In this document: positions 1 through 64,000 of the stretch, one piece after another
How positions within the stretch are numbered: the stretch's first letter is position 1
How the letters are laid out: the number at the start of each line of letters is the position of its first letter
Source of the DNA: Oceanimonas smirnovii ATCC BAA-899
GTDB taxonomy: Bacteria > Pseudomonadota > Gammaproteobacteria > Enterobacterales > Aeromonadaceae
Direction: 5' to 3'
DNA length: 64,000 nt
Assembly (NCBI RefSeq): GCF_000381965.1
Contig: NZ_KB908454.1
Coordinates: 286,324 to 350,323, forward strand
The notes under the pieces: generated by a model
Told to the model about the DNA's origin: nothing
The model's input: only the letters and a program-made list of their open reading frames with translations
Databases searched by the model: none
Position numbers and translations under genes: made by a program

Positions 1-180
1 TCGGACGATGACAAGTCAGATGGCGTTAAGTCGGATGATGACAAGTCGGACGGCGGTAAATCAGACGATGACAAATCGGACGGCGGTAAGTCGGATGATG
101 ACAAGTCGGACGGCGGTAAATCGGATCATGACAAGTCGGACGGTGGTAAATCGGACGATGACAAGTCAGACGGTGATAAG
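1..180 (+). repeat. six tandem 30-bp coding repeats (SDDDKSDGGK units)
   Basis: Units start at 1, 31, 61, 91, 121 and 151. They keep the ten-residue pattern with small changes (V for G in unit 1, H for D in unit 5, D for G in unit 6). The array is cut by the window edge, so its true copy number is unknown. Such near-identical units can expand and contract by slippage or recombination. Confidence 0.9.
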
Positions 181-699
181 TCGGACAGTCACTCTGATCA
201 TTCCGATGGCGAACCGGACCATGAGTCAGGCAGTGAGGCTGGTGAAGACGATGCTGATAATGGCAAAGGGCCTCAGGGCAACAATGGCCATGGTAATGGT
301 GACCAGGATGCCCCCGGTAATTCCGGTGGTAACAACAACGCTGAAAACAGCAGTAATTCAGGCAAAGGGAACAGCGGTAACGGTGCCGGCAAGGCTAAGG
401 CACTGAGTCTTTTCTCCGATGGTGAAGATGAACTTGTACCAATGCCGGCTGCAGATGACACTAAACAACCGGTTTCCGGACAAGCCGAAGAGCAGAAAGG
501 TCAAGCGCTGGATATAGACAGTGTGCTTTCTGTAGAGAAAGATGAGATTGATCTGGGAGAGAGTGATGATAACAACAGCTCAGCATCCTGGTCCGGCAGT
601 GGCAGTTCACCGCAAGGGGATGCAGGAGGTGATGCCTTTGGGGGGCAGCAAGAAGATCCCTTTGATCTTGCCAATAAACCAGGAGGGCTTGATCACTAA
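1..699 (+). CDS. acidic Ser/Asp/Gly repeat protein, C-terminal part (5' end outside window)
   Basis: Frame 1 is open from the first base to the TAA at 697-699, giving 232 residues. It starts with six ten-residue units of the type SDDDKSDGGK, continues in an acidic Ser/Asp/His/Gly/Asn-rich stretch with no predicted fold, and ends in a tail rich in Asp, Glu, Ser and Gly (last residues PFDLANKPGGLDH). No catalytic domain or membrane segment is visible. Many serines have an acid at +3 (SDDD, SDGD, SDGE, SGSE), which is the casein kinase 2 target pattern, and a CK2-like kinase is encoded at 3969-4973. I infer that it may be that kinase's phospho-acceptor. I do not recognise the family; the missing N-terminus could hold a signal peptide or structured domain. 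The openness of the frame is certain, the function is not. Confidence 0.75.
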   Translation, partial: SDDDKSDGVKSDDDKSDGGKSDDDKSDGGKSDDDKSDGGKSDHDKSDGGKSDDDKSDGDKSDSHSDHSDGEPDHESGSEAGEDDADNGKGPQGNNGHGNGDQDAPGNSGGNNNAENSSNSGKGNSGNGAGKAKALSLFSDGEDELVPMPAADDTKQPVSGQAEEQKGQALDIDSVLSVEKDEIDLGESDDNNSSASWSGSGSSPQGDAGGDAFGGQQEDPFDLANKPGGLDH

Positions 700-737
700 C
701 ATGCCTTTGCGCTGTGGTAGCATTTAAAGCCTTAACC

Positions 738-770
738 AAAGCCCTCTTTACATAGGGGGCTTTGTGTTTT
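738..770 (+). terminator. likely Rho-independent terminator after the repeat protein
   Basis: AAAGCCCTC pairs with GGGGGCTTT (one G-T wobble) around an 8-nt loop and is followed by GTGTTTT. It lies between the repeat-protein stop and the next start, so the two genes are probably partly separate in transcription. Confidence 0.6.
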
Positions 771-792
771 GTATGGTATTGGAGATAAACAC

Positions 793-3700
793 ATGCTGGA
801 TGTGTTACTTAAAAAAGCTTATCAGGAGCTTGTTCATCTTTTAAGTGATGAGCATGTATTAGCTCAAGAAGGTAATATTAAAAAAAATGAACTGCCTGGT
901 TTTATCCTGTACTTGTCTTTAAGTAATGCCAGGGAGAAAGCTAAAGTTGTTACAGTTTCAGGTAACGATTTTCAGAGTGCCTGGAGTAAAGCGGTTGGTG
1001 AATGTATCAGCATAACACCTGATAATACACATTCCGTTAAATGGCTTAGGGTTGACTGGGCCACTAAAGTTCAGGCTATAAGCTTTAAAAAATTTAATGA
1101 CCTGCTGAGCAGAACAAAGCGTAATTATTTCAGGTATGGTATTTCATTCTCTAACAATTTTGAATGCTCCTTGCTCGAGCAAGAGCTGAATGCCAATGCT
1201 ATTCTATACTCTGGCAGCCACATTCCACATGCCAGCCTTAATATTAAAAATCTTAATGCATACTTTAAAAAGCGCTTTGACCAGCCGTTTACACTAGATA
1301 TTAAAGAGAATGATTTAATATATGTGCTCTCTACGGCAGGACGCTTTTACTCAATGGACGAGAGCATTAATGATCTTCCAGGTAGCAGTGATAAAGGTAT
1401 CCCTTTAGCTGGCCCTGGTCGTAATGGTGGCCGGCGTCAGCCCGGGCCGCTGAATGCTGCTCAGGTCTTTAGCCTGGTGGATTATGGTGCTGCTTTTTTG
1501 TCTCGTCAGGTGATGCCAGATGGAAAATTTATATATGGTTACTTTCCCTGTTTTGGCCGAAAAATTGCCAATTACAATGCGCTGCGCCATGCCAGTACTA
1601 CCTATGCCATGCTTGAAGCCTGGGAGCTGACCCAGAGTGCTGAACTGAAAAACGCCATTGATCGAGCCCTTGCATACCTTGTCAATGAACTGATCCATAC
1701 TTACTCGCTGAATAGTGAACAGCAAGTAGCTTATCTGGTAGACACCGGAAACGAAATTAAGCTTGGTGGTAATGCCGTCTGCTTGTTGGCGATGGTGAAA
1801 TATACCGAGTTGACCAATGATGAACGTTATCTGTCACTAATGGAATCATTGGCGGCGGGTATTGAATTGATGCAACAGCCTGACACAGGTCAGTTTGCGC
1901 ATGTATTAAACTCAGATGATCTCTCCATTAAGGAGCAATTTCGAATCATTTATTATGATGGTGAAGCAGCATTTGGTTTAATGAGATTGTATGGGTTAAC
2001 AAAAAATGAGCGTTGGCTTAAGCTTGTTGAGCGTGCTTTTGACTATTTTATAGATAATGGTCATTGGCAAGCCCATGATCACTGGCTTTCCTACTGTGTG
2101 AATGAACTGACTCGTTACCGGCCTGAAGAGAAATACTTTCGCTTTGCTGTTAACAATATTGCCGGTTATCTCGACTTTATAAAAAACCGAAGAACCACTT
2201 ACCCAACACTACTTGAACTCAGTATGGCTTTTCATCATACGCTGGGGCGCATCAAGCAGCTGCCTGAAATGCAGCACCTTCTTCAAGACTTTGATGAAAA
2301 CGAGTTTTATACGGCCTTGCATGCCCGGGCAAACTATCTGATGAACGGTTTTTTCTGGCCTGAGTTCGCGATGTATTTTGCCGAACCTCAGACTATATTG
2401 GGTAGTTTTTTTATACGCCACCATTCCTTTCGGGTAAGAATTGACGATGTTGAGCATTACCTTTCAGGTTACGTTGCCTATCATAATTTTTTAAAAAAGA
2501 GCTATGATTTTATTTTAAAAGATATAGGTTCTGAGGGTGGTGATATATATTGGACAAAAGATCATCTGAGGAAGGCAACCAATGGACGTTGGTTACGTGA
2601 ACCATCTTCAGATAACTGGCGTGCAACTGGGTTATGCATTACTGAGAATACTATGAGGCCAGGATGTATAGCTGCAGTAAAAGGAGTGAACGATAAAACA
2701 TTTATTAAAGCAGAGAGAATTGAGTATCTCCCGTTTTTACCTCAGGCTCTACTGGTTTCTGATGAAAGTGTAGTTGATAAAAGTGATATCCCTACTATTC
2801 TGGTTAATAATGTAAGGAAAGCGATTATTGATGCAGGAAAGTACGCTCGCTTAAAGACAAAGGCAAAAGTTATCGGAGTCACTGGTAGCGCAGGGAAGAC
2901 CACCATGGTTGCTATGCTTCAACATATATTGAAGCCATGGGGTAAAGTAAATAAAACAGAGCATAATGCAAATCTTCCCGTCGGTATAGCATGGAACTTA
3001 GCATCTATGTCTTGGGACTCTGACTACATAGTAGTAGAAATGGCAATTGGACAAATGCAGACTAATGCAAGTTTGGCTCTTCCCCAAGTTGCCGTTTTAA
3101 CTAATATTCATCCTGCTCACCTTGAATATCACAAATCAACTGAAGATATAGCAAGAAAAAAATCCTTAATTTTTTCTAAAATGGCTCCTGGTGGAGTTGC
3201 TGTAATTAACCGGGACTTGCTAGAGTGGGAATTGGTTTCTTCGATTGCGCTTCATTATGGGGCTAAAATAATTAGTTTTGGAACTCATGTTGATAGTGAT
3301 ATAAGACTTGTTGACTTTAATGCTGAAAGCAAAGAGGTTATTGTTAGTTGTCGTAATAGAGAGCATTTTAGGTTTGCTATGGGTTATCCTGGTGAACATA
3401 TGGTAATGAATGCTCTTGCATGTTTTTCTGTGGTTGAGAGTTTAGGGCTTGATGTTACAGTTGCTGCAGCAATGATGCCATTATTTAGTGCAGTCAAAGG
3501 TAGGGGGGAGGTGCTATGCTGTAAGTTAAGAAATACCATATTCTATCTGATTGATGATGCCTATAATGCGAACCCTGCTTCAATGAAAGCAGCTATTAAT
3601 ATGTGTGGGTTAAGTAGCTTTTCTTTTAAACCTGTAAGAAATTTGTTTTTGTTGGGAGATATGCTCGAATTAGGTGGGCATGCTCTTGATTATCATATGG

Positions 3701-3960
3701 GTTTAGTGCCGGAAATAGTAAAAAGCTCACCTGATAAGGTATACCTTGTTGGTGAATACATGAAAGAACTTGTACCTGTTCTATTAGATAGAGATATACC
3801 TTGTGTCTGGTTTGAAAACGTTGATGTTGTAATAAATTCTCTTGAAAAAGACTTGCAAGATGGAGATCTGCTTTTGATTAAGTCATCCAATGGTACTGGT
3901 CTGCATAAAGTGGTAGATTCACTTAAACGTTTGTCATTAAGTTACTCATCAATAAAGTAA
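793..3960 (+). CDS. large fusion protein: alpha-toroid-like region plus C-terminal MurF-type Mur ligase
   Basis: 1055 residues from the ATG at 793, chosen over the in-frame ATG at 769 because GGAG lies 8 nt upstream. Residues about 1-220 match nothing I know. Residues about 220-580 are helical, with repeated aromatic and Gly motifs typical of alpha/alpha-toroid glycosidase- or LanC-like folds (weak call). Residues about 690-1050 form an ATP-dependent Mur ligase: P-loop GVTGSAGKTT at 695-704, a TNIHPAHLE motif, the MurF signatures DDAYNANP at 921-928 and GDMLELG at 955-961, and a SNGTGLH end motif. MurF enzymes join amino acids through an acyl phosphate; housekeeping MurF is about 450 residues, so this is not the cell-wall enzyme. 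It sits 8 bp before the kinase gene, so the two are probably co-transcribed. Substrate unknown. Confidence 0.8.
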   Translation: MLDVLLKKAYQELVHLLSDEHVLAQEGNIKKNELPGFILYLSLSNAREKAKVVTVSGNDFQSAWSKAVGECISITPDNTHSVKWLRVDWATKVQAISFKKFNDLLSRTKRNYFRYGISFSNNFECSLLEQELNANAILYSGSHIPHASLNIKNLNAYFKKRFDQPFTLDIKENDLIYVLSTAGRFYSMDESINDLPGSSDKGIPLAGPGRNGGRRQPGPLNAAQVFSLVDYGAAFLSRQVMPDGKFIYGYFPCFGRKIANYNALRHASTTYAMLEAWELTQSAELKNAIDRALAYLVNELIHTYSLNSEQQVAYLVDTGNEIKLGGNAVCLLAMVKYTELTNDERYLSLMESLAAGIELMQQPDTGQFAHVLNSDDLSIKEQFRIIYYDGEAAFGLMRLYGLTKNERWLKLVERAFDYFIDNGHWQAHDHWLSYCVNELTRYRPEEKYFRFAVNNIAGYLDFIKNRRTTYPTLLELSMAFHHTLGRIKQLPEMQHLLQDFDENEFYTALHARANYLMNGFFWPEFAMYFAEPQTILGSFFIRHHSFRVRIDDVEHYLSGYVAYHNFLKKSYDFILKDIGSEGGDIYWTKDHLRKATNGRWLREPSSDNWRATGLCITENTMRPGCIAAVKGVNDKTFIKAERIEYLPFLPQALLVSDESVVDKSDIPTILVNNVRKAIIDAGKYARLKTKAKVIGVTGSAGKTTMVAMLQHILKPWGKVNKTEHNANLPVGIAWNLASMSWDSDYIVVEMAIGQMQTNASLALPQVAVLTNIHPAHLEYHKSTEDIARKKSLIFSKMAPGGVAVINRDLLEWELVSSIALHYGAKIISFGTHVDSDIRLVDFNAESKEVIVSCRNREHFRFAMGYPGEHMVMNALACFSVVESLGLDVTVAAAMMPLFSAVKGRGEVLCCKLRNTIFYLIDDAYNANPASMKAAINMCGLSSFSFKPVRNLFLLGDMLELGGHALDYHMGLVPEIVKSSPDKVYLVGEYMKELVPVLLDRDIPCVWFENVDVVINSLEKDLQDGDLLLIKSSNGTGLHKVVDSLKRLSLSYSSIK

Positions 3961-3968
3961 TTTTCATT

Positions 3969-4973
3969 ATGTATAAAAAAGGTTCGGGTAAAAAGTCAAT
4001 ATCCAGAAACTACCAAAACATTAACTGTGAAAGTAATAATAGTGAATGGGACTATAAACATAAAGAAATAAAATGGGGCTCTATTGAAGATTACGTTATT
4101 GGTAAGAAGCTGGGAGAAGGAACCTTTTCTCAGGCCTATAAAGGAACTTGTAAAAAGACAGGCATTAATGTAACCATAAGAAAGTTAATAAAAGACAGGT
4201 CTGAAAAGATAAAAAGAGAGATCTCTGTGCTCAGGCGCATTAAAGGTAGTGTGAATAATGCTCATATCTTTGATGCAGTTAAGGAAGATGATGATCAAAA
4301 ATATATCATTATGCATTACTATATTAACGATGGTGTAATTAAAAAGGATACACCTCTTTCTGAAGTGGAGCTTAAAGTTTATATGCTTCAGTTGCTTAAT
4401 GGTCTGGATGAGGCTCACAGCAGGGGAGTAATGCACAGAGATATTAAACCTTCTAATATTGTTGTTAACAGGAAAAGAGAGCGACTTAAGATTATAGATT
4501 GGGGTATGGCTGACTTTTATCACCCTTATAAGGAATATCACCTTCGTGTAGGTTCTTATTATTACAAGGCTCCTGAGCTGTTGTTGGGTATGAAACAGTA
4601 TGACTACTCTCTTGATATGTGGTCGTTTGCCTGTTTATTTGCTGGCTTTGTTTTTGGTGATTTTCCTTTTGTTAAAGGCAAAGATAAATCTGAAGTGCAG
4701 TTAATTAGAAGTATTTCAGGGTTGTTTGGAGAGGGAGAACTGTGGGATTATATTGAAAAGTATAATCTGAACGGTATTTCTGAAGAAAAGCTGAAGGCCA
4801 TTGTAACCCCCAGCAACAAGAGTAACAGGATCATGAGCAAGGCAGAAACGCCTTTTAAAACGGCACTGGCGCTCGATTTGTTGCAAAAAACACTCAAAGT
4901 AGACCATCAGGAAAGGCTGACAGCCAAAGAGGCGATGGAACATCCTTACTTTGATGAGGTACGCAAAGCCTAA
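3969..4973 (+). CDS. CK2-alpha-like eukaryotic-type protein kinase
   Basis: 334 residues, 8 bp downstream of the Mur-ligase fusion. Kinase motifs: glycine loop GEGTFS at 49-54, KIKREI at 80-85, HRDIKPSN at 156-163 (catalytic D158), DWG at 177-179, APE at 201-203, and a C-terminal DHQERLTAKEAMEHPYF at 312-328. DWG in place of DFG, the FYHP segment after it, YDYSLDMWS at 211-219 and the last motif are nearly the text of eukaryotic CK2 alpha. CK2 phosphorylates Ser/Thr with an acid at +3. Two of the three basic residues that CK2 uses at its substrate pocket are kept (R193, K200); the third is Y197. The usual VAIK lysine aligns with R71, with K72 next to it, so activity needs testing. No membrane segment or sensor domain. 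I know of no standard bacterial family with this CK2 signature; transfer from a eukaryote is my inference. Confidence 0.9.
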   Translation: MYKKGSGKKSISRNYQNINCESNNSEWDYKHKEIKWGSIEDYVIGKKLGEGTFSQAYKGTCKKTGINVTIRKLIKDRSEKIKREISVLRRIKGSVNNAHIFDAVKEDDDQKYIIMHYYINDGVIKKDTPLSEVELKVYMLQLLNGLDEAHSRGVMHRDIKPSNIVVNRKRERLKIIDWGMADFYHPYKEYHLRVGSYYYKAPELLLGMKQYDYSLDMWSFACLFAGFVFGDFPFVKGKDKSEVQLIRSISGLFGEGELWDYIEKYNLNGISEEKLKAIVTPSNKSNRIMSKAETPFKTALALDLLQKTLKVDHQERLTAKEAMEHPYFDEVRKA

Positions 4974-5004
4974 TTAACGCAACGTGCTGTTACCGGAGTC
5001 TGTT

Positions 5005-6117
5005 ATGACTATTTTATCCCCTTATGCTGCCTGGCTTGCTGCGCTGGAGTCCGGCTTTGTTGACGATGCGGCTCAGCGTTATGCAGTGGAGTGGCTTGAA
5101 AGTTGTTATCGCGGCGTTTTGGCTGAGCAGCCGGCCACGCCCGGAGTGTACCTCTGGGGGCCGGTGGGCCGGGGTAAAACTTGGCTGATGGACCGTTTTT
5201 TCTCTAGTCTGCAGAGCGCTGATGTGCCTGCCAGGCGATTGCATTTTCATCATTTTATGCAGCAGCTGCACAGGCGGTTGTTTCAGCTGACCGGTATTGA
5301 AGAGCCGTTACAGGTGCTGGCTCAGGAATTGAGCGCAGAGGTGCAGGTATTATGCCTGGATGAGTTGTTTGTCAGTGATATTGGTGATGCCATGCTGCTG
5401 GGGCGGCTGCTGCGCCATTTGTTTGAACAGGGCCTGGTGCTGGTCACTACCTCCAACCAGCCGCCGGAAGGTCTGTATGAAGACGGCTTTAATCGGGAGC
5501 AGTTTTTGCCGGCGGTGGCAGCCATGACTGAATGTATGCAGGTAGTAGCGGTGCATGGTGAGCAGGATCATCGCCTGCATCCGGGGCGGCAACAGCAGCG
5601 TTACTGGGTGAACGAGCCTGCTGCTCTTGCCGCCGTGTTTGAACAACTGGCCGGCACGAAGAAGAATACTGAGCCTTTAATGTTGGGTAATCGTTCCATT
5701 CCTGTGCTGGGATGCAGCAAGGGGATGCTCTGGTGTCGTTATGCTGACTTGTGCGAGCAACCGCTGGCGGCCCAGGATTTTATCGCCCTGTGCGATCAGT
5801 TTGAGCAAATACTGCTGAGCGAGGTGCCTCGACTCAGTTGCAACAGCCGGCAAAATCCCATTGCCCGGGGGACGGAAGACGGCACCGCACAAGTAGCTGC
5901 TGGCGATCGCGTGTTGCCGGCGCTGTCTCGCCAGGACGACGGCGTGCGCCGTTTTATTGCGCTGGTGGATGAATGCTATGACCGCGGTATTCCGGTTTAT
6001 ATCAATGCCGCCGTGGCCATGGATGCGCTCTATACCGATGGTGCGCTGGCGTTTCCGTTTCGCCGCACCCTGAGCCGGCTGAAGGAAATGCAATTGGCAC
6101 GGTTTGGAGAAAAATAA
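5005..6117 (+). CDS. ZapE/AFG1-family P-loop ATPase
   Basis: 370 residues from the ATG at 5005 (GGAG 6 nt upstream; an earlier in-frame start at 4984 has no ribosome site). Walker A GPVGRGKT lies near residues 45-52 and Walker B LCLDELFVSDIGDA near 114-127, followed by TTSNQPPEGLY, as in COG1485 cell-division ATPases (bacterial ZapE, mitochondrial AFG1). The C-terminal part ends RRTLSRLKEMQ as in the family. An extra segment of roughly 30 residues rich in Gly, Arg and Gln (near residues 280-310) interrupts the usual junction before DDGVRRFIALVDE. The gene may be a paralogue of the housekeeping ZapE. It is GC-richer than the kinase cassette before it. Confidence 0.88.
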   Translation: MTILSPYAAWLAALESGFVDDAAQRYAVEWLESCYRGVLAEQPATPGVYLWGPVGRGKTWLMDRFFSSLQSADVPARRLHFHHFMQQLHRRLFQLTGIEEPLQVLAQELSAEVQVLCLDELFVSDIGDAMLLGRLLRHLFEQGLVLVTTSNQPPEGLYEDGFNREQFLPAVAAMTECMQVVAVHGEQDHRLHPGRQQQRYWVNEPAALAAVFEQLAGTKKNTEPLMLGNRSIPVLGCSKGMLWCRYADLCEQPLAAQDFIALCDQFEQILLSEVPRLSCNSRQNPIARGTEDGTAQVAAGDRVLPALSRQDDGVRRFIALVDECYDRGIPVYINAAVAMDALYTDGALAFPFRRTLSRLKEMQLARFGEK

Positions 6118-6126
6118 CGAGCATTT

Positions 6127-6564
6127 TCAGTCTTTATAATGTTTTCGCATTTCTGCCATATAGCGCAGGCTGGCTTCCGTTGCCGGTGCCAGCGCGCTGG
6201 TGGCTTGTGGCGTTACCAGCAGGTTGCCACTGGCTTCACGGGTCACAAAGCCCATACTTTCCAGCTTGTTCACTTTTCTGCGTACTGTTTCCCGGGCAAT
6301 GCCGCTGCATGCTGCTACTGACTGAATATTAATGGGTCTGCCAGCAGGCGTGGGTTTGTTTATTGCCATAAACTCACTGTAGGTCATGGCTTTGGCATGG
6401 CGCGCCGGCTGTGCCCGGGTGCCAAGAATTGCCAGCACCAGCATCAGGTCGAGATCGCCGTCAAATTGCTGCCGTAACTGAATTAATAACTCGGTCAGTG
6501 CCTCTACATGGGCCGGCCAGATGCGCCCGAAATGGGTGGTAAGGTGATCGTCTTCTATTGCCAT
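6127..6564 (-). CDS. winged-helix (MarR-like) transcriptional regulator
   Basis: 145 residues reading from the ATG at 6562-6564. The reading frame runs further upstream, but that part only mirrors the efflux gene on the other strand. The segment SVAACSGIARETVRRKVNKLESMGFV is a helix-turn-helix followed by a wing, as in regulators that choose targets by a single recognition helix. It is divergent from the RND efflux pair at 6697-10832, so it is likely its local regulator (inference from position). The ribosome site is weak, so the start is uncertain. Confidence 0.65.
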   Translation of the reverse strand: MAIEDDHLTTHFGRIWPAHVEALTELLIQLRQQFDGDLDLMLVLAILGTRAQPARHAKAMTYSEFMAINKPTPAGRPINIQSVAACSGIARETVRRKVNKLESMGFVTREASGNLLVTPQATSALAPATEASLRYMAEMRKHYKD

Positions 6565-6627
6565 GGTTTTTATATCTTTATGAAAAAGAAGAAAAAAGTA
6601 ATAACCCATTTTGGGCGACACCAGTGT

Positions 6628-6652
6628 TGTTAGCAAGCGGGCTTTGGCTGAC
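6628..6652. promoter_or_regulatory. imperfect inverted repeat between regulator and efflux operon
   Basis: TGTTAGC and GCTGACA (6 of 7 paired) are 11 nt apart in the divergent intergenic region. It could be the operator of the neighbouring winged-helix protein. Weak evidence. Confidence 0.3.
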
Positions 6653-6696
6653 ACTAGACCATAGATAACACCATTTAAAACAAGAGTGACAAACTT

Positions 6697-7767
6697 ATGG
6701 GATTGAAAAATGTCGTATTTGGCCTGTTGAGTGCCGCTGGCCTGCTCACCAGTCTGAGTGCCTGCGATCAGGACTCTCCGCCAGCCAGCAGTGAAGAAAC
6801 CGTACGCCCTGCCCAAATTATGCAGGTGGGGGCCGGCAGTAATGACAGCAGCCTGCGTTTTCCTGGCCGGGTTCGGGCGGTGCAGCGGGCTGAGCTTGCC
6901 TTTAATGTGCCCGGGCGCATTGTGGAGCTGCCGGTACAGGAAGGGCAGAGAGTTATGCAGGGCGAACTGGTGGCCCGGCTGGACGGCGAAAACTATCAGA
7001 TACGGCTGAATTCCGCTGAAGCGGAATACAACAAGGCCCGCACTGACTATAACCGGGTTAATCGCATCTGGCAGCAAAGCCAGGCCGTGGCGCGGGCGGA
7101 AGTGGATCAGAAGCGTACTGTCATGGAAGTAGCCCGGGCGGGCTACCTGGCTGCCAAAAAAGACATGGACGACACGCGCCTGCTGGCTCCTTTTGACGGC
7201 GTGGTGACCCGTCGCCAGGTGGAAAACTTCAGTAATGTGCAGGCCAAGCAAACGGTGGTCAGCCTGCAGGACACCCAAAATCTGGAAATTGTGATCAGCG
7301 TGCCCGAGCGGGTAGTGCGCACCGCCCCCAAACAGCTTAAAGGCCAGGCAGTGTTTGCCGACAGACCCGGCCAGCCACTGCCGGTGGAGCTGAAGTCGTT
7401 CTCTGCCGAGGCAGACCCGCAAACCCAAAGCTATGAGGCGGTGCTGGCACTCAGTGGTGAACCCGGTTTTACCCTGCTGCCGGGCATGTCGGTAGAGATT
7501 ATGCCTGATGCCATGGAGCAGGGAGCTGAAACGATCGTGACCATTCCCTTGCAGGCGGTAGTAGCAGGCCCGGACGGCAATACCAGTGTGTGGAAGGTTA
7601 ACCCCGAGAGCCAGCAAGTAGAGCGCCAGCCGATCACGCTGGGACCTGTTCAGGGCGAAAACGTGGTGGTAAGCACCGGCCTTGAAAGCGGTGAGCGCAT
7701 CGTGACTGCCGGCGTTAGTCAGCTGCGGGAAGGCATGAAAGTGCGCCCCATGTCATCCACTCCCTGA
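6697..7767 (+). CDS. RND efflux periplasmic adaptor (membrane fusion) lipoprotein
   Basis: 356 residues. The N-terminus has a lipoprotein signal with lipobox LSAC (cysteine near residue 23), so it should be anchored in the inner membrane facing the periplasm. The biotinyl-lipoyl-like half motifs VPGRIVELPVQEGQRV and LLAPFDGVV flank a helical hairpin, as in MexA/AcrA adaptors. It links the inner-membrane pump encoded 14 bp downstream with an outer-membrane channel, which is not encoded here. Exported compounds cannot be told from sequence. Confidence 0.92.
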   Translation: MGLKNVVFGLLSAAGLLTSLSACDQDSPPASSEETVRPAQIMQVGAGSNDSSLRFPGRVRAVQRAELAFNVPGRIVELPVQEGQRVMQGELVARLDGENYQIRLNSAEAEYNKARTDYNRVNRIWQQSQAVARAEVDQKRTVMEVARAGYLAAKKDMDDTRLLAPFDGVVTRRQVENFSNVQAKQTVVSLQDTQNLEIVISVPERVVRTAPKQLKGQAVFADRPGQPLPVELKSFSAEADPQTQSYEAVLALSGEPGFTLLPGMSVEIMPDAMEQGAETIVTIPLQAVVAGPDGNTSVWKVNPESQQVERQPITLGPVQGENVVVSTGLESGERIVTAGVSQLREGMKVRPMSSTP

Positions 7768-7781
7768 ACAAGGATTTTTCC

Positions 7782-10700
7782 GTGAATATTGCTGAACATA
7801 CCCTTGCCAGGCGCACCATTGCCTGGATGACCTGTCTGCTGTTGCTGGTGGGCGGCTATATCAGTTATCAGAGCCTGGGCCGGTTTGAAGATCCGGAGTT
7901 TGTGATTCGCCAGGCGGTGATCTCCACGCCTTATCCCGGTGCCTTGCCGGAGCAGGTGGCAGAAGAGGTGACCGAAGTCATTGAGGAAGCCGTGCAGCAA
8001 CTGCAGGAGCTGAAAGAAGTGACGTCGGTATCGCGCATGGGCGACTCCCTGGTAAAAGTGGAAATTGATATGCGCTTTGCCCACAGCGCCCGCGAGCTGG
8101 AGCAGGTGTGGGACAAGCTCAGACGCAAGGTGAACGATGCGCAGCGCCAGCTGCCGCCGGGGGCGGGGCCGTCGGTGGTGAATGACGACTTTGGTGATGT
8201 GTATGCGTTATTTTTTGCGGTCACCGGTGAAGGTTTTACCCTGCAGCAAATTAAAGACTACTTACGCGGGCTGGAGCGGGAGCTGCTGCAGGTGCCCGGC
8301 GTGGCCAGAATTGCGACTCTTGGTGCGCCTCAGGAAGCCATTTATCTGGAAATTTCTGCCGCCCAGGCAGCTCGCCTGGGAGTGCCCCTGAGCAATATCT
8401 ATCAGACATTGCGTCAGCAGAATGTGATCAGCGATGCCGGCAATCTGCAGATTGGCCCCCAGCGGATTTATTTCAGCCCTGAAGGACAGGCCGATTCGGT
8501 TGAAGCGCTGGGGAGCCTTGCCATCACCTCGCAGGATGGCGACAGCGTGGTATTTCTGAAAGACCTGGCCACCATTACCCGCGCCGAGAGTGAGCCGCCC
8601 CGGGCGCTGATGAAATATGACGGTAAGCCCGCCATTGGGCTGGGCATTTCCCAGGTGGCCGGCGGCAACGTGGTGGACATGGGTGATGCAGTGCGCGCCC
8701 GGCTGGCGGAGCTGGACAGCGAGCGCCCCATTGGCATGGTGCTGAACGAAGTGTCCTATCAGTCCGACTCGGTGCGTGAGGCAGTAAACGGTTTTGTCTC
8801 CAATCTGGTGGCTGCTGTGGCCATAGTGGTACTGGTGCTGGTGCTGTTTATGGGGCTACGCAGCGGCATTATTGTGGGAGCCGTATTACTGCTTACCGTG
8901 GCCGGAACCCTGATTGTAATGCGGCTGGATGATATTGCCATGCAGCGGGTGTCACTCGGGGCGCTTATCATTGCCCTGGGTATGCTGGTGGATAATGCCA
9001 TTGTAGTGACCGACGGCATTCTGGTGCGCATGCAAAAGGGCGAGCGGGCCGAGAGCGCCGCCGCGGCTGTGGTGCAGTCCACTCAGTGGCCGCTGCTGGG
9101 TGGCACCGCGGTGGGCATTCTGGCGTTCAGTGCCATTGGGCTGTCACCAACGGATATGGGGGAATATGCCGGCTCACTGTTCTGGGTCATTCTTTACTCC
9201 ATGCTGTTCAGCTGGTTGTTTGCCGTTACCCTTACGCCCTTGTTTTGTGTGGCGCTGCTGAAAGTAAAGCCGGTTGCACAAGACAAGCCTGAATCGGGTA
9301 TTATGGTGCGTTATCGCGGTATCTTGCGCACAGCTCTGCAGCACAGGGCCATTACCGGTGGCCTGCTGCTGGCGCTGCTGGCCGGTGCCATGTTTGGCTT
9401 TAAATGGGTTCAGCCGGGTTTTATGCCCGAGTCGGCCCGGCCGCAATTTGTGGTGGATATGTACCTGCCTCAGGGCACAGATATTCGGCAAACCGAAGCC
9501 GAGCTTGCCCGCATTGGTGACTTTGTACAGCAGCAGGATGGCGTGACCCATGTCACCAGCTTTATCGGGCAGGGTGGTTTGCGTTTTATGCTGACTTACG
9601 GCCCGGAAGATCCCAACACCAGTTACGGTCAGCTGCTGGTGGATGTGGATGATCCCACGCAAATTGCCGGCATGGTTGCCAGCCTGCAGCAGCAGCTGTC
9701 CGAGCGCCATCCGCTGGCGGATATAAAAGTATGGAAGTTCATGCTGGGCCGGGGCGGCGGCAAAAAAATAGAAGCCGCCTTTATGGGGCCGGAGCCGGCG
9801 GTGTTGCGTAAGCTGGCAGAAGAGGCCAAGGCCATTATGGCGCAGGATGCCGGCGCCATTGCCATTCAGGACGACTGGCGTGAAAAAGTGCCTGTATTAC
9901 GCCCTGTGGTAGATGAAGTGGCCGCTCGCCGTGCCGGCCTGACCCTGGCCGATATCAGCCAGGCCATTAACCGTGCCTTTAGTGGCGAACGTGTCGGCGT
10001 TTATCGTGAAGGTGACCAGCTGATCCCCATTATTTCCCGGGCACCGGCAGCCGAACGGGCTACCGCTGACATGGTGGAAAACGTGCAGGTATACAGCCCC
10101 ACCGCCAAACAGTATGTGCCGGTCAGTCAGCTGGTCACCTCCGTTAAGCTGGAATGGGTGGATGCCATCATTCGCCGGGTGGACCGGTTCCCTACCATTA
10201 AGGCGCAGGCCGATCCGTTGCCCGGTGAGTTGTCCGGACCGCTGCTGGAACGGCTGCGGCCCGAGATTGAAGCCATGGCGCTGCCTCCCGGTTACCGGCT
10301 GGAGTGGCACGGGGAAGATAAGGCCTCAAAAGAAGCTAATGAAGGGCTGGCACTGTCGGCACCCTATGGTTTCAGTGCCATGATTCTGGCAGTGGTGGTC
10401 ATGTTTAACGCCCTGCGTCAGCCGCTGGTGATCTGGCTGACCGCACCTCTGGCTATTATTGGCGTGACGCTTGGGCTGGTGTTGTTTCAGGTGCCGTTCG
10501 AGTTTATGGCGATACTGGGCCTGCTCAGCCTGATTGGCATGCTGGTGAAAAATGCCATTGTGCTGGTAGATCAGGCCGATGCCGAAATAGCCGAGGGTAA
10601 GCCGGGCTTTGCCGCCGTGATGGATGCGGCTGTGAGCCGGGCACGGCCGGTCTTTCTGGGGGCCTTTACCACCATTTTGGGGGTAGCTCCGCTGCTGATG

Positions 10701-10832
10701 GATCCTTTCTTCAAAAGCATGGCGGTCACCATTATGTTTGGTCTGGCCTTTGCTACCGTGCTGACCCTGATAGTGGTGCCGCTGCTTTATGTGGTGATCT
10801 TTCGCATTCAGCCGAATAACGACGGTGAATGA
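7782..10832 (+). CDS. RND-family efflux pump inner-membrane subunit
   Basis: 1016 residues beginning at GTG 7782 with AAGGA 7 nt upstream. The length and layout fit hydrophobe/amphiphile RND pumps: a first membrane helix near residues 13-30, a large periplasmic loop, a block of helices around residues 340-480, a second loop and a final block of helices near 870-1000. The GxLVDNAIVVTDG segment (near residue 400) and LSLIGMLVKNAIVLVDQ (near 920) are the paired helix 4 and helix 10 motifs of the family. It forms a two-gene operon with the adaptor. The sequence resembles the shorter single-pump type often found without an adjacent TolC gene. Confidence 0.93.
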   Translation: MNIAEHTLARRTIAWMTCLLLLVGGYISYQSLGRFEDPEFVIRQAVISTPYPGALPEQVAEEVTEVIEEAVQQLQELKEVTSVSRMGDSLVKVEIDMRFAHSARELEQVWDKLRRKVNDAQRQLPPGAGPSVVNDDFGDVYALFFAVTGEGFTLQQIKDYLRGLERELLQVPGVARIATLGAPQEAIYLEISAAQAARLGVPLSNIYQTLRQQNVISDAGNLQIGPQRIYFSPEGQADSVEALGSLAITSQDGDSVVFLKDLATITRAESEPPRALMKYDGKPAIGLGISQVAGGNVVDMGDAVRARLAELDSERPIGMVLNEVSYQSDSVREAVNGFVSNLVAAVAIVVLVLVLFMGLRSGIIVGAVLLLTVAGTLIVMRLDDIAMQRVSLGALIIALGMLVDNAIVVTDGILVRMQKGERAESAAAAVVQSTQWPLLGGTAVGILAFSAIGLSPTDMGEYAGSLFWVILYSMLFSWLFAVTLTPLFCVALLKVKPVAQDKPESGIMVRYRGILRTALQHRAITGGLLLALLAGAMFGFKWVQPGFMPESARPQFVVDMYLPQGTDIRQTEAELARIGDFVQQQDGVTHVTSFIGQGGLRFMLTYGPEDPNTSYGQLLVDVDDPTQIAGMVASLQQQLSERHPLADIKVWKFMLGRGGGKKIEAAFMGPEPAVLRKLAEEAKAIMAQDAGAIAIQDDWREKVPVLRPVVDEVAARRAGLTLADISQAINRAFSGERVGVYREGDQLIPIISRAPAAERATADMVENVQVYSPTAKQYVPVSQLVTSVKLEWVDAIIRRVDRFPTIKAQADPLPGELSGPLLERLRPEIEAMALPPGYRLEWHGEDKASKEANEGLALSAPYGFSAMILAVVVMFNALRQPLVIWLTAPLAIIGVTLGLVLFQVPFEFMAILGLLSLIGMLVKNAIVLVDQADAEIAEGKPGFAAVMDAAVSRARPVFLGAFTTILGVAPLLMDPFFKSMAVTIMFGLAFATVLTLIVVPLLYVVIFRIQPNNDGE

Positions 10833-10859
10833 TGCATTAATTAAACTGAAAAACGGTAT

Positions 10860-10891
10860 GTCACCCGCATGGCTAAACGTCAGCGGGTGAC
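10860..10891. terminator. hairpin between convergent genes
   Basis: GTCACCCGC and GCGGGTGAC pair perfectly around a 14-nt loop. It overlaps the 3' end of the diguanylate cyclase gene and lies after the RND pump gene. A run of A on the + strand before it gives U on the minus transcript, though not directly next to the stem. Confidence 0.45.
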
Positions 10892-11938
10892 AGTGCGGTT
10901 TCTGCCCTGATCCTTGGCCTGATAGAGCAATTCATCAGCCAGGCGCAGGGCTTCTTCCAGCGGGCAATCCTTACTCAGGCTGCAAAGGCCAATACTGACG
11001 GTAATGGACAAGGCGGTATTACCATCGTATTCAATCTGACTTTGTGCCAGTAACTGGTGCAGACGCTGTGCTGCCTGGCAGGCATCGGTCTCAGTGGTGC
11101 CGGGCAGTAATACAACAAATTCTTCACCTCCCCAGCGGCCAATTACGTCTGCCTGGCGAAACACCTTTTTACAGACACTGGCAAAGTGCTCAATGACCTT
11201 GTCTCCGGCTTCATGGCCAAAGTCGTCATTGATTACTTTGAAATTATCCAGATCCATCAGCATCAGTGCCGCCGGTGCCCGGCCTCGCTGGATCAGAGAC
11301 TGCTCCTGACTGAGGCGCTCCTCAAACGCGCGGCGATTATACAAACCGGTAAGCGGATCGGTGGCTGCCAGATGAATCAGCTCCTGCTGGGCAAATTGCA
11401 GCTGCTGGATCAGTGAGGCCTGCTCTTGCTGAATACGCATCAGCTCCAGGTTTTTCATTATTTGATTAGCCAGGGTTGTCAGGGCCACCTGCTGTTTTTC
11501 CGTCAGTTCCCGCGGGCGGTGATCCAGTACGCACAGTGTACCCAGCGGCAGACCGTCCGGACTGTTGAGCAGAGCCCCGGCATAAAAGCGCAGCGGCGGA
11601 TCTTGTGTGACCAGCGGATTACAGACAAAGCGTGGATCCTGATGCGTGTCGGGAACGATAAATAACTCCGACTGCAGAATTACATGGGCGCAAATGGAAA
11701 TATCTCTGGGAGTTTCCTTGATTCCCAGCCCCTTTTCGGACTTGAACCATTGCCGGTCCCGGTCTACAAAGTTAATCACGGCAATCGGAGTATCGCAGAG
11801 CAGCGCTGCCAGCTCGGTTATTTCATCAAAGGCACTGTCCGGTGGCGTGTCAAGAATATCGTAAGAGGCCAGAACAGAAAGGCGAGCTTCTTCGCTGTAA
11901 GCCCTGGCATCACCGGGCTGAGAGGAGTAAGAGGTCAT
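10880..11938 (-). CDS. GAF-GGDEF diguanylate cyclase
   Basis: 352 residues. The N-terminal half (about 25-165) is a GAF domain of the type that follows the text SEEARLSVLASYDILDTPP, often seen in cytoplasmic redox or ligand sensors. A short coiled coil then joins a GGDEF domain. The active-site motif is GGEEF, and RQAD five residues before it is an intact I-site, so the protein should make cyclic di-GMP from two GTP and be inhibited by its product. No membrane segment or EAL domain. Its neighbour at 12263-14053 on the same strand is also a sensory protein. Confidence 0.93.
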   Translation of the reverse strand: MTSYSSQPGDARAYSEEARLSVLASYDILDTPPDSAFDEITELAALLCDTPIAVINFVDRDRQWFKSEKGLGIKETPRDISICAHVILQSELFIVPDTHQDPRFVCNPLVTQDPPLRFYAGALLNSPDGLPLGTLCVLDHRPRELTEKQQVALTTLANQIMKNLELMRIQQEQASLIQQLQFAQQELIHLAATDPLTGLYNRRAFEERLSQEQSLIQRGRAPAALMLMDLDNFKVINDDFGHEAGDKVIEHFASVCKKVFRQADVIGRWGGEEFVVLLPGTTETDACQAAQRLHQLLAQSQIEYDGNTALSITVSIGLCSLSKDCPLEEALRLADELLYQAKDQGRNRTVTR

Positions 11939-12262
11939 GGTGTATTACCGGTTAGTGGTTGATCGACAACAAGCACGGGCACTCGATCACCTGTACGAGC
12001 CTCCCTGATATTGAGGGAGGGCGCTGCATCTGTCGCCCTTGTGTATCACTGCTGGTGCAGGGCGGCAGATAAACCCGCTCTGGGCCATATCACCGCACAT
12101 ATTGTGGGGCAAAAAACGGTAAAATATCTGGCGCCCATGAGTATACCAATGCTTTGGACCATGTCGATACTGCCGATCGAGATAGTGCTCAGCTTTCATG
12201 CTGCTTTGATAAAGCAGCATCTTGTTTCGGTTGACTCGTTAACACCCTGCTTGAACAGATGA
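11939..12262. other. intergenic stretch with hairpins, no gene
   Basis: No convincing coding sequence. It holds a perfect 10-bp stem (ATGCTGCTTT / AAAGCAGCAT, 12198-12220) with a 3-nt loop followed by CTTGTTT, and a CCTCCC/GGGAGG hairpin near 11999-12019. They may end transcription of the chemoreceptor gene or shape the leader of the cyclase gene. Confidence 0.4.
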
Positions 12263-14053
12263 TTATTCTGTCTGTTCCAGTTTTTGCAGGGAGTCGGCCA
12301 GCCCTTCAATACGTATTTTGCTGTCGCTGAGCAGCCGGCTTATCTCGTCCGCCGATGCTCTGGAGCGGGAAGCCAGCGTTCGCACTTCATCTGCTACCAC
12401 GGCAAACCCGCGTCCCTGTTCTCCCGCCCGTGCGGCTTCAATGGCTGCGTTCAGCGCAAGCAAATTGGTTTGTTCGGCAATATCATTGATGGTGCGGGCA
12501 ATATGCTGAATTTGCTCACTTGAGTGCAGCACTTCATTCATGGCGCTGTTAGTTTCATCAATGGTGAGTTTGCGTAAACTGATATTGGAGCCATACATTA
12601 CCACTTTGGACAGGCGGCCGTTTACATCCATGATGGGGGTAAAGGTGACATCCAGCCACACAGGGTGTGCTGTCATACCGGATAAATCCAGGTCCTGCTT
12701 CAGGCTTTCTCCCTGATGCAACTTGCGCCAATCTGCTTCTCCCAGCAGTGTTAACAGTTGTGCCAGCGGGTTTTGGGCCTGGGCCGGGTTTGATAGTTGC
12801 ATTACCTTGTTGAGCAAGTCGTTGGTGTAGTTCAGTTTGCCATTCTGATCCCACTCTGCGACCACGAAGGAAGCTCCGATGGCATCAAGTCTGGTATTAA
12901 ATTCCAGCGCCTTTGATTTGGTTTCGGTGATATTGGCCTGAATGGAGATAAAGTGTTCCAGCTTGCCTTGCTCACTGAACACCGGATTGATTGCAAGAGA
13001 TATCCAGTAGGGAGTGCCGTGTTTGTCGTAGTTCAGAATTTCGTCGTAGAAGGCTTCCCTGCGAGCAATATACTCACTGATGCGGGCCACGGTTTGCGGA
13101 TCTGTCTGTTCGCCCTGAAGAAAACGGCCCGGTATTTTCCCCTGTACTTCCTCCGCAGTGTAACCGGTAAGTTCACAAAATCCGGGGTTAACGTATTCTA
13201 TGCGTCCTTCTGTATTGGTAATAATCACTGCATTGTTAGTGCGGTTGGCCACCAGCGATAACAACCGGAATTCTTCCCGCCGGGCGACCTCAGCGGTGAC
13301 GTCTTTAAGAAAGGCAGTGTAAATGATACGTCCGCTGAGCTGGACTTTGGATAACGCCAGTGTGGCCCATAATTTGCTGCCGTCCTTGCGAAAGACCGGC
13401 ACTTCACGGCTGGTGCCGACAATTTTATCTTTTCCGGTATCGCGATTGGCGTTGATATAGCCGTCATGACTGGCCTGAAGCTGGTGAGGAACCAGCATTT
13501 TGACGTTCTGGCCAAGCACTTCGGATCTGTCATAGCCCCACAGCCGCTCCGCGGCCTGATTGAAAAAGGTGACAATATTGTCTTCATCAATGGTGACGAC
13601 AGCATCAATGGCCTGCTCCAAGGTCTGGTTAATCGTCTCACGCATATTGTGCTCGGCGGTGATGTCCCGCACAAAAGCGGTATAGCCGATGTGACGACCC
13701 AGCTGATAGCGGGAGAGTGACAGACTGGCCCACACCATTTGGCCGTCTTTACGCTGCAGCTGAACCTCACGGCTGGTGCCAACAATCACATTTTTCCCTG
13801 TTTCCCTGTTGCGGTTGATATAACCGTCATGAGCTGCACGGATGGTGCCGGGGACCAGCATATTCACGTTATTGCCGAGTACTTCGTCCTTGCTGTATCC
13901 CCACAGTCGTTCCGCGGCGGGGTTGAAGTAGATCACTTTGTTGTGCTGATCGATGCTGACAACGGCGTCGATAGCATTATCCAGTGCTTCTCTGAGCCGG
14001 TCATTACTGCTATGCCCGAGCCGAAGAAAACCAAAACTTTTGCTCCACCCCAT
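12263..14053 (-). CDS. soluble multi-PAS methyl-accepting chemotaxis-type protein
   Basis: 596 residues; AAGGA lies 9 nt before the ATG. Two near-duplicate PAS domains (about 20-135 and 140-255, both with [11 protein letters not shown]- or [11 protein letters not shown]-type text and [21 protein letters not shown] text) are followed by a third PAS/PAC (about 265-380) and a fourth less regular one (about 385-500). The C-terminus holds the receptor hairpin core [20 protein letters not shown], which contacts CheA and CheW. There is no transmembrane segment, so it probably senses redox or a small ligand in the cytoplasm, as Aer-like PAS receptors do. The signalling part is short, with only one arm of the usual methylation region. 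Confidence 0.9.
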
Positions 14054-14170
14054 AGTGTCAATTCCTTATGATTCACAAACGACCAACCCAGACCAAGACC
14101 GGCCATGCTCACCCTTCTTTACATAATATTTTAAGCTTGGCCTAAAAAGTGAAAGTTAGCTGTGCCTGAG

Positions 14171-14275
14171 TTTGACGCCAACAGGATAGATGCGAAAATA
14201 CCGCTTCCTCATGGGTGCTGTTGAGGTCTCGGACAAGCGGGTATCAAAGCAGTGTCAGGCTATCTAGTGTTAATT
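14171..14275. repeat. left copy of a ~105-135 bp imperfect direct repeat beside the attachment site
   Basis: Shares the blocks TTTGACGCCA, a 23-bp block from 14192 (TGCGAAAATACCGC onward), GTGCTGTTGAGGTCTCGG and GCGGGTATCAAAGCAGTGT in the same order with 52248-52381. The right copy has about 30 extra bases containing an additional GCGGGTATC. This extends the similarity upstream of the attachment core. Confidence 0.8.
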
Positions 14276-14317
14276 AAATCAAAGAGATAAGTGCAATATG
14301 CTGCTGATGATCGATAA
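14276..14317. other. left attachment site (attL) of the 38-kb island
   Basis: 42 bases match 52382-52423 at 40 positions; only GC versus TT at 14293-14294 differs. The repeat covers the ribosome site and first seven codons of pabA. The integrase gene starts 158 bp inside it. The paired copy lies at the start of the intact pabA gene, 38.1 kb away. Confidence 0.9.
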
Positions 14318-14360
14318 TCGACATTCAGGTCTACCGGTGTCCATTAAGGTCTCTTTGTAA
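14298..14360 (+). pseudogene. pabA: pabA 5' stub left by island insertion
   Basis: ATG begins the residues MLLMIDN, the same as intact PabA at 52404, then diverges (RHSGLPVSIKVSL) and stops at TAA 14358-14360. It is the left-hand leftover of the target gene and encodes no functional enzyme. Its upstream region is probably the original pabA promoter. Confidence 0.85.
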
Positions 14361-14389
14361 ATCGTTAAATCATTTAATATCAGTATTTT

Positions 14390-14409
14390 AGCTCTTATTC
14401 GAGCTTTTT
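14390..14409 (+). terminator. short hairpin with T-run inside attL flank
   Basis: AGCTC TTATTC GAGCT followed by TTTTG. The stem is only 5 bp, so it is weak. It would stop transcripts entering the island from the pabA stub promoter before the integrase gene. Confidence 0.35.
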
Positions 14410-14434
14410 GTGTCTATTGCCATCCATGAAAATT

Positions 14435-14472
14435 GCGGGTATCGTTGCGGGTATCGAAATCAGGATACCCGC
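14435..14472. promoter_or_regulatory. integrase arm-site-like repeats and RBS hairpin
   Basis: GCGGGTATC occurs at 14435-14443 and 14447-14455, and its exact inverse GATACCCGC at 14464-14472, the last overlapping the integrase ribosome site AGGA at 14462-14465. The second and third copies can form a 9-bp stem with an 8-nt loop in mRNA. More copies are at 14237, 52331 and 52343, so only island ends carry it. Likely integrase or excisionase binding sites, with a possible role in limiting integrase synthesis. Confidence 0.6.
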
Positions 14473-14475
14473 ATT

Positions 14476-15693
14476 ATGCCGCTGACCGATGCCAAAGTTC
14501 GTAACACCAAGCCTGCCAACAAGCCCCAGAAGCTAGCCGATGGCCAGGGCCTTTACCTGGAGGTTAGACCTTCGGGATCCAAGCTGTGGCGGTATCGTTA
14601 CCGCATTGCCGGTAAAGAGAATGTCTTTGCCATTGGCGAGTACCCAACCCTGAGCCTGGCTGGCGCACGTACCGAGCATGACAAGGCGAGAGCCCTGGTC
14701 AAGCAAGGGCTCCACCCGTCACACCAACGACAAGCCGAACGCCTGGCGAACCAGGCAGCGAATGCCAGCACCTTTGAGTCGTTGGCGCGAGAGTGGATAG
14801 ACAAGAAGTCTCCCGGCTGGACGCCTTACTACCAACGGCAGGTTGAGCGCTTTATGGCGGCAGATGTGTTTCCCTATATCGGAAAGCTTCCCATTCGCAA
14901 TGTGGCGGCAGCCCACCTGCTGGAAATTATTCGTCGAGTAGAGGAGCGGGGAGCGGAAACCGTGGCCCTGCTGATCCGGCAGTGGTCGTCTGCCATCTTC
15001 CGTTACGCTGTTGCCACCCTGCGTGCCGACCATGATCCTGCCGCCGCTCTGAAGGGCGCAATTCACCGGCCTAAGGTGGAGCACCGTAAACCCCTTACCC
15101 GAGAGCAGATTGTTCAGTTCATCAAGGCACTGGACGAGTATGGTGGCTACAGAACCACAGTAATAGCGCTGCGGCTGATGCTGCTGACTTTTGTGCGCAC
15201 CGTAGAGCTGCGTAAAGCCGAATGGCACGAGTTTGACCTGGAGCGGGCCGAATGGCGGATCCCGGCAGAAAAAATGAAGATGCGTCAGCCTCACATAGTG
15301 CCGCTTTCCCGCCAGGCGGTTGAGCTGCTGCAAGAGCTGCATACCTTCACCGGTGGCCGACCGTTGCTGTTTCCTAACTTGCGCAACCCTGATACTTACA
15401 TGACTGCAACCACGCTGAACCGGGCCCTGGAGCGTATGGGATTCAGCGGTAAGGGCAGCATTGGCTTTTCGGCTCACGGCTTTCGGGCCACCGCCTCCAC
15501 CTTGCTGAACGAAATGGGCTACCGCTCGGATTTGATAGAGCGCCAGCTGGCACATACCGAGCGCAACAAGGTACGAGCCAGCTACAACCAGGCCCAGTAT
15601 CTGGACGAACGCAAAGCCATGATGCAGGAATGGGCGGATCTAATAGATAAGCTGGTATCTCGTGAGGCACTGGCCGAGAAGAAGGTGGAGTAA
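14476..15693 (+). CDS. P4-type tyrosine recombinase (island integrase)
   Basis: 405 residues from ATG 14476 (text MPLTDAKVRNTKP), the usual start for P4-like integrases; the frame is open to GTG 14410 but that part crosses repeat sites. An N-terminal arm-binding domain (about 1-90, with DGQGLYLEVRPSGSKLWRYRYR) is followed by a SAM-like core-binding domain and the catalytic domain. Catalytic residues visible: Arg in FVRTVELRKAEW, His-x-x-Arg in SAHGFRATAST, and the later His in LAHTERNKVRASYNQAQY, whose Tyr is the nucleophile. It lies next to attL, reads inward and explains the insertion in pabA. Confidence 0.95.
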   Translation: MPLTDAKVRNTKPANKPQKLADGQGLYLEVRPSGSKLWRYRYRIAGKENVFAIGEYPTLSLAGARTEHDKARALVKQGLHPSHQRQAERLANQAANASTFESLAREWIDKKSPGWTPYYQRQVERFMAADVFPYIGKLPIRNVAAAHLLEIIRRVEERGAETVALLIRQWSSAIFRYAVATLRADHDPAAALKGAIHRPKVEHRKPLTREQIVQFIKALDEYGGYRTTVIALRLMLLTFVRTVELRKAEWHEFDLERAEWRIPAEKMKMRQPHIVPLSRQAVELLQELHTFTGGRPLLFPNLRNPDTYMTATTLNRALERMGFSGKGSIGFSAHGFRATASTLLNEMGYRSDLIERQLAHTERNKVRASYNQAQYLDERKAMMQEWADLIDKLVSREALAEKKVE

Positions 15694-15849
15694 TGCACTT
15701 TAAATACAGTCGAGGTTGATATCTGTGTTTGTGACTGAAAATAAATAGGATTATCCCTAAATCATTTTAGGAACATAACAAGGTTGACAGAAAGCAACTG
15801 ATTTTGATTTTTATTTGACTTAAAATCCCTCGCTATCCTACCCATAGAG

Positions 15850-16800
15850 ATGTTTCGAATGAGATTTATCTACATGGCACTGCTGCTGAGTACCTTGGCT
15901 TTTCAGGCAAGGGCCGAAGTGAGAGTGATCGATGATAGGGGAGAATCGATTACCCTAGCACAGCCAGCGAACCGGCCGGCGGCGATCTCGGCCTTTGCCG
16001 CCGACGCCCTGGTGGAGCTGGGAATTACGCCGGTGGCGGTGACCCAGTTTGATGACGAGGACAAGCCCGGCTATCTGGGTGAGACGCTGGCGTCGGCGAT
16101 CAGCCTGGGCGCCAGAGGCCAGCCCAACCTGGAGCTGCTGTCCGGCCAGTCGCCGGATCTGGTGCTGGCGGTGCGCCGTTACACCGAGGCCAATGCCGGC
16201 CGGTTGCAAGCGATCGCTCCCTATGCGGCCTTTGATGATCTGACCCTGGCGGACAGCCTGAAGGCGGTCACCGACATCGGCACCCTGGTGGGCAAGCCGC
16301 AGCGGGCCGAGCAAATCAATCAGGAGTTCGAGCAGACCCTGACCCGCATGGCGCAACAGGTGGGCGACCGAGGCGGGCAGAGCATCGCCATGCTGGTCAC
16401 CGCCAGCGAGCAACCCTTTGTCTATTACGATCATTTTCTGCCGGTGGAGCTGGCCTCGGCCCTGGGTCTGAAAAACGTGGCCGGTCCCAGCCCCGCCTGG
16501 CCGGGCAAGCTGCCCTTTGGCTTTCGCATGCCGCTCGAGCAGTTGCTTGCCGCCGACCCGGACATTCTGGTGCTGTTTCCCAGCGCTCAGCCCCGCGCCT
16601 TCGTCAAGAACCCGCTGTGGAAGTACCTGAAGGCGGTGCGCAATCACAGGGTGTATGAAGTGGGTTACCACTGGAAGGAAGGGGGCGGCCCCATCGCCCG
16701 CGCCGTGATCCTGAAGCAGCTCGGGCATCTGGCCTATCCGGACTTGTTTGACGCGCCGGCGGCTTTGCCGGCGGATCTGACTCTCAAGCCGTTCTCATGA
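15850..16800 (+). CDS. iron(III) siderophore/dicitrate ABC transporter substrate-binding protein
   Basis: 316 residues with a Sec signal peptide (cleavage after QARA near residue 22). The mature part VRVIDDRGESITLAQPANRPAAI and the segment on ELGITPVAV are typical of the FecB/FepB class III binding proteins with two lobes joined by a long helix. It hands ferric chelate to the two permeases downstream; its stop overlaps the next ATG (ATGA). An in-frame ATG at 15859 is an equally good start, nine bases after AGAG. First gene of a five-gene iron set in the island and clearly GC-richer than the integrase-flanking DNA. Confidence 0.9.
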   Translation: MFRMRFIYMALLLSTLAFQARAEVRVIDDRGESITLAQPANRPAAISAFAADALVELGITPVAVTQFDDEDKPGYLGETLASAISLGARGQPNLELLSGQSPDLVLAVRRYTEANAGRLQAIAPYAAFDDLTLADSLKAVTDIGTLVGKPQRAEQINQEFEQTLTRMAQQVGDRGGQSIAMLVTASEQPFVYYDHFLPVELASALGLKNVAGPSPAWPGKLPFGFRMPLEQLLAADPDILVLFPSAQPRAFVKNPLWKYLKAVRNHRVYEVGYHWKEGGGPIARAVILKQLGHLAYPDLFDAPAALPADLTLKPFS

Positions 16801-17756
16801 CGCCCTCGCTGTTACTGGTACTGATGGTGCCGCTGCTGTTGTGGAGCGGCCTGACGGTGGGCCATCTGGCGCTGCCTGCCGACCAGTTATGGTCGGCGTT
16901 GCTGGGGCAGGGGGATGGTCTGGCCCGGACCGTGGTGTGGGAGCTGCGCCTGCCCCGGGCCCTGCTGGCCCTGCTGGTGGGCGCCAGCCTGGCGGTGTCC
17001 GGCCAGGTGATGCAGCGGGTCAGCCGTAATCCGCTGGCGTCCCCCGGGCTCACCGGAGTGTCCGCCGGCGCGGCGCTGGCGGTGGTCGCCGGCATATTGC
17101 TGTGGCAGGCGGGCGTCGCCCTGACTCCTTGGCTGGCGGTGGCCGGCGGTTTGCTCGCCGGCCTGCTGACCCTACTGCTGGCCGGCGGCCGGCAACTGCA
17201 ACCGACCCGCATCGTGCTGGCCGGGGTGGCGGTCACCGCCCTTTGCGGTGGCATTACCACCACCCTGCTGTTGCGGGCGGAGGCGGACGCCGGTGAGTTC
17301 CTGTTCTGGATGGCCGGCGGCGTGGCCGGGCGCAGCTGGCCTCAGGTGCAGATGCTGTTGTGGTGCATGGCGCCGGCCCTGCTGGCGCTGTGGCTGACCC
17401 GGCGCAACCTGGCCCTGCTGGAAAACGGCGATGACATGGCGCTCAGCCTCGGCCTTCGGCCGGCGCGCTGGCGCGTCTGGTTTTTGCTGCTGGCCACCCT
17501 GCTGGCCACTTCCACGGTGGCGGTAGCCGGTCCCATCGGTTTTGTCGGCCTGCTGGCCCCGCACATGACCCGCTTTCTCTGGCCGGGCACGCGTCAGCCC
17601 TTTGGCCTGTGCCTGCTGCTGGGCGGCGTGCTGCTGATGGGCGCCGACGTACTGGCCCGGCTGCCGGGCACGGCTCAGGAGATCCCCCTTGGGGTCATGA
17701 CCGCCCTGCTGGGCGGGCCCCTGTTGTTGTGGCTGATGGTGAAGGAGAAAGTCTGA
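16797..17756 (+). CDS. FecCD-family iron ABC permease (first)
   Basis: 319 residues, about nine to ten membrane helices. Family motifs: RLPRALLALLVGASLAVSGQVMQRVSRNPLASPGLTG, here split as the RLPR-ALLVGA helix and the NPLASPG loop, plus GPIGFVGLLAPH near residue 245, which contacts the ATPase. It overlaps both neighbours by 1-4 bases, a sign of coupled translation. With the next gene it forms the inner-membrane channel for ferric chelates. Confidence 0.92.
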   Translation: MTPSLLLVLMVPLLLWSGLTVGHLALPADQLWSALLGQGDGLARTVVWELRLPRALLALLVGASLAVSGQVMQRVSRNPLASPGLTGVSAGAALAVVAGILLWQAGVALTPWLAVAGGLLAGLLTLLLAGGRQLQPTRIVLAGVAVTALCGGITTTLLLRAEADAGEFLFWMAGGVAGRSWPQVQMLLWCMAPALLALWLTRRNLALLENGDDMALSLGLRPARWRVWFLLLATLLATSTVAVAGPIGFVGLLAPHMTRFLWPGTRQPFGLCLLLGGVLLMGADVLARLPGTAQEIPLGVMTALLGGPLLLWLMVKEKV

Positions 17757-18763
17757 TGCGCCTGCTGTCCACCCTGGGCCTGCCGCTGTTGCTGTTGCTG
17801 GCGGGCCTGACCGCCCTGGTGCAGGGCGCTGCTCAGGTGCACCTGAGCAACCTTGCCGAGCTGCTTGCCGGCGAGGGCGGTGAACACCTGCACCGGGTGG
17901 TGCTGGACTACCGGTTGCCCCGAGTGTTGCTGGGCGCCCTGGTCGGAGCCCATTTTGCGCTGGCCGGCTACCTGTTGCAGCTGATCACCCGTAACCCCCT
18001 GGCCGACGCCGGCGTGCTCGGCATCTCTTCCGGCAGCGGCCTGGCGGCGGTCACCGTGTTTGTGCTGCTGAGCCGGCTGATGGGCCAGGACGCCGGCTAC
18101 CAGCTGGTGCCGGTAACCCTGGCCTGGCTGCCCTGGCTTACGTTGGCCGGCGGCCTGCTGTCGGGGGCCCTGCTGTGGTGGCTGTGGCGGCGGACCGGTT
18201 TAAGCCCGGTACGGCTGGCGGTGGTCGGGGCCACCTGCGCCGCCATCTTCTCGGCGCTGCTGATGGGGGCCCTGGTACTGTGGGGCCAGGCCACCAGCGA
18301 GGTGATCATTCTCTGGCTGGCCGGCACCCTGTACGGCGCCGGCTGGGATCGGCTGTGGGCCCTGTTGCCCTGGAGCCTGGTACTGCTGCCGCTGGTGACC
18401 CTGTTGTCCCGGCCCATGCTGATGCTGAGCCTGGACTCGCAAAAGGCGCACACCCTGGGCTTTGACGTGACCCGCTGGAGCGGCCTCATGCTGGCGCTGG
18501 CGGTGGCCCTGGCGGCGAGCGCCGTGGCCATGAGCGGCCCGGTCGGCTTCGTCGGCATTCTGGTGCCTTATCTGGCCCGTCGCCTGTATCCCAATCGCAT
18601 TTCGGCCCAGCTGTGGGGCTGCATGCTGCTGGGGGCATTGCTGGTGGTGGCCGGCGACACCCTGGGGCGGGTGGTGATGAGCCCGTTTGAGTTGCCGGTG
18701 GGGGTGGTGACCGCCCTAGTTGGCTGCCCCTTCTTTCTGTATCTGCTCAATCGCAAGGTATGA
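17756..18763 (+). CDS. FecCD-family iron ABC permease (second)
   Basis: 335 residues from the ATG at 17756, in the TGATG overlap with the first permease. The frame is open further upstream, but that overlaps the previous gene. Same family motifs: RLPRVLLGALVGAHFALAG, NPLADAGVLGISSGSG and GPVGFVGILVPYLAR. The partner of the first permease in a heterodimeric transporter of the FecC/FecD type. Confidence 0.92.
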   Translation: MRLLSTLGLPLLLLLAGLTALVQGAAQVHLSNLAELLAGEGGEHLHRVVLDYRLPRVLLGALVGAHFALAGYLLQLITRNPLADAGVLGISSGSGLAAVTVFVLLSRLMGQDAGYQLVPVTLAWLPWLTLAGGLLSGALLWWLWRRTGLSPVRLAVVGATCAAIFSALLMGALVLWGQATSEVIILWLAGTLYGAGWDRLWALLPWSLVLLPLVTLLSRPMLMLSLDSQKAHTLGFDVTRWSGLMLALAVALAASAVAMSGPVGFVGILVPYLARRLYPNRISAQLWGCMLLGALLVVAGDTLGRVVMSPFELPVGVVTALVGCPFFLYLLNRKV

Positions 18764-19539
18764 ACATGCTGGAAATCGACAATCTCAGCCTGGGTTACGG
18801 TCAGAGGCGCATCGTCAACGGCGTCAGCCTGACCCTGTCTCCCGGGGTGTGCGCCCTGCTGGGCCCCAACGGTTGCGGCAAGAGCACCCTGCTGAAGGGG
18901 CTGGCCGGGTTGCTCAAGCCCCAGACCGGTGCCATTCGGTTGGACGGGCGCGAGCTGAGTGCCTGGTCGCGCTCGGATCTGGCGCGACGACTGGCCTTCA
19001 TGCCCCAGCAACCGACGGCGCCGGACGAGATCCAGGTGCGCCAGCTGGTGATGCTGGGGCGCTATCCGCACCTCGGCCTGTGGCGCCGTCCGGGACAGGA
19101 GGATCACGACCGGGTTGAATGGGCGATGCGCCAGACCGGCGTGGCCCAGCTGGCCGAGCAGGCCCTGCGCAGCCTGTCCGGCGGTCAGCAGCAGCGGGTG
19201 TGGATCGCCATGGCCCTGGCCCAGCAGGCGGACTTGTTGCTGCTGGACGAGCCGACCACCTACCTGGACTGGGGCTACCAGCTCGAGACCCTGGAGCTGC
19301 TCGGCCAGCTGAACCGGGAGCAGGGGCTGTCGGTGCTGATGTCATTGCACGAGCTGAACCAGGCGGCCCGCTACGCAGATCGGCTGGTGGTGATGCGGGC
19401 CGGCGGCCTGGTGCGTGAGGGGACCCCGGCCGAGGTGCTGACCCCGGCTCTGATCGCCGACGTGTTCGGCGTCGACGCTCACATAGTGCAGGACGATGAC
19501 GGCTTCCATCACGCCCTGGCCCGGGGCACGGCCCGATAG
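18760..19539 (+). CDS. iron chelate ABC transporter ATPase, FecE-like
   Basis: 259 residues. Walker A GPNGCGKST near residues 34-42, signature LSGGQQQRVWIAMALAQ, Walker B LLLLDEPTTYLDWG and an H-loop (SLHEL) are all intact, with the DEPTTYLD text typical of FepC/FecE proteins. It overlaps the second permease by 4 bases. Energises uptake of ferric chelate delivered by the 15850 protein. Confidence 0.94.
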   Translation: MNMLEIDNLSLGYGQRRIVNGVSLTLSPGVCALLGPNGCGKSTLLKGLAGLLKPQTGAIRLDGRELSAWSRSDLARRLAFMPQQPTAPDEIQVRQLVMLGRYPHLGLWRRPGQEDHDRVEWAMRQTGVAQLAEQALRSLSGGQQQRVWIAMALAQQADLLLLDEPTTYLDWGYQLETLELLGQLNREQGLSVLMSLHELNQAARYADRLVVMRAGGLVREGTPAEVLTPALIADVFGVDAHIVQDDDGFHHALARGTAR

Positions 19540-19605
19540 ACGACACCAAACTATTAAAAAAGTTCAAAATTTAATTGAAATGGGAATCCAGATCAAAAAT
19601 AATAC

Positions 19606-19624
19606 CCAAAAGCTAATCATTATC
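19606..19624. promoter_or_regulatory. Fur-box-like sequence before the TonB receptor
   Basis: The stretch ending TAATCATTATC matches the 19-bp Fur consensus at 14 positions, with one half-site essentially perfect. It lies 16 bases before the start of the receptor gene, so binding would block its transcription when iron is plentiful. Confidence 0.65.
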
Positions 19625-19639
19625 ATTTGGGTTGTTTTT

Positions 19640-21739
19640 ATGTCAGTAACAAGGAAAGTGAAGCCTTCCGCCGCCGGCTTCAGCCGTCGTCCGCTCAGCA
19701 TTCTGGTCAGCCTGGCGCTGATGCCCGCGCTGCCCCTGGCCGCCGAAGAGGTTGCTACCAGCCAGCTGGATCAGGTGGTGGTGGAAGGGGACTGGCTGGG
19801 TACCCCCAGCAAGGAAACCGTTAAGACCTACACCGGCGCCCGCAACGTGGTGGACAGCGAAGAGCTGCACGAGCGCGGCGCCCTGAACCTGGAAGACGCC
19901 CTGCGCCAGGTACCGGGCATTCAGGTGCTGGATGAAACCGGCACCGGCATTCTGCCCAACATCGGCGTGCGCGGCCTGAACCCGCTGCGCAGCGAGCGGG
20001 TGCAGATGATGGTGGACGGCTACCCGATTGCCATCGGTCCTTACACCAACGTGGGTGTGTCCCTGTTTCCGGTGACCCTGCCGAGCCTGGAAGCGGTGGA
20101 CGTGGTACGGGGCGGTGCCGCCGTGCATTACGGTCCCAACAACGTGGGCGGCGTGCTCAACCTGATCACCAAGCCGATTCCCAACGAGATGGAACAGACC
20201 CTGCGTGAGCGCCTGCTGATCGCCGAAGACACCGGCCATGTGCTGACCGACACCTACTACCGGGTGGGCGGCTTCGTCACCGACGACCTGGGCCTGCAGT
20301 TCCAGGCCAACCTGCTGAAGGGCAATGGTTTCCGTGACCATTCCGACACCGAAGTACAGAACTACATTCTGGACGTCGACTACTTCGCCGACGAGATCAA
20401 CGAGTTCAAGGCCCAGCTGCAGTACTACGACGTGACCGCCGATCTGCCCGGCGCCCTGAGTCCCACAGCCTATGAGGCCAACCGCAACCAGTCCCAGCGC
20501 CCCTTCGATGCCTACGACGCCGACATGTGGCGCGCCACCCTGACCTGGATCCACACCCCGAGCGATGACGTGGAATTCCAGTGGCGCAACTTCGCCCACC
20601 GGGCGGATCGCACTTTCTTCTACGGCCAGAACCTGGCCGGCGGCAACTGGGCCGACCCGGATGCCACCGCCACCAACGTCAACGACACGCCGCGTATCTT
20701 CCATGTGTACGGCACCGAGCCGCGCATCTCCAAGCAGCTGGGCAACCACACCGTTATGCTGGGCGGCCGCTATGTGCGGGAAGAGGTAGAATTCGATATC
20801 AACCGCCTGACCCTGACGACGGGCGATTACAACGATAAGTTGCGGGACTGGGACTTCGCCACCAACGCCTACGCCGCCTACGTCAGCGATACCATCAGCC
20901 TGCTGGACGATCGCCTGACCCTGACCCCGGGTGTGCGCTATGAAGAGGTGCGCACCGATTACCGCGATGAGAACTCCGGTGCCCTCAGCGACAACCACAC
21001 TTCCGCCTGGCTGCCCGGCCTGACCGTGGGCCTGCAGGCCACCGACGAGGTGTTCCTGTTTGCCAACGCCCAGCGCTCCCTGGTGCCGGTGCAGACCGCC
21101 CAGGTGATCCGCGAAGGGGAAGTGGCGAATGAAACCGCCTGGAACTACGAGCTGGGCGCCCGCTGGCAGCCCTATGACAACCTGCAGACCACCGCCACCC
21201 TGTTCCGCATCGACTACCAGGATCAAATCCAGTTCAATAAGGCGCAGAACCTGTACGAGAACCTGGGCGAAACCCGTCAGCAGGGGATCGAGCTGGAAAG
21301 TCGCTGGTCGCCGATCGTCGACGTGGATCTGGGCCTGGGCTACACCTACTTGCAAAGCGAGCAGCTGAGCGGCGAGTTCAACGGCAGGGATCTGCCCAAC
21401 GCGCCTAGTCACCACGTGAGCGCCGACGCCGTGTATCGCACCGGCCTGTGGACCGCCAGCGCCACCGCCCTGTACGCCTCCAGCAGCTTCAGCGACGCCG
21501 CCAACACTGTCGATGAAGACAGCATGGGCAGCGTCGGTGAGCTGCCGTCCTACACCCTGGTCAACACTCGCCTGGGCCGGGACATTTCTCTGGGCAACGA
21601 CATGACCCTGAACGTGGGCATGGGCGTGAACAACCTGTTGGATGACGACGCCTACTTCCGCGGCGCCGACGTCAGCCCGGTGGGCCGTGTGCCCATGCCC
21701 GGCCGCACCTATGTGCTGGAAGGTGAGCTCAGTTTCTAA
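19640..21739 (+). CDS. TonB-dependent ferric chelate receptor, FecA-like
   Basis: 699 residues from ATG 19640 (the open frame reaches upstream into the ATPase gene, so the start just after the Fur-like box is preferred). Signal peptide ends at PLAA near residue 34. TonB-box-like residues (LDQVVVEG) are followed by a plug domain with ALRQVPGIQV and RGLNPLRSERVQMMVDG, then a beta barrel ending in a C-terminal Phe. There is no extra N-terminal signalling domain and no fecI/fecR nearby, so it is not regulated like the classic fec system. Imports the substrate of the upstream ABC genes; ferric citrate is plausible but not proved. Confidence 0.9.
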   Translation: MSVTRKVKPSAAGFSRRPLSILVSLALMPALPLAAEEVATSQLDQVVVEGDWLGTPSKETVKTYTGARNVVDSEELHERGALNLEDALRQVPGIQVLDETGTGILPNIGVRGLNPLRSERVQMMVDGYPIAIGPYTNVGVSLFPVTLPSLEAVDVVRGGAAVHYGPNNVGGVLNLITKPIPNEMEQTLRERLLIAEDTGHVLTDTYYRVGGFVTDDLGLQFQANLLKGNGFRDHSDTEVQNYILDVDYFADEINEFKAQLQYYDVTADLPGALSPTAYEANRNQSQRPFDAYDADMWRATLTWIHTPSDDVEFQWRNFAHRADRTFFYGQNLAGGNWADPDATATNVNDTPRIFHVYGTEPRISKQLGNHTVMLGGRYVREEVEFDINRLTLTTGDYNDKLRDWDFATNAYAAYVSDTISLLDDRLTLTPGVRYEEVRTDYRDENSGALSDNHTSAWLPGLTVGLQATDEVFLFANAQRSLVPVQTAQVIREGEVANETAWNYELGARWQPYDNLQTTATLFRIDYQDQIQFNKAQNLYENLGETRQQGIELESRWSPIVDVDLGLGYTYLQSEQLSGEFNGRDLPNAPSHHVSADAVYRTGLWTASATALYASSSFSDAANTVDEDSMGSVGELPSYTLVNTRLGRDISLGNDMTLNVGMGVNNLLDDDAYFRGADVSPVGRVPMPGRTYVLEGELSF

Positions 21740-21763
21740 GGTGAAGCACTCGAAGATGATACA

Positions 21764-21790
21764 GGGGCTGCATAAGCAGCCCCTTTTTTT
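21764..21790 (+). terminator. Rho-independent terminator after the iron genes
   Basis: GGGGCTGC ATAA GCAGCCCC followed by seven T. Ends the iron-uptake transcript before the copper block. Confidence 0.9.
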
Positions 21791-22013
21791 CAGGAAACGT
21801 AAATGTTAAAGGTACTCTCAAGCATGCTAGCCATATCATCATGGATAAAAGATTGGGGAGGACGTAACGGTAATGAGCAAGCTAAAGTTATCGAACTTCT
21901 GGTGATTCTCAGACTGCAAGTAATTACAACGATATGACGGGTTAGATTAAGCCGGCAACATGCCTGCGTTGAAAGCAGAATGACAAGCGCAAAACCTACG
22001 CCAGAGAAAGCTG

Positions 22014-22691
22014 TTACCTGCCCGTGTCGAGGGTGTAGCCCATACCCCTGATGGTATGGATAAGCCTTGGCTCAAAGCCATCGTCAATCTTGGCACGCAG
22101 CCGGCGAATGGAGACATCAATCACATTGGTGTCGCTGTCAAAATTCATGTCCCATACTAGGGACGCAATCAGTGAGCGCGGCAGCACTTCTCCCTGCCGG
22201 CGTACCAGCAGTTCCAGCAGCGCAAATTCCTTGTTGGTCAGGTGAATGGGAGTGTCGGCACGGCTTACCTGACGGCGGGGCAAGTCCAGCACCAGATCGG
22301 CCACCTGCAGTCGGTGCTCCTCCCGGCGGGGCGTACCCCGGCGCAACAGGCTGCGCACCCGGGCCAGCAGCTCGGCAAAGGCAAAGGGCTTAACCAGATA
22401 GTCATCAGCGCCCAGTTCCAGGCCGCGTACTCTGTCTTCCACACTGTCCCGCGCGGTCAAAAACAGTACTGGCATCTGCCGGCCCTGCTCCCGCAGACTC
22501 GCCACGATGTGCCAGCCGTCCAAATCCGGCAGCATGACGTCCACTACCACTAGATCGTAAGGTTCGGCGCAGGCCTGGTGCAGGCCATCGAGGCCGTTGC
22601 GCACCAGATCTACCACCAGGCCCGCCTCGCGCAGGCCCTTTTGCAGGTAATTGCCGGTGCTTTCTTCGTCCTCGATGAGCAGCAGTTTCAT
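22014..22691 (-). CDS. copper-responsive OmpR-family response regulator, CusR/CopR-like
   Basis: 225 residues. Receiver domain: acidic pocket EDEES at the start, phospho-acceptor Asp in [12 protein letters not shown] near residue 51 and Lys in DDYLVKPF near 101. C-terminal winged helix ends [25 protein letters not shown]. The text is closest to the CusR/CopR/PcoR branch. It is divergent from the copA oxidase gene, with a perfect CusR-type palindrome between them. Its expected sensor kinase is not next to it; a CusS-like kinase lies 8 kb away at 30750. Confidence 0.9.
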
Positions 22692-22781
22692 GGTTAGCTC
22701 CGTGGGGTTGGTTACCCCGATGATGGCGCACTTTACGCTCTGTTCTCAAGCCCGGTATAGCGGGCTGCTGATTGTCTCGCC

Positions 22782-22807
22782 AGAAGATGACAATTTTGTC
22801 ATCTTCT
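22782..22807. promoter_or_regulatory. CusR/CopR operator (cop box), perfect palindrome
   Basis: Twelve-base arms AGAAGATGACAA and TTGTCATCTTCT around TT. The inner GATGACAA-N2-TTGTCATC matches the known CusR box. It sits between the divergent regulator and copA genes. Confidence 0.9.
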
Positions 22808-22874
22808 CGTCATGTTGGCTTCAGGTGCGCCTATCTATGCTGTCTCTATGACAGTAGGCAATTTAGGGAATGTG

Positions 22875-24683
22875 ATGACACAGCCAAAAAACACGCTCAA
22901 TCTGCCTCGGCGGCGCTTTGTGCAGGGACTGGCCGCAGGCGGCGTGGTGCTGGGGTTGGCGCCGATGCTGGCCTCAGCTCGCTCACCCGTGCCGGCTACC
23001 GTGACCGGCCATGTGCCCACGCTTACCGGAACCGAATTCGATCTGGTGATCGATGAAACCCCGGTCAATTTCACCGGCAAAGCGCGCATGGCCACCACCA
23101 TTAACGGCTCTATTCCGGGCCCCACCTTGCGCATGCGCGAGGGCGATACCGTTACCATTCGCGTCACCAACCGGCTCAAGGAGCCTACCTCCATTCACTG
23201 GCACGGCATCATTCTGCCCTTCGAAATGGACGGCGTACCCGGTATCAGCTTTGCTGGCATTCCGCCCGGCGAAACCTTTACCTACCGTTACACTCTGGAA
23301 CAGAGCGGCAGCTACTGGTATCACTCCCACTCGGGCATGCAGGAGCTGACCGGCATGTACGGTGCGCTGATTGTGGATCCGGCCGATGCCGATTCAATCA
23401 AGGCCGATCGGGAGCATGTGGTGGTGCTGTCGGACTGGACCGACGAAAATCCCATGCGGGTATTCGGCAAGCTGAAAAACCAGGGCGATTACTACAACTT
23501 CAATCAGCCGACGGTGGCGGACTTTTTTCAGGACATGAGCCAGGCTGGCCTGGGCGCGGCGCTGGAAAAGCGGCAAATGTGGAACCAAATGCGCATGAGC
23601 CCGAGCGATCTGGCGGACTTGTCTGCCGAGACCCTGACCTACCTGATGAACGGCACCACGCCCGCCGGCAACTGGACCGGCCTGTTCAACCCCGGTGAAC
23701 GGGTGCGGTTGCGCTTTATCAACGGTGCCGGCAATACCTTTTACGATGTGCGTATTCCCGGGCTGAAACTCACCGTGGTGCAGGCCGATGGCCTGAATGT
23801 CGCGCCGGTGGAAGTAGACGAGTTTCGTTTTGGCCCTGGTGAAACCTACGACGTGCTGGTGGAGCCCAGCGCCGAGGCCTACACCCTGTTTGCCCAGGCC
23901 ATGGACCGTACCGGTTACGCCCGGGGCACCCTGGCTACCCGCAAGGGGCTGAGTGCGGCGGTGCCACCACTGGATGAACCTCAATCCCTGACCATGACCG
24001 ACATGATGGGCAGTATGGATCACGGCACGATGAGTGGCATGGACCATGGCGCCATGAATGGCACCTCGAACATGCACCAAGGTGCCATGAACGGCATGGC
24101 GGGCATGGATCATTCAGCCATGGGGCACGGTGCCATGACGGGCGCCCTGGCAGCGGCCAGCACAGAAGTGCGCCATGCCCGCACCGAATACGGGCCCAGT
24201 GTGGATATGCGGGTAGATATGCCACGCACCAATCTGGACGATCCCGGCGTGGGCCTGCGTAACAACGGTCGGCGGGTGCTGACCCTGGCGGATCTGCGCA
24301 CTCCCGGCGGCCCCATGGATCCCCGTCCGCCCGAGCGGGAAATTGAGCTGCACCTGACCGGCAACATGGAGCGCTACACCTGGTCGTTTGACGGCGTGGA
24401 GTTTGGCGGCTCCACGCCCATTCACCTGAACTACGGTGAGCGGGTACGCGTTATTTTGCACAACGACACCATGATGACCCATCCCATGCACCTGCACGGC
24501 ATGTGGAGCGAGCTGGAAAGCCCGGACGGCGAGTTTCTGTGCCGCCGCCACACCATACCGGTGCAGCCGGCCCAACGCATCAGCTTTCTGGTGACCGCCG
24601 ATGCCCTTGGCCGCTGGGCCTGGCATTGTCATCTGATGTTCCATATGGACGCGGGCATGTTCCGCATGGTGGTGGTGTCATGA
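22875..24683 (+). CDS. copA: CopA-type multicopper oxidase (copper resistance)
   Basis: 602 residues from ATG 22875 (AGGGAA upstream); the earlier in-frame ATG at 22812 would start close to the cop box. A twin-arginine signal RRRFVQGLAAGGVVLG exports it folded. Cupredoxin domains carry the copper ligands HWHG, HSHSG, HPMHLHG and HCHLMFHMDAGM, all intact. Between them is a Met/His-rich loop (about residues 375-420, repeated MDHG/MNGT) typical of CopA/PcoA, thought to bind Cu(I). It oxidises Cu(I) in the periplasm. It overlaps copB by 4 bases. Confidence 0.96.
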   Translation: MTQPKNTLNLPRRRFVQGLAAGGVVLGLAPMLASARSPVPATVTGHVPTLTGTEFDLVIDETPVNFTGKARMATTINGSIPGPTLRMREGDTVTIRVTNRLKEPTSIHWHGIILPFEMDGVPGISFAGIPPGETFTYRYTLEQSGSYWYHSHSGMQELTGMYGALIVDPADADSIKADREHVVVLSDWTDENPMRVFGKLKNQGDYYNFNQPTVADFFQDMSQAGLGAALEKRQMWNQMRMSPSDLADLSAETLTYLMNGTTPAGNWTGLFNPGERVRLRFINGAGNTFYDVRIPGLKLTVVQADGLNVAPVEVDEFRFGPGETYDVLVEPSAEAYTLFAQAMDRTGYARGTLATRKGLSAAVPPLDEPQSLTMTDMMGSMDHGTMSGMDHGAMNGTSNMHQGAMNGMAGMDHSAMGHGAMTGALAAASTEVRHARTEYGPSVDMRVDMPRTNLDDPGVGLRNNGRRVLTLADLRTPGGPMDPRPPEREIELHLTGNMERYTWSFDGVEFGGSTPIHLNYGERVRVILHNDTMMTHPMHLHGMWSELESPDGEFLCRRHTIPVQPAQRISFLVTADALGRWAWHCHLMFHMDAGMFRMVVVS

Positions 24684-25522
24684 GCAAACAGACAGCAATA
24701 ATGAAACATGTCTTTGGTGCCCTGGCCCTGGCCGCCCTTCCGGCCCTGGCCCAGATGGACCACGGCGATATGCAAATGCAGGGCGGACAGCCGCCGGCTG
24801 ATGCCCGGGATCCTCATGCTTACTCCGGCGGCTTCAGCCTGGACGAAGGCCCTTATGCGCTGCCGGGGCCCCGCCAGCTGAAACTGGCCGACGAGCACTG
24901 GTTTTACGGTGTGCTGGCCGACCGGCTGGAGCGGGTGGATAACGGCGATGATCACTCTCTGGCCTACGAGGTCAACGCCTGGGCCGGGCGAGATTACGAC
25001 CGGGCTGTGGTGAGGGCGGAAGGCGACATTGAACACGGCAGGCTGGCGGAAGCCAGCACCGAGCTGCTGTGGCGCCATGCCTTGACCGGGTTCTGGAACA
25101 GCGATCTGGGGGTACGTTACGACACTGGTCACGGCCCGGACCAGGGCTGGCTGGCCGCCGGTGTGTCGGGGCTGGCGCCCTACTGGCTGGAGCTGGATGC
25201 CACCGCTTACCTGGGTGACGACGGCCAGACCGCCTTGGCACTGGAAGCGGAATACGAGCTGTTATTGACCCAACGGCTGGTGCTGCAGCCGGCCATTGAG
25301 CTCACCGCCTATGGCAGCAACGACGCCGAGCGCGGCCAGGGCCGGGGATTGTCCGAGCTGGTGGCCGGTGCCCGCTTGCGCTACGAGCTAAGTCGGCAGT
25401 TCGCGCCCTATGCGGGCTGGGAATGGCAGGTCGCTCTTGGGGACCGCGCGGATCAACTCAGAGAAGAAGACGAGGCCACTCAGGAGAATCGTTGGGTAGT
25501 CGGGGTGAGGTTCTGGTTTTAA
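24680..25522 (+). CDS. copB: CopB outer-membrane copper resistance protein
   Basis: 280 residues beginning at the ATGA overlap with copA. A signal peptide ends at ALAQ near residue 25, followed by a short Met/His region (MDHGDMQMQGG). The rest is the CopB beta-barrel family with text ADEHWFYGVLADRLE and AYEVNAWAGRDYDRAVVRAEGD, ending in Phe. CopB works with CopA at the outer membrane, probably by sequestering or exporting copper. Confidence 0.94.
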   Translation: MSKQTAIMKHVFGALALAALPALAQMDHGDMQMQGGQPPADARDPHAYSGGFSLDEGPYALPGPRQLKLADEHWFYGVLADRLERVDNGDDHSLAYEVNAWAGRDYDRAVVRAEGDIEHGRLAEASTELLWRHALTGFWNSDLGVRYDTGHGPDQGWLAAGVSGLAPYWLELDATAYLGDDGQTALALEAEYELLLTQRLVLQPAIELTAYGSNDAERGQGRGLSELVAGARLRYELSRQFAPYAGWEWQVALGDRADQLREEDEATQENRWVVGVRFWF

Positions 25523-25561
25523 GCCGCCGACATTATTTTTTAGTTAGCAGGAGCACAATCC

Positions 25562-26050
25562 ATGAAAACCACAGTATCCGTTTTAATGCTGGCGCTGTTG
25601 CCCGGCCTGGCTTTGGCCGCCGGTGAGCATGGCGGCCATGAGGGCCATAATGCCGCGACCATGCAACAGAATATGCACGGTGTGGGCCGTCCCGGCAAGC
25701 CGGCCGAGGTCAGCCGTACCGTTGCGGTAGAGATGAGCGACGACATGCGTTTTACTCCGGCCGCCATTGAGGTGAAGGCGGGGGAAACGGTGCGCTTTTT
25801 TGTTAAAAATGCTGGCAAGCTTAATCACGAGCTGGTGCTGGGCAACCTGGCTATTTTGAAGGAGCATGCCGACATGATGCGTGAAATGCCGAATATGCAG
25901 CACGCCGAACCCAATATGCTGAGCCTCAAGCCTGGTCAGAAAGGGGGGCTTGTCTGGCATTTTGACCAGGCCGGCACCGTGGACTTTGCCTGCTTGATCC
26001 CGGGGCACATGGAAGCCGGCATGACCGGGCAAGTTAAGGTTACGCAATAA
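25562..26050 (+). CDS. periplasmic cupredoxin (CopI-like)
   Basis: 162 residues with a signal peptide ending at ALAA and a His-rich start (GEHGGHEGHN). One cupredoxin domain with blue-copper ligands: His in NHELVLG, then Cys, His and Met in FACLIPGHMEAGM. This arrangement is found in the periplasmic copper-tolerance protein CopI. It lies 39 bp behind copB and before a terminator. Confidence 0.85.
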   Translation: MKTTVSVLMLALLPGLALAAGEHGGHEGHNAATMQQNMHGVGRPGKPAEVSRTVAVEMSDDMRFTPAAIEVKAGETVRFFVKNAGKLNHELVLGNLAILKEHADMMREMPNMQHAEPNMLSLKPGQKGGLVWHFDQAGTVDFACLIPGHMEAGMTGQVKVTQ

Positions 26051-26056
26051 CACAAA

Positions 26057-26080
26057 CAGGCCCGCCTTCAGGCGGGCCTG
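26057..26080 (+). terminator. terminator hairpin after the cupredoxin gene
   Basis: CAGGCCCGCC TTCA GGCGGGCCTG, a perfect 10-bp stem, followed only by a broken T-run (TCTGCTTT). Confidence 0.65.
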
Positions 26081-26131
26081 TCTGCTTTGGCGACGCTGGG
26101 CTAAAGACTGCTGGAACAAAAGGGGGAAAAA

Positions 26132-26545
26132 GTGAGTAAGTCATCGGATTCATCCCGCTGGGTGCTCTGGCTGGCCGGGGCCGTGGCCCTCGTGTTACTG
26201 ACCATGATCGTCGGCCATTTTCTGATGGGCGGTAGCCAAATGTGGGGTGACATGCCCCATAGTCGGGCACTTTCGGCGCAGGGAAAAGCCGCTTACGGTG
26301 AATATTGTGCCAGCTGCCATGGTGCTGACCTCAGGGGCACACACCAGGGGCCGCCTTTTATTCACAAGGTTTACGAGCCGTCACACCACGGTGACGAAGC
26401 CTTTTACCGGGCCGCCACTCACGGTGTGCGCGCCCATCATTGGCGCTTTGGCGACATGCCGCCGGTGGAGGGCATCCGTCGTGACGAGCTGAGCGACATT
26501 ATCGGCTATGTGCGTGAGCAGCAACGGCAGAATGGCATTAGATGA
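26132..26545 (+). CDS. membrane-anchored c-type cytochrome
   Basis: 137 residues starting at GTG 26132, with AGGGGG upstream. One N-terminal membrane helix (about 11-32) and a single heme-binding CASCH motif near residue 58; the sixth ligand may be the Met of GDMPPVEG. Electron carriers of this type accompany copper oxidases and cupredoxins in several copper clusters; its partner here is unknown. Confidence 0.85.
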   Translation: MSKSSDSSRWVLWLAGAVALVLLTMIVGHFLMGGSQMWGDMPHSRALSAQGKAAYGEYCASCHGADLRGTHQGPPFIHKVYEPSHHGDEAFYRAATHGVRAHHWRFGDMPPVEGIRRDELSDIIGYVREQQRQNGIR

Positions 26546-26721
26546 TCGGGAAACGGGCCCGATGGTGGCTGTGTGATGGCGGCCTGAGTCGCTGATTTCA
26601 GGCCGAACACTCAGCAAAGTCCATGTGCCGTCAGTCCTTGCATGTTGAACACAGGAGCAGTCTGAACATCTAAAGAAACGGACCCTTGGTTTTACCTTTT
26701 CATTTTCAAGGAAACCAGAAC

Positions 26722-29031
26722 ATGGCGAAAGCGGCACGACACCAGAACGAACACGGCAAGACAGATGCCGAAAAGAAACGTTGCCATGATGGCATGGAGC
26801 AGCAGCAACAGGAGTTGTTGATTCAAGGAGCCAGCTGTGCCGGCTGTGTCAAAAAAATTGAAGCGGCCTTGCAAAGTGTGCCTGGTGTCACTCATGCCGA
26901 AATGAATTTTGCTCAGCGTACTGTCAGTGTTGAAGGGGCGGTTGACGCCAGCACCTTGATCAAGGCGATAGAGCAGGCCGGCTACGGTGCACAAACTCAG
27001 TCCGCAGACAGCGGCGATGATGCCCTGGAGGAAAAAGAAAAAGCCGACCGTGTCTACTACAAACGCCTGATGCTGGAGATGACCATTGCCCTTGGCCTGG
27101 GTATACCCTTGATGATTTATGGTCTGCTGATCGGTGAAATGACCGTCACCACGACAGCCGAACGCATTGCCTGGCTGCTGGTTGGCCTGCTGACACTGGG
27201 AGTGATGATCTTTTCCGGAAAGCATTTTTATGTAGGAGCTTGGCAGTCCTGTAAAAATCATTCTGCCAACATGGATACCCTGATTGCCCTGGGCACGGGC
27301 ACGGCCTGGCTGTATTCGATGGTGGTGGTGTTTTTTCCCCAGGTTGTACCCGACATGGCCCGCCATGTTTATTTTGAAGCGACCGCCATGATTATTGGCC
27401 TGATCGATCTGGGGCTGGCACTGGAGCTGAAAGCGCGAGGTCGAACTTCGGAAGCCATCAAACGGCTGATTGGCCTTCAGCCCAAAACGGCACGTGTTAT
27501 TCGCGATGGCAATGACATGGATATTCCCATCGAGCAAGTCAGGTTGCATGACCTGGTTCGAGTGCGCCCCGGAGAGAAGGTGCCGGTGGACGGTGAAGTC
27601 ATTGAAGGTCATACCGCCATTGATGAATCCATGCTGACCGGGGAGCCCATGCCGGTGGAGAAAAAGGAACAGGATGAGGTGGTAGCGGGCACCATCAATA
27701 AAACGGGGGCGATAGTGTTCAAGGCGACCCGGGTCGGTAAGGACACGGCGCTGGCGCAAATTATCGGTATGGTAAAACGGGCTCAGAACTCCAAGCCGCC
27801 TATTGGCCGGCTGGCAGATATGATTTCGGCGTATTTTGTCCCTGTGATCATGATTATTGCCATCGTCAGTGCGTTGGCCTGGCTTAATTGGGGGCCTGAA
27901 CCAGCGGTGGCCTTGGCGGTGGTATCGGCGACCACGGTATTGATCATTGCCTGCCCGTGTGCCCTTGGTCTGGCCACGCCCATGTCGGTGATGGTGGGCG
28001 TTGGCAAGGCCGCAGAAGCGGGGGTATTGATCCGCAACGGCGAAGCCCTGCAAAGCTCCTCCACAATCACCGCCATGATCCTGGATAAAACCGGTACCAT
28101 TACCTTGGGTAGCCCCAAAGTGACGGACATTATTACCGTTGACGGGCTGGATGAAAAACGTGTATTGCAGCTGGCTGCCAGTTTAGAGTCTGGATCGGAG
28201 CACCCGTTGGCGCTGGCGGTGGTCGAGTCTGCCAAGGAGAGGAACATTGAACCGTTGTCTGTTACCGGATTTAACGCCATAGCAGGGCATGGCGTCGAAG
28301 CGGTTGTCGGTGGTAAAAAACTGCTGTTTGGCAACGAAAAGTTAATGAAGGATCAGGGCGTTGCCTTTGATGACTTCGTTGACAAGGCACAACAGCTGGC
28401 GGCAGAGGCAAAAACCCCCATGTATTTTGCCGTGGATGGCAGGCTGGCGGCACTCATTGCCGTGGCCGATCCCATCAAGGAAGACTCCATTGCGGCTATT
28501 AAGCGTCTGCAACAGAACGGTATTCGTGTGGTGATGCTGACCGGGGACAACCGGGCCACAGCCAAGGCCGTGGCAGAAAAGGCCGGTATCAACGAGTTTT
28601 TTGCCGAGGTACTGCCGGAAGAGAAGTCCAAAAAAGTACAGGAACTGCAAATGCAAGGGGAGGTGGTCGGTATGACCGGTGATGGCATCAACGATGCGCC
28701 GGCATTGGCGATGGCCAATGTGGGCTTCGCCATCGGTACCGGAACCGATGTGGCGATTGAGAGTGCCGACATTACCCTGATGCGTGGCTCACTGCATGGA
28801 TTGGCCGATGCCATTGCCGTGAGCAAGGCGACATTGCGTAATATCAAACAAAACCTGTTTGGTGCTTTTATTTACAATATTGCGGGGGTGCCCGTTGCCG
28901 CCGGTTTGTTATACCCATTCTTCGGGCTTCTTCTAAGCCCTGTCATTGCGGGGGCCGCCATGGCGTTTTCTTCGTTGACGGTGGTCACCAATGCCAACCG
29001 CCTGAGACTGTTCAAAACCCGGGAGCACTAA
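26722..29031 (+). CDS. copA: Cu(+)-exporting P1B-type ATPase
   Basis: 769 residues from ATG 26722 (AAGGAAA 8 nt upstream). A cytosolic metal-binding domain has GASCAGC (Cys-x-x-Cys near residues 40-43). Then come the actuator motif LTGEP, the membrane ion motif CPC within [12 protein letters not shown], the phosphorylation site DKTGT, the SEHP motif and TGDGINDAP. All are intact, so it should pump Cu(I) to the periplasm. A His/Cys-containing stretch (RCHDG) precedes the metal domain. Followed after 11 bp by small copper-related genes. Confidence 0.95.
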
Positions 29032-29042
29032 GGAGGCGGGGA

Positions 29043-29396
29043 ATGATGTTAGTTAACGTACTTGGCGTTTTGCTCATTGCCTTGATTGTCTGGTGGTTTT
29101 GGTTATATCAACCCCAGGCAACCGACCTGGGTGACAGTGAACTGATCATTGTAGTGGAAAATGGCACCTATCAGCCGTCACGCATAAGGCTGCTCGCTGA
29201 CCAGCCAGCTAGCCTTCATTTTTTGAGAAAAGATTCGTCCCCCTGCTCTGAAACCATTTTGATACCCGACTTGAAGCTTAGCGATACATTGCCATTAAAT
29301 AAGGTCAAAAAAATAGCACTGCCGGCGATGAAGAAAGGTGAATATGAGTTTCATTGTCAGATGCAAATGTACCGAGGTCGACTTGTTGTTGAGTGA
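29043..29396 (+). CDS. membrane-anchored cupredoxin-like protein
   Basis: 117 residues; one N-terminal membrane helix (about 3-22) and a small domain of the plastocyanin/EfeO cupredoxin type. Candidate ligands are Cys in SPCSETILIP and Cys-x-Met-x-Met in FHCQMQMYRG. It sits just behind the Cu ATPase, which suggests passing copper to or from the pump in the periplasm (inference). Confidence 0.75.
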   Translation: MMLVNVLGVLLIALIVWWFWLYQPQATDLGDSELIIVVENGTYQPSRIRLLADQPASLHFLRKDSSPCSETILIPDLKLSDTLPLNKVKKIALPAMKKGEYEFHCQMQMYRGRLVVE

Positions 29397-29468
29397 AGGC
29401 GGGAGCAATGAAGATTAAAGTGAGGCTTCCGGTTTTAAGCGGGTACATTGATTGGACCGAGGTGTGAA

Positions 29469-29756
29469 ATGAATAAAAAGCTATCATTTTTATCGACGCC
29501 CAGAGGGTGGCTAATTTTAGGTGTGGTTGCTTCTCTCACTTACTTCTTATTGGTTGAGCATAAACAGCACCTATTTATATTTTTACCCTATCTTATTTTT
29601 TTGTTGTGTCCATTAATGCACCTGTTTATGCACAGAGGGCATAAGCATGGCGAACATCACCATCACGACCCTGGTGCCGATGAGAGCAAGGAAGAAGCTT
29701 ATCGTCGGGGGTTGGAGCAGGGGCGTCGAGAAGCTAAAGACAAACCAGAGGATTAA
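29469..29756 (+). CDS. DUF2933-type small membrane protein with His tail
   Basis: 95 residues from ATG 29469. Two hydrophobic segments (about 12-30 and 34-55) with text EHKQHLFIFLPYL and LCPLMHLFMHRGHKHG, followed by GEHHHHDPG and a charged tail. This is the pattern of DUF2933 proteins that occur in copper and heavy-metal clusters; their function is unknown. A role in metal binding at the membrane is inferred from the His/Met run. Confidence 0.75.
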   Translation: MNKKLSFLSTPRGWLILGVVASLTYFLLVEHKQHLFIFLPYLIFLLCPLMHLFMHRGHKHGEHHHHDPGADESKEEAYRRGLEQGRREAKDKPED

Positions 29757-29848
29757 CATGCAGTTGGAGTGGTAACAGTAATTACACTGCTACAGAGTTT
29801 CGATGTTATTTGTACTGAAACACAGTTACTCATATCAGGAGAAATATC

Positions 29849-30289
29849 ATGAAAAAGTTAATTTTCGCTTTAACCCTGTCCTCCCTGTTCGCAATGCCTG
29901 CAATGGCTGAACAGGATAATCATCATCAGCAAGGCCAAAATATACCCTTTCAGGGGGATATGATGATGAACCATGAGCAGATGATGACGATGCGTGAACA
30001 TATGCGATCGGCTGCTGACACCATGATGCAATTGCAGGGAGAAACCGATCCCGAAAAACGTCAGGCTCTGATGCAGGAACACCTGGAACAGATGCAGGAA
30101 GGCATGCAGATGATGGACATGATGCATGAGGGTAATGATGGTCAGCTCTCAATGCCTAATATGATGGATATGTTGCAGCAGCGCATGAACATGATGAACG
30201 AAAATATGGATATGACGAAGATGATGATGGACCAGATGCAAATGCATGAAAGTGAACAGCGGCGTGAGAAAATACACAGGGATGAATGA
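29849..30289 (+). CDS. Met-rich secreted protein, probable periplasmic copper binder
   Basis: 146 residues with a signal peptide ending at AMAE near residue 21 and a good ribosome site (CAGGAG). The mature protein is about one-fifth methionine, with many MM and MxxM steps (QMMTMREHM, MQMMDMMHEG, MNMMNENMDM). It has no Cys and looks helical. Methionine thioethers bind Cu(I), so a periplasmic copper buffer is likely. No catalytic motif. Confidence 0.8.
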   Translation: MKKLIFALTLSSLFAMPAMAEQDNHHQQGQNIPFQGDMMMNHEQMMTMREHMRSAADTMMQLQGETDPEKRQALMQEHLEQMQEGMQMMDMMHEGNDGQLSMPNMMDMLQQRMNMMNENMDMTKMMMDQMQMHESEQRREKIHRDE

Positions 30290-30339
30290 TCTAAGGGGGC
30301 AGGGACTCTAGCCATGTTTCAATGAAAGGAGGGTTAGGT

Positions 30340-30690
30340 ATGGCGAATCATAGAGCAGGGATTAACCCGGGGTTTTTGACAACCCATACCCTGAGTCTGA
30401 CTGAAATGAGTCGGGCCAATATGGATGCCATGCTGGCGGAGATTGAAGCGCAGCACTGGGTTGACACGCTGGCGCTGGATAGTAAAACGAAAAAGCTGAA
30501 GGTTGCTTATGAGGCATCATCTCATAAAATCGATGATATTATCGACATCATTGAGCAGCATGGTGCAGCGTTAAAAGATAGCTGGTGGAGTCGTACAAAA
30601 CTTGGCTGGCAGCGGCAAACCGACGAGAACATTAAAAATAATGCAAAGCATGAGCCGCATTGTTGTAATAAAGCTCCACCTGGCCATTGA
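30340..30690 (+). CDS. small HMA-like protein lacking the CxxC loop
   Basis: 116 residues from ATG 30340, with AGGAGGG upstream; the in-frame ATG at 30322 has no ribosome site. Alternating strand/helix text (MSRANMDAMLAEIEAQHWVD, then KLKVAYEASSHKIDDIIDIIE) fits a ferredoxin-like heavy-metal-associated fold, but the metal-binding Cys pair is missing and only a C-terminal HCCNK carries cysteines. Last gene of the + strand copper set. Function not known. Confidence 0.6.
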   Translation: MANHRAGINPGFLTTHTLSLTEMSRANMDAMLAEIEAQHWVDTLALDSKTKKLKVAYEASSHKIDDIIDIIEQHGAALKDSWWSRTKLGWQRQTDENIKNNAKHEPHCCNKAPPGH

Positions 30691-30749
30691 AATAATGTAT
30701 CAGCCCATGCTGTCGGTTATATGCTTGCATGGGCTCATTTGCTTACCGT

Positions 30750-32150
30750 TCATTCCGTGCCGGAAAGAGGAAAGCGGGCGGTAAAGCAGGTTTCCTGTTC
30801 GTCGGAGTGTACCGACAGGGTGCCTCCGTGGCTGGTCACAATGGCCTTGGCGATGGCCAAGCCCAGTCCAGAGCCTTCGGTCACCTGCTGGCGGGCGTGA
30901 TCCGCCCGGTAAAACCGGTCAAACAGCCGAGGCCATTCCTCGGGAGGAATGGGGGAGCCCGGGTTGGCCACCTCCACAGTCACGGCGCTGTCATTGCCGT
31001 TTATACGAATACTCACTTCTTGGTGTGCCGGGGTGTAACGAATGGCATTGGTCAGCAGGTTGCTGATGGCCCGTTGCAGCATGGCCCTGTCTCCCCACAA
31101 CCGGGCATGGCCCAGGCGTTGCAACCGCACCTGTCGTTCACTGGCCAGCGGCTCGAAAAACTCGATCAACTCGTCCACTTCTTCCGCCAGATCCAGCGAT
31201 TGGCACTGTATGGCTAATTGTCCCTGCTCCGATTTGGCCAAAAACAGCATCTCATTGATCATTCTGTTCAATCTTTCGGCGGCTTCCAGGTTGGCATAGA
31301 GGGCTTCCCGGTAGTCATGGTCCGAGCGGATCTGGCTCAGGGCAACCTGGGTTTGCAGTAGCAGGCCGTTCACCGGGGTGCGCAATTCGTGGGCAATGTC
31401 GGAGGAAAAGGTGGTGAGCCGCTGAAAGGACTCTTCCAGCCGATCCAGCATGTTGTTAAAGGCGTGAATGGGCCCATGCAGCTCGACCGGAGCACCGCTT
31501 ACCGGCAGCCGGTGATCCAGCTTGTTGGCGGTGACTTGCGTGGACAGCCTGGCCATGGAACGTAGGGGCTTGAGTCCGGCGCGCGAGGCCATCCAGCCCA
31601 GCAAAATTGAGATCAAGGCAATGCCGCCGGTCAGCCAAAGCAGGCCGTTTTTGATGTCATTGATAAAATGCTGGTGGTAGCGGGTGTCGAATATCACGCG
31701 GATCATCACTGTATCCGGCATCTCCGACACGGATGTCCGGGGCGGCAGAGCAAAAGGAGCTGATATGCTGCGGTAGTGAATGCCGTTTTCTTCCCAGCTT
31801 TCAATCACAGGCCCAGCATTGACGTCTGTGGCCGGAGGTCGGAATAGCTGACTGCCCGCCAGCAGTCGCCCCTGGGGAGTGGTGATCTGCAACCTATGGT
31901 CGCCATAGCCGGCCAGAGCGCTATGCAACCTGGATTCCAGCCTGGCCCAGTCCGGCTGGCCATTGTCCAACTGTGTAGCCAGCAGGTTTTTCACCAGTAC
32001 CATTTTGCCCCTGAGATCGGCCTCGTCCTGGCGGGCGAAGTGCTGCTCCAACGACTGTATCAACACCATGCTGACCAAGCCCCAGATAGCCAGCATGGTC
32101 AGGCTGAACATCAAGCTCAGGCGTGCGGTAAGGGAAAGATGATTGCGCAT
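30750..32150 (-). CDS. heavy-metal sensor histidine kinase, CusS-like
   Basis: 466 residues. Two membrane helices (about 10-32 and 165-185) border a periplasmic sensor region, followed by HAMP, an H-box with SDIAHELRTP, an N-box (ISNLLTNAIRYTP) and GSGLGLAIAKAI. All catalytic boxes are intact. It belongs to the CusS/CopS group that senses periplasmic copper or silver, yet its likely partner regulator is encoded 8 kb upstream (22014-22691) rather than next to it. It is read against the copper genes. Confidence 0.92.
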   Translation of the reverse strand: MRNHLSLTARLSLMFSLTMLAIWGLVSMVLIQSLEQHFARQDEADLRGKMVLVKNLLATQLDNGQPDWARLESRLHSALAGYGDHRLQITTPQGRLLAGSQLFRPPATDVNAGPVIESWEENGIHYRSISAPFALPPRTSVSEMPDTVMIRVIFDTRYHQHFINDIKNGLLWLTGGIALISILLGWMASRAGLKPLRSMARLSTQVTANKLDHRLPVSGAPVELHGPIHAFNNMLDRLEESFQRLTTFSSDIAHELRTPVNGLLLQTQVALSQIRSDHDYREALYANLEAAERLNRMINEMLFLAKSEQGQLAIQCQSLDLAEEVDELIEFFEPLASERQVRLQRLGHARLWGDRAMLQRAISNLLTNAIRYTPAHQEVSIRINGNDSAVTVEVANPGSPIPPEEWPRLFDRFYRADHARQQVTEGSGLGLAIAKAIVTSHGGTLSVHSDEQETCFTARFPLSGTE

Positions 32151-32348
32151 GGTATGCCGCCCGGTTGAATGATCCCGATCGTGATCTATAAAGGGAATGC
32201 GATGTTAGCAAATACAGGAAGCTGAGCAACAGAAGGTGGGCTAGCTATGACTGGCTTTTCGCAACAGAAATAGCGCGAATATAACCCTGATGCTGTGCAC
32301 CGATGACAAGTACGGCCAGATGATGTACGTATTGTCATGTGAACCACT

Positions 32349-32394
32349 GGGGCGGGAGGAATGCGGTAAATCACTTTTCCTTCCGCCCCTTTTT
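32349..32394 (+). terminator. long hairpin with T5
   Basis: GGGGCGGGAGGAA pairs with TTCCTTCCGCCCC (one wobble) and is followed by TTTTT. It is oriented for the + strand although no + strand gene ends here, so it may be a leftover from a lost gene. Confidence 0.6.
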
Positions 32395-32423
32395 CGTCTG
32401 TTCCGCCCGGGTCGACGGAATAA

Positions 32424-32696
32424 CTATTTCATATAAGAATCAATAACCTTCATAACCACATCCATATCCGCCTCGCGCTTGCTGAGGTCTTCTTCAAGCA
32501 CCAGATGCTCGGCGAGATGGCCCTTTATCACCTCCCGCATCAATCCGTTCACGGCACCACGAATGGCGGCAATTTGCTGTAATACCTGCTGACATTCATG
32601 ATCTTCCTGCAGCATTTTCTGCAGGCCGTTTACCTGGCCCTGGATTTTGCTGACCCGTGCATTGAGCTTCTTTTGTTCTCGCATGGTATGAGACAT
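32424..32696 (-). CDS. rcnR: RcnR nickel/cobalt-responsive repressor
   Basis: 90 residues of the CsoR/RcnR/FrmR family, a four-helix metalloregulator. The sequence is very close to E. coli RcnR: starts [21 protein letters not shown], has HEC for the metal-binding Cys, and [22 protein letters not shown]. It should bind Ni(II)/Co(II) and release its operators. It is divergent from the exporter gene, and two RcnR-type operators lie between. Confidence 0.95.
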
Positions 32697-32756
32697 GGCA
32701 TACCTCTTCAGTCATAACAACCACTGTATCCGATTGCGAATGTACCATCCGGCTGA

Positions 32757-32791
32757 TACTGGGGGGTAGCATCCAATACTAGGGGGGAGTA
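32757..32791. promoter_or_regulatory. two RcnR operators (TACT-G6-AGTA type)
   Basis: Site 1 is TACTGGGGGGTAGCA (32757-32771) and site 2 TACTAGGGGGGAGTA (32777-32791), both with the G-tract flanked by TACT/AGTA-like ends known for RcnR. They sit between rcnR and rcnA. Confidence 0.92.
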
Positions 32792-32830
32792 TAGTTCAGC
32801 TCGATTAAAACGGTATTCAAGAGGTTGAGC

Positions 32831-33907
32831 ATGGACTTTGCGGCGTTACTGCAACAGGGCAATGGCTGGTTCTTTATTCCTAGTGCGATTTTGCTGGGGG
32901 CTTTGCACGGCCTGGAGCCCGGCCACTCCAAGACCATGATGGCGGCGTTCATCGTGGCAGTAAAAGGCACTGTCAGACAGGCGGTCATGCTGGGGCTGGC
33001 GGCCACTTTGTCACACACCGCCATCGTCTGGCTTATCGCTGTGGGCGGCATGTACATCAGTCAGAAGTTCACCGCAGAAGCCGCAGAGCCCTGGATGCAA
33101 CTGGTGTCGGGGATGATCATACTGTCGACAGGGCTCTGGATGTTCTGGCGAACCTGGCGCGATGAGCAAAGGTGGCAGCGGGCCCAGAGCCATGCGCAGG
33201 ACTGGAAAAACCAAGTGGTGGATACGGGGCATGGGCATGTCGCCCTGTCGATTGCGGACAGAGACGGATATCAGCGCTTTCAGCTGAAAACTCTCAGCGG
33301 AAGCCCCTTGAGCGCAGACCATGTGCACCTGCGGGTGGCCCCCGTTGATGCCTCATCCCCCGAGGTATATCATTTCATTGAGAAAGAAGGTTACCTGGAG
33401 TCGGCTTCGTGTGTAGAGAAAGCAGAAGATCTGGCGCTGACCCTGAGCATAGGGCACCACGATCATACCCATGACTTCGATGTGCATTTTCACCCCCATG
33501 CGCATGGCAGCGAAGGCGGTCAGGAATATCAGGATGCACACGAGCGGGCTCATGCCCTGGAGATTCAGAAACGTTTCGCCAACCGGGAGGTCAGCAACCG
33601 ACAAATTCTGCTGTTTGGCCTGACCGGTGGACTCATTCCCTGCCCGGCAGCCGTGACTGTGTTGCTGATCTGTATTCAGCTGAAAGCTCTGACTCTGGGG
33701 GCGACCCTGGTGGTGTCATTCAGCATCGGGTTGGCGCTTATCCTGGTTACGGTGGGTGTTGTGGCGGCGGTCGGTGTGCAAAAGGCCAGCAGTAAATGGA
33801 GTGGCCTGAACGAACTCGCGCGCAAGGCTCCCTACTTGTCGGGCCTGCTGATCAGTGCCGTGGGGCTGTATATGGGTACTCATGGCTATATGGCACTGAT
33901 GAGTTAA
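32831..33907 (+). CDS. rcnA: RcnA nickel/cobalt efflux protein
   Basis: 358 residues from ATG 32831 (GAGG upstream; the frame is open from a TTG at 32825). The membrane text is almost that of E. coli RcnA: WFFIPSAILLGALHGLEPGH, GLAATLSHTA and LFGLTGGLIPCPAAVTVLL. The central cytoplasmic loop is longer than in E. coli, with a non-His stretch (about residues 115-220) before the short HDHTHDFDVHFHPHAHG cluster. Pumps Ni and Co out of the cytoplasm. Confidence 0.94.
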   Translation: MDFAALLQQGNGWFFIPSAILLGALHGLEPGHSKTMMAAFIVAVKGTVRQAVMLGLAATLSHTAIVWLIAVGGMYISQKFTAEAAEPWMQLVSGMIILSTGLWMFWRTWRDEQRWQRAQSHAQDWKNQVVDTGHGHVALSIADRDGYQRFQLKTLSGSPLSADHVHLRVAPVDASSPEVYHFIEKEGYLESASCVEKAEDLALTLSIGHHDHTHDFDVHFHPHAHGSEGGQEYQDAHERAHALEIQKRFANREVSNRQILLFGLTGGLIPCPAAVTVLLICIQLKALTLGATLVVSFSIGLALILVTVGVVAAVGVQKASSKWSGLNELARKAPYLSGLLISAVGLYMGTHGYMALMS

Positions 33908-33978
33908 ATATGTACTTTCACTACAGTTGAACGAGTATATCTTTAACACTCTCAAATGAATGTTCATCTACATCTAAT

Positions 33979-34008
33979 GTAAAGGCCCACCTTCTGGTGG
34001 GCCTTTAC
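33979..34008. terminator. bidirectional terminator between rcnA and the defence operon
   Basis: TGTAAAGGCCCACC TTCT GGTGGGCCTTTACA, a perfect 14-bp stem; the U-run is within the stem end. Lies between convergent genes. Confidence 0.85.
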
Positions 34009-34018
34009 ATTTTAATTA

Positions 34019-37000
34019 TCAGTTGGTTACAACCTTACCACCCACCACGTCCATCAGTTCGCTGTAGCTGGTGACTACATCGTACTTCACGTTTTCGCCT
34101 TGAGTCTGGCCGCTGATTTTTTCAAAGAAACGACGAGCGCAGTCGATCTTGCGTTCTTCTATGCCGCGTAGCTCCAGGGTAGACAGAGTGCCCTTGGTCT
34201 CGGCGATGAAGTACACATGCTTCACGCTGCCTTCTTTAAAAGCGATGGCCCAGTCCGGGTTGTAGTCGCCCACCGGGGTAGGGATGAGAAAACCACGGGG
34301 CAGCTTGGCGTACACCACAACGTCAGGATTGGTATCCAGCTCGGCTACAAAGTCACGCTCAATATTGGAGTCGGTGATCACGTAGTCGTAGATATGGTTT
34401 TTCAGCTGGCTACCGGCCAGCGAGAAGTCTTGCCGGCTTTGGGCGGCGGTGAAAATGTCCGTGTCGTAGCGGTCGTCGGTTTCATCGTAAGAGAGCTTCT
34501 CGATAATCACCGAGGCCTTCTGCTCCTTGATTAGACGGGTAGCTTCCGCCAGAAAATGCTCCGGGTTCTGTTTGAACTGACTAAATACCGCAGGCTGAAT
34601 TTTACTCAGAATGGCGGCAATGGTTCTGCGGGTCAGGTTGGTATCCGTGGCCAGCTTGCCTACCAGATCGTATTTAACGCCAGAATAAGCGCTGGCACTG
34701 TGGTACTCCCCCTGAGTGTTGGAAAGCTCAAACCCCTGGCCCGACTTGAGCTGCTCGTCGGTCAGGTTATCTCTCTGCACGCCGGCCTGAATGATGTACT
34801 GCAGGGGAGTGACTTTCAGCTCCTTGTCGAGCACGCGAATACAGTTAGTAATCAACTCGCTGGAGTCGAAGTCCACCTTGTAAACGGCCTTTTTGTTGAT
34901 TCGTGCCCACAGCGCCTGGAATTCCTTTTTGTGGAAGTTGTCATTGAGCGGGTTGGTTTTGGGCTTACGGCCGTCACCTATATCCGGCATGGCGGCAGTG
35001 CTGAACACGCCGTCGATAAGGTAAGGATCTGCTCTCGATAGGGCTCAAGTTCTGCCGGCAGCGGTGCCAGGCTGCCTTCGGCCTTGGCCGAATGATAGGC
35101 GGGGGTGATGGCATCGTTATCGTCGGTATAGTCGTTTTTCACCAGGTATCGATAAATCTGCCGGGCCATGTCGGCAGTCACTTCAACCTTGCCCTGGTCG
35201 GTGGTCATAACCTTGCCGGTGAAGTAATCCACGTCTGCCTTGCTCGGGCGTGCCGACAGCGAGTTGCTGATTTCTTGTTGCAGGTTACCAACAAAGTCCT
35301 TGTAGCTTTCGCTGGCAATGACCGACAGTACATTGATGTTGTGAACCGTGGCGGGGTTATCCTGGCGGTCACCGTGCTGGTTTACGCACAACCGCAGGCC
35401 CCGGCCCACTTCCTGGCGGCGGGATATGGTGTTGTCGCTGTGCTTGAGCATGCACATCACGAACACGTTGGGGTTGTCCCAGCCTTCGCGCAGCGCCGAG
35501 TGAGAGAAGATAAAACGAGTGTCTTCCTCGAACGACAGCAGTTTTTCCTTGTCTTTCAGGATCAGATCGTAGGCATCCACATCGTCAGACTGTCCGGCTT
35601 CTTCACCACGGGTTTTAACGCTAGGATCTGTCAGCCGCTTGGTCTTCTTGTCGATGGAGAAGTAGCCATTATGGGTGCGGTCCGGGGTGATTTTCTCCAG
35701 ATAGGCCCGGTAGGCATGGTTATCCAGTGCCAGCTCGGACAGGTATTCGTCTTTTATCTGCTGGTATTCCTGCTCGAAGATACGGGCATATTCGCCTTTA
35801 TCGTCTTCCGCTTCGTAATCCCTGTACTTGGCTACTTCGTCAATAAAGAACAGAGATAGCACCTTGATGCCCTGGGCATGGAGCACCTGCTCTTTCTCGA
35901 AGTGCGCCCGAATGGTTTCGCGGATCTGAATGCGCCGAATGGTGCCTTCGGTCTCGTCGCCGGTGGCTTCACCTGCTTGGAGTTCATGGCCGTTGGTAAA
36001 CTCGACGGTGTCGGTGTTGGCGTCTATCTGGCTGACTACAAAACCACGGTATTGCTCCAGCTCGTTACTCAAGTCAAACAGATTATCGCCAAGCTTCAGC
36101 CGCTTGATCACTCGCTTTGGACCGGAGGTCTGACGAACTTCCATTTCCACCCGGGCCACCGGTGCCTTTTTGGAAATCTCAATGGACTCCAGATACAGAT
36201 AGGCGGTGGTGCCGGCCAGGCCCCTGACGGAAATGCCGCGCACAGCAATTTTCTTGACCAGTTTCTGGTTGTAGGCGTCCAGCGCATCCAGCCGGTGCAC
36301 CTTGTGGTGCGTGGTTTTATGGGTGGCGGAATAGCGCAGCACCATCAGCGGATTGAACTTGGCCAGCGCATCGAGGGTTTTATTGCCTTCCATTTTCTGC
36401 GGTTCATCGAGGATCAGAATAGGGCGATTGGCGCTGATCACATCGATGGGGCGGCGGGACTGAAAATCATCCAGTTCTTCGTAAATGCGGCGGTTGTCCT
36501 TGCCGGCGGCGTTAAAGGCCTGAATGTTGATCACCATGACATTGATACCGCTGTCGGAGGAAAAGCTCTCCAGCTGGTGCAACTGCCGGGAGTTGTAGAT
36601 AAAAAAACGTGCCTTTTTGTTGTAGCTTTCGGCAAAGTGTTCGGCAGTGCCTTTCAGCGACTGGTTCACCCCTTCGCGAATGGCGATGCTGGGCACTACT
36701 ATGATGAACTTGCTCCAGCCATATTTCTGGTTCAGTTCAAAAATGGTCTTGATATAGCAATAGGTCTTACCGGTGCCGGTTTCCATCTCGATATCCAGGT
36801 TGATATCGGAGCCGGGATGATAGCTGGCGGGCTTTGTCTTGCCCTTATCGTCGTGATAGACGGTAAGAGCGGCAGGTTCTGGCTGCTCTGTACCTTATGA
36901 ATGTTTTCCAGCAACTGCTGTTCGGTCAGCACCAGCTCGGCGTTTTTGAAGCCATCCTGATCGGACATGTTCCAGCCGGCCTGGCCGTGCTTGTTGGTGG

Positions 37001-37118
37001 ATACTCCGGGGTCGATGCGATAGTTCACGTTTGAACTGAGCGGCTGGCCAACAAAGCAGTCCACCACCGAATCCACCGCCTGGGTCTGATAGGGTTGAAC
37101 CTTGAATTTCAGTTTCAT
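34019..37118 (-). pseudogene. type III restriction enzyme Res, broken by two frameshifts
   Basis: Reads in three pieces: N-terminus from 37118 ([20 protein letters not shown]), helicase middle from about 36870, C-terminus from about 35020. Both breaks fit one missing base each (near 36864-36880 and 35015-35025); restoring them joins the text smoothly. Motifs: Walker A TGTGKT, DEPQ, motif [11 protein letters not shown], and an endonuclease site PDWAI with ETK at the C-terminus. It would be the DNA translocating and cutting subunit paired with the Mod-like methylase. Whether it is inactive, or the breaks are sequence errors, cannot be told from one sequence. Confidence 0.85.
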
Positions 37119-37801
37119 GCCTGACCTCCGACCAGGGTTTCAAAATGGTTTATCCAGCGATGGAACAGAGGGCACTGCTCCCGCATGCGGGCAATGCCAA
37201 TCTGTTGGGCAATGCTGATGTCCTGGGTGGTTTTGGCAAACTTGCCGGTGGCAGACCAGTTATTCAGGCGCTTGGACGGGGCGGTTTGCGGGCTGTTGTT
37301 AATGGCCTCTGGCTCGCCGCAACCCTTGACCACGGCGGATACCTCCGGCTCGGCCACTCCCAGTGCCCGGGCCAGAATGGCCGGGTCGCTGAACAGCAGG
37401 GCCTCAAACTCGTGCAGGGCCACAAAGGGCACAAAGCGGCGTTCGGCCTGCTGGGCGGAAAACAACTCTGACACCAGCTTGGCAGTGGCTTTGTTCAGGC
37501 ACTCGGCAATATCCGCCGGGCTGGCCTGGGGGGTGACAGCATCCAGCCCCGGCCATTCTCGCAAGCCGTAATAATCCACAAAGGTGGTGACATAGGTATC
37601 TGGGCGTTGCTTGAGGTGGGCTTCCAGATCACGGCGCACCCGCTCAAAGCGTACATCCCCGCCTTTTTGGCCGGGCTTGGACACCTGGGTGGCACGCATA
37701 AAAATCATTTTATTGGCGAGATAGGGGGCCAGCACCGACTCAATAAAGATCTGCTCGGTTTTGCCCTCAACAATGACGACTACCTCGATGTAATCACTCA
37801 T
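37115..37801 (-). CDS. DUF4276 TOPRIM-like protein
   Basis: 228 residues. The motif VEGKTEQIF (residues 11-19) and the later TFVDYYGL (D76) form the Glu and Asp parts of a TOPRIM-type metal site. It overlaps the upstream AAA ATPase gene by 8 bases and res by 4. ATPase plus TOPRIM-like pairs occur in OLD- and PARIS-type anti-phage systems, where the second protein is the nuclease; here a similar split is inferred. Confidence 0.8.
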
Positions 37802-38915
37802 AAACCGGGCCTCCAGCGATCACGTTCTTGATCCAGAGTTCGCCCAGCGAGTAGCTTTCCAGCCAGCTGGCGTAGTCCTGTTCGTTCAGGCGCTCAAAGG
37901 TGGAAGCGCCGTCCTGGCGTTTGACCACCACTATGTCTTCCACTGCAAACTGATCGAGCAGGGCCGGCGACTGGGTGGCCACAATCACCTGAGTACGGGT
38001 GGCGGCTTGCTGAATAAGCTCCGCCAGGATCACAATGGCCGCCGGATGCAGGCCCAGCTCGGGCTCGTCGATAATAATGGTGGCAGGCGGATCCGGTTGC
38101 AGTAGGGCGGTGGCCAGGCAAATAAAACGAATGGAGCCATCGGAAAGGTGATAGGGCTGCATCGGGTAGTCGGAGCCCTTTTGCCGCCAGCTGATGTTGA
38201 CCTCTTCCTTGGCTCCACTGGTTCTGGGTTGCAGAATAAAGTCGTCGAAAAAGGGCGTGACCAGGCGCACGGCATCCACAATGGCCTGATAGTCGCTGGT
38301 GTGGTTGGCCTTCAAATTAAGCAAAAAAGGAGCGATATTGGCGGCATCGGTACGCAACACCCGGTTATCCTGCACGATCTCGTATTTGCGCATGGCGGCG
38401 GTGCCGCTGGTATCGTGAAAGTGATAAATCTGCCAGGAGGCAATGGCTTCAAAGACCGGGCGAGAATATTTGGCATCGGCGGTGTTTTGCTCAACTTCCG
38501 CCACCATTCTGGACTTGCCATCGTCACTGTCGCCCAGCAGCCACCAGCCGCTTTGGCCGTTTTTATCATGACTGCTGTAGTAGCGGGCTTCGTCTTCAAT
38601 GGCGCAGCCATCACTGGGAGTGGGCACCAGGGTAAAGCGAAAGCCCCGGCTGCCAAAGCGGGTTTCAAAGGTCATTTTCTGGGTGACCTTGTTGCCGTTG
38701 AACAGCAGGTCGGTGGCACCGCCGTTATCGCGCACATAGCGGTTAAGGGTGCCGTCCATCAGGGCGCGCAGCATTTTAAAAAACGACAGCAGGTTGCTTT
38801 TGCCGGCCCCGTTGGCCCCCACAATCACGTTAAGTGGACGCAGTTCAAAGTCGTTCAGCTCGCGAATGGACTTGAAGCCGCTGATGCTCAGCTTGTCTAA
38901 GGCACTTTTCATCAC
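37794..38915 (-). CDS. AAA (ABC/SMC-like) ATPase of the defence operon
   Basis: 373 residues. Walker A GANGAGKS at 33-40, signature-like LSDGSIRFI, Walker B IIIDEPELGLHP and a switch region ATQSPALLDQF are present, as in the AAA_21 ATPases of OLD- and PARIS-like systems. It overlaps the DUF4276 gene, so they are probably one functional unit. Six bases separate it from the methylase gene before it. Confidence 0.88.
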   Translation of the reverse strand: MMKSALDKLSISGFKSIRELNDFELRPLNVIVGANGAGKSNLLSFFKMLRALMDGTLNRYVRDNGGATDLLFNGNKVTQKMTFETRFGSRGFRFTLVPTPSDGCAIEDEARYYSSHDKNGQSGWWLLGDSDDGKSRMVAEVEQNTADAKYSRPVFEAIASWQIYHFHDTSGTAAMRKYEIVQDNRVLRTDAANIAPFLLNLKANHTSDYQAIVDAVRLVTPFFDDFILQPRTSGAKEEVNISWRQKGSDYPMQPYHLSDGSIRFICLATALLQPDPPATIIIDEPELGLHPAAIVILAELIQQAATRTQVIVATQSPALLDQFAVEDIVVVKRQDGASTFERLNEQDYASWLESYSLGELWIKNVIAGGPVYE

Positions 38916-38921
38916 GACTCC

Positions 38922-41030
38922 TTAAATAGCCCGCACGTCGGTGCCGGGAGCCAGTTGCTTGAACATTTGCTCGGCGTTGATTTTAAGGCTGTCGGTGGCA
39001 AAGCCGTCGTCCCGGAACACCACCCGCAGCGGGGCCTGCTCGGCCAGGGCCTTGAGCAGATCTTCAGTGATATTGCGGTCAAAGCAGGCAACAAGAGCGC
39101 CATCGTCCACGTTGTAGACGGTTTTGCCGCACAGGGTGTCTTTGCGAATTGGCAGGGTCAGGTCGATGCCCCAGTCCAGCAATACCTGGAACAGCAGGTC
39201 CTCCTCAGTGCGGTCCGGCTTGATATTGTCCACCAGCAGATCCAGGCTGCCCTGGCTGAGCGCATCGGGGGAGTAGTAGGTATCTGCCATATTGCTGGTA
39301 TCGATCTTTAGTGCCCTGAAACCGATATCCTGGTTCCAAGCTGGGTCACAAGGTTCATTGATAACTGCTGCTCCAGCTCTTCTAATACGCTCTTTTGAAA
39401 CTTCAGAAAGCACTAAGGGCTTGCCATGCTTCTTCATCATTTTGATCGCCGCTTGAACAGTCTTTTTAGCGGTTCCAGTGGTTGATGCTTCAGCTTCTTC
39501 CAGGCTTTCTGGCAACTGAACCATGATGAACTTGTGATTTGTCCCGTAGGTTGCATTGGCTTTCATTACAGCTTGAGCTGTACTTGCAGAGCCGGCAAAA
39601 AAGTCCATTATCAAAGCGGAACGGTCATTGGGGGTAACGTACTCAATGAGCTTTGCCAACTCATCGTGGTCTTTGGGATTGGTGAATACCTTTGCGTCCA
39701 TAAGGTTGCGAAGATATTTTACGGAAACTTGGGATTGTTTATAGAAGTAGGAGCCACGTACCTGAGTAGCAAATTCAGCGTCCTCTTCACTGCTATCACC
39801 GTTGTCACTATCAATATCAGAGCCAAACTGGTTTTCTTCTGTTTCACCAGGAATGGGGCGGATATGAGCCTTTCTGAAGGGGGGCTCAGAGTGATCTTCA
39901 CGAAATTCCACCAACCCTAACTTGATCTGTCGTTGCATTTCTTCAGGTGAAGCATAAATCCAACCACGCTCAGGTACTGCACAAGGCTTGCCTGTGACAG
40001 GATGGATAACATCATAGCGAGGGCCGTCACCACCTGGCCAGGAGATATCACGATCTCTCCACGGACCATACTTGTCCACCCGCTTGTAACGGGCCCACTT
40101 TTTGGCTGGATGACTTTTCGGTAAGTCGGAGTACCATTTAGATATTGCATTTTCTATGGATTTGAAGTCACTTCCGTGAATTTTTTGAAGCCTGAGAAAC
40201 TCTTCCCATATGTCTCGAGCTCCCGGCTTTTCTTCTCTCCAAGACTCATTTTTTTCACGAAGTTGAGCTGTGTTTTTTGCGAACACAAGCAAGTACTCGT
40301 GACCTACGGAAAAAAACTTAGCGTCATTCTTTCGGCCTTTTTCCCAAACCAGCTGTGCAATGAAGTTTTTTTCTCCAAAAACTTGGTCCATCAGCTTTCG
40401 CAAAGCAGCTTGCTCATAATCATCAATACTGATCATGATGATGCCATCATCCTTAAGCAGCCGTTTGGCTACGTTCAAGCGTGTGTACATCATCGACATC
40501 CAGTCAGAGTGATATCTACCACGAGTTTCTGGGTTTGCGATAAGCCGGTTTCCTTCATCACTTCTCTCACCAGTCATTTTCTCAAAGCTTTCTTTTGATG
40601 AAGAGAAGTCATCTTTATATATAAAATCTTTGCCCGTGTTGTAGGGGGGATCTATGTAGATAAGTTTGACCTTGTCCAGATAGGTTTCCTGCAGCAGCTT
40701 CAAGGCATCCAGATTGTCCCCTTCAATAAAGAGGTTTTGGGTGGTATCGAAATTGACGCTGTCTTCCTGGCAGGGGCGCAGGGTCTTGGCAATGGGGGCA
40801 TTGGCGGTCAGCAACGCCTGACGCTTGCCGGGCCAGTTGAGGTGGTAGCGTTCCTGGGGGCCTTCCACGATGGAGTCGGACAGCTCTTGTTTGAGCAGAT
40901 CAAAGTCTACCGCCAGACGCAGGCTGCCGTCCGGGGTACGGGACTCGGTGACGCAGTTGGGAAACAGCGCCCGAATTTTTTCAATGTTCTGCTGAGACAT
41001 ATCGGGGCTGTGCATCTTCAGTTTGTCCAT
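38922..41030 (-). CDS. type III-like DNA adenine methyltransferase (Mod)
   Basis: 702 residues. A beta-class N6-adenine enzyme: DPPYNTGKDF at 127-136 comes before the AdoMet-binding FAGSAS motif in IMDFFAGSAST. The central region (about 150-440) should read the target sequence. DNA between about 39370 and 40680 looks clearly AT-richer than both ends of the gene, so the target recognition part seems to have been replaced. It protects host DNA in the restriction module; the target site is unknown. Confidence 0.9.
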   Translation of the reverse strand: MDKLKMHSPDMSQQNIEKIRALFPNCVTESRTPDGSLRLAVDFDLLKQELSDSIVEGPQERYHLNWPGKRQALLTANAPIAKTLRPCQEDSVNFDTTQNLFIEGDNLDALKLLQETYLDKVKLIYIDPPYNTGKDFIYKDDFSSSKESFEKMTGERSDEGNRLIANPETRGRYHSDWMSMMYTRLNVAKRLLKDDGIIMISIDDYEQAALRKLMDQVFGEKNFIAQLVWEKGRKNDAKFFSVGHEYLLVFAKNTAQLREKNESWREEKPGARDIWEEFLRLQKIHGSDFKSIENAISKWYSDLPKSHPAKKWARYKRVDKYGPWRDRDISWPGGDGPRYDVIHPVTGKPCAVPERGWIYASPEEMQRQIKLGLVEFREDHSEPPFRKAHIRPIPGETEENQFGSDIDSDNGDSSEEDAEFATQVRGSYFYKQSQVSVKYLRNLMDAKVFTNPKDHDELAKLIEYVTPNDRSALIMDFFAGSASTAQAVMKANATYGTNHKFIMVQLPESLEEAEASTTGTAKKTVQAAIKMMKKHGKPLVLSEVSKERIRRAGAAVINEPCDPAWNQDIGFRALKIDTSNMADTYYSPDALSQGSLDLLVDNIKPDRTEEDLLFQVLLDWGIDLTLPIRKDTLCGKTVYNVDDGALVACFDRNITEDLLKALAEQAPLRVVFRDDGFATDSLKINAEQMFKQLAPGTDVRAI

Positions 41031-41084
41031 TTCTCATCCACTTTTTATAGGCTGTAGTTATCTTGCATCAAGGCTCGGGGGGCT

Positions 41085-41798
41085 TCAGGACGCGCCGGCT
41101 CCCTCGGTCTGGCTCAGGGTGCTCTGTTCGTGTTGCAGGGCCTTAAGCTCTCGGTGAAGCTCGACCTTCCGTTTGAATTGTTTTTCAGTGCCGATTTTTT
41201 TACGCAGCGCGGCCATCTGCTTGTCCAGCTTGCGCAGGCGGCCCAGCCGGACAATGGCCTCGTCCATGCTCTCGCCAGTCCTGGCCGGAATGGGCAGCAG
41301 GCTAACCAGCAGGGCCTGATAAAGCCGCTCGATGTTAATGGCGGCGGGCAGGGCGCTGCGGGGCGCGGTTGCCGGAATCCAGCCTGAATCCAGGTATTCC
41401 GAACGTACCCAGCTGGCGGCATCGGCGGCGCTTTTGCGCTTGTAGGCCGCCAGATAACGCAGCTGCTGCCGGTCTTCCCCCAGAGTACGCTGCAACTCAA
41501 AAATAATGGGGAAGGGAATGGCCTTGTCAATGGCGGCCACCACCTCTTCGGACAGGGTTTCCCCTTTGAGCTTGAGGGTGAACACCTGGATTTCCGTTAC
41601 CGCTTCGGTCGCGGGCAAGTTTACCGTGTCGGGCGCGAGTTTGCAGGCCCAGATGATCTGCTCCAGCTCTTCCACAAACCGGGCCTGCAGAGCACTGTTC
41701 ACGGCAGCCTGTTGATAGAATTTGGTTTTGGGGATCACCTTGTCAAAGCGCGTTTGTGGCGGAAACTGCCAGCTACAAGACGACAGAGCCTGGGTCAT
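41085..41798 (-). CDS. DUF4391 protein
   Basis: 237 residues, overlapping the helicase gene by 4 bases. The N-terminal part matches the DUF4391 pattern with a mixed alpha/beta text (LPATEAVTEIQVFTLKLKG, FPIIFELQR, YLAAYKRK), and the C-terminus is a charged coiled coil (LRKLDKQMAALRKKIG). No nuclease motif stands out. DUF4391 genes sit next to SNF2 helicases and methylases in defence operons, so it is likely an accessory subunit. Confidence 0.8.
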   Translation of the reverse strand: MTQALSSCSWQFPPQTRFDKVIPKTKFYQQAAVNSALQARFVEELEQIIWACKLAPDTVNLPATEAVTEIQVFTLKLKGETLSEEVVAAIDKAIPFPIIFELQRTLGEDRQQLRYLAAYKRKSAADAASWVRSEYLDSGWIPATAPRSALPAAINIERLYQALLVSLLPIPARTGESMDEAIVRLGRLRKLDKQMAALRKKIGTEKQFKRKVELHRELKALQHEQSTLSQTEGAGAS

Positions 41799-44700
41799 GA
41801 GCGGGCCTCCTGTGCCTGCACCACGATAAAGGCCAGCAGCTCAAAGTCATCCAGGCCCTGAATCCGGTTAACCAGGGCTGAGGTGCTGCCGCCGCCAAAC
41901 AGACTGTCTATGTCTTTTTCTTCCTTCACGGCCATCATGCTGCCAATGGCCTGACTGAGCAGCTCGGAATAATGCGCCATGTTTTGGCCGTCTTGGGTTG
42001 TTTCGTTAAAGCGCCGGCACAGGACATCGATGGGCTCTTGCTGGCCCTTGCAGCAGGTGCGCAGCAGATCGAGCAGGCGCTTTACGTCTATGTGGCTGGC
42101 CAGGGTATGACCCTGCTCATCAACGTACACCAGGTAAAAGGGATGCAGCCGGTTTTGCTGATCTGTGGTCACGCTGTTGTTGAGGTTGCGCAGCGCAAAG
42201 ATCACGCCGGGCTCCAGCCCCAGTGACGGGTTGGCCGGCACCAGGGCGTGCATGCCGCTGGGCTGGTTAATGGGCTCGCCGTAGTGTTTGACCATGGCGA
42301 GCAGGTCCATGCGAAACTCGTTCAGGCCCAGATCGGTGATGGACACGCCGGTTTTCAGATCTTCCAGCTCAATCACTTCTTCCTGCAGGCGCTTGAGTTG
42401 CTCCTTGCGGTAGGCCACGTCGTTGGCCTGGCTGCTGAGCACGTTGTCATCGCCGGTGGCGGTCACGTCCACTATGGTCATGCGGCTTTCAACCCGCTCC
42501 TTGAGGTTGATGTATTCATCCAGAGAAATATCGGGCCAGTAGTTCACCAGCTGAATGCACTGATTGGGGGAGCCGATGCGATCCACCCGGCCAAAGCGCT
42601 GCACAATGCGCACCGGGTTCCAGTGAATGTCGTAGTTGATAAGGTAGTCGCAGTCCTGCAGGTTTTGCCCTTCGGAAATACAGTCGGTGGCAATCAGCAA
42701 GTCTATTTCGGCCGGCTCATCGGGCAGCACGCTGGCCTTTGATTTGGACAGAGGCGAAAACAGGGTCAGCACTTCCTGAATATCGTAGCCTTTGCGGCGG
42801 GTTTTATCGTAGCCTTTGCGGCGGGTTTTAAGGGTGGTTTTGGGCAGTCCGGTGCCACCGGTGACCATGGCGGCATGAATGCCGTGGCTGCTGTACAGCT
42901 CTGGTGCCAGCTGGTCATAGAGGTAGCTGGCGGTATCGGCAAAGGCGGTAAAGATAATGACCTTGCGGTTGCCCGGGTTGATGGGGGTGGCTATTTTCTG
43001 TGTCAGATGCTCTTTGAGGTGCTGCAGCTTGGCATCTTCAGCAGGGGTGACCTTTTGCATAACAGCAAGCAGGTCGGCAATGAGCTCCAGATCACCCTGC
43101 ATGTCCTGCTGCCAGGAGGTGAGATCCATGTCGGCGAGCTTGATTTTGATTTTGTTGCCAATTTCCATGTCGTGATAGGACGGCAGTTCGTCTTCGTCTG
43201 CTTCTATGGCATCCAGGGCATCCGCCAGGCTGCTGACCTCGGTTACGCCGTCCCGCCGGTAGAACTCGTCGATTATTCCCAGTAGTCGCTGGTGGTTGTC
43301 TTGCAGGGATTGCAGGGTACGGCGAAAGGCCTCTACCGAGCTTTCCAGTCGCTTGAGCAGGTTGGTGGTCATCAGCGCCACCAGGCTTTTTTCCCGGTCG
43401 GCTTGCTTTAGCTTGGCACCGCCGCCGGAAACCTCGGTGTCGTACAGCTCTTCGTATTTTTTCAGCCGGCTGGGCAGTATGTAGCTGACCGGGGCATAGA
43501 TGGACAGCTTGAGTTGCCTGAGCTGTTCAAAGATCTGATTGAAGCCAAGCACGTCGTCACGGGTGGTGAGCGGGCAATGGTAAGACAGTGGTTTGAGCCG
43601 CTCGGGAAAATGACCGATATCGGTGGTGTCGTAAAAGCTCTGAATGTGCTTGCGGGAACGGGCGATGGTGACGCTGTCGAGTAGTTCAAAAAAGTCGAAG
43701 TCCAGCGCATCCAGTATGGCCTTGGCGGTTCTTTGCTCCGGCTCCATTTTTGACCAGTTGTTAAACGCGGCCTGGGCCTGGTTGAAGATCTGTTCAACGC
43801 TTTTGGTGGTGTTCAGATGCTTGGTCAGCTGGCTGGAGTCGCCTTCGTAGGCCAGCGCCAGCTGATTGCGCAAGTCGGTGAAGCGGTTGTTGACCGGGGT
43901 GGCGGAGAGCATCAGTACCTTGGTTTTAACCCCTTCCCGAATGACCTTGTTCATCAGTTTCTGGTAGCGGGTTTCCCGGTCTTTAACGGCGTCGTTGTTG
44001 CGAAAGTTGTGGGATTCGTCGATCACCACCAGATCGTAGTTGCCCCAGTTGATGCGATTGAGCGGAGTACCGAAAGACTCGCCGCTGGTGCGGCTGAGAT
44101 CGGTATGGCAGAGCACATCGTAGCTGAACCTGTCTTTGGCAAAGATGTTGGTTTTAAGGTTGCGGTTGTAGTTCAGCCAGTTGTCGGCGAGCTTTTTTGG
44201 GGCACAGCAGCAGCACCGACTTGTTGCGCAGCTCGTAGTATTTCATTACCGCCAGGGCGGTGAAGGTTTTGCCCAGGCCCACGCTGTCGGCCAGTATGCA
44301 GCCGTTGTAGCTTTCCAGCTTGTTGATGATGCCTGTGGCGGCGTCTTTCTGGTAGTTGAACAGCTTGTTCCAGATCAGGGTGTCCTGATAACCGGTTCTG
44401 TCGTTGGGCAGTACATCTTCACTGAGGTCGTCCAAAAACTCTTTGAAGATGTTGTACAGCATGATGAAGTAGATTGTTTCGGGCGAGTTTTCCTTGTACA
44501 CCGACTCAATGTGCTGGCAGATGGTATTGGTCACGTCCTGCAGTTTGTCCGGGTCGCTCCAGATTTGATCAAACAGCGTCAGGTACTGGGCGGTGAACTC
44601 GGGTTGCTCCATTTTGTGGACAAAGTTGGAAACCGCGTTACCTTGCTGGTAGCCCAGATCCACGGCGGTAAAGCCGTTGATGGGAGCAAACAGCGTGCTC

Positions 44701-45113
44701 TCGGAGCCCCCGGAAACCACGGCGAACGGCTGCATGGGGGCATGGGTGCTGTTCGATTTGAAGGTGGCTTTTTGCCGCATCCAGTTGGCGCATTCCCGGG
44801 CAATGGCCTTTTGGGTCAGCTTGTTTTTAAGGTGAATTTCAAAGTCGGTGCCATACAGGCTTTTTTCACGGCCAGCCTTGGGAATGAAAAACTCCCGTTG
44901 CTCTTTTCTCAGCTTGTCGGTGACGCTATCGGTCACAAAGGTAGGGGAGGTGAACACAAACTGCAGCGACTCAATGGCCGACAGCTCTTTTTTGAGCGCT
45001 TCATAGGCGTAGATGGAGAAGCAGGACGCCGCTATTTTCAGCCTGGAGCCCGGTGTGAGCGTGCCCTTCAGCTCATCACCCAGCAGCTGATTGATGTTGT
45101 CGATGATGTTCAT
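41795..45113 (-). pseudogene. SNF2-type helicase with PLD-like N-terminus, frameshifted
   Basis: The N-terminal piece starts at 45113 (MNIIDNINQLLGDEL) and the C-terminal piece continues from about 44190. One extra base in a run of six A in the gene (T6 at 44193-44198 on this strand) breaks the frame; with five the text reads PKKLADNWLNYNRNL. Residues 20-60 recall a phospholipase D-like nuclease domain. Helicase motifs: ADSVGLGKT, VIDESHNFRN, LSATPVNN and RFGRVDRIGS. First gene of the defence operon. A polymerase-slippage site or error is possible, so activity is undecided. Confidence 0.85.
42781..42828. repeat. 24-bp tandem duplication inside the helicase gene
   Basis: Two exact copies of a 24-base unit in direct tandem duplicate eight residues (KTRRKGYD) in frame, between helicase motifs. 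A recent duplication. Confidence 0.95.
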
Positions 45114-45261
45114 GGTCTGGCTGCCCTGCCCGCGCTGGTTTTTGTTATTTGTGTAACTGGTTATCGTAACCAAGAAATGGCGAAAAGGAAAAGTAAGAGG
45201 GGGAGTATTCGCGGGTTTCCGGTAATAACTTTGAATGAATATTTAATACGTTTTTCGTGGC

Positions 45262-45288
45262 AAAAAAAAGCAGCGCTTACGCTGCTTT
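45262..45288 (-). terminator. terminator of radC
   Basis: AAAGCAGCG CTTA CGCTGCTTT with a run of A on this strand, giving U8 on the minus transcript. Separates radC from the defence operon. Confidence 0.85.
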
Positions 45289-45336
45289 GTATCGTACTTT
45301 TTCATTTTTAGAAAAAGGCTATTTCGCGCTTGGGTA

Positions 45337-45834
45337 TTAAATCTGGCCTCGTTCAGCCAGAGACACACAGCCTTCCAGGCCGACAATCACATGATCCAGA
45401 GTGCGGATATCTACCAGGCTAAGTGCATCGCGCAGGCGCTGGGTAATGGCCACGTCTGCTCGGCTAGGCTCGGGATCGCCGGATGGATGATTATGCACAA
45501 AGATGGCGGCGGCTGCGTTACAGGTCAAAGCCAGCTTGACCACTTCTCGGGGGTAGACGCTGGCGGCGTCGATGGTGCCGCGAAACAGCTGTTCAAAGCG
45601 CAGAATGCGGTGCTGATTGTCGAGCAGTACCACCGCAAAGATTTCGTGCTCGCATTCCTGCAGCAGGGTTTGCAGCGCCTCAAAGGTTTTGCTCGGGGCG
45701 TCGAGTACCCGGCCCTTGGCCAGTCGCCGGCGGGCCAGCTTGTGGGCCATGTGCAGAATGTCGGCCTCGGTCACCGGACCGGGAGCCAGGTAGGTGCCGG
45801 ACTGCTCGCCGGCCACAAAGGTTTTATTGCTCAT
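45337..45834 (-). CDS. radC: RadC-family JAB/MPN domain protein
   Basis: 165 residues with GGAGG before the start. The JAMM metal motif [14 protein letters not shown] carries the two His, Ser and Asp. This is the mobile-element form lacking the N-terminal helix-hairpin part of chromosomal RadC. Its job is not known; it is common in genomic islands and integrative elements and here follows a set of recombination genes. Confidence 0.92.
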
Positions 45835-45850
45835 GGTATCCTCCAGGCAT

Positions 45851-45877
45851 AAAAAAGCGCCGCTCAGGGGCGGCGCG
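45851..45877 (-). terminator. terminator before radC
   Basis: GCGCCGC and GCGGCGC pair and are followed on the minus strand by T6. Ends the upstream recombination operon. Confidence 0.75.
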
Positions 45878-45909
45878 TAAAAGGGATATGTGTAAGCAGG
45901 GCGTGAGGG

Positions 45910-45999
45910 CTAGAAGCGTTTCACTTCCAGATAAACAGAAACGCCAGCAATGATGATTAACAGCCCCCAGGCAAGCCATTCAATCCAGGGTTTGTTCAT
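45910..45999 (-). CDS. 29-residue small membrane protein
   Basis: Reads MNKPWIEWLAWGLLII followed by IAGVSVYLEVKRF, one transmembrane helix with a charged C-terminus. It lies 14 bp behind the recombination-factor-like gene on the same strand and before a terminator. Ribosome site only moderate. Unknown function, too short for standard gene finders. Confidence 0.55.
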   Translation of the reverse strand: MNKPWIEWLAWGLLIIIAGVSVYLEVKRF

Positions 46000-46013
46000 T
46001 CTGAGTCTCGTTT

Positions 46014-46922
46014 CTACTTGGTTGATGGAGCGACATTGCCAAGTTTGTTGGTCAGGCGAGTGGCCTTGACCAGTGTGGCAGGTTTTGCGTCTTGGGTGGG
46101 TTCTGGCTGTTCGATTTGTTCCGGGTAGAACTCGTCCAGCAACAGCGGGACTTCATCTTCACCGTCTTCAAACTGGCCGTTGTGTAGCAGTTGCCTGGCG
46201 GTGTGTTCCAGGCTGGCCATGTCCACACCTGCCTGGCGGTAGTGCTCGGCTTCCTGCAAGGCCGTGCTGACCGCTTCCGCCAGAGTATCTTCGTCGCGCA
46301 GGGTCAAGTCTACATAGTACACAGGAGTGCGGTAAGACTGGGTGGTGCTCTTGGCCCTGAGCTTGAGTTGCAACGCCAAGTGCCGGGTATGGCCACCGGT
46401 CACTGCCTCAAAGTAACGTAGCCGTGCCGCCAGGGTTCGCACCGAGTTGTAACCCGTGGTGCGAAAGATAAAGCTGCCCAGTTCGTCGTTCTGTCCTTCT
46501 ACCTGCAGATTCAGGCGACCATAGAGTTTGCAGCCCTGCTCATGGGCAAAGCGGCAATACTCCGGCCCCGGACAACTGACTTCTTCTATTCCTCCTTCGT
46601 TGACTCGTTTGGCTGCTTCGCCATTACCCACGCACAGTGGCCGTCCGGTACTGCGATCAAAGGCGCTGTATTCAGCCCGCAGGTTCAGATCACTGTCGTT
46701 GAACAACACCCGCACCGGAATCGCCCGGATCTTGCCGTTGGCCGCCGTTTCGGCGTATTGCTGGTGCAGCGGATGCAGCATCCAGCCGTTGCGGTTTTGA
46801 ACCTGGGTAGTAAGGGTAAAGCTGTCGTCCTTTTCCGGCAGCCACTTGTCGTTTTTGTTGACCAGCTTGCCAATGCTGATCCGCCCAATGATGGGCGGAG
46901 TGATGGCCAGTCCCTTGATCAT
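46014..46922 (-). CDS. recombination-directionality-factor-like protein of integrative elements
   Basis: 302 residues from ATG 46920-46922, which overlaps the YqaJ stop. It begins MIKGLAITPPIIGRISIGK, then FTLTTQVQNRNGW and VRVLFNDSDLNLRAEYSAFD, text known from proteins named hydrolase or metal-binding in SXT-like and other integrative elements. A Cys cluster (CPGPEYCRFAHEQGC) could bind zinc. It is related to phage Gp3-like recombination factors; role in excision or replication is inferred. Confidence 0.75.
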   Translation of the reverse strand: MIKGLAITPPIIGRISIGKLVNKNDKWLPEKDDSFTLTTQVQNRNGWMLHPLHQQYAETAANGKIRAIPVRVLFNDSDLNLRAEYSAFDRSTGRPLCVGNGEAAKRVNEGGIEEVSCPGPEYCRFAHEQGCKLYGRLNLQVEGQNDELGSFIFRTTGYNSVRTLAARLRYFEAVTGGHTRHLALQLKLRAKSTTQSYRTPVYYVDLTLRDEDTLAEAVSTALQEAEHYRQAGVDMASLEHTARQLLHNGQFEDGEDEVPLLLDEFYPEQIEQPEPTQDAKPATLVKATRLTNKLGNVAPSTK

Positions 46923-47902
46923 GACTTGCTCCTTTGCAGTTGCACGGTAAAACGGCGAGAGCCAGGTACGATTTTGCTGCAATGCTGCAGCCATTCCGGA
47001 TGGGAGTTACTGAGCTTTTCCATGTCGGGCACTACCCGATCACGGCTGCGTTTCCAGCTGATCTTTCCTTCCTGAAATACCGCGCCGCCGGCATCGCCCA
47101 GGGCTGCCTGCAGTTGCTGCTTGAGTCTGGCCTCGCAAGCTTCGGCTTCTTCTTTCTTCTCCTTGGCACTGAGAAAGTGGCTGAACAGGGTGTTCATTTC
47201 CTCCGATTCGGTGAGATCCAGCACTGGTGTTTTGTCTTCGGGATAGAGCGATTGCAGGGCCTTGCCGGCATCTTCCGAGCCATCCGGCTCCGGCTGGGTG
47301 TCGTTGAGCACATGTTGCCAGAAGGCATTTTCCCGCCTTATGAGCTCGGCAATTTTGTCGTCGTCCCGATTGATGCGGTAAATACGAAAATCCTGCCCGG
47401 CGATCAGTACCGCCACATCGGCCCAGGCGTGACCGGTGACGGCCAACTGATGCAGCACCTGGCACTGATAGGCGAGGGGAATGCCCTGCTCCCATTGTGG
47501 TGCAGAGTGATAGCCGGCGGTCTTGATCTCCAGCGTGCCCACGCCATCGGGATGGCCCAGCACTTCTCGATCCAGGTTGGCGAGCATGAAGGGATGATCC
47601 GGGTGCTGCAGCACCGCATTCACCCGGCGCACCTTGAGCTTGGTGCGTTGGGCATAAACGTAAGCCAGCACCGGCTCCAGGATAGTGCCCCAGAACACCG
47701 CTTCGTTGTTGCTCAGGTCCGGGGCCGGACGACGATTGGTTTTTTCCAGCCAGAGTGACAAGGGGCTCTTGTAGGGAGAGAGACCAATGGCCACGGCGGC
47801 ATCGGATGAGCCAATACCGGACTGGCGTACTTCCAGCCATTGTTGGTGAGTGAGCGCCTTGGTGTCTGCCAGACGCAGGGCTTGGGAATAACGAGTTTTC
47901 AT
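46919..47902 (-). CDS. YqaJ-type viral recombinase/exonuclease
   Basis: 327 residues from the ATG at 47900-47902 (AAGGAG 8 nt before). Fits the lambda-exonuclease-like YqaJ family: RQSGIGSSDAAVAIGLSPY, Asp in GHPDGVG, and the Glu-x-Lys pair in LEIKTAGY, with catalytic spacing kept. A C-terminal coiled coil follows. It degrades one strand of DNA ends to feed recombination. Confidence 0.9.
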   Translation of the reverse strand: MKTRYSQALRLADTKALTHQQWLEVRQSGIGSSDAAVAIGLSPYKSPLSLWLEKTNRRPAPDLSNNEAVFWGTILEPVLAYVYAQRTKLKVRRVNAVLQHPDHPFMLANLDREVLGHPDGVGTLEIKTAGYHSAPQWEQGIPLAYQCQVLHQLAVTGHAWADVAVLIAGQDFRIYRINRDDDKIAELIRRENAFWQHVLNDTQPEPDGSEDAGKALQSLYPEDKTPVLDLTESEEMNTLFSHFLSAKEKKEEAEACEARLKQQLQAALGDAGGAVFQEGKISWKRSRDRVVPDMEKLSNSHPEWLQHCSKIVPGSRRFTVQLQRSKS

Positions 47903-47924
47903 GGTGAATCTCCTTAAACGCATA

Positions 47925-47964
47925 AAAAACATACCCCCCGTTGGCATGAGCCAACGGGGGGTAT
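47925..47964 (-). terminator. strong terminator after the DUF932 gene
   Basis: ATACCCCCCGTTGGC pairs perfectly (15 bp) with GCCAACGGGGGGTAT around ATGA. The minus transcript then reads GTTTTTT. Confidence 0.95.
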
Positions 47965-47986
47965 AAAGAAGTAATACTGGTAAGAA

Positions 47987-48940
47987 TTAGTCGAGTAATG
48001 CCATGGCCTGGCCGTAGGCTTTTTGCTTGAGTTGAGCGCCGAGTCCGAACCAGGCAGAGTCGAGCCGGTTATCCTGGTTGCGGGCACGGCGGTGATGATC
48101 TACAAACTCGGTCATGGCGTTTACCAGGCCCCATGCAGTGTTTTTGCTGGAAGCCAGATCTGCACCCATACCTGCACCGTCGTACAGGCTCAGCAGTTGT
48201 TGCATGGGTTTGGAAGGGGATAAATCGGTTTCACTTAAACATGGGTCTTCCAGTACTTCTGCAAAGAAGCGGTGCGCTTCTTCTGGCGAAACCGGACGTT
48301 GGCTCATGGCCTTCAGGTCGTGCATAAAGGTATCCCAGCTCGACAGGCCCAGCCCCAGAGCCTCTTTTACCTGCTTGGGGTCAAACACGGTGGAGTGGGG
48401 CACCTTGATGGCTCCGGCTTTCTGGTTAACGGCTACCTGCAGGGTGTTGTTGCACACCACCCGCACCGAGGTGAATTGTGCTGTGGTACACAGGGTGCCA
48501 TCGCAACTGGTGGCCAGCAGCAGATAACCCTTGATGTGATCGTTCCCCTTGAGCTTGTCCGCCTGGCCGGTTTTGGCCAGCGCCCACAGCTTGCGCCCCC
48601 CCTTGAGCACACCGGCGGTTTCCAGCTCAAAGCCACCGGCATGCACCAGATCTTTATAGAAATGCAGTACCTCCTTGGGCTGCACTACCTTGTAGCGATT
48701 GGACACTACCGACAGGGGGGCCAGGGTATCGGAGCGATACAGTACCTGAGCGCCATCGTGACTGCGCAGGAACAGTCCGTCATCGGCGGCGTTGAACATG
48801 ACATCGCTTTGTTTGATGGACCAGTCCATGCCGGCCTCCTTGAGCCAGACCGACAGTGGCTGCTGGCGACTGAGCTGATTGCCCAGTCCATGCCAGGGCG
48901 TTTGGCCCACGTAGGCCATGGATTCGACGAGGTGAGCCAT
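47987..48940 (-). CDS. DUF932 (phage/plasmid-like) protein
   Basis: 317 residues from ATG 48938-48940 with AAGGAA before it. The text MAHLVESMAYVGQTPWHGLG and DTLAPLSVVSNRYKVVQPKEVL are signatures of the DUF932/TIGR03299 family, which is frequent on plasmids, phages and islands. Its role is unknown. Followed by a strong terminator and the recombination genes. Confidence 0.9.
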   Translation of the reverse strand: MAHLVESMAYVGQTPWHGLGNQLSRQQPLSVWLKEAGMDWSIKQSDVMFNAADDGLFLRSHDGAQVLYRSDTLAPLSVVSNRYKVVQPKEVLHFYKDLVHAGGFELETAGVLKGGRKLWALAKTGQADKLKGNDHIKGYLLLATSCDGTLCTTAQFTSVRVVCNNTLQVAVNQKAGAIKVPHSTVFDPKQVKEALGLGLSSWDTFMHDLKAMSQRPVSPEEAHRFFAEVLEDPCLSETDLSPSKPMQQLLSLYDGAGMGADLASSKNTAWGLVNAMTEFVDHHRRARNQDNRLDSAWFGLGAQLKQKAYGQAMALLD

Positions 48941-49041
48941 GATGAATTCCTTACTTAAAGAGATGATGTTTAATTGAATAAGGCTCCGGGAGGGATTCCG
49001 GAGCACATGACGTGACAGGCCGCTGGATACGGAAGGGGGGA

Positions 49042-49365
49042 TTAAATTCGGAAGCAGTGGCCACAGTGCTTGCATTCGTAGTTGATCAGGACTTTGCTAT
49101 CCAGCTTTTCTCCCAGTTTGGCACCAGCAATGCCTCCGGTTGTTCCACCAACCAGACCACCCCAAACTGCGCCAGCAATTGAACCGATGGATGCACCAAC
49201 AGGTCCACCAATAGAGCCAAGCAATGCTCCTGCTTTGGCTCCTCTCAGTGCGCCTGCTGTTCCTGTTACCGCCCCGGTTATTACACCCGTAGTACCGCCA
49301 ACCTTTCTTCCTAAGTCTCGTGTAACAATGTGGGTTGATTTACATGATGGGCAATATATAGACAT
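49042..49365 (-). CDS. zinc-ribbon plus glycine-zipper protein
   Basis: 107 residues from the second ATG (AGGAG 8 nt upstream; the first is too close). It starts with a Cys pair (CPSC), continues with a long Gly/Ala-rich stretch (about 20-85, GSIGGPVGASIGS) typical of membrane-inserting glycine zippers, and ends CKHCGHC. Unknown role; the two Cys pairs at opposite ends probably form one zinc ribbon. Confidence 0.65.
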   Translation of the reverse strand: MSIYCPSCKSTHIVTRDLGRKVGGTTGVITGAVTGTAGALRGAKAGALLGSIGGPVGASIGSIAGAVWGGLVGGTTGGIAGAKLGEKLDSKVLINYECKHCGHCFRI

Positions 49366-49462
49366 ACACATATCTCCTGTGCTGTGACTGGATTATTCGA
49401 GTAGGTGTTACTCAAGTTATGATATATGTCTGAATGTTTTTTGAATGTGGTCTGATGATTTT

Positions 49463-49657
49463 CTATTGAAAGTGAAGTTTGTCTCTCTGCGCGATTTTAT
49501 CCATGATCCAGTCTTGAATCTCACTTTCAACCCAAGCTACGGCGCGTTCGCCTAACGGTACTGGTTTGGGGAATGACTCTTCTGAAATGAATTTGTAGAT
49601 TGTTGATCTGGCGAGGCCGGTGTAGTCCATTACTTCTTTAATCTTGATAAGCTTCAT
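49463..49657 (-). CDS. alpA: AlpA-family regulator/excisionase
   Basis: 64 residues. MKLIKIKEVMDYTGLARSTIYKFI is the MerR-like helix-turn-helix of AlpA proteins; FPKPVPLGERAVAWVESEIQDW follows as usual. AlpA activates the P4-type integrase and aids excision of satellite elements, so it fits the integrase at 14476. Confidence 0.92.
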   Translation of the reverse strand: MKLIKIKEVMDYTGLARSTIYKFISEESFPKPVPLGERAVAWVESEIQDWIMDKIAQRDKLHFQ

Positions 49658-49697
49658 GGAATGCTCCTGTTAATGTCCAGATAATGAGGTGTTGTTG

Positions 49698-50330
49698 TTA
49701 ATTTGCAGAGTGACCAATGTTTCTGTAGTCATCAGAAGGTTTCCCTTTGGCCTTGCACATGTAACTGGTGCGGTATATCAGCGCATCATACATTTGCTGA
49801 AAGTTCTCGTTGTTTTTGTTTAGGGGGTAGAATGGGTTTTGAGGGATGTAAACCAAACTTTCAAAAGTATCTTGCATGATGCCAAGAGCGCTACACCAAG
49901 CCTCTCTTATCATTCTGACGAGTCTATTTTGATTGATGGCGTTATGTCCAAACGTGTAAGTGTCGTTGTTGATTAAAAGCAAGGTGTGATAGTGGTGTTT
50001 ATTTCCTTCCCCATGCTCCCGCACCCAAACATATCTCACACTTGATGGATGAACTCTATATCCTGTTTTTCCTCTGCTTTTAATGTCATGTCTTATCTTT
50101 GCTTTTAACGACTCTATAAATCGGGTGATTGCTCTGTGATCATTGTTGATGAAGTAGGTGGGTGCATCTTCAGCAATGTAATCGCTAGTGTGTGAACCAG
50201 GAAAACGCAAATCAAACCTGATAGCCAGTGTTCTGGGGTGTTGAGCTAATGACTGGTAGATGCACCTTTCGATTATATTTAGATAGCCAGGGATTAGTGG
50301 GCCATGGTTGTAGTTGTATCTGTTGTTCAT
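49698..50330 (-). CDS. inovirus Gp2-like (YagK/YfjJ) replication-type protein
   Basis: 210 residues from ATG 50328-50330 (AAGGAG 7 nt upstream). The text VWVREHGEGNKHHYHTLLLIN and an N-terminal RFDLRFP motif are those of the YagK/YfjJ C-terminal domain, common in phage satellites and inovirus-like elements as rolling-circle-like initiators. It lies 40 bp upstream of alpA. Visibly AT-richer than the adjacent YqaJ/DUF932 genes, so possibly from a different element. Confidence 0.75.
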   Translation of the reverse strand: MNNRYNYNHGPLIPGYLNIIERCIYQSLAQHPRTLAIRFDLRFPGSHTSDYIAEDAPTYFINNDHRAITRFIESLKAKIRHDIKSRGKTGYRVHPSSVRYVWVREHGEGNKHHYHTLLLINNDTYTFGHNAINQNRLVRMIREAWCSALGIMQDTFESLVYIPQNPFYPLNKNNENFQQMYDALIYRTSYMCKAKGKPSDDYRNIGHSAN

Positions 50331-50803
50331 GAATGTACTCCTTGTTGATTCCATAGGAGTAGGTGCTCATGTAAAAAATATATATCTGATTGTTTGTTGG
50401 TTGCACCTAGAGTGCATGGAACTTTTATATATTAATCAATCAGACAGGGTTTTATCGTGCCGGTATGGTTTAAGCGCCTGTGTATAGTGCTTTAGCTAAG
50501 AGAGAGGGCGGTTATTTGCTCTGATGTTAGAGAGTTGGTCTCATACTTGGGTTTTATCTTTATTGGCATTGTTGACTGTACCTCTAGAAAGCCAGTAAGA
50601 AAGGTGGTGGGGCATGTATGTAAAGTGTGCATGAGAACAACTAGTACCAAGCAAGAGGAGAAGTTTTAGACCCCCTAGATATGAAGAAAATCAATGTAAA
50701 ATGTCTTTGTTGGCTTCACGGAGCGTATGATGACAAGGTTTTACCTTGTTTCTTTTATCCAAAAGTAACGTGCAAATCACGTTGTAAAGATTGACTAACT
50801 ATT
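50331..50803. other. AT-rich divergent control region
   Basis: No gene. It separates the minus-strand Gp2-like gene from the plus-strand orphan gene. Three short inverted repeats could be operators: TGCAC-CTAGA-GTGCA (50402-50416), ACAAGG-TTTTA-CCTTGT (50734-50750) and AACGTG-CAAAT-CACGTT (50767-50783). Confidence 0.4.
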
Positions 50804-51778
50804 TTGAAATGGTACTGTCAAACTATTGAAGTATCACTAAAGGATATCGCTGTGGCTAGAGTAGTTAGAAACGTTCCTTTTTATAACCTCCTTGATCTAA
50901 ACTTAGACGTTTTGAGGTTTATATACTTGAGTTTTAAGTTGGAAAGTGATGAGGATTTCGAAACGCTTCCTTTCTTAATTGATCCAGCAGAGCTTAAAGA
51001 AAAGATATGTGGGAGCATTGAAAAAGCTTTTGGTTTGGAATTGCCTATGAATGATCTAGGTAGAGGTGAGGTGGTTCGCGATTATATGGTGGAAAAGTCG
51101 AGAGACTTCAGTTATAGGTTTTCTCAAAGTTTGAAACTATTAGAAGATACTTGCAAGGATGTTCATGTATGTTTCTTTTTTTGGTATAGGATAAGGTGTG
51201 AAATTGAAGGGTTTAATGGTTATTCTTCTTTTTCTTTAGGGGGAGTTTTTAGTCATAAAGAAAGGGTTGAGCAGTTAAAGTATATTTTTGTTTATCTCAG
51301 TTGTCTTAGGTTGAGTGGAAAGTTTGAGGTAAATGACTTTTTTGAAATGGCTCGTTGTGATTGGCTTAATAGTAGAAGGGAGAGTGTATCTATTGGTTTC
51401 TTAAACGACGAGGATGATGAACAATGTAATTGGGTGTGGGAGTATATTTCAGCTGCAATAAATGCTGAGTCTGTTCTCGGAGGTTTTTTTTCACCCAATC
51501 CTAGTAATGGTAAAGAAGCGTACATTTTTTCGGTAGGAATATTGGATTCAATAACACCTAAATTGCATGTTGATACTAAGAGAAAGATTATAGCTAAGTG
51601 CGGAAAGGCTTGGGCTCAAAAGAAGTATAGAGATGGAAAGAAAAAAAAGAATAAAGTTCCTATAAATATTTATGTTAGTGAGGAGGCAAAGCAGATTTTA
51701 GATGAAATGGCCAGATCAAGATCTGTATCAAAAGAAGTGGTAGTTGAGATGCTGATTATGAACGCTAGGGAAAATTGA
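50804..51778 (+). CDS. AT-rich orphan protein with ribbon-helix-helix-like C-terminus
   Basis: 324 residues; not recognised. The first 260 residues are helical and acidic/aromatic without clear motifs. Residues about 285-320 read KVPINIYVSEEAKQILDEMA followed by a second helix, the beta-strand plus two-helix pattern of ribbon-helix-helix DNA-binding proteins, after a Lys run (DGKKKKNK). A DNA-binding regulator or partitioning factor is possible. The base composition is far lower in GC than the rest of the island. The start may lie further upstream. Confidence 0.65.
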   Translation: MKWYCQTIEVSLKDIAVARVVRNVPFYNLLDLNLDVLRFIYLSFKLESDEDFETLPFLIDPAELKEKICGSIEKAFGLELPMNDLGRGEVVRDYMVEKSRDFSYRFSQSLKLLEDTCKDVHVCFFFWYRIRCEIEGFNGYSSFSLGGVFSHKERVEQLKYIFVYLSCLRLSGKFEVNDFFEMARCDWLNSRRESVSIGFLNDEDDEQCNWVWEYISAAINAESVLGGFFSPNPSNGKEAYIFSVGILDSITPKLHVDTKRKIIAKCGKAWAQKKYRDGKKKKNKVPINIYVSEEAKQILDEMARSRSVSKEVVVEMLIMNAREN

Positions 51779-52247
51779 TTTTTTTTCTTCTTGTGCTTTG
51801 TGAAGTGTATCGCTTTCTTGGTGTGCTAATCTAAGAAAAAAGAGATTGCACTAATGATTTTTGATAAGTATGCGCTATTGGGGGGCTAAGTTCATGGCTT
51901 TCATGAATGGATAGGAGGTGAATGGCAAGAACTATAATTTACATTGGGTACTCCGCTTCTATATTTGTATTTTTTATTTGCATTGCGGGTGATGGAGTGA
52001 GTTGCCCTTAAAAAATATAATGTTGAAATTGGTTTTTTGGTTGCTTTGTCAATATTATCCACATTAAAAAGCTGAATATTTTTGGTATGTCATTAACATT
52101 TCTTAAGGAGCAAATATCTTTTCCTAACGATGCTATGTTGGCCAGATTCGTATTGAGTTGCACTGGCAATGTTTTGCTTGATGCTAAGTCAGCCTTCATC
52201 TTTCGTTGTGTTACTGAACCACCAGCCCAGGCAGAAGGTCACTGAGG
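51779..52247. other. AT-rich right end of the island
   Basis: Apart from the small reading frame at 51922-52011 there is no convincing gene. A 63-codon minus-strand frame at 52008-52199 lacks a good ribosome site and family match. Confidence 0.4.
51922..52011 (+). CDS. 29-residue hydrophobic peptide with strong ribosome site
   Basis: ATG at 51922 follows an ideal AGGAGGTGA. The product MARTIIYIGYSASIFVF then FICIAGDGVSCP is one membrane helix and ends with a Cys-Pro. Short hydrophobic peptides of this kind include toxins, but no antitoxin RNA was identified. Seen only as an open frame. Confidence 0.4.
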   Translation: MARTIIYIGYSASIFVFFICIAGDGVSCP

Positions 52248-52381
52248 TTTGACGCCATCCCTCAGCATGCGAAAATACCGCTTCCTCATGTGTGCTGTTG
52301 AGGTCTCGGTCCTGGGTATCAAATGAAATTGCGGGTATCAGAGCGGGTATCAAAGCAGTGTAAGGCTTTACTGTTTCAATA
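52248..52381. repeat. right copy of the imperfect repeat beside the attachment site
   Basis: Partner of 14171-14275, with about 30 additional bases. Carries GCGGGTATC at 52331-52339 and 52343-52351 and a partial one ending at 52320. Confidence 0.8.
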
Positions 52382-52423
52382 AAATCAAAGAGATAAGTTT
52401 AATATGCTGCTGATGATCGATAA
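52382..52423. other. right attachment site (attR)
   Basis: 40 of 42 bases equal 14276-14317. It includes the pabA ribosome site and codons 1-7, so the island rebuilds the pabA start rather than destroying the gene. Confidence 0.9.
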
Positions 52424-52985
52424 CTACGATTCCTTTACCTGGAACCTGGTGCAGTATTTTGGTGAGCTGGGGCAGGAAGTGGTGGTGCGCCGTAATGACG
52501 ACATCAGCCTGAATGAGATTGCCGCACTGCGGCCGGCTGGGCTGGTGATCTCTCCCGGCCCCTGCACGCCGAATGAGGCGGGCGTGTCACTGGCGGCCAT
52601 CAAGCGCTTTGCCGGTGAACTGCCAGTTCTGGGCGTGTGTCTGGGGCATCAGGCCATTGCCCAGGCCTTTGGCGGCGAAGTGGTGCGGGCCCGGCAAGTG
52701 ATGCACGGCAAGACTTCGGCCATTCGCCATACCGGCGGCGGATTGTTTGCGAGCCTGCCCGATCCGCTTACCGTGACCCGTTATCATTCGCTGGTGGTCA
52801 GAGCCGACAGTCTGCCGGCCTGCTTTGAGGTGACTGCCTGGAGCGAAAACGCTCAGGGTGAGCGCGACGAGATCATGGGCATGCAGCACAAGACGCTGCC
52901 GGTGCACAGTGTGCAGTTTCACCCCGAGAGCATTCTTACCCAGGGTGGCCATCAGCTGCTGGGAAATTTTTTAAACATTCTGTAG
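52404..52985 (+). CDS. pabA: aminodeoxychorismate/anthranilate synthase glutamine amidotransferase
   Basis: 193 residues. Class I glutaminase: nucleophile Cys in [10 protein letters not shown] and the His/Glu pair in [23 protein letters not shown] is the usual start. It supplies ammonia to PabB for folate (and perhaps to TrpE). It is the insertion target of the island, which now lies directly before it, so its promoter is supplied by the right flank. In related genomes it directly precedes argD/astC, as here. Confidence 0.95.
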
Positions 52986-54586
<1,601 letters not shown>

Positions 54587-54648
54587 TACACCGCTGCCGT
54601 TAACGGCGGGGCAGGGTGCCCCGCTTATTTCGTCATAAGGAGTGCTGC

Positions 54649-57139
<2,491 letters not shown>

Positions 57140-57155
57140 CTCACAGGAGTCGGTT

Positions 57156-57959
57156 ATGCATACCTCTGTTGATGAACTGTTTGAGGCACTCTGGCAACAC
57201 TATTTAACCGTGACCCCCAGCGCGCTGAAAATTCATGATTTGCTGGGCGGCGGTAAGGCCATTGTGAACGATCATGTAGCCTTTCGTACCTTTAACCATC
57301 CCAAACTGGGCCTGGACAAGCTGGCGGCGCATTTTCTGGCGCTGGGCTACGAGCAAAAGGGTGAATACCACTTCGAGGCCAAAAAGCTCTATGCCCGCCA
57401 TTACGAACATCCAGACCCGGCTGCGCCCAAGGTGTTTATCAGTGAATTGCTGCTGGAGCAGTGCTCGCCTACGCTTCAGCGCATAGTGGCTAGGCTGATT
57501 GATCAGGTGGACGACACCCTGCCGGAGCAAAAAGATTTTCTCTATTCCGGTGCGCCCTGGCAAATCTCCCATGCCGATTACAAAACCCTGGCGGCAGAAA
57601 GTGAATACGCCGGCTGGATGGCGGTATACGGTTACCGGGCCAATCATTTTACCGTGAGTGTGAACCACCTTGAGGATTATGACAGTCTGGACGCGGTCAA
57701 CAGCACCCTCAAGCAGGCGGGGTTCCGCCTCAATGACGCCGGCGGCGAAATCAAGGGCTCCCCCGAGGTGCTGCTGGAGCAATCCTCCACCATGGCCGAC
57801 ACTGCCCTGGTGCAGTTCACCGACGGTGAAGCCTCACTGCCCAGCTGCTTTTACGAGTTTGCCCTGCGTTACCCCAAGCCCGACGGTGAGCTCTACACCG
57901 GCTTTGTGGCCGCTTCGGCAGACAAGATCTTTGAGAGCACCAATACAGCTAGTGGCTGA
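57156..57959 (+). CDS. DUF1338 protein (2-oxoadipate dioxygenase/decarboxylase-like fold)
   Basis: 267 residues from ATG 57156 (AGGAG upstream). Contains NDHVAFRTF, whose His is a metal ligand in the DUF1338/HglS group, a second His in NHFTVSVNHL, and a Glu near QFCYEFA-like text (CFYEFALRYP). It follows astD directly. Substrate in this gene setting unknown; a keto-acid reaction linked to arginine use is inferred. Confidence 0.85.
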   Translation: MHTSVDELFEALWQHYLTVTPSALKIHDLLGGGKAIVNDHVAFRTFNHPKLGLDKLAAHFLALGYEQKGEYHFEAKKLYARHYEHPDPAAPKVFISELLLEQCSPTLQRIVARLIDQVDDTLPEQKDFLYSGAPWQISHADYKTLAAESEYAGWMAVYGYRANHFTVSVNHLEDYDSLDAVNSTLKQAGFRLNDAGGEIKGSPEVLLEQSSTMADTALVQFTDGEASLPSCFYEFALRYPKPDGELYTGFVAASADKIFESTNTASG

Positions 57960-58020
57960 AGGTGTTTACCATAGCCAGCAGTGTGAGAGACAGCAGTGGG
58001 GTTGCAGTCCGCGGAAAATA

Positions 58021-58058
58021 ATTCCCTCCCCTTTGTAAGGGGAGGGGCAGGGTGGGGT
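58021..58058. repeat. CCCTCCCC palindromic repeat, copy 1
   Basis: CCCTCCCCTTTGTAAGGGGAGGG, written here by halves CCCTCCCCTT and AAGGGGAGGG, plus GCAGGGTGGGG. Same family as 62472-62548. It lies between convergent genes and may act as a terminator. Confidence 0.8.
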
Positions 58059-58062
58059 TAGC

Positions 58063-60051
58063 TTACAAACTAATCTGCACTTCTGCCCACCACTGGCGGC
58101 CGGGCTCGCTGATGCGGCCGGTTACCGGATTATCGCCAAGCGGGTAGCTTTCCTGTTTATTGATAAACTCGCTGTAGTCTTTATCCAGCAGGTTATCGAC
58201 GCCGGTGGCCAGTTTTACCGTGGGTGTTACCTGCCAGCCGGCATTGAGTGAGAACACGGTAAAGCCGGCAGAGGGGCCCGTGTCCTGGCCAATAATATTG
58301 CCCTGACCTTCGGCAAAGCGGTTTTGCCCGGCCACATTGCGCATCAGCAGTGCCACTTCCTGAACGCCGTTGTCGTAGCCGAGCGTGGTGTTCAGCTCCA
58401 GCGGCGGGGTCTGGCCCAGCGCAATATCATCGCTCAGGTTCTGGCCATGGGTATAAGACACATTGGAGCCCAGGGTCCAGTTATCGGCAAAGCGCCAGTT
58501 CAGCTCGGCCTCGCCGCCCATACGGCGGGCATTAACATTGCGGGCTTTGTCGGCGGAATAATTGTCTACCAGAATAAAGTCGTCCACATAACCGGCAAAC
58601 ACAGACACAGAGCCGCTCAGTGTCCCATGGCGGTAAAGCACGCCGGCATCTATTTGGTGGTTGGTTTCGGTTTCAAGTGCGCCGTTGCGGTTGCGCTCCC
58701 AAAAATCCGGTGCCCGCTCGGCCTGACCGTAGCCGGCATACCAGGTCCAGTCCTGCAGGCTGTGCTCCAGACGCACAAACCCCGCATGCAGGTAGTAATC
58801 CTGCTCTTTCAGTGACGAACTGGCAGGCAGCTTTTCAAAACGGGCCTCGGTTTTGTCGAGGCGAACACCGCTTATCAGTTGCTGCTTGTCAGTCAGCAGC
58901 CAGTTGTTTTCTACAAACACCCCTATATTTTCAAAAGACTGATTGTCCTGGCGGGGCAGCTGGCGGTAAGCATCGGCGTCGGCCTGAGTCATGCCGCTGG
59001 CCATGCGGCCCCGGTGCGCGTCCTGCATCCAGTCTATGCCCACCTGAGTCTGGTGTGCGCCCAGGTTCAGCTCGGCCAGCAACTGGGCGGTGTCGGTGGT
59101 GCGATCCGGATTCATGGCCATATACATGGGCTTGCCCATCATCACCGGCACCGGTCGCAGGCTGTAGTTATCCATGACATGATCCACTTCGCTGTGGCCA
59201 TATTGCAGCTGCAGCTTGCCCAGCCAGGGAGTAATAGCCTGGCGCTCCAGCTTGATGCTCCAGGCGTCCCGGTCGAACTTGCTGCCGTCCATGCTGCGGT
59301 CGGCGTAGGCGGCTTCGCCCCGGCTGCGATCATAAGACAGCTCAATAAGACTGAGATCGTCCGGCGTCAGACCCAGCTGCAGGCTCTGGCTGTTTTTATC
59401 GTACGCGGAGTTCACCCGGTTGCCGCTGCCGTCTTTGTAGTTGCCGGCTTCGTTGTGATTGGCATTCAGGCGCAGATAACCAAGTGCGTTACCCGCCTCC
59501 AGAGCGGCAAAGGCATCAAACCGATCGCCGCTGCCGGTGGTCATGCCGGCATCCAGCATAAAATCGGGCTCGCTGTAATAGCGCGGGTGGCGCTTGAACT
59601 GCACCGAGCCCGCCACCAGCCCCGGCCCCTGAGTCACGGTTTGTGGCCCTTTGGTGACAATCACTTCATCAAAGGAGCGGGGGAACAGATAGGCGGTGGG
59701 GGGATCCATTCGGCTGGGGCAGCCGCCTAGCACATAATTATTGTCACTGGTAATGGACAGCCGTGAGCCGCCCAGGCCGCGCAACAGCGGATCGCCGGCC
59801 ATACCGCCCTTGCGGGTAATGCTGATGCCGGGCACGGTTTTCAGCAGGCCGGCCCCGTCGGCAGCAGGAATGGGCTGCACCGGATTGGTGGGATCCAGCC
59901 GTACTTCGCCGGGCGCGCTGAGCGCCGAAGCGGTAATGGTAATGGGAGTGGCAACGGTAGTGGCCGGATAAACCGGTTCGTTGTTACTGGCATACGTGGT
60001 GCCAGCACCCAGCAGCGGCAGGCTGAGCGAAACAAGGTACTGATATTTCAT
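58063..60051 (-). CDS. TonB-dependent copper receptor, OprC/NosA-like
   Basis: 662 residues from the ATG at 60049-60051; the frame extends beyond but no signal is there. The signal peptide ends at TYAS near residue 22. The plug has LLRGLGGSRLSI and the copper-type motif GGCPSRMDPPTAY, with a Cys-x3-Met pair known to bind copper in OprC. A beta barrel follows, ending in Leu rather than Phe. It brings copper across the outer membrane, outside the copper-resistance island. Confidence 0.92.
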   Translation of the reverse strand: MKYQYLVSLSLPLLGAGTTYASNNEPVYPATTVATPITITASALSAPGEVRLDPTNPVQPIPAADGAGLLKTVPGISITRKGGMAGDPLLRGLGGSRLSITSDNNYVLGGCPSRMDPPTAYLFPRSFDEVIVTKGPQTVTQGPGLVAGSVQFKRHPRYYSEPDFMLDAGMTTGSGDRFDAFAALEAGNALGYLRLNANHNEAGNYKDGSGNRVNSAYDKNSQSLQLGLTPDDLSLIELSYDRSRGEAAYADRSMDGSKFDRDAWSIKLERQAITPWLGKLQLQYGHSEVDHVMDNYSLRPVPVMMGKPMYMAMNPDRTTDTAQLLAELNLGAHQTQVGIDWMQDAHRGRMASGMTQADADAYRQLPRQDNQSFENIGVFVENNWLLTDKQQLISGVRLDKTEARFEKLPASSSLKEQDYYLHAGFVRLEHSLQDWTWYAGYGQAERAPDFWERNRNGALETETNHQIDAGVLYRHGTLSGSVSVFAGYVDDFILVDNYSADKARNVNARRMGGEAELNWRFADNWTLGSNVSYTHGQNLSDDIALGQTPPLELNTTLGYDNGVQEVALLMRNVAGQNRFAEGQGNIIGQDTGPSAGFTVFSLNAGWQVTPTVKLATGVDNLLDKDYSEFINKQESYPLGDNPVTGRISEPGRQWWAEVQISL

Positions 60052-60205
60052 GATAATGTGCGCTTGCGAAACGAGGCCATGAGAGTAAAACTCGCCCTGA
60101 ATCAGCACAATGCGGCATATTGTCGCAGCGCGGGCACCTTGTTACTCCCGGTGGAGCATGGGATCATGCCGCCGGTATTACTCATTTATTAAAAGGAGCC
60201 AAACC

Positions 60206-61069
60206 ATGAAACTGGCATTTATCGGACTGGGCGTGATGGGCTTTCCCATGGCCGGACACCTGCAGCAGGCGGGCCACCAAGTGTGTGTATATAACCGCAG
60301 TTCAGCTAAGGCGGCGGACTGGGCGGCCCGTTTTGGCGGCACCAGCGGGGCGACTCCGGCGCAAGCCGCTCAGGGGGCCGACATGGTGATGGTGTGCGTG
60401 GGCAACGACGACGATGTGCGCTCGGTTATCTATGGCGACGAGGGCGTGCTGGCGGGCATTAAGGAAGGGGCACTGCTGATTGACCATACCACCACCTCGG
60501 CCAGACTGGCGGAAGAGCTGGCGGATGCGGCCGGCAAACAGGGAGTGCGCTTTATTGACGCGCCCGTGTCCGGCGGTCAGCTGGGCGCAGAAAACGGCGC
60601 GCTCACCATTATGATTGGCGGCCATGAAGCCGATGTGGCCGAGGCGGCACCCGTGCTGGCGGCCTACGGCAAAAAGGTGACCCGGCTGGGCCCCGTGGGT
60701 GCCGGTCAGCGCTGCAAAATGGTCAACCAGATCTGCGTGATCGGGGCCGTGCAGGGCATTGCCGAAGGCCTGATGATCGCCCAGAAGGCGGGACTGGATA
60801 TTCCGACATTGATTGACGTGCTGGCCGGTGGTGCCGCCCAGAGCTGGCAGCTGGAAAACCGTGCTCAGACTATGGCCGACGACAAGTTCGATTTTGGCTT
60901 TGCCGCCCAGTGGATGCATAAGGATCTGGGCATTTGTCTCGACGAAGCCGCGCAGCAAGGCCTCAAACTGCCGCTGACCGAGCATGTGCATCAGGTTTAT
61001 GAGCGTTTGCTGGAGCAGGGCATGGGCCGCTGTGACTCCACTGTGGTGATTCGGGATCTCAAGTCCTGA
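60206..61069 (+). CDS. beta-hydroxyacid dehydrogenase (3-hydroxyisobutyrate / tartronate semialdehyde reductase family)
   Basis: 287 residues from ATG 60206 (AAAGGAG upstream). NAD(P) Rossmann start GLGVMGFPMAGHL, then FIDAPVSGGQLGAENG and the catalytic Lys in CKMVNQICVIG. The exact substrate cannot be fixed from sequence. It is divergent from the copper receptor. Confidence 0.9.
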   Translation: MKLAFIGLGVMGFPMAGHLQQAGHQVCVYNRSSAKAADWAARFGGTSGATPAQAAQGADMVMVCVGNDDDVRSVIYGDEGVLAGIKEGALLIDHTTTSARLAEELADAAGKQGVRFIDAPVSGGQLGAENGALTIMIGGHEADVAEAAPVLAAYGKKVTRLGPVGAGQRCKMVNQICVIGAVQGIAEGLMIAQKAGLDIPTLIDVLAGGAAQSWQLENRAQTMADDKFDFGFAAQWMHKDLGICLDEAAQQGLKLPLTEHVHQVYERLLEQGMGRCDSTVVIRDLKS

Positions 61070-61285
61070 GTGGTGACGGGCCTTGGCAGAGGCCCATGGG
61101 CTCGGCTATGCTGAGCACAGCTCAAGGCTCACCTTGAGTGTATCACCTGTGGAATGTGATATTTTCCGCAATTTCCGCACAAAACAACGGCACTTGATAA
61201 CAGGCACCAGGCCAAAGGCTTTGCTTGGGCCGCTAATTTGAATAGAGTGGGCAACCGCTTAATGCCAAGTGAGAAAGGATACCTT

Positions 61286-61558
61286 ATGAACAAGACTCAG
61301 CTTGTCGATGCAATCGCCGCCAAGGCCGACCTGAACAAAACGCAGGCCAAGGCTGCCCTGGAAGAAGTACTGAACGGTATCACTCAAAGCCTGAAAGAAG
61401 GCGATCCGGTACAACTGGTAGGCTTTGGTACCTTCAAGGTAAACCATCGTGCTGCCCGTACCGGTCGTAACCCGCAAACCGGCCAGGAAATTCAGATTGC
61501 TGCAGCAAACGTTCCTGCTTTTGTTGCCGGCAAAGCGCTGAAAGACGCGGTCAACTAA
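61286..61558 (+). CDS. hupA: DNA-binding protein HU
   Basis: 90 residues from ATG 61286 (GAAAGGA upstream). Text [37 protein letters not shown] and the Pro-containing arm identify HU-alpha type nucleoid protein. Followed by a strong terminator. Confidence 0.97.
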
Positions 61559-61578
61559 GACGCGCTCTGCCCATTCCA

Positions 61579-61604
61579 AACCCGGCTTCAGGCCGGGTTT
61601 TTTT
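61579..61604 (+). terminator. terminator of hupA
   Basis: AACCCGGC and GCCGGGTT stem with a 5-nt loop, followed by T-run. Confidence 0.92.
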
Positions 61605-61680
61605 ATCACGTCACTTGCCCCCGCGATCAATAGATTGTTATAACTGAGGTCAGGTCCTGCCCCTAACCTGGGAGGCTGTA

Positions 61681-62100
61681 ATGGAAGTGAACGCAATTCG
61701 TCAGGTTGCCGTGCCCTGGGCCGGTGCTCACGGTCTGGCTACCGGTTTAATGTTAACCGAGCTGCATCAGGACGTATGGAGCGGTTGTTTAGAGCTGGCC
61801 ATGGGGGTGCCGTCTGATATGGACACGCCGCCGCACATTGTATACTGGCTCAGCTTTGGCCATCTGTATGGTTATCGCGTGCTGGAAGGGGCCGATGTGC
61901 CCGAGCTGCTGGAAGAAGATAACGATATCGACAGCCAGGTGCAGCTGATCACCCCGTCCCGCTTTTTAACCTGGTTTCATCAGGAGACTCAGGGTTCCCA
62001 TCTCGACGAAGATATTCAGCACTACCGTATTGCCTGCTGGGACTTTTGTGTGGATGTGCTGGCGGCTCAGCCGCCGGACGTGTGTATGAACAAGGAGTAA
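61681..62100 (+). CDS. conserved hypothetical protein, 139 aa
   Basis: Starts at ATG 61681; one base separates its stop from the chelatase ATG, so they are probably co-transcribed. Text is Trp- and acid-rich (GCLELAMGVPSDMDTPPHIVYW, FHQETQGSHLDEDI) with no known motif or membrane segment. Not recognised. Confidence 0.7.
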   Translation: MEVNAIRQVAVPWAGAHGLATGLMLTELHQDVWSGCLELAMGVPSDMDTPPHIVYWLSFGHLYGYRVLEGADVPELLEEDNDIDSQVQLITPSRFLTWFHQETQGSHLDEDIQHYRIACWDFCVDVLAAQPPDVCMNKE

Positions 62101-62101
62101 C

Positions 62102-62494
62102 ATGAAAGGCTTTATTCTGGTCGCTCACGGCAGCCGGCGGGCGGCTGCCAATGAGGAAATTGCCGGGTTCGCCCAGCGCATGACAGCCGCCATGAAAGGC
62201 GGCTTTGATTTGGTGGGTCATGGCTTCTGGGAGCTGGCCGAACCGTCTTTGGGCCAGGTAATTGATGCTCAGGTGGCCGCCGGTGCCAGAGACATTACTC
62301 TGTTCCCTTATTTTCTGGCGGAAGGCAAACACGTGGTGAACGACCTGCCATCTGTGCTGACAGAAAAGAAAGAGCAATACCCCGGAGTAAAACTGACGCT
62401 GTTACCCCATCTGGGGGCCGTGCCCGGTTTTGATCAGTGGCTGGCAGGGCAGTTGCAGGGCGATGACGAAATCCCACCCCAACCCTCCCCTTAA
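62102..62494 (+). CDS. small CbiX/SirB-type sirohydrochlorin chelatase
   Basis: 130 residues. KGFILVAHGSRRAAANEE holds the first catalytic His, and ITLFPYFLAEGKHVVNDL the second, as in short CbiX proteins that insert Fe or Co into sirohydrochlorin. The last eight or so residues (EIPPQPSP) and the stop come from the G/C-rich repeat, so the original C-terminus may have been replaced. Confidence 0.85.
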   Translation: MKGFILVAHGSRRAAANEEIAGFAQRMTAAMKGGFDLVGHGFWELAEPSLGQVIDAQVAAGARDITLFPYFLAEGKHVVNDLPSVLTEKKEQYPGVKLTLLPHLGAVPGFDQWLAGQLQGDDEIPPQPSP

Positions 62495-62548
62495 AAAGGG
62501 GAGGGAGTTTTTACTCCTCCCCCTGACAAGGGGGAGGCCGGGAGGGGG
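62472..62548. repeat. CCCTCCCC palindromic repeat, copy 2 (double hairpin)
   Basis: Two palindromes: CCCTCCCCTT/AAGGGGAGGG with a short A loop, and CCTCCCCCTGACAAGGGGGAGG. Related to 58021-58058. The first overlaps the end of the chelatase gene. Confidence 0.85.
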
Positions 62549-62549
62549 T

Positions 62550-62577
62550 AAAAAAACGGGGCCAGTCGGCCCCGTTT
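62550..62577 (-). terminator. terminator of purD
   Basis: AACGGGGCC and GGCCCCGTT around AGTC; the minus transcript ends in U7. Confidence 0.92.
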
Positions 62578-62589
62578 CACTTTCAGCTT

Positions 62590-63876
62590 TTATTTCGCCT
62601 GTTCCCGCGCTATCGCCCGCCAGGCGATGTCGTTGCGGAAGAAGACACCATCCCACTTTATTTGATGAGTCAGCCCATAGGCATTGGCCTGAGCCTGGCT
62701 CACGCTCTCGCCCAGGGCGGTGGCGCACAGTACCCGGCCGCCGGCGGTGACCACGTCCTCGCCCTTGAACTGAGTGCCGGCATGGAACACCTTGGCACCT
62801 TCAGCTTCGGCGGGAATGCCGGTGATTACATCGCCCTGGCGGTAAGCTCCGGGGTAACCGCCGGCGGCCAGCACCACGCCTACGGCGGCGCGCTGGTCGA
62901 ACTCGGCGGTGGCTTTATCCAGCTCGCCTTTGCAGCCGGCCAGGCACAGCTCCACCAGGTCGGACTTGAGCCGCAGCATAATGGGCTGGGTTTCCGGATC
63001 GCCAAAGCGGCAGTTGAACTCAATCACCTTGGGCTGACCAGCCTGGTCGATCATCAGACCGGCATAGAGGAAGCCCTTGTAGACATGGCCTTCGTCCGCC
63101 ATGCCGCGCACCGTGGGCATAATGACCTGCTCCATAATGCGATCGTGGATTTCCTGAGTCACCACAGGTGCCGGGCTGTAGGCACCCATGCCGCCGGTGT
63201 TGGGGCCGGTGTCCTTGTCGCCCACGCGCTTGTGATCCTGGCTGGTGGCCATGGGCAGCACATGCTCGCCGTCCACCATCACGATGAAAGAAGCTTCTTC
63301 ACCTTCCAGAAACTCTTCAATCACCACCCGGCTGCCGGCATCACCAAAGGCGTTGCCCGCCAGCATGTCGCGCACCGCGGCTTCGGCTTCTTCCAGCGTC
63401 ATGGCCACAATCACGCCCTTACCCGCGGCCAGGCCATCGGCCTTGATCACTATGGGGGCACCCTGCTGACGCAGATAGGCCAGCGCCGGCTCCACCTCGG
63501 TAAAGTTCTGGTAGGCGGCGGTAGGAATTTGCTGGCGGGCCAGAAAATCCTTGGTAAAGGCCTTGGAGCCTTCCAGCTGGGCGGCACCGGCAGTGGGGCC
63601 GAAAATGGCCAGACCTTCCGCTTCAAAGGCATCCACCACGCCCGCCACCAGGGGCGCTTCCGGGCCGACGATGGTCAGCTCCACTCGCTCCTGCCTGGCA
63701 AAGGCCAGCAGGGCGGGAATATCGGTGGCGGAGATGGCCACGTTGGTCAGCTGAGGCTCAAGCTCGGTGCCGGCATTGCCCGGAGCTACAAACACCTTGC
63801 TCACCTTGGGCGACTGGGCGGCTTTCCAGGCCAGAGCGTGTTCACGACCGCCACCGCCAATTACCAATACGTTCAT
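62590..63876 (-). CDS. purD: phosphoribosylamine-glycine ligase
   Basis: 428 residues, full length. [22 protein letters not shown] start, ATP-grasp text [38 protein letters not shown] and [12 protein letters not shown]. Makes glycinamide ribonucleotide in purine synthesis. Follows purH in the same direction, the usual operon. Confidence 0.98.
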
Positions 63877-63891
63877 GCTGTGTCCTCGCTA

Positions 63892-64000
63892 TCAGTGGCG
63901 GAAGTGGCGCATGCCGGTAAATACCATGGCCATGCCGTGCTCGTCGGCGGCCTGGATCACTTCCTCGTCGCGCATGGAGCCACCGGGCTGAATAACACAG
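63892..64000 (-). CDS. purH: PurH C-terminal end (5' part outside window)
   Basis: The last 36 residues: [21 protein letters not shown] and [13 protein letters not shown], the end of the AICAR formyltransferase/IMP cyclohydrolase. The stop is 15 bases before the purD start. Confidence 0.97.

Follow-up and report, generated by a model that had tools for sequence, protein, structure and literature searches.

A eukaryotic-type, CK2 alpha-related kinase encoded behind an Oceanimonas adhesin gene may have been borrowed to phosphorylate the adhesive

The window, a stretch of 64,000 nucleotides of Oceanimonas smirnovii ATCC BAA-899 (contig NZ_KB908454.1, positions 286,324 to 350,323), opens inside an adhesin gene that is followed on the same strand by genes for a two-domain fusion enzyme, a protein kinase and an ATPase. 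The features of this row are:

1..699, + strand, 3′ end of a LapA-type, type I-secreted adhesin gene, its frame open from window base 1
1..222, + strand, SD/Lys repeat block (SDDDKSDGGK units), the proposed kinase target, from serine-context statistics
737..764, + strand, hairpin with a T-rich tail in the gap between adhesin and fusion genes, a possible partial terminator (consensus match only)
769..3960, + strand, fusion enzyme of 1063 aa with a GtfC-like helical domain and a MurF-like ligase
769..2505, + strand, GtfC-like domain (residues 1-579), from its identity to a Staphylococcus haemolyticus protein beside pls
2878..3888, + strand, Mur ligase middle and C-terminal domains (residues 704-1040), from TIGR01143
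3969..4973, + strand, CK2-clade protein kinase of 334 aa, with Arg71, HRD at 156-158 and DWG at 177-179
4984..6117, + strand, AFG1-like ATPase, 10 bases 3′ of the kinase gene

The whole adhesin ORF spans L005:10866-15023 and is cut by the window edge, the window starting at L005:14325; just upstream of this point exactly 600 consecutive N interrupt the ORF. Only 8 bases lie between the fusion and kinase genes. The AFG1-like ATPase gene is probably co-transcribed with the kinase gene and probably not part of the adhesin-modifying system. Hairpin-type sites numbered 12 in 7 kb, versus a mean of 6.9 in shuffled sequence.

The kinase was found in 4 of 23 Oceanimonas genomes (the window genome, G000, and G006, G008, which is O. 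baumannii, and G010). All four loci, from four species, have the same order of adhesin, ligase fusion and kinase, as would be expected from the co-occurrence proposed in a preliminary description of this DNA. The same description expected the repeat protein in related clusters: the SD/Lys block is present in all three genomes whose kinase frame is intact and is absent from two further fusion-bearing genomes, G010, in which the kinase is frame-broken, and G018, which has no kinase; because these five loci share ancestry, this pattern (3/3 versus 0/2) is statistically weak. At 1e-20, no relatives of the kinase were detected in the 368 other gammaproteobacterial and 397 other Pseudomonadota genomes sampled, and none were detected on plasmids at 1e-15 or on viral contigs with two peptide patterns. 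A scan of genome contigs, which used two genus-typical peptides as its query and which other bacterial CK2s may escape, returned two Oceanimonas loci and two distant kinases (28% identity). A search of the open literature for Oceanimonas together with casein kinase found no paper.

The adhesin carries a retention module at its N-terminus (NF033682, 116.7 bits, cut-off 50), and nearby genes match the type I secretion profiles TIGR03375, TIGR01843 and TIGR01844 above their cut-offs. LapG-like (218.1 of 320 bits) and LapD-like (419.7 of 1020 bits) neighbours both score below the equivalog cut-offs. These profile matches place the adhesin in the LapA-type, type I-secreted class, in agreement with the surface product first suggested. 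Like LapA/BapA-type adhesins, it has the retention module, the T1SS ABC, HlyD and TolC genes, and the LapG- and LapD-like neighbours; unlike them, its body consists mostly of (Asp-Ala)n, about 690 residues in all, and Ser-Asp/Lys repeats, and its putative modifying enzymes are encoded in the adhesin gene row itself. The six ten-residue repeats of the preliminary description are there, although SDDDK occurs in five of the six rather than in all (the fifth reads SDHDK), and its SDGD, SDGE and SGSE steps lie in the frame ending at 699. Candidate target peptides for the G008 and window kinases are SDGESDKGSDGE, SDGESDKG and SDDDKSDGGK.

An acid at +3 of Ser/Thr is the classical mark of a CK2 target, and it had been taken as the mark of sites here. 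Among the 16 serines of the block at 1..222, the fraction with an acid at +3 was 0.56 versus 0.38 in shuffled blocks (p 0.088), whereas the fraction with an acid at +1 was 0.94 versus 0.39 (p<0.0005). Sites with both were also enriched (0.50 versus 0.15, p<0.0005), because the +1 acid is nearly fixed. Across the block serines of this genome, an acid follows at +1 in 94-100% of cases, versus 39-45% when shuffled. Compared with shuffled blocks, the +3 acid is enriched only in G008, is rarer in G006 and shows no significant excess in G000; the CK2-type mark is not supported as first put, and +1 is the fixed position. In the four kinase genomes, S[DE]x[DE] occurs 16, 47, 55 and 37 times in the adhesin that adjoins the kinase and 2, 3, 4 and 9 times in another adhesin with a retention module. 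As proof of targeting, SDxD counts were ruled out, since kinase-free relatives carry SDAD steps and the +3 acid in G000 is largely a matter of composition. In these relatives Ser-Asp steps lie within (DA)n; the G010 adhesin has them despite its broken kinase, and in a Klebsiella record, where no kinase is listed nearby, a single open frame contains more than 900. The presence of such sites is therefore not in itself a sign of the kinase.

The product of the gene at 769 had been described as a MurF-like amino-acid ligase. Its Mur ligase domains are confirmed, while the larger half, the GtfC-like domain, had been overlooked. TIGR01143 gave 265.8 bits for the window fusion and 284.4 for that of G018, relative to a curated murF cut-off of 288.6, and the translation contains VTGSAGKTT, which we take to be the Mur ligase ATP-binding loop. 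The GtfC-like domain is 37% identical, over 549 columns, to a 538-aa S. haemolyticus protein encoded directly after pls, which by size and place would be the GtfC orthologue. According to PMC5230774, the GtfC of Pls glycosylation resembles this protein in size and place, acts with GtfD in the full glycosylation of Pls, and the sugar sits on serines of the Ser-Asp repeats. Matches of the domain to GH88, GH127 and GH76 are weak and below cut-off, and its profile gave one unconvincing match against the PDB (E 0.02).

Runs of (DA)n occur in all five retention ORFs that adjoin a fusion gene and in none of the 24 others of the genus, nine of which run off their contig; they also occur beside the fusion in 6/6 close relatives in another family. 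Asp-Ala/Asp-Ser repeat ORFs were found near a GtfC-like family gene in 13 of the 15 plasmid loci examined, from a total of 54. In Agrobacterium, Sulfitobacter and Listeria the family lies near (Asp-Ala)n runs that are almost pure and nearly devoid of Ser. Eight genomes of the class, the window's own included, have a GtfC-like domain match; G423 and G194 were examined, and G194 has no (Asp-Ala)n ORF within 20 kb of its match. By this co-location, the fusion family is tied to Asp-Ala/Asp-Ser repeat proteins. Among the matches listed in a search of the open literature, none linked a Mur ligase to dipeptide-repeat surface proteins.

A close parallel is Pls with GtfC/GtfD, in which an Asp-Ala/Asp-Ser repeat surface protein is likewise followed by a homologue of the N-terminal domain of the Oceanimonas fusion; Pls, and SdrC/D/E and ClfA with SdgA/SdgB, also have dedicated repeat-modifying enzymes (PMC5230774, PMC7029136). 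The Pls/Sdr systems differ in being wall-anchored and Gram-positive with sugar on Ser, and no kinase is listed beside the genes of S. haemolyticus, S. aureus, S. epidermidis or S. simulans.

The kinase ORF at 3969 contains, as first described, IIDWG, FYHP and DHQERLTAKEAMEHPYF, the text of CK2 alpha. It scores 179.6 bits against Pkinase (PF00069) and 264 bits against CK2 alpha 6ise_B (phmmer, E 1.5e-77, residues 6-334), and the best 60 of its 2271 PDB matches are all CK2 alpha; in relatives that have no CK2-like copy, the best match reached 48 bits. In a small tree of four CK2, two other CMGC and six bacterial kinases, it was sister to the four eukaryotic CK2s (support 93/95), outside their clade (95/97) and on a long stem, and the CMGC rows split from the bacterial kinases at 97/100, which upholds the placement next to CK2 proposed earlier. 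Six of the 12 bacterial loci tried were left out of this tree for a mismatch in the HRD motif, and one row that was kept (bact_L003) has odd letter composition and a very long branch. By PDB matches and tree position, an ordinary Hanks-type kinase was ruled out; a spurious ORF was ruled out by conservation in G006 and G008. The three full-length Oceanimonas kinases are 63-73% identical to one another and 37-41% identical to CK2 alpha over 321-325 columns, N-terminal segment included, and share with it DWG, FYHP, YDYSLDMWS and the stretch named above; they have APE for GPE and no KKKK stretch. These comparisons indicate that the kinase is of eukaryotic CK2 alpha kinship. Its pN/pS of 0.22-0.28, with synonymous sites close to saturation, indicates purifying selection, and its G+C is 37%, versus 56-60% in AFG1. 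The CK2 beta profile PF01214 matched in 0/23 genomes of the genus, but also in 0/14 control genomes, which provide no positive control. Structure predictions with mean pLDDT of 37 for the kinase and 54 for the GtfC-like domain were set aside.

In CK2 alpha the catalytic residues are the Lys of VAIK and the Asp residues of HRD and DWG. Both aspartates are kept in the Oceanimonas kinase. The catalytic-Lys position holds Lys in G008 and G010 and Arg in the other two (Arg71 in the window kinase, where the next residue is Lys, and G006), a difference from CK2 alpha in two of the four. In CK2 the basic stretch Lys74-77 and His160 recognise the acid at +3. Positions 74-76 read RSE (G000), RAE (G006), RAD (G008) and NPG (G010), and His160 is replaced by Ser or Ala; Lys77 and Arg80 are kept. 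Of the P+1-loop basic residues Arg191, Arg195 and Lys198 (PMC9014129), the equivalents of 191 and 198 are kept (2/3), and that of Arg195 is Tyr in the window kinase and His in G006 and G008, G010 not being readable there. As read from this alignment, the basic residues for +3 recognition are partly lost.

We propose to read the locus as a cassette that encodes a highly acidic, LapA-like biofilm adhesin and enzymes that would modify its repeats before export, a reading in which our belief and our doubt are about equal. For the adhesin, with its long Asp-Ala and Ser-Asp repeats, the type I system whose genes lie upstream is the probable exporter, and the nearby LapD/LapG pair the probable control. 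Its repeats would probably be modified while still in the cytoplasm by the two enzymes encoded behind it: the fusion (GtfC-like domain, optional CapA domain, MurF-like ligase) would probably act on the Asp-rich repeats, and the kinase, derived from eukaryotic CK2 alpha, would probably phosphorylate serines with Asp directly after them. Once exported, the adhesin would present a phosphoserine/aspartate polymer that lends itself to adhesion through Ca2+ bridges. Within this scheme we infer the phosphorylation, its target, the +1 preference, the transfer from a eukaryote and the role of Ca2+. More tentatively, and with somewhat more doubt than belief, a captured CK2 alpha may serve as a dedicated Ser-Asp repeat kinase that yields a secreted poly(phosphoserine/aspartate) adhesin, with the GtfC-CapA-MurF fusion modifying Asp of the neighbouring (Asp-Ala)n. 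Dentin phosphophoryn and caddisfly silk are phosphoserine-Asp/Ca2+ biominerals or adhesives, made in the eukaryotic secretory pathway. The Oceanimonas adhesin would resemble them as a Ser/Asp-rich protein phosphorylated by a putative acid-directed kinase, and differs in that they are eukaryotic secretory-pathway products and its phosphorylation is putative.

The GtfC-like domain could instead lead to glycosylation of the repeats, as GtfC/GtfD do for Pls, with the kinase regulating something else, such as c-di-GMP signalling, secretion or the AFG1 ATPase. We consider this unlikely: the homology to a protein that occupies the position of GtfC behind pls, the full glycosylation of Pls by GtfC and GtfD and the 10-base distance from kinase to AFG1 speak for it, but the near-Ser-free (Asp-Ala)n of Agrobacterium, Sulfitobacter and Listeria rules out Ser as the general target of the family, the Pfam-scanned neighbours include no further glycosyltransferase, and the SD/Lys block tracks the kinase, not the fusion. 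The repeat block tracking the kinase also weighs against an incidental adjacency, in which a horizontally acquired low-G+C gene with an unrelated target came to lie in the adhesin operon. The G+C contrast with AFG1 and the lack of matches at 1e-20 in the sampled genomes would fit such an origin; with order and orientation kept across species in which full-length kinases are 63-73% identical, we regard it as very unlikely.

A pseudokinase or weakly active kinase, a scaffold of CK2 descent that would bind the acidic repeats (as an export chaperone, for instance) rather than phosphorylate them, would explain why G000 and G006 have Arg in place of the catalytic Lys and why several substrate-binding basic residues are replaced despite purifying selection. 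We judge it improbable, as the HRD and DWG aspartates are retained, the catalytic Lys is still there in G008 and the Arg of the window kinase is directly followed by a Lys.

If phosphorylation of the repeats is borne out, these few marine bacteria may owe the phosphorylation of their own adhesive to a kinase borrowed from eukaryotes, and a eukaryotic signalling kinase would have been re-used as the maturation enzyme of a secreted product. Substrate and enzyme would then change together, with Ser/Lys repeats where there is a kinase and none where there is not, and the locus would serve as a bacterial model of phosphoserine/aspartate adhesives and of proteins that bind minerals. Two kinds of gene that are poorly understood, ‘Mur ligase’ and ‘poly(glycerol-phosphate) glucosyltransferase’, are tied in two phyla to surface proteins with Asp-Ala/Asp-Ser repeats, and the chemistry of these repeats thereby becomes testable. 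Were the captured CK2 and the fusion to act as proposed, the wider enzyme family would modify surface proteins with Asp-dipeptide repeats in general, in Pseudomonadota and Bacillota alike, a role so far unrecognised.

The kinase gene lies in a row with an adhesin, a fusion enzyme and an AFG1 ATPase, all on the same strand, with gaps of 69 (adhesin–fusion), 8 (fusion–kinase) and 10 bases (kinase–AFG1):

1–699, plus strand, 3' end of the adhesin gene, part of a long ORF (L005:10866-15023, on a fetched stretch)
769–3960, plus strand, fusion enzyme of 1063 residues (GtfC-like domain joined to a MurF-like ligase)
3969–4973, plus strand, kinase of 334 residues
4984–6117, plus strand, AFG1 ATPase

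The adhesin ORF is interrupted by exactly 600 N, a run that ends at the window start. It opens with a LapA retention module (NF033682, 116.7 bits, cut-off 50), followed by ~690 residues of Asp-Ala, a C-terminal end of SDDDKSDGGK-type repeats and a Gly/Asn/Asp-rich tail. Genes for type I secretion (TolC, ABC and HlyD) are divergent from it, as is a LuxR-type regulator (identified by eye), with LapD- and LapG-like genes farther away. By analogy with LapA, these named families suggest an adhesin exported by type I secretion and controlled by c-di-GMP. Elsewhere, a 37% G+C stretch (50001–52000) inside the 55% G+C window is possibly a small integrated element:

49698–50354, minus strand, replication-protein-like ORF (by eye), in or near this stretch
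50804–51778, unknown ORF of 324 residues, in this stretch

Across 23 Oceanimonas genomes, the fusion was present in five and the kinase in four: G000 (the genome of the window), G006, G008 (O. baumannii) and G010 (Oceanimonas sp. CHS3-5; kinase gene broken by a frame change). G018 carries adhesin and fusion without the kinase. In the co-occurrence check that the preliminary description had proposed, the order adhesin, fusion, kinase and all orientations were identical at 4/4 kinase loci, although these species share ancestry. Adhesin tails vary with species: Lys-containing repeats of SDDDKSDGGK in G000, SDDESDKSDAGKPGDESDQ in G006 and SDGESDKG in G008; only SDSD steps inside Asp-Ala in G010; and nearly pure Asp-Ala in G018, where the assembly breaks the adhesin frame within the repeat (L049:9996-11931). 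A block of Ser-Asp/Lys repeats (SD/Lys block) was thus found in 3/3 genomes with an intact kinase frame versus 0/2 fusion-bearing genomes without one. We also examined 29 retention-module ORFs of the genus, five beside the fusion and 24 others (nine of which run off their contigs; G008:C6, a match below the cut-off, was left out). S[DE]x[DE] occurred 16, 47, 55 and 37 times in the adhesins beside the kinase, never in either piece of the G018 adhesin, and 0–9 times in the other 24. Among the latter is a second retention-module adhesin from each kinase-bearing genome and from G018 (L107, L108, L109, L117, L119), none of them with Asp-Ala runs. Because the species share ancestry and are not independent replicates, the association of SD/Lys block and kinase is suggestive.

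Residues 1–579 of the fusion were 32–51% identical to proteins on 54 of 72,556 plasmid records. The Staphylococcus haemolyticus match, 37% identical to the window domain, is a 538-residue protein encoded directly after pls and followed by a Mur-like gene. According to PMC5230774, the gene directly after pls in S. aureus COL encodes GtfC (538 residues), GtfC and GtfD together yield fully glycosylated Pls, and the CAZy database does not predict GtfC to be a glycosyltransferase. From size and place, we take the S. haemolyticus protein and COL GtfC to be of the same family. When 15 of the 54 plasmid loci, chosen for diversity, were read in six frames, 13 had an Asp-Ala or Asp-Ser dipeptide-repeat ORF (46 to >1800 alternating residues) within ~6 kb of the GtfC-like gene, including Pls, an S. 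simulans SdrD-like protein, a Listeria AD-repeat LPXTG protein, BapA-like proteins of Agrobacterium and Sulfitobacter, and, in Klebsiella, a region with the annotation 'clumping factor'. No such ORF was present at the loci of A. baumannii and Variovorax. Several of the targets consist almost purely of (Asp-Ala)n and have hardly any Ser, so the family would act on Asp or an Asp-attached group, leaving Ser to the kinase. The MurF-like ligase of the preliminary description is present as one half of the fusion, but judging from these sequences it is the fusion enzyme, through its 579-residue GtfC-like half, that explains this class of locus. The Mur-like half is optional in the family: beside the copies of Listeria and E. 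gilvus, no Mur-like gene is annotated. The S. haemolyticus Mur-like protein (L158:7579-9309), whose Mur_ligase_M match starts only at position 100, may not be a ligase, because the ~100 positions missing from the start of its Mur middle domain contain the ATP-binding loop. The fusions of G008, G010 and G018 (L047, L048, L049) also contain a CapA-like domain (PF09587, 204.9 bits, scored for G018 alone), versus none in the window fusion.

In a second gammaproteobacterial family, 13/151 genomes carried 14 fusion copies. A retention-type ORF of (Asp-Ala)n containing SDAD steps lies near each of the six close copies; by motif count none of these six ORFs, several cut by the fetched stretch, has an SD/Lys block. 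No CK2-like kinase was found in any of 14 fusion-bearing genomes, these 13 plus G018 (best match 48 bits), and SDxD steps inside (Asp-Ala)n therefore need no kinase. Around the eight more distant copies, no dipeptide-repeat ORF was seen in the stretches fetched, that of G554 ending at a contig edge beside the gene. The order in this family is fusion, a ~350-residue HELFH-motif protein (metallopeptidase-like by eye), a ~600-residue membrane/ABC-like protein (also by eye) and the (Asp-Ala)n adhesin; the middle pair (L067:6588-7661 and 4795-6591 in G423; also in L139-L143) had no Pfam match at 0.01 in G423. In G469 (L150:8903-15014), a second, distant fusion copy is convergent to an 841-residue Ser/Thr kinase with TPR repeats; this Hanks-type neighbour may be chance or a parallel.

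The Oceanimonas kinase is, by sequence, a CK2 relative, as first proposed. Of 2271 distinct PDB sequences matched by phmmer, the best 60 were all CK2 alpha, the top match (264 bits) spanning residues 6–334 and including the CK2-type N-terminal segment. The three full-length copies were 37–41% identical to PDB rows 9hk5 and 4anm, which we take to be human and maize CK2 alpha. In a 15-row tree with long branches and thin sampling, these copies were sister to four CK2s (support 93/95), and a group of CDK2, ERK2, CK2 and the Oceanimonas kinases was separated (97/100) from the six bacterial kinases, a placement that the preliminary description had named as supporting its proposal. At E 1e-20, neither 368 other gammaproteobacterial genomes nor 397 genomes of other Pseudomonadota (overlapping samples) gave a match to the kinase, and no relative turned up in plasmids (1e-15) or viral contigs. 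The gene has 37% G+C versus 56–60% in its neighbour. One would naturally infer that it was transferred from a eukaryote. Its pN/pS of 0.22–0.28, with synonymous sites near saturation (AFG1, 0.17–0.20; fusion, 0.29), therefore indicates purifying selection.

It is not an ordinary CK2. HRD and DWG motifs are intact and no signal peptide is obvious by eye. In CK2, the Lys74-76 stretch and His160 are determinants for the +3 position; both are largely replaced here. Among the P+1 basic residues named in PMC9014129, the counterparts of Arg191 and Lys198 are retained, and Tyr or His stands in for Arg195. The catalytic Lys is kept in G008 and G010 and is Arg in the window kinase and G006, the same two genomes whose fusions lack the CapA-like domain; whether the window kinase, having Arg for Lys, would be active is the weakest point of the proposal. 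A search for CK2 beta, run without a positive control, gave no matches in the 23 genomes.

Block serines were scored against shuffled blocks. The factor common to the blocks is an acid at +1, which is nearly fixed (0.85–1.00 versus 0.38–0.45 shuffled, p<0.0005). The CK2-type acid at +3 emphasised initially was enriched in G008 (0.62 versus 0.38, p<0.0005), but not significantly in G000 (0.50 and 0.56 versus 0.44 and 0.38; p 0.44 and 0.09), and was rarer than shuffled in G006 (0.25 versus 0.43). Acids at both positions occurred at 0.50 and 0.50 in G000 (versus 0.20 and 0.15; p 0.014 and <0.0005), 0.25 in G006 (versus 0.18, p 0.08), 0.58 in G008 (versus 0.14, p<0.0005) and 0.97 in the SDSD part of G010 (versus 0.25). 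This pattern would fit a kinase in which P+1 contacts are preserved but some of those to the +3 position are gone.

Adhesins of the LapA type are already known, as are dedicated enzymes for dipeptide-repeat adhesins; among the papers listed, our literature search found neither a CK2-derived kinase in a LapA-type or dipeptide-repeat adhesin locus nor a Mur ligase linked to dipeptide-repeat adhesins. Beyond the demonstrated kinship of the kinase and the gene order, we infer the following steps. The adhesin would be made in the cytosol, where the kinase may phosphorylate SD serines of the unfolded repeats and the fusion enzyme may modify the Asp-rich repeats. The chain would then leave the cell via type I secretion, its retention module keeping it in place until LapG cleaves it, and the stalk, being charged and in part phosphorylated, would bind surfaces and divalent metal.
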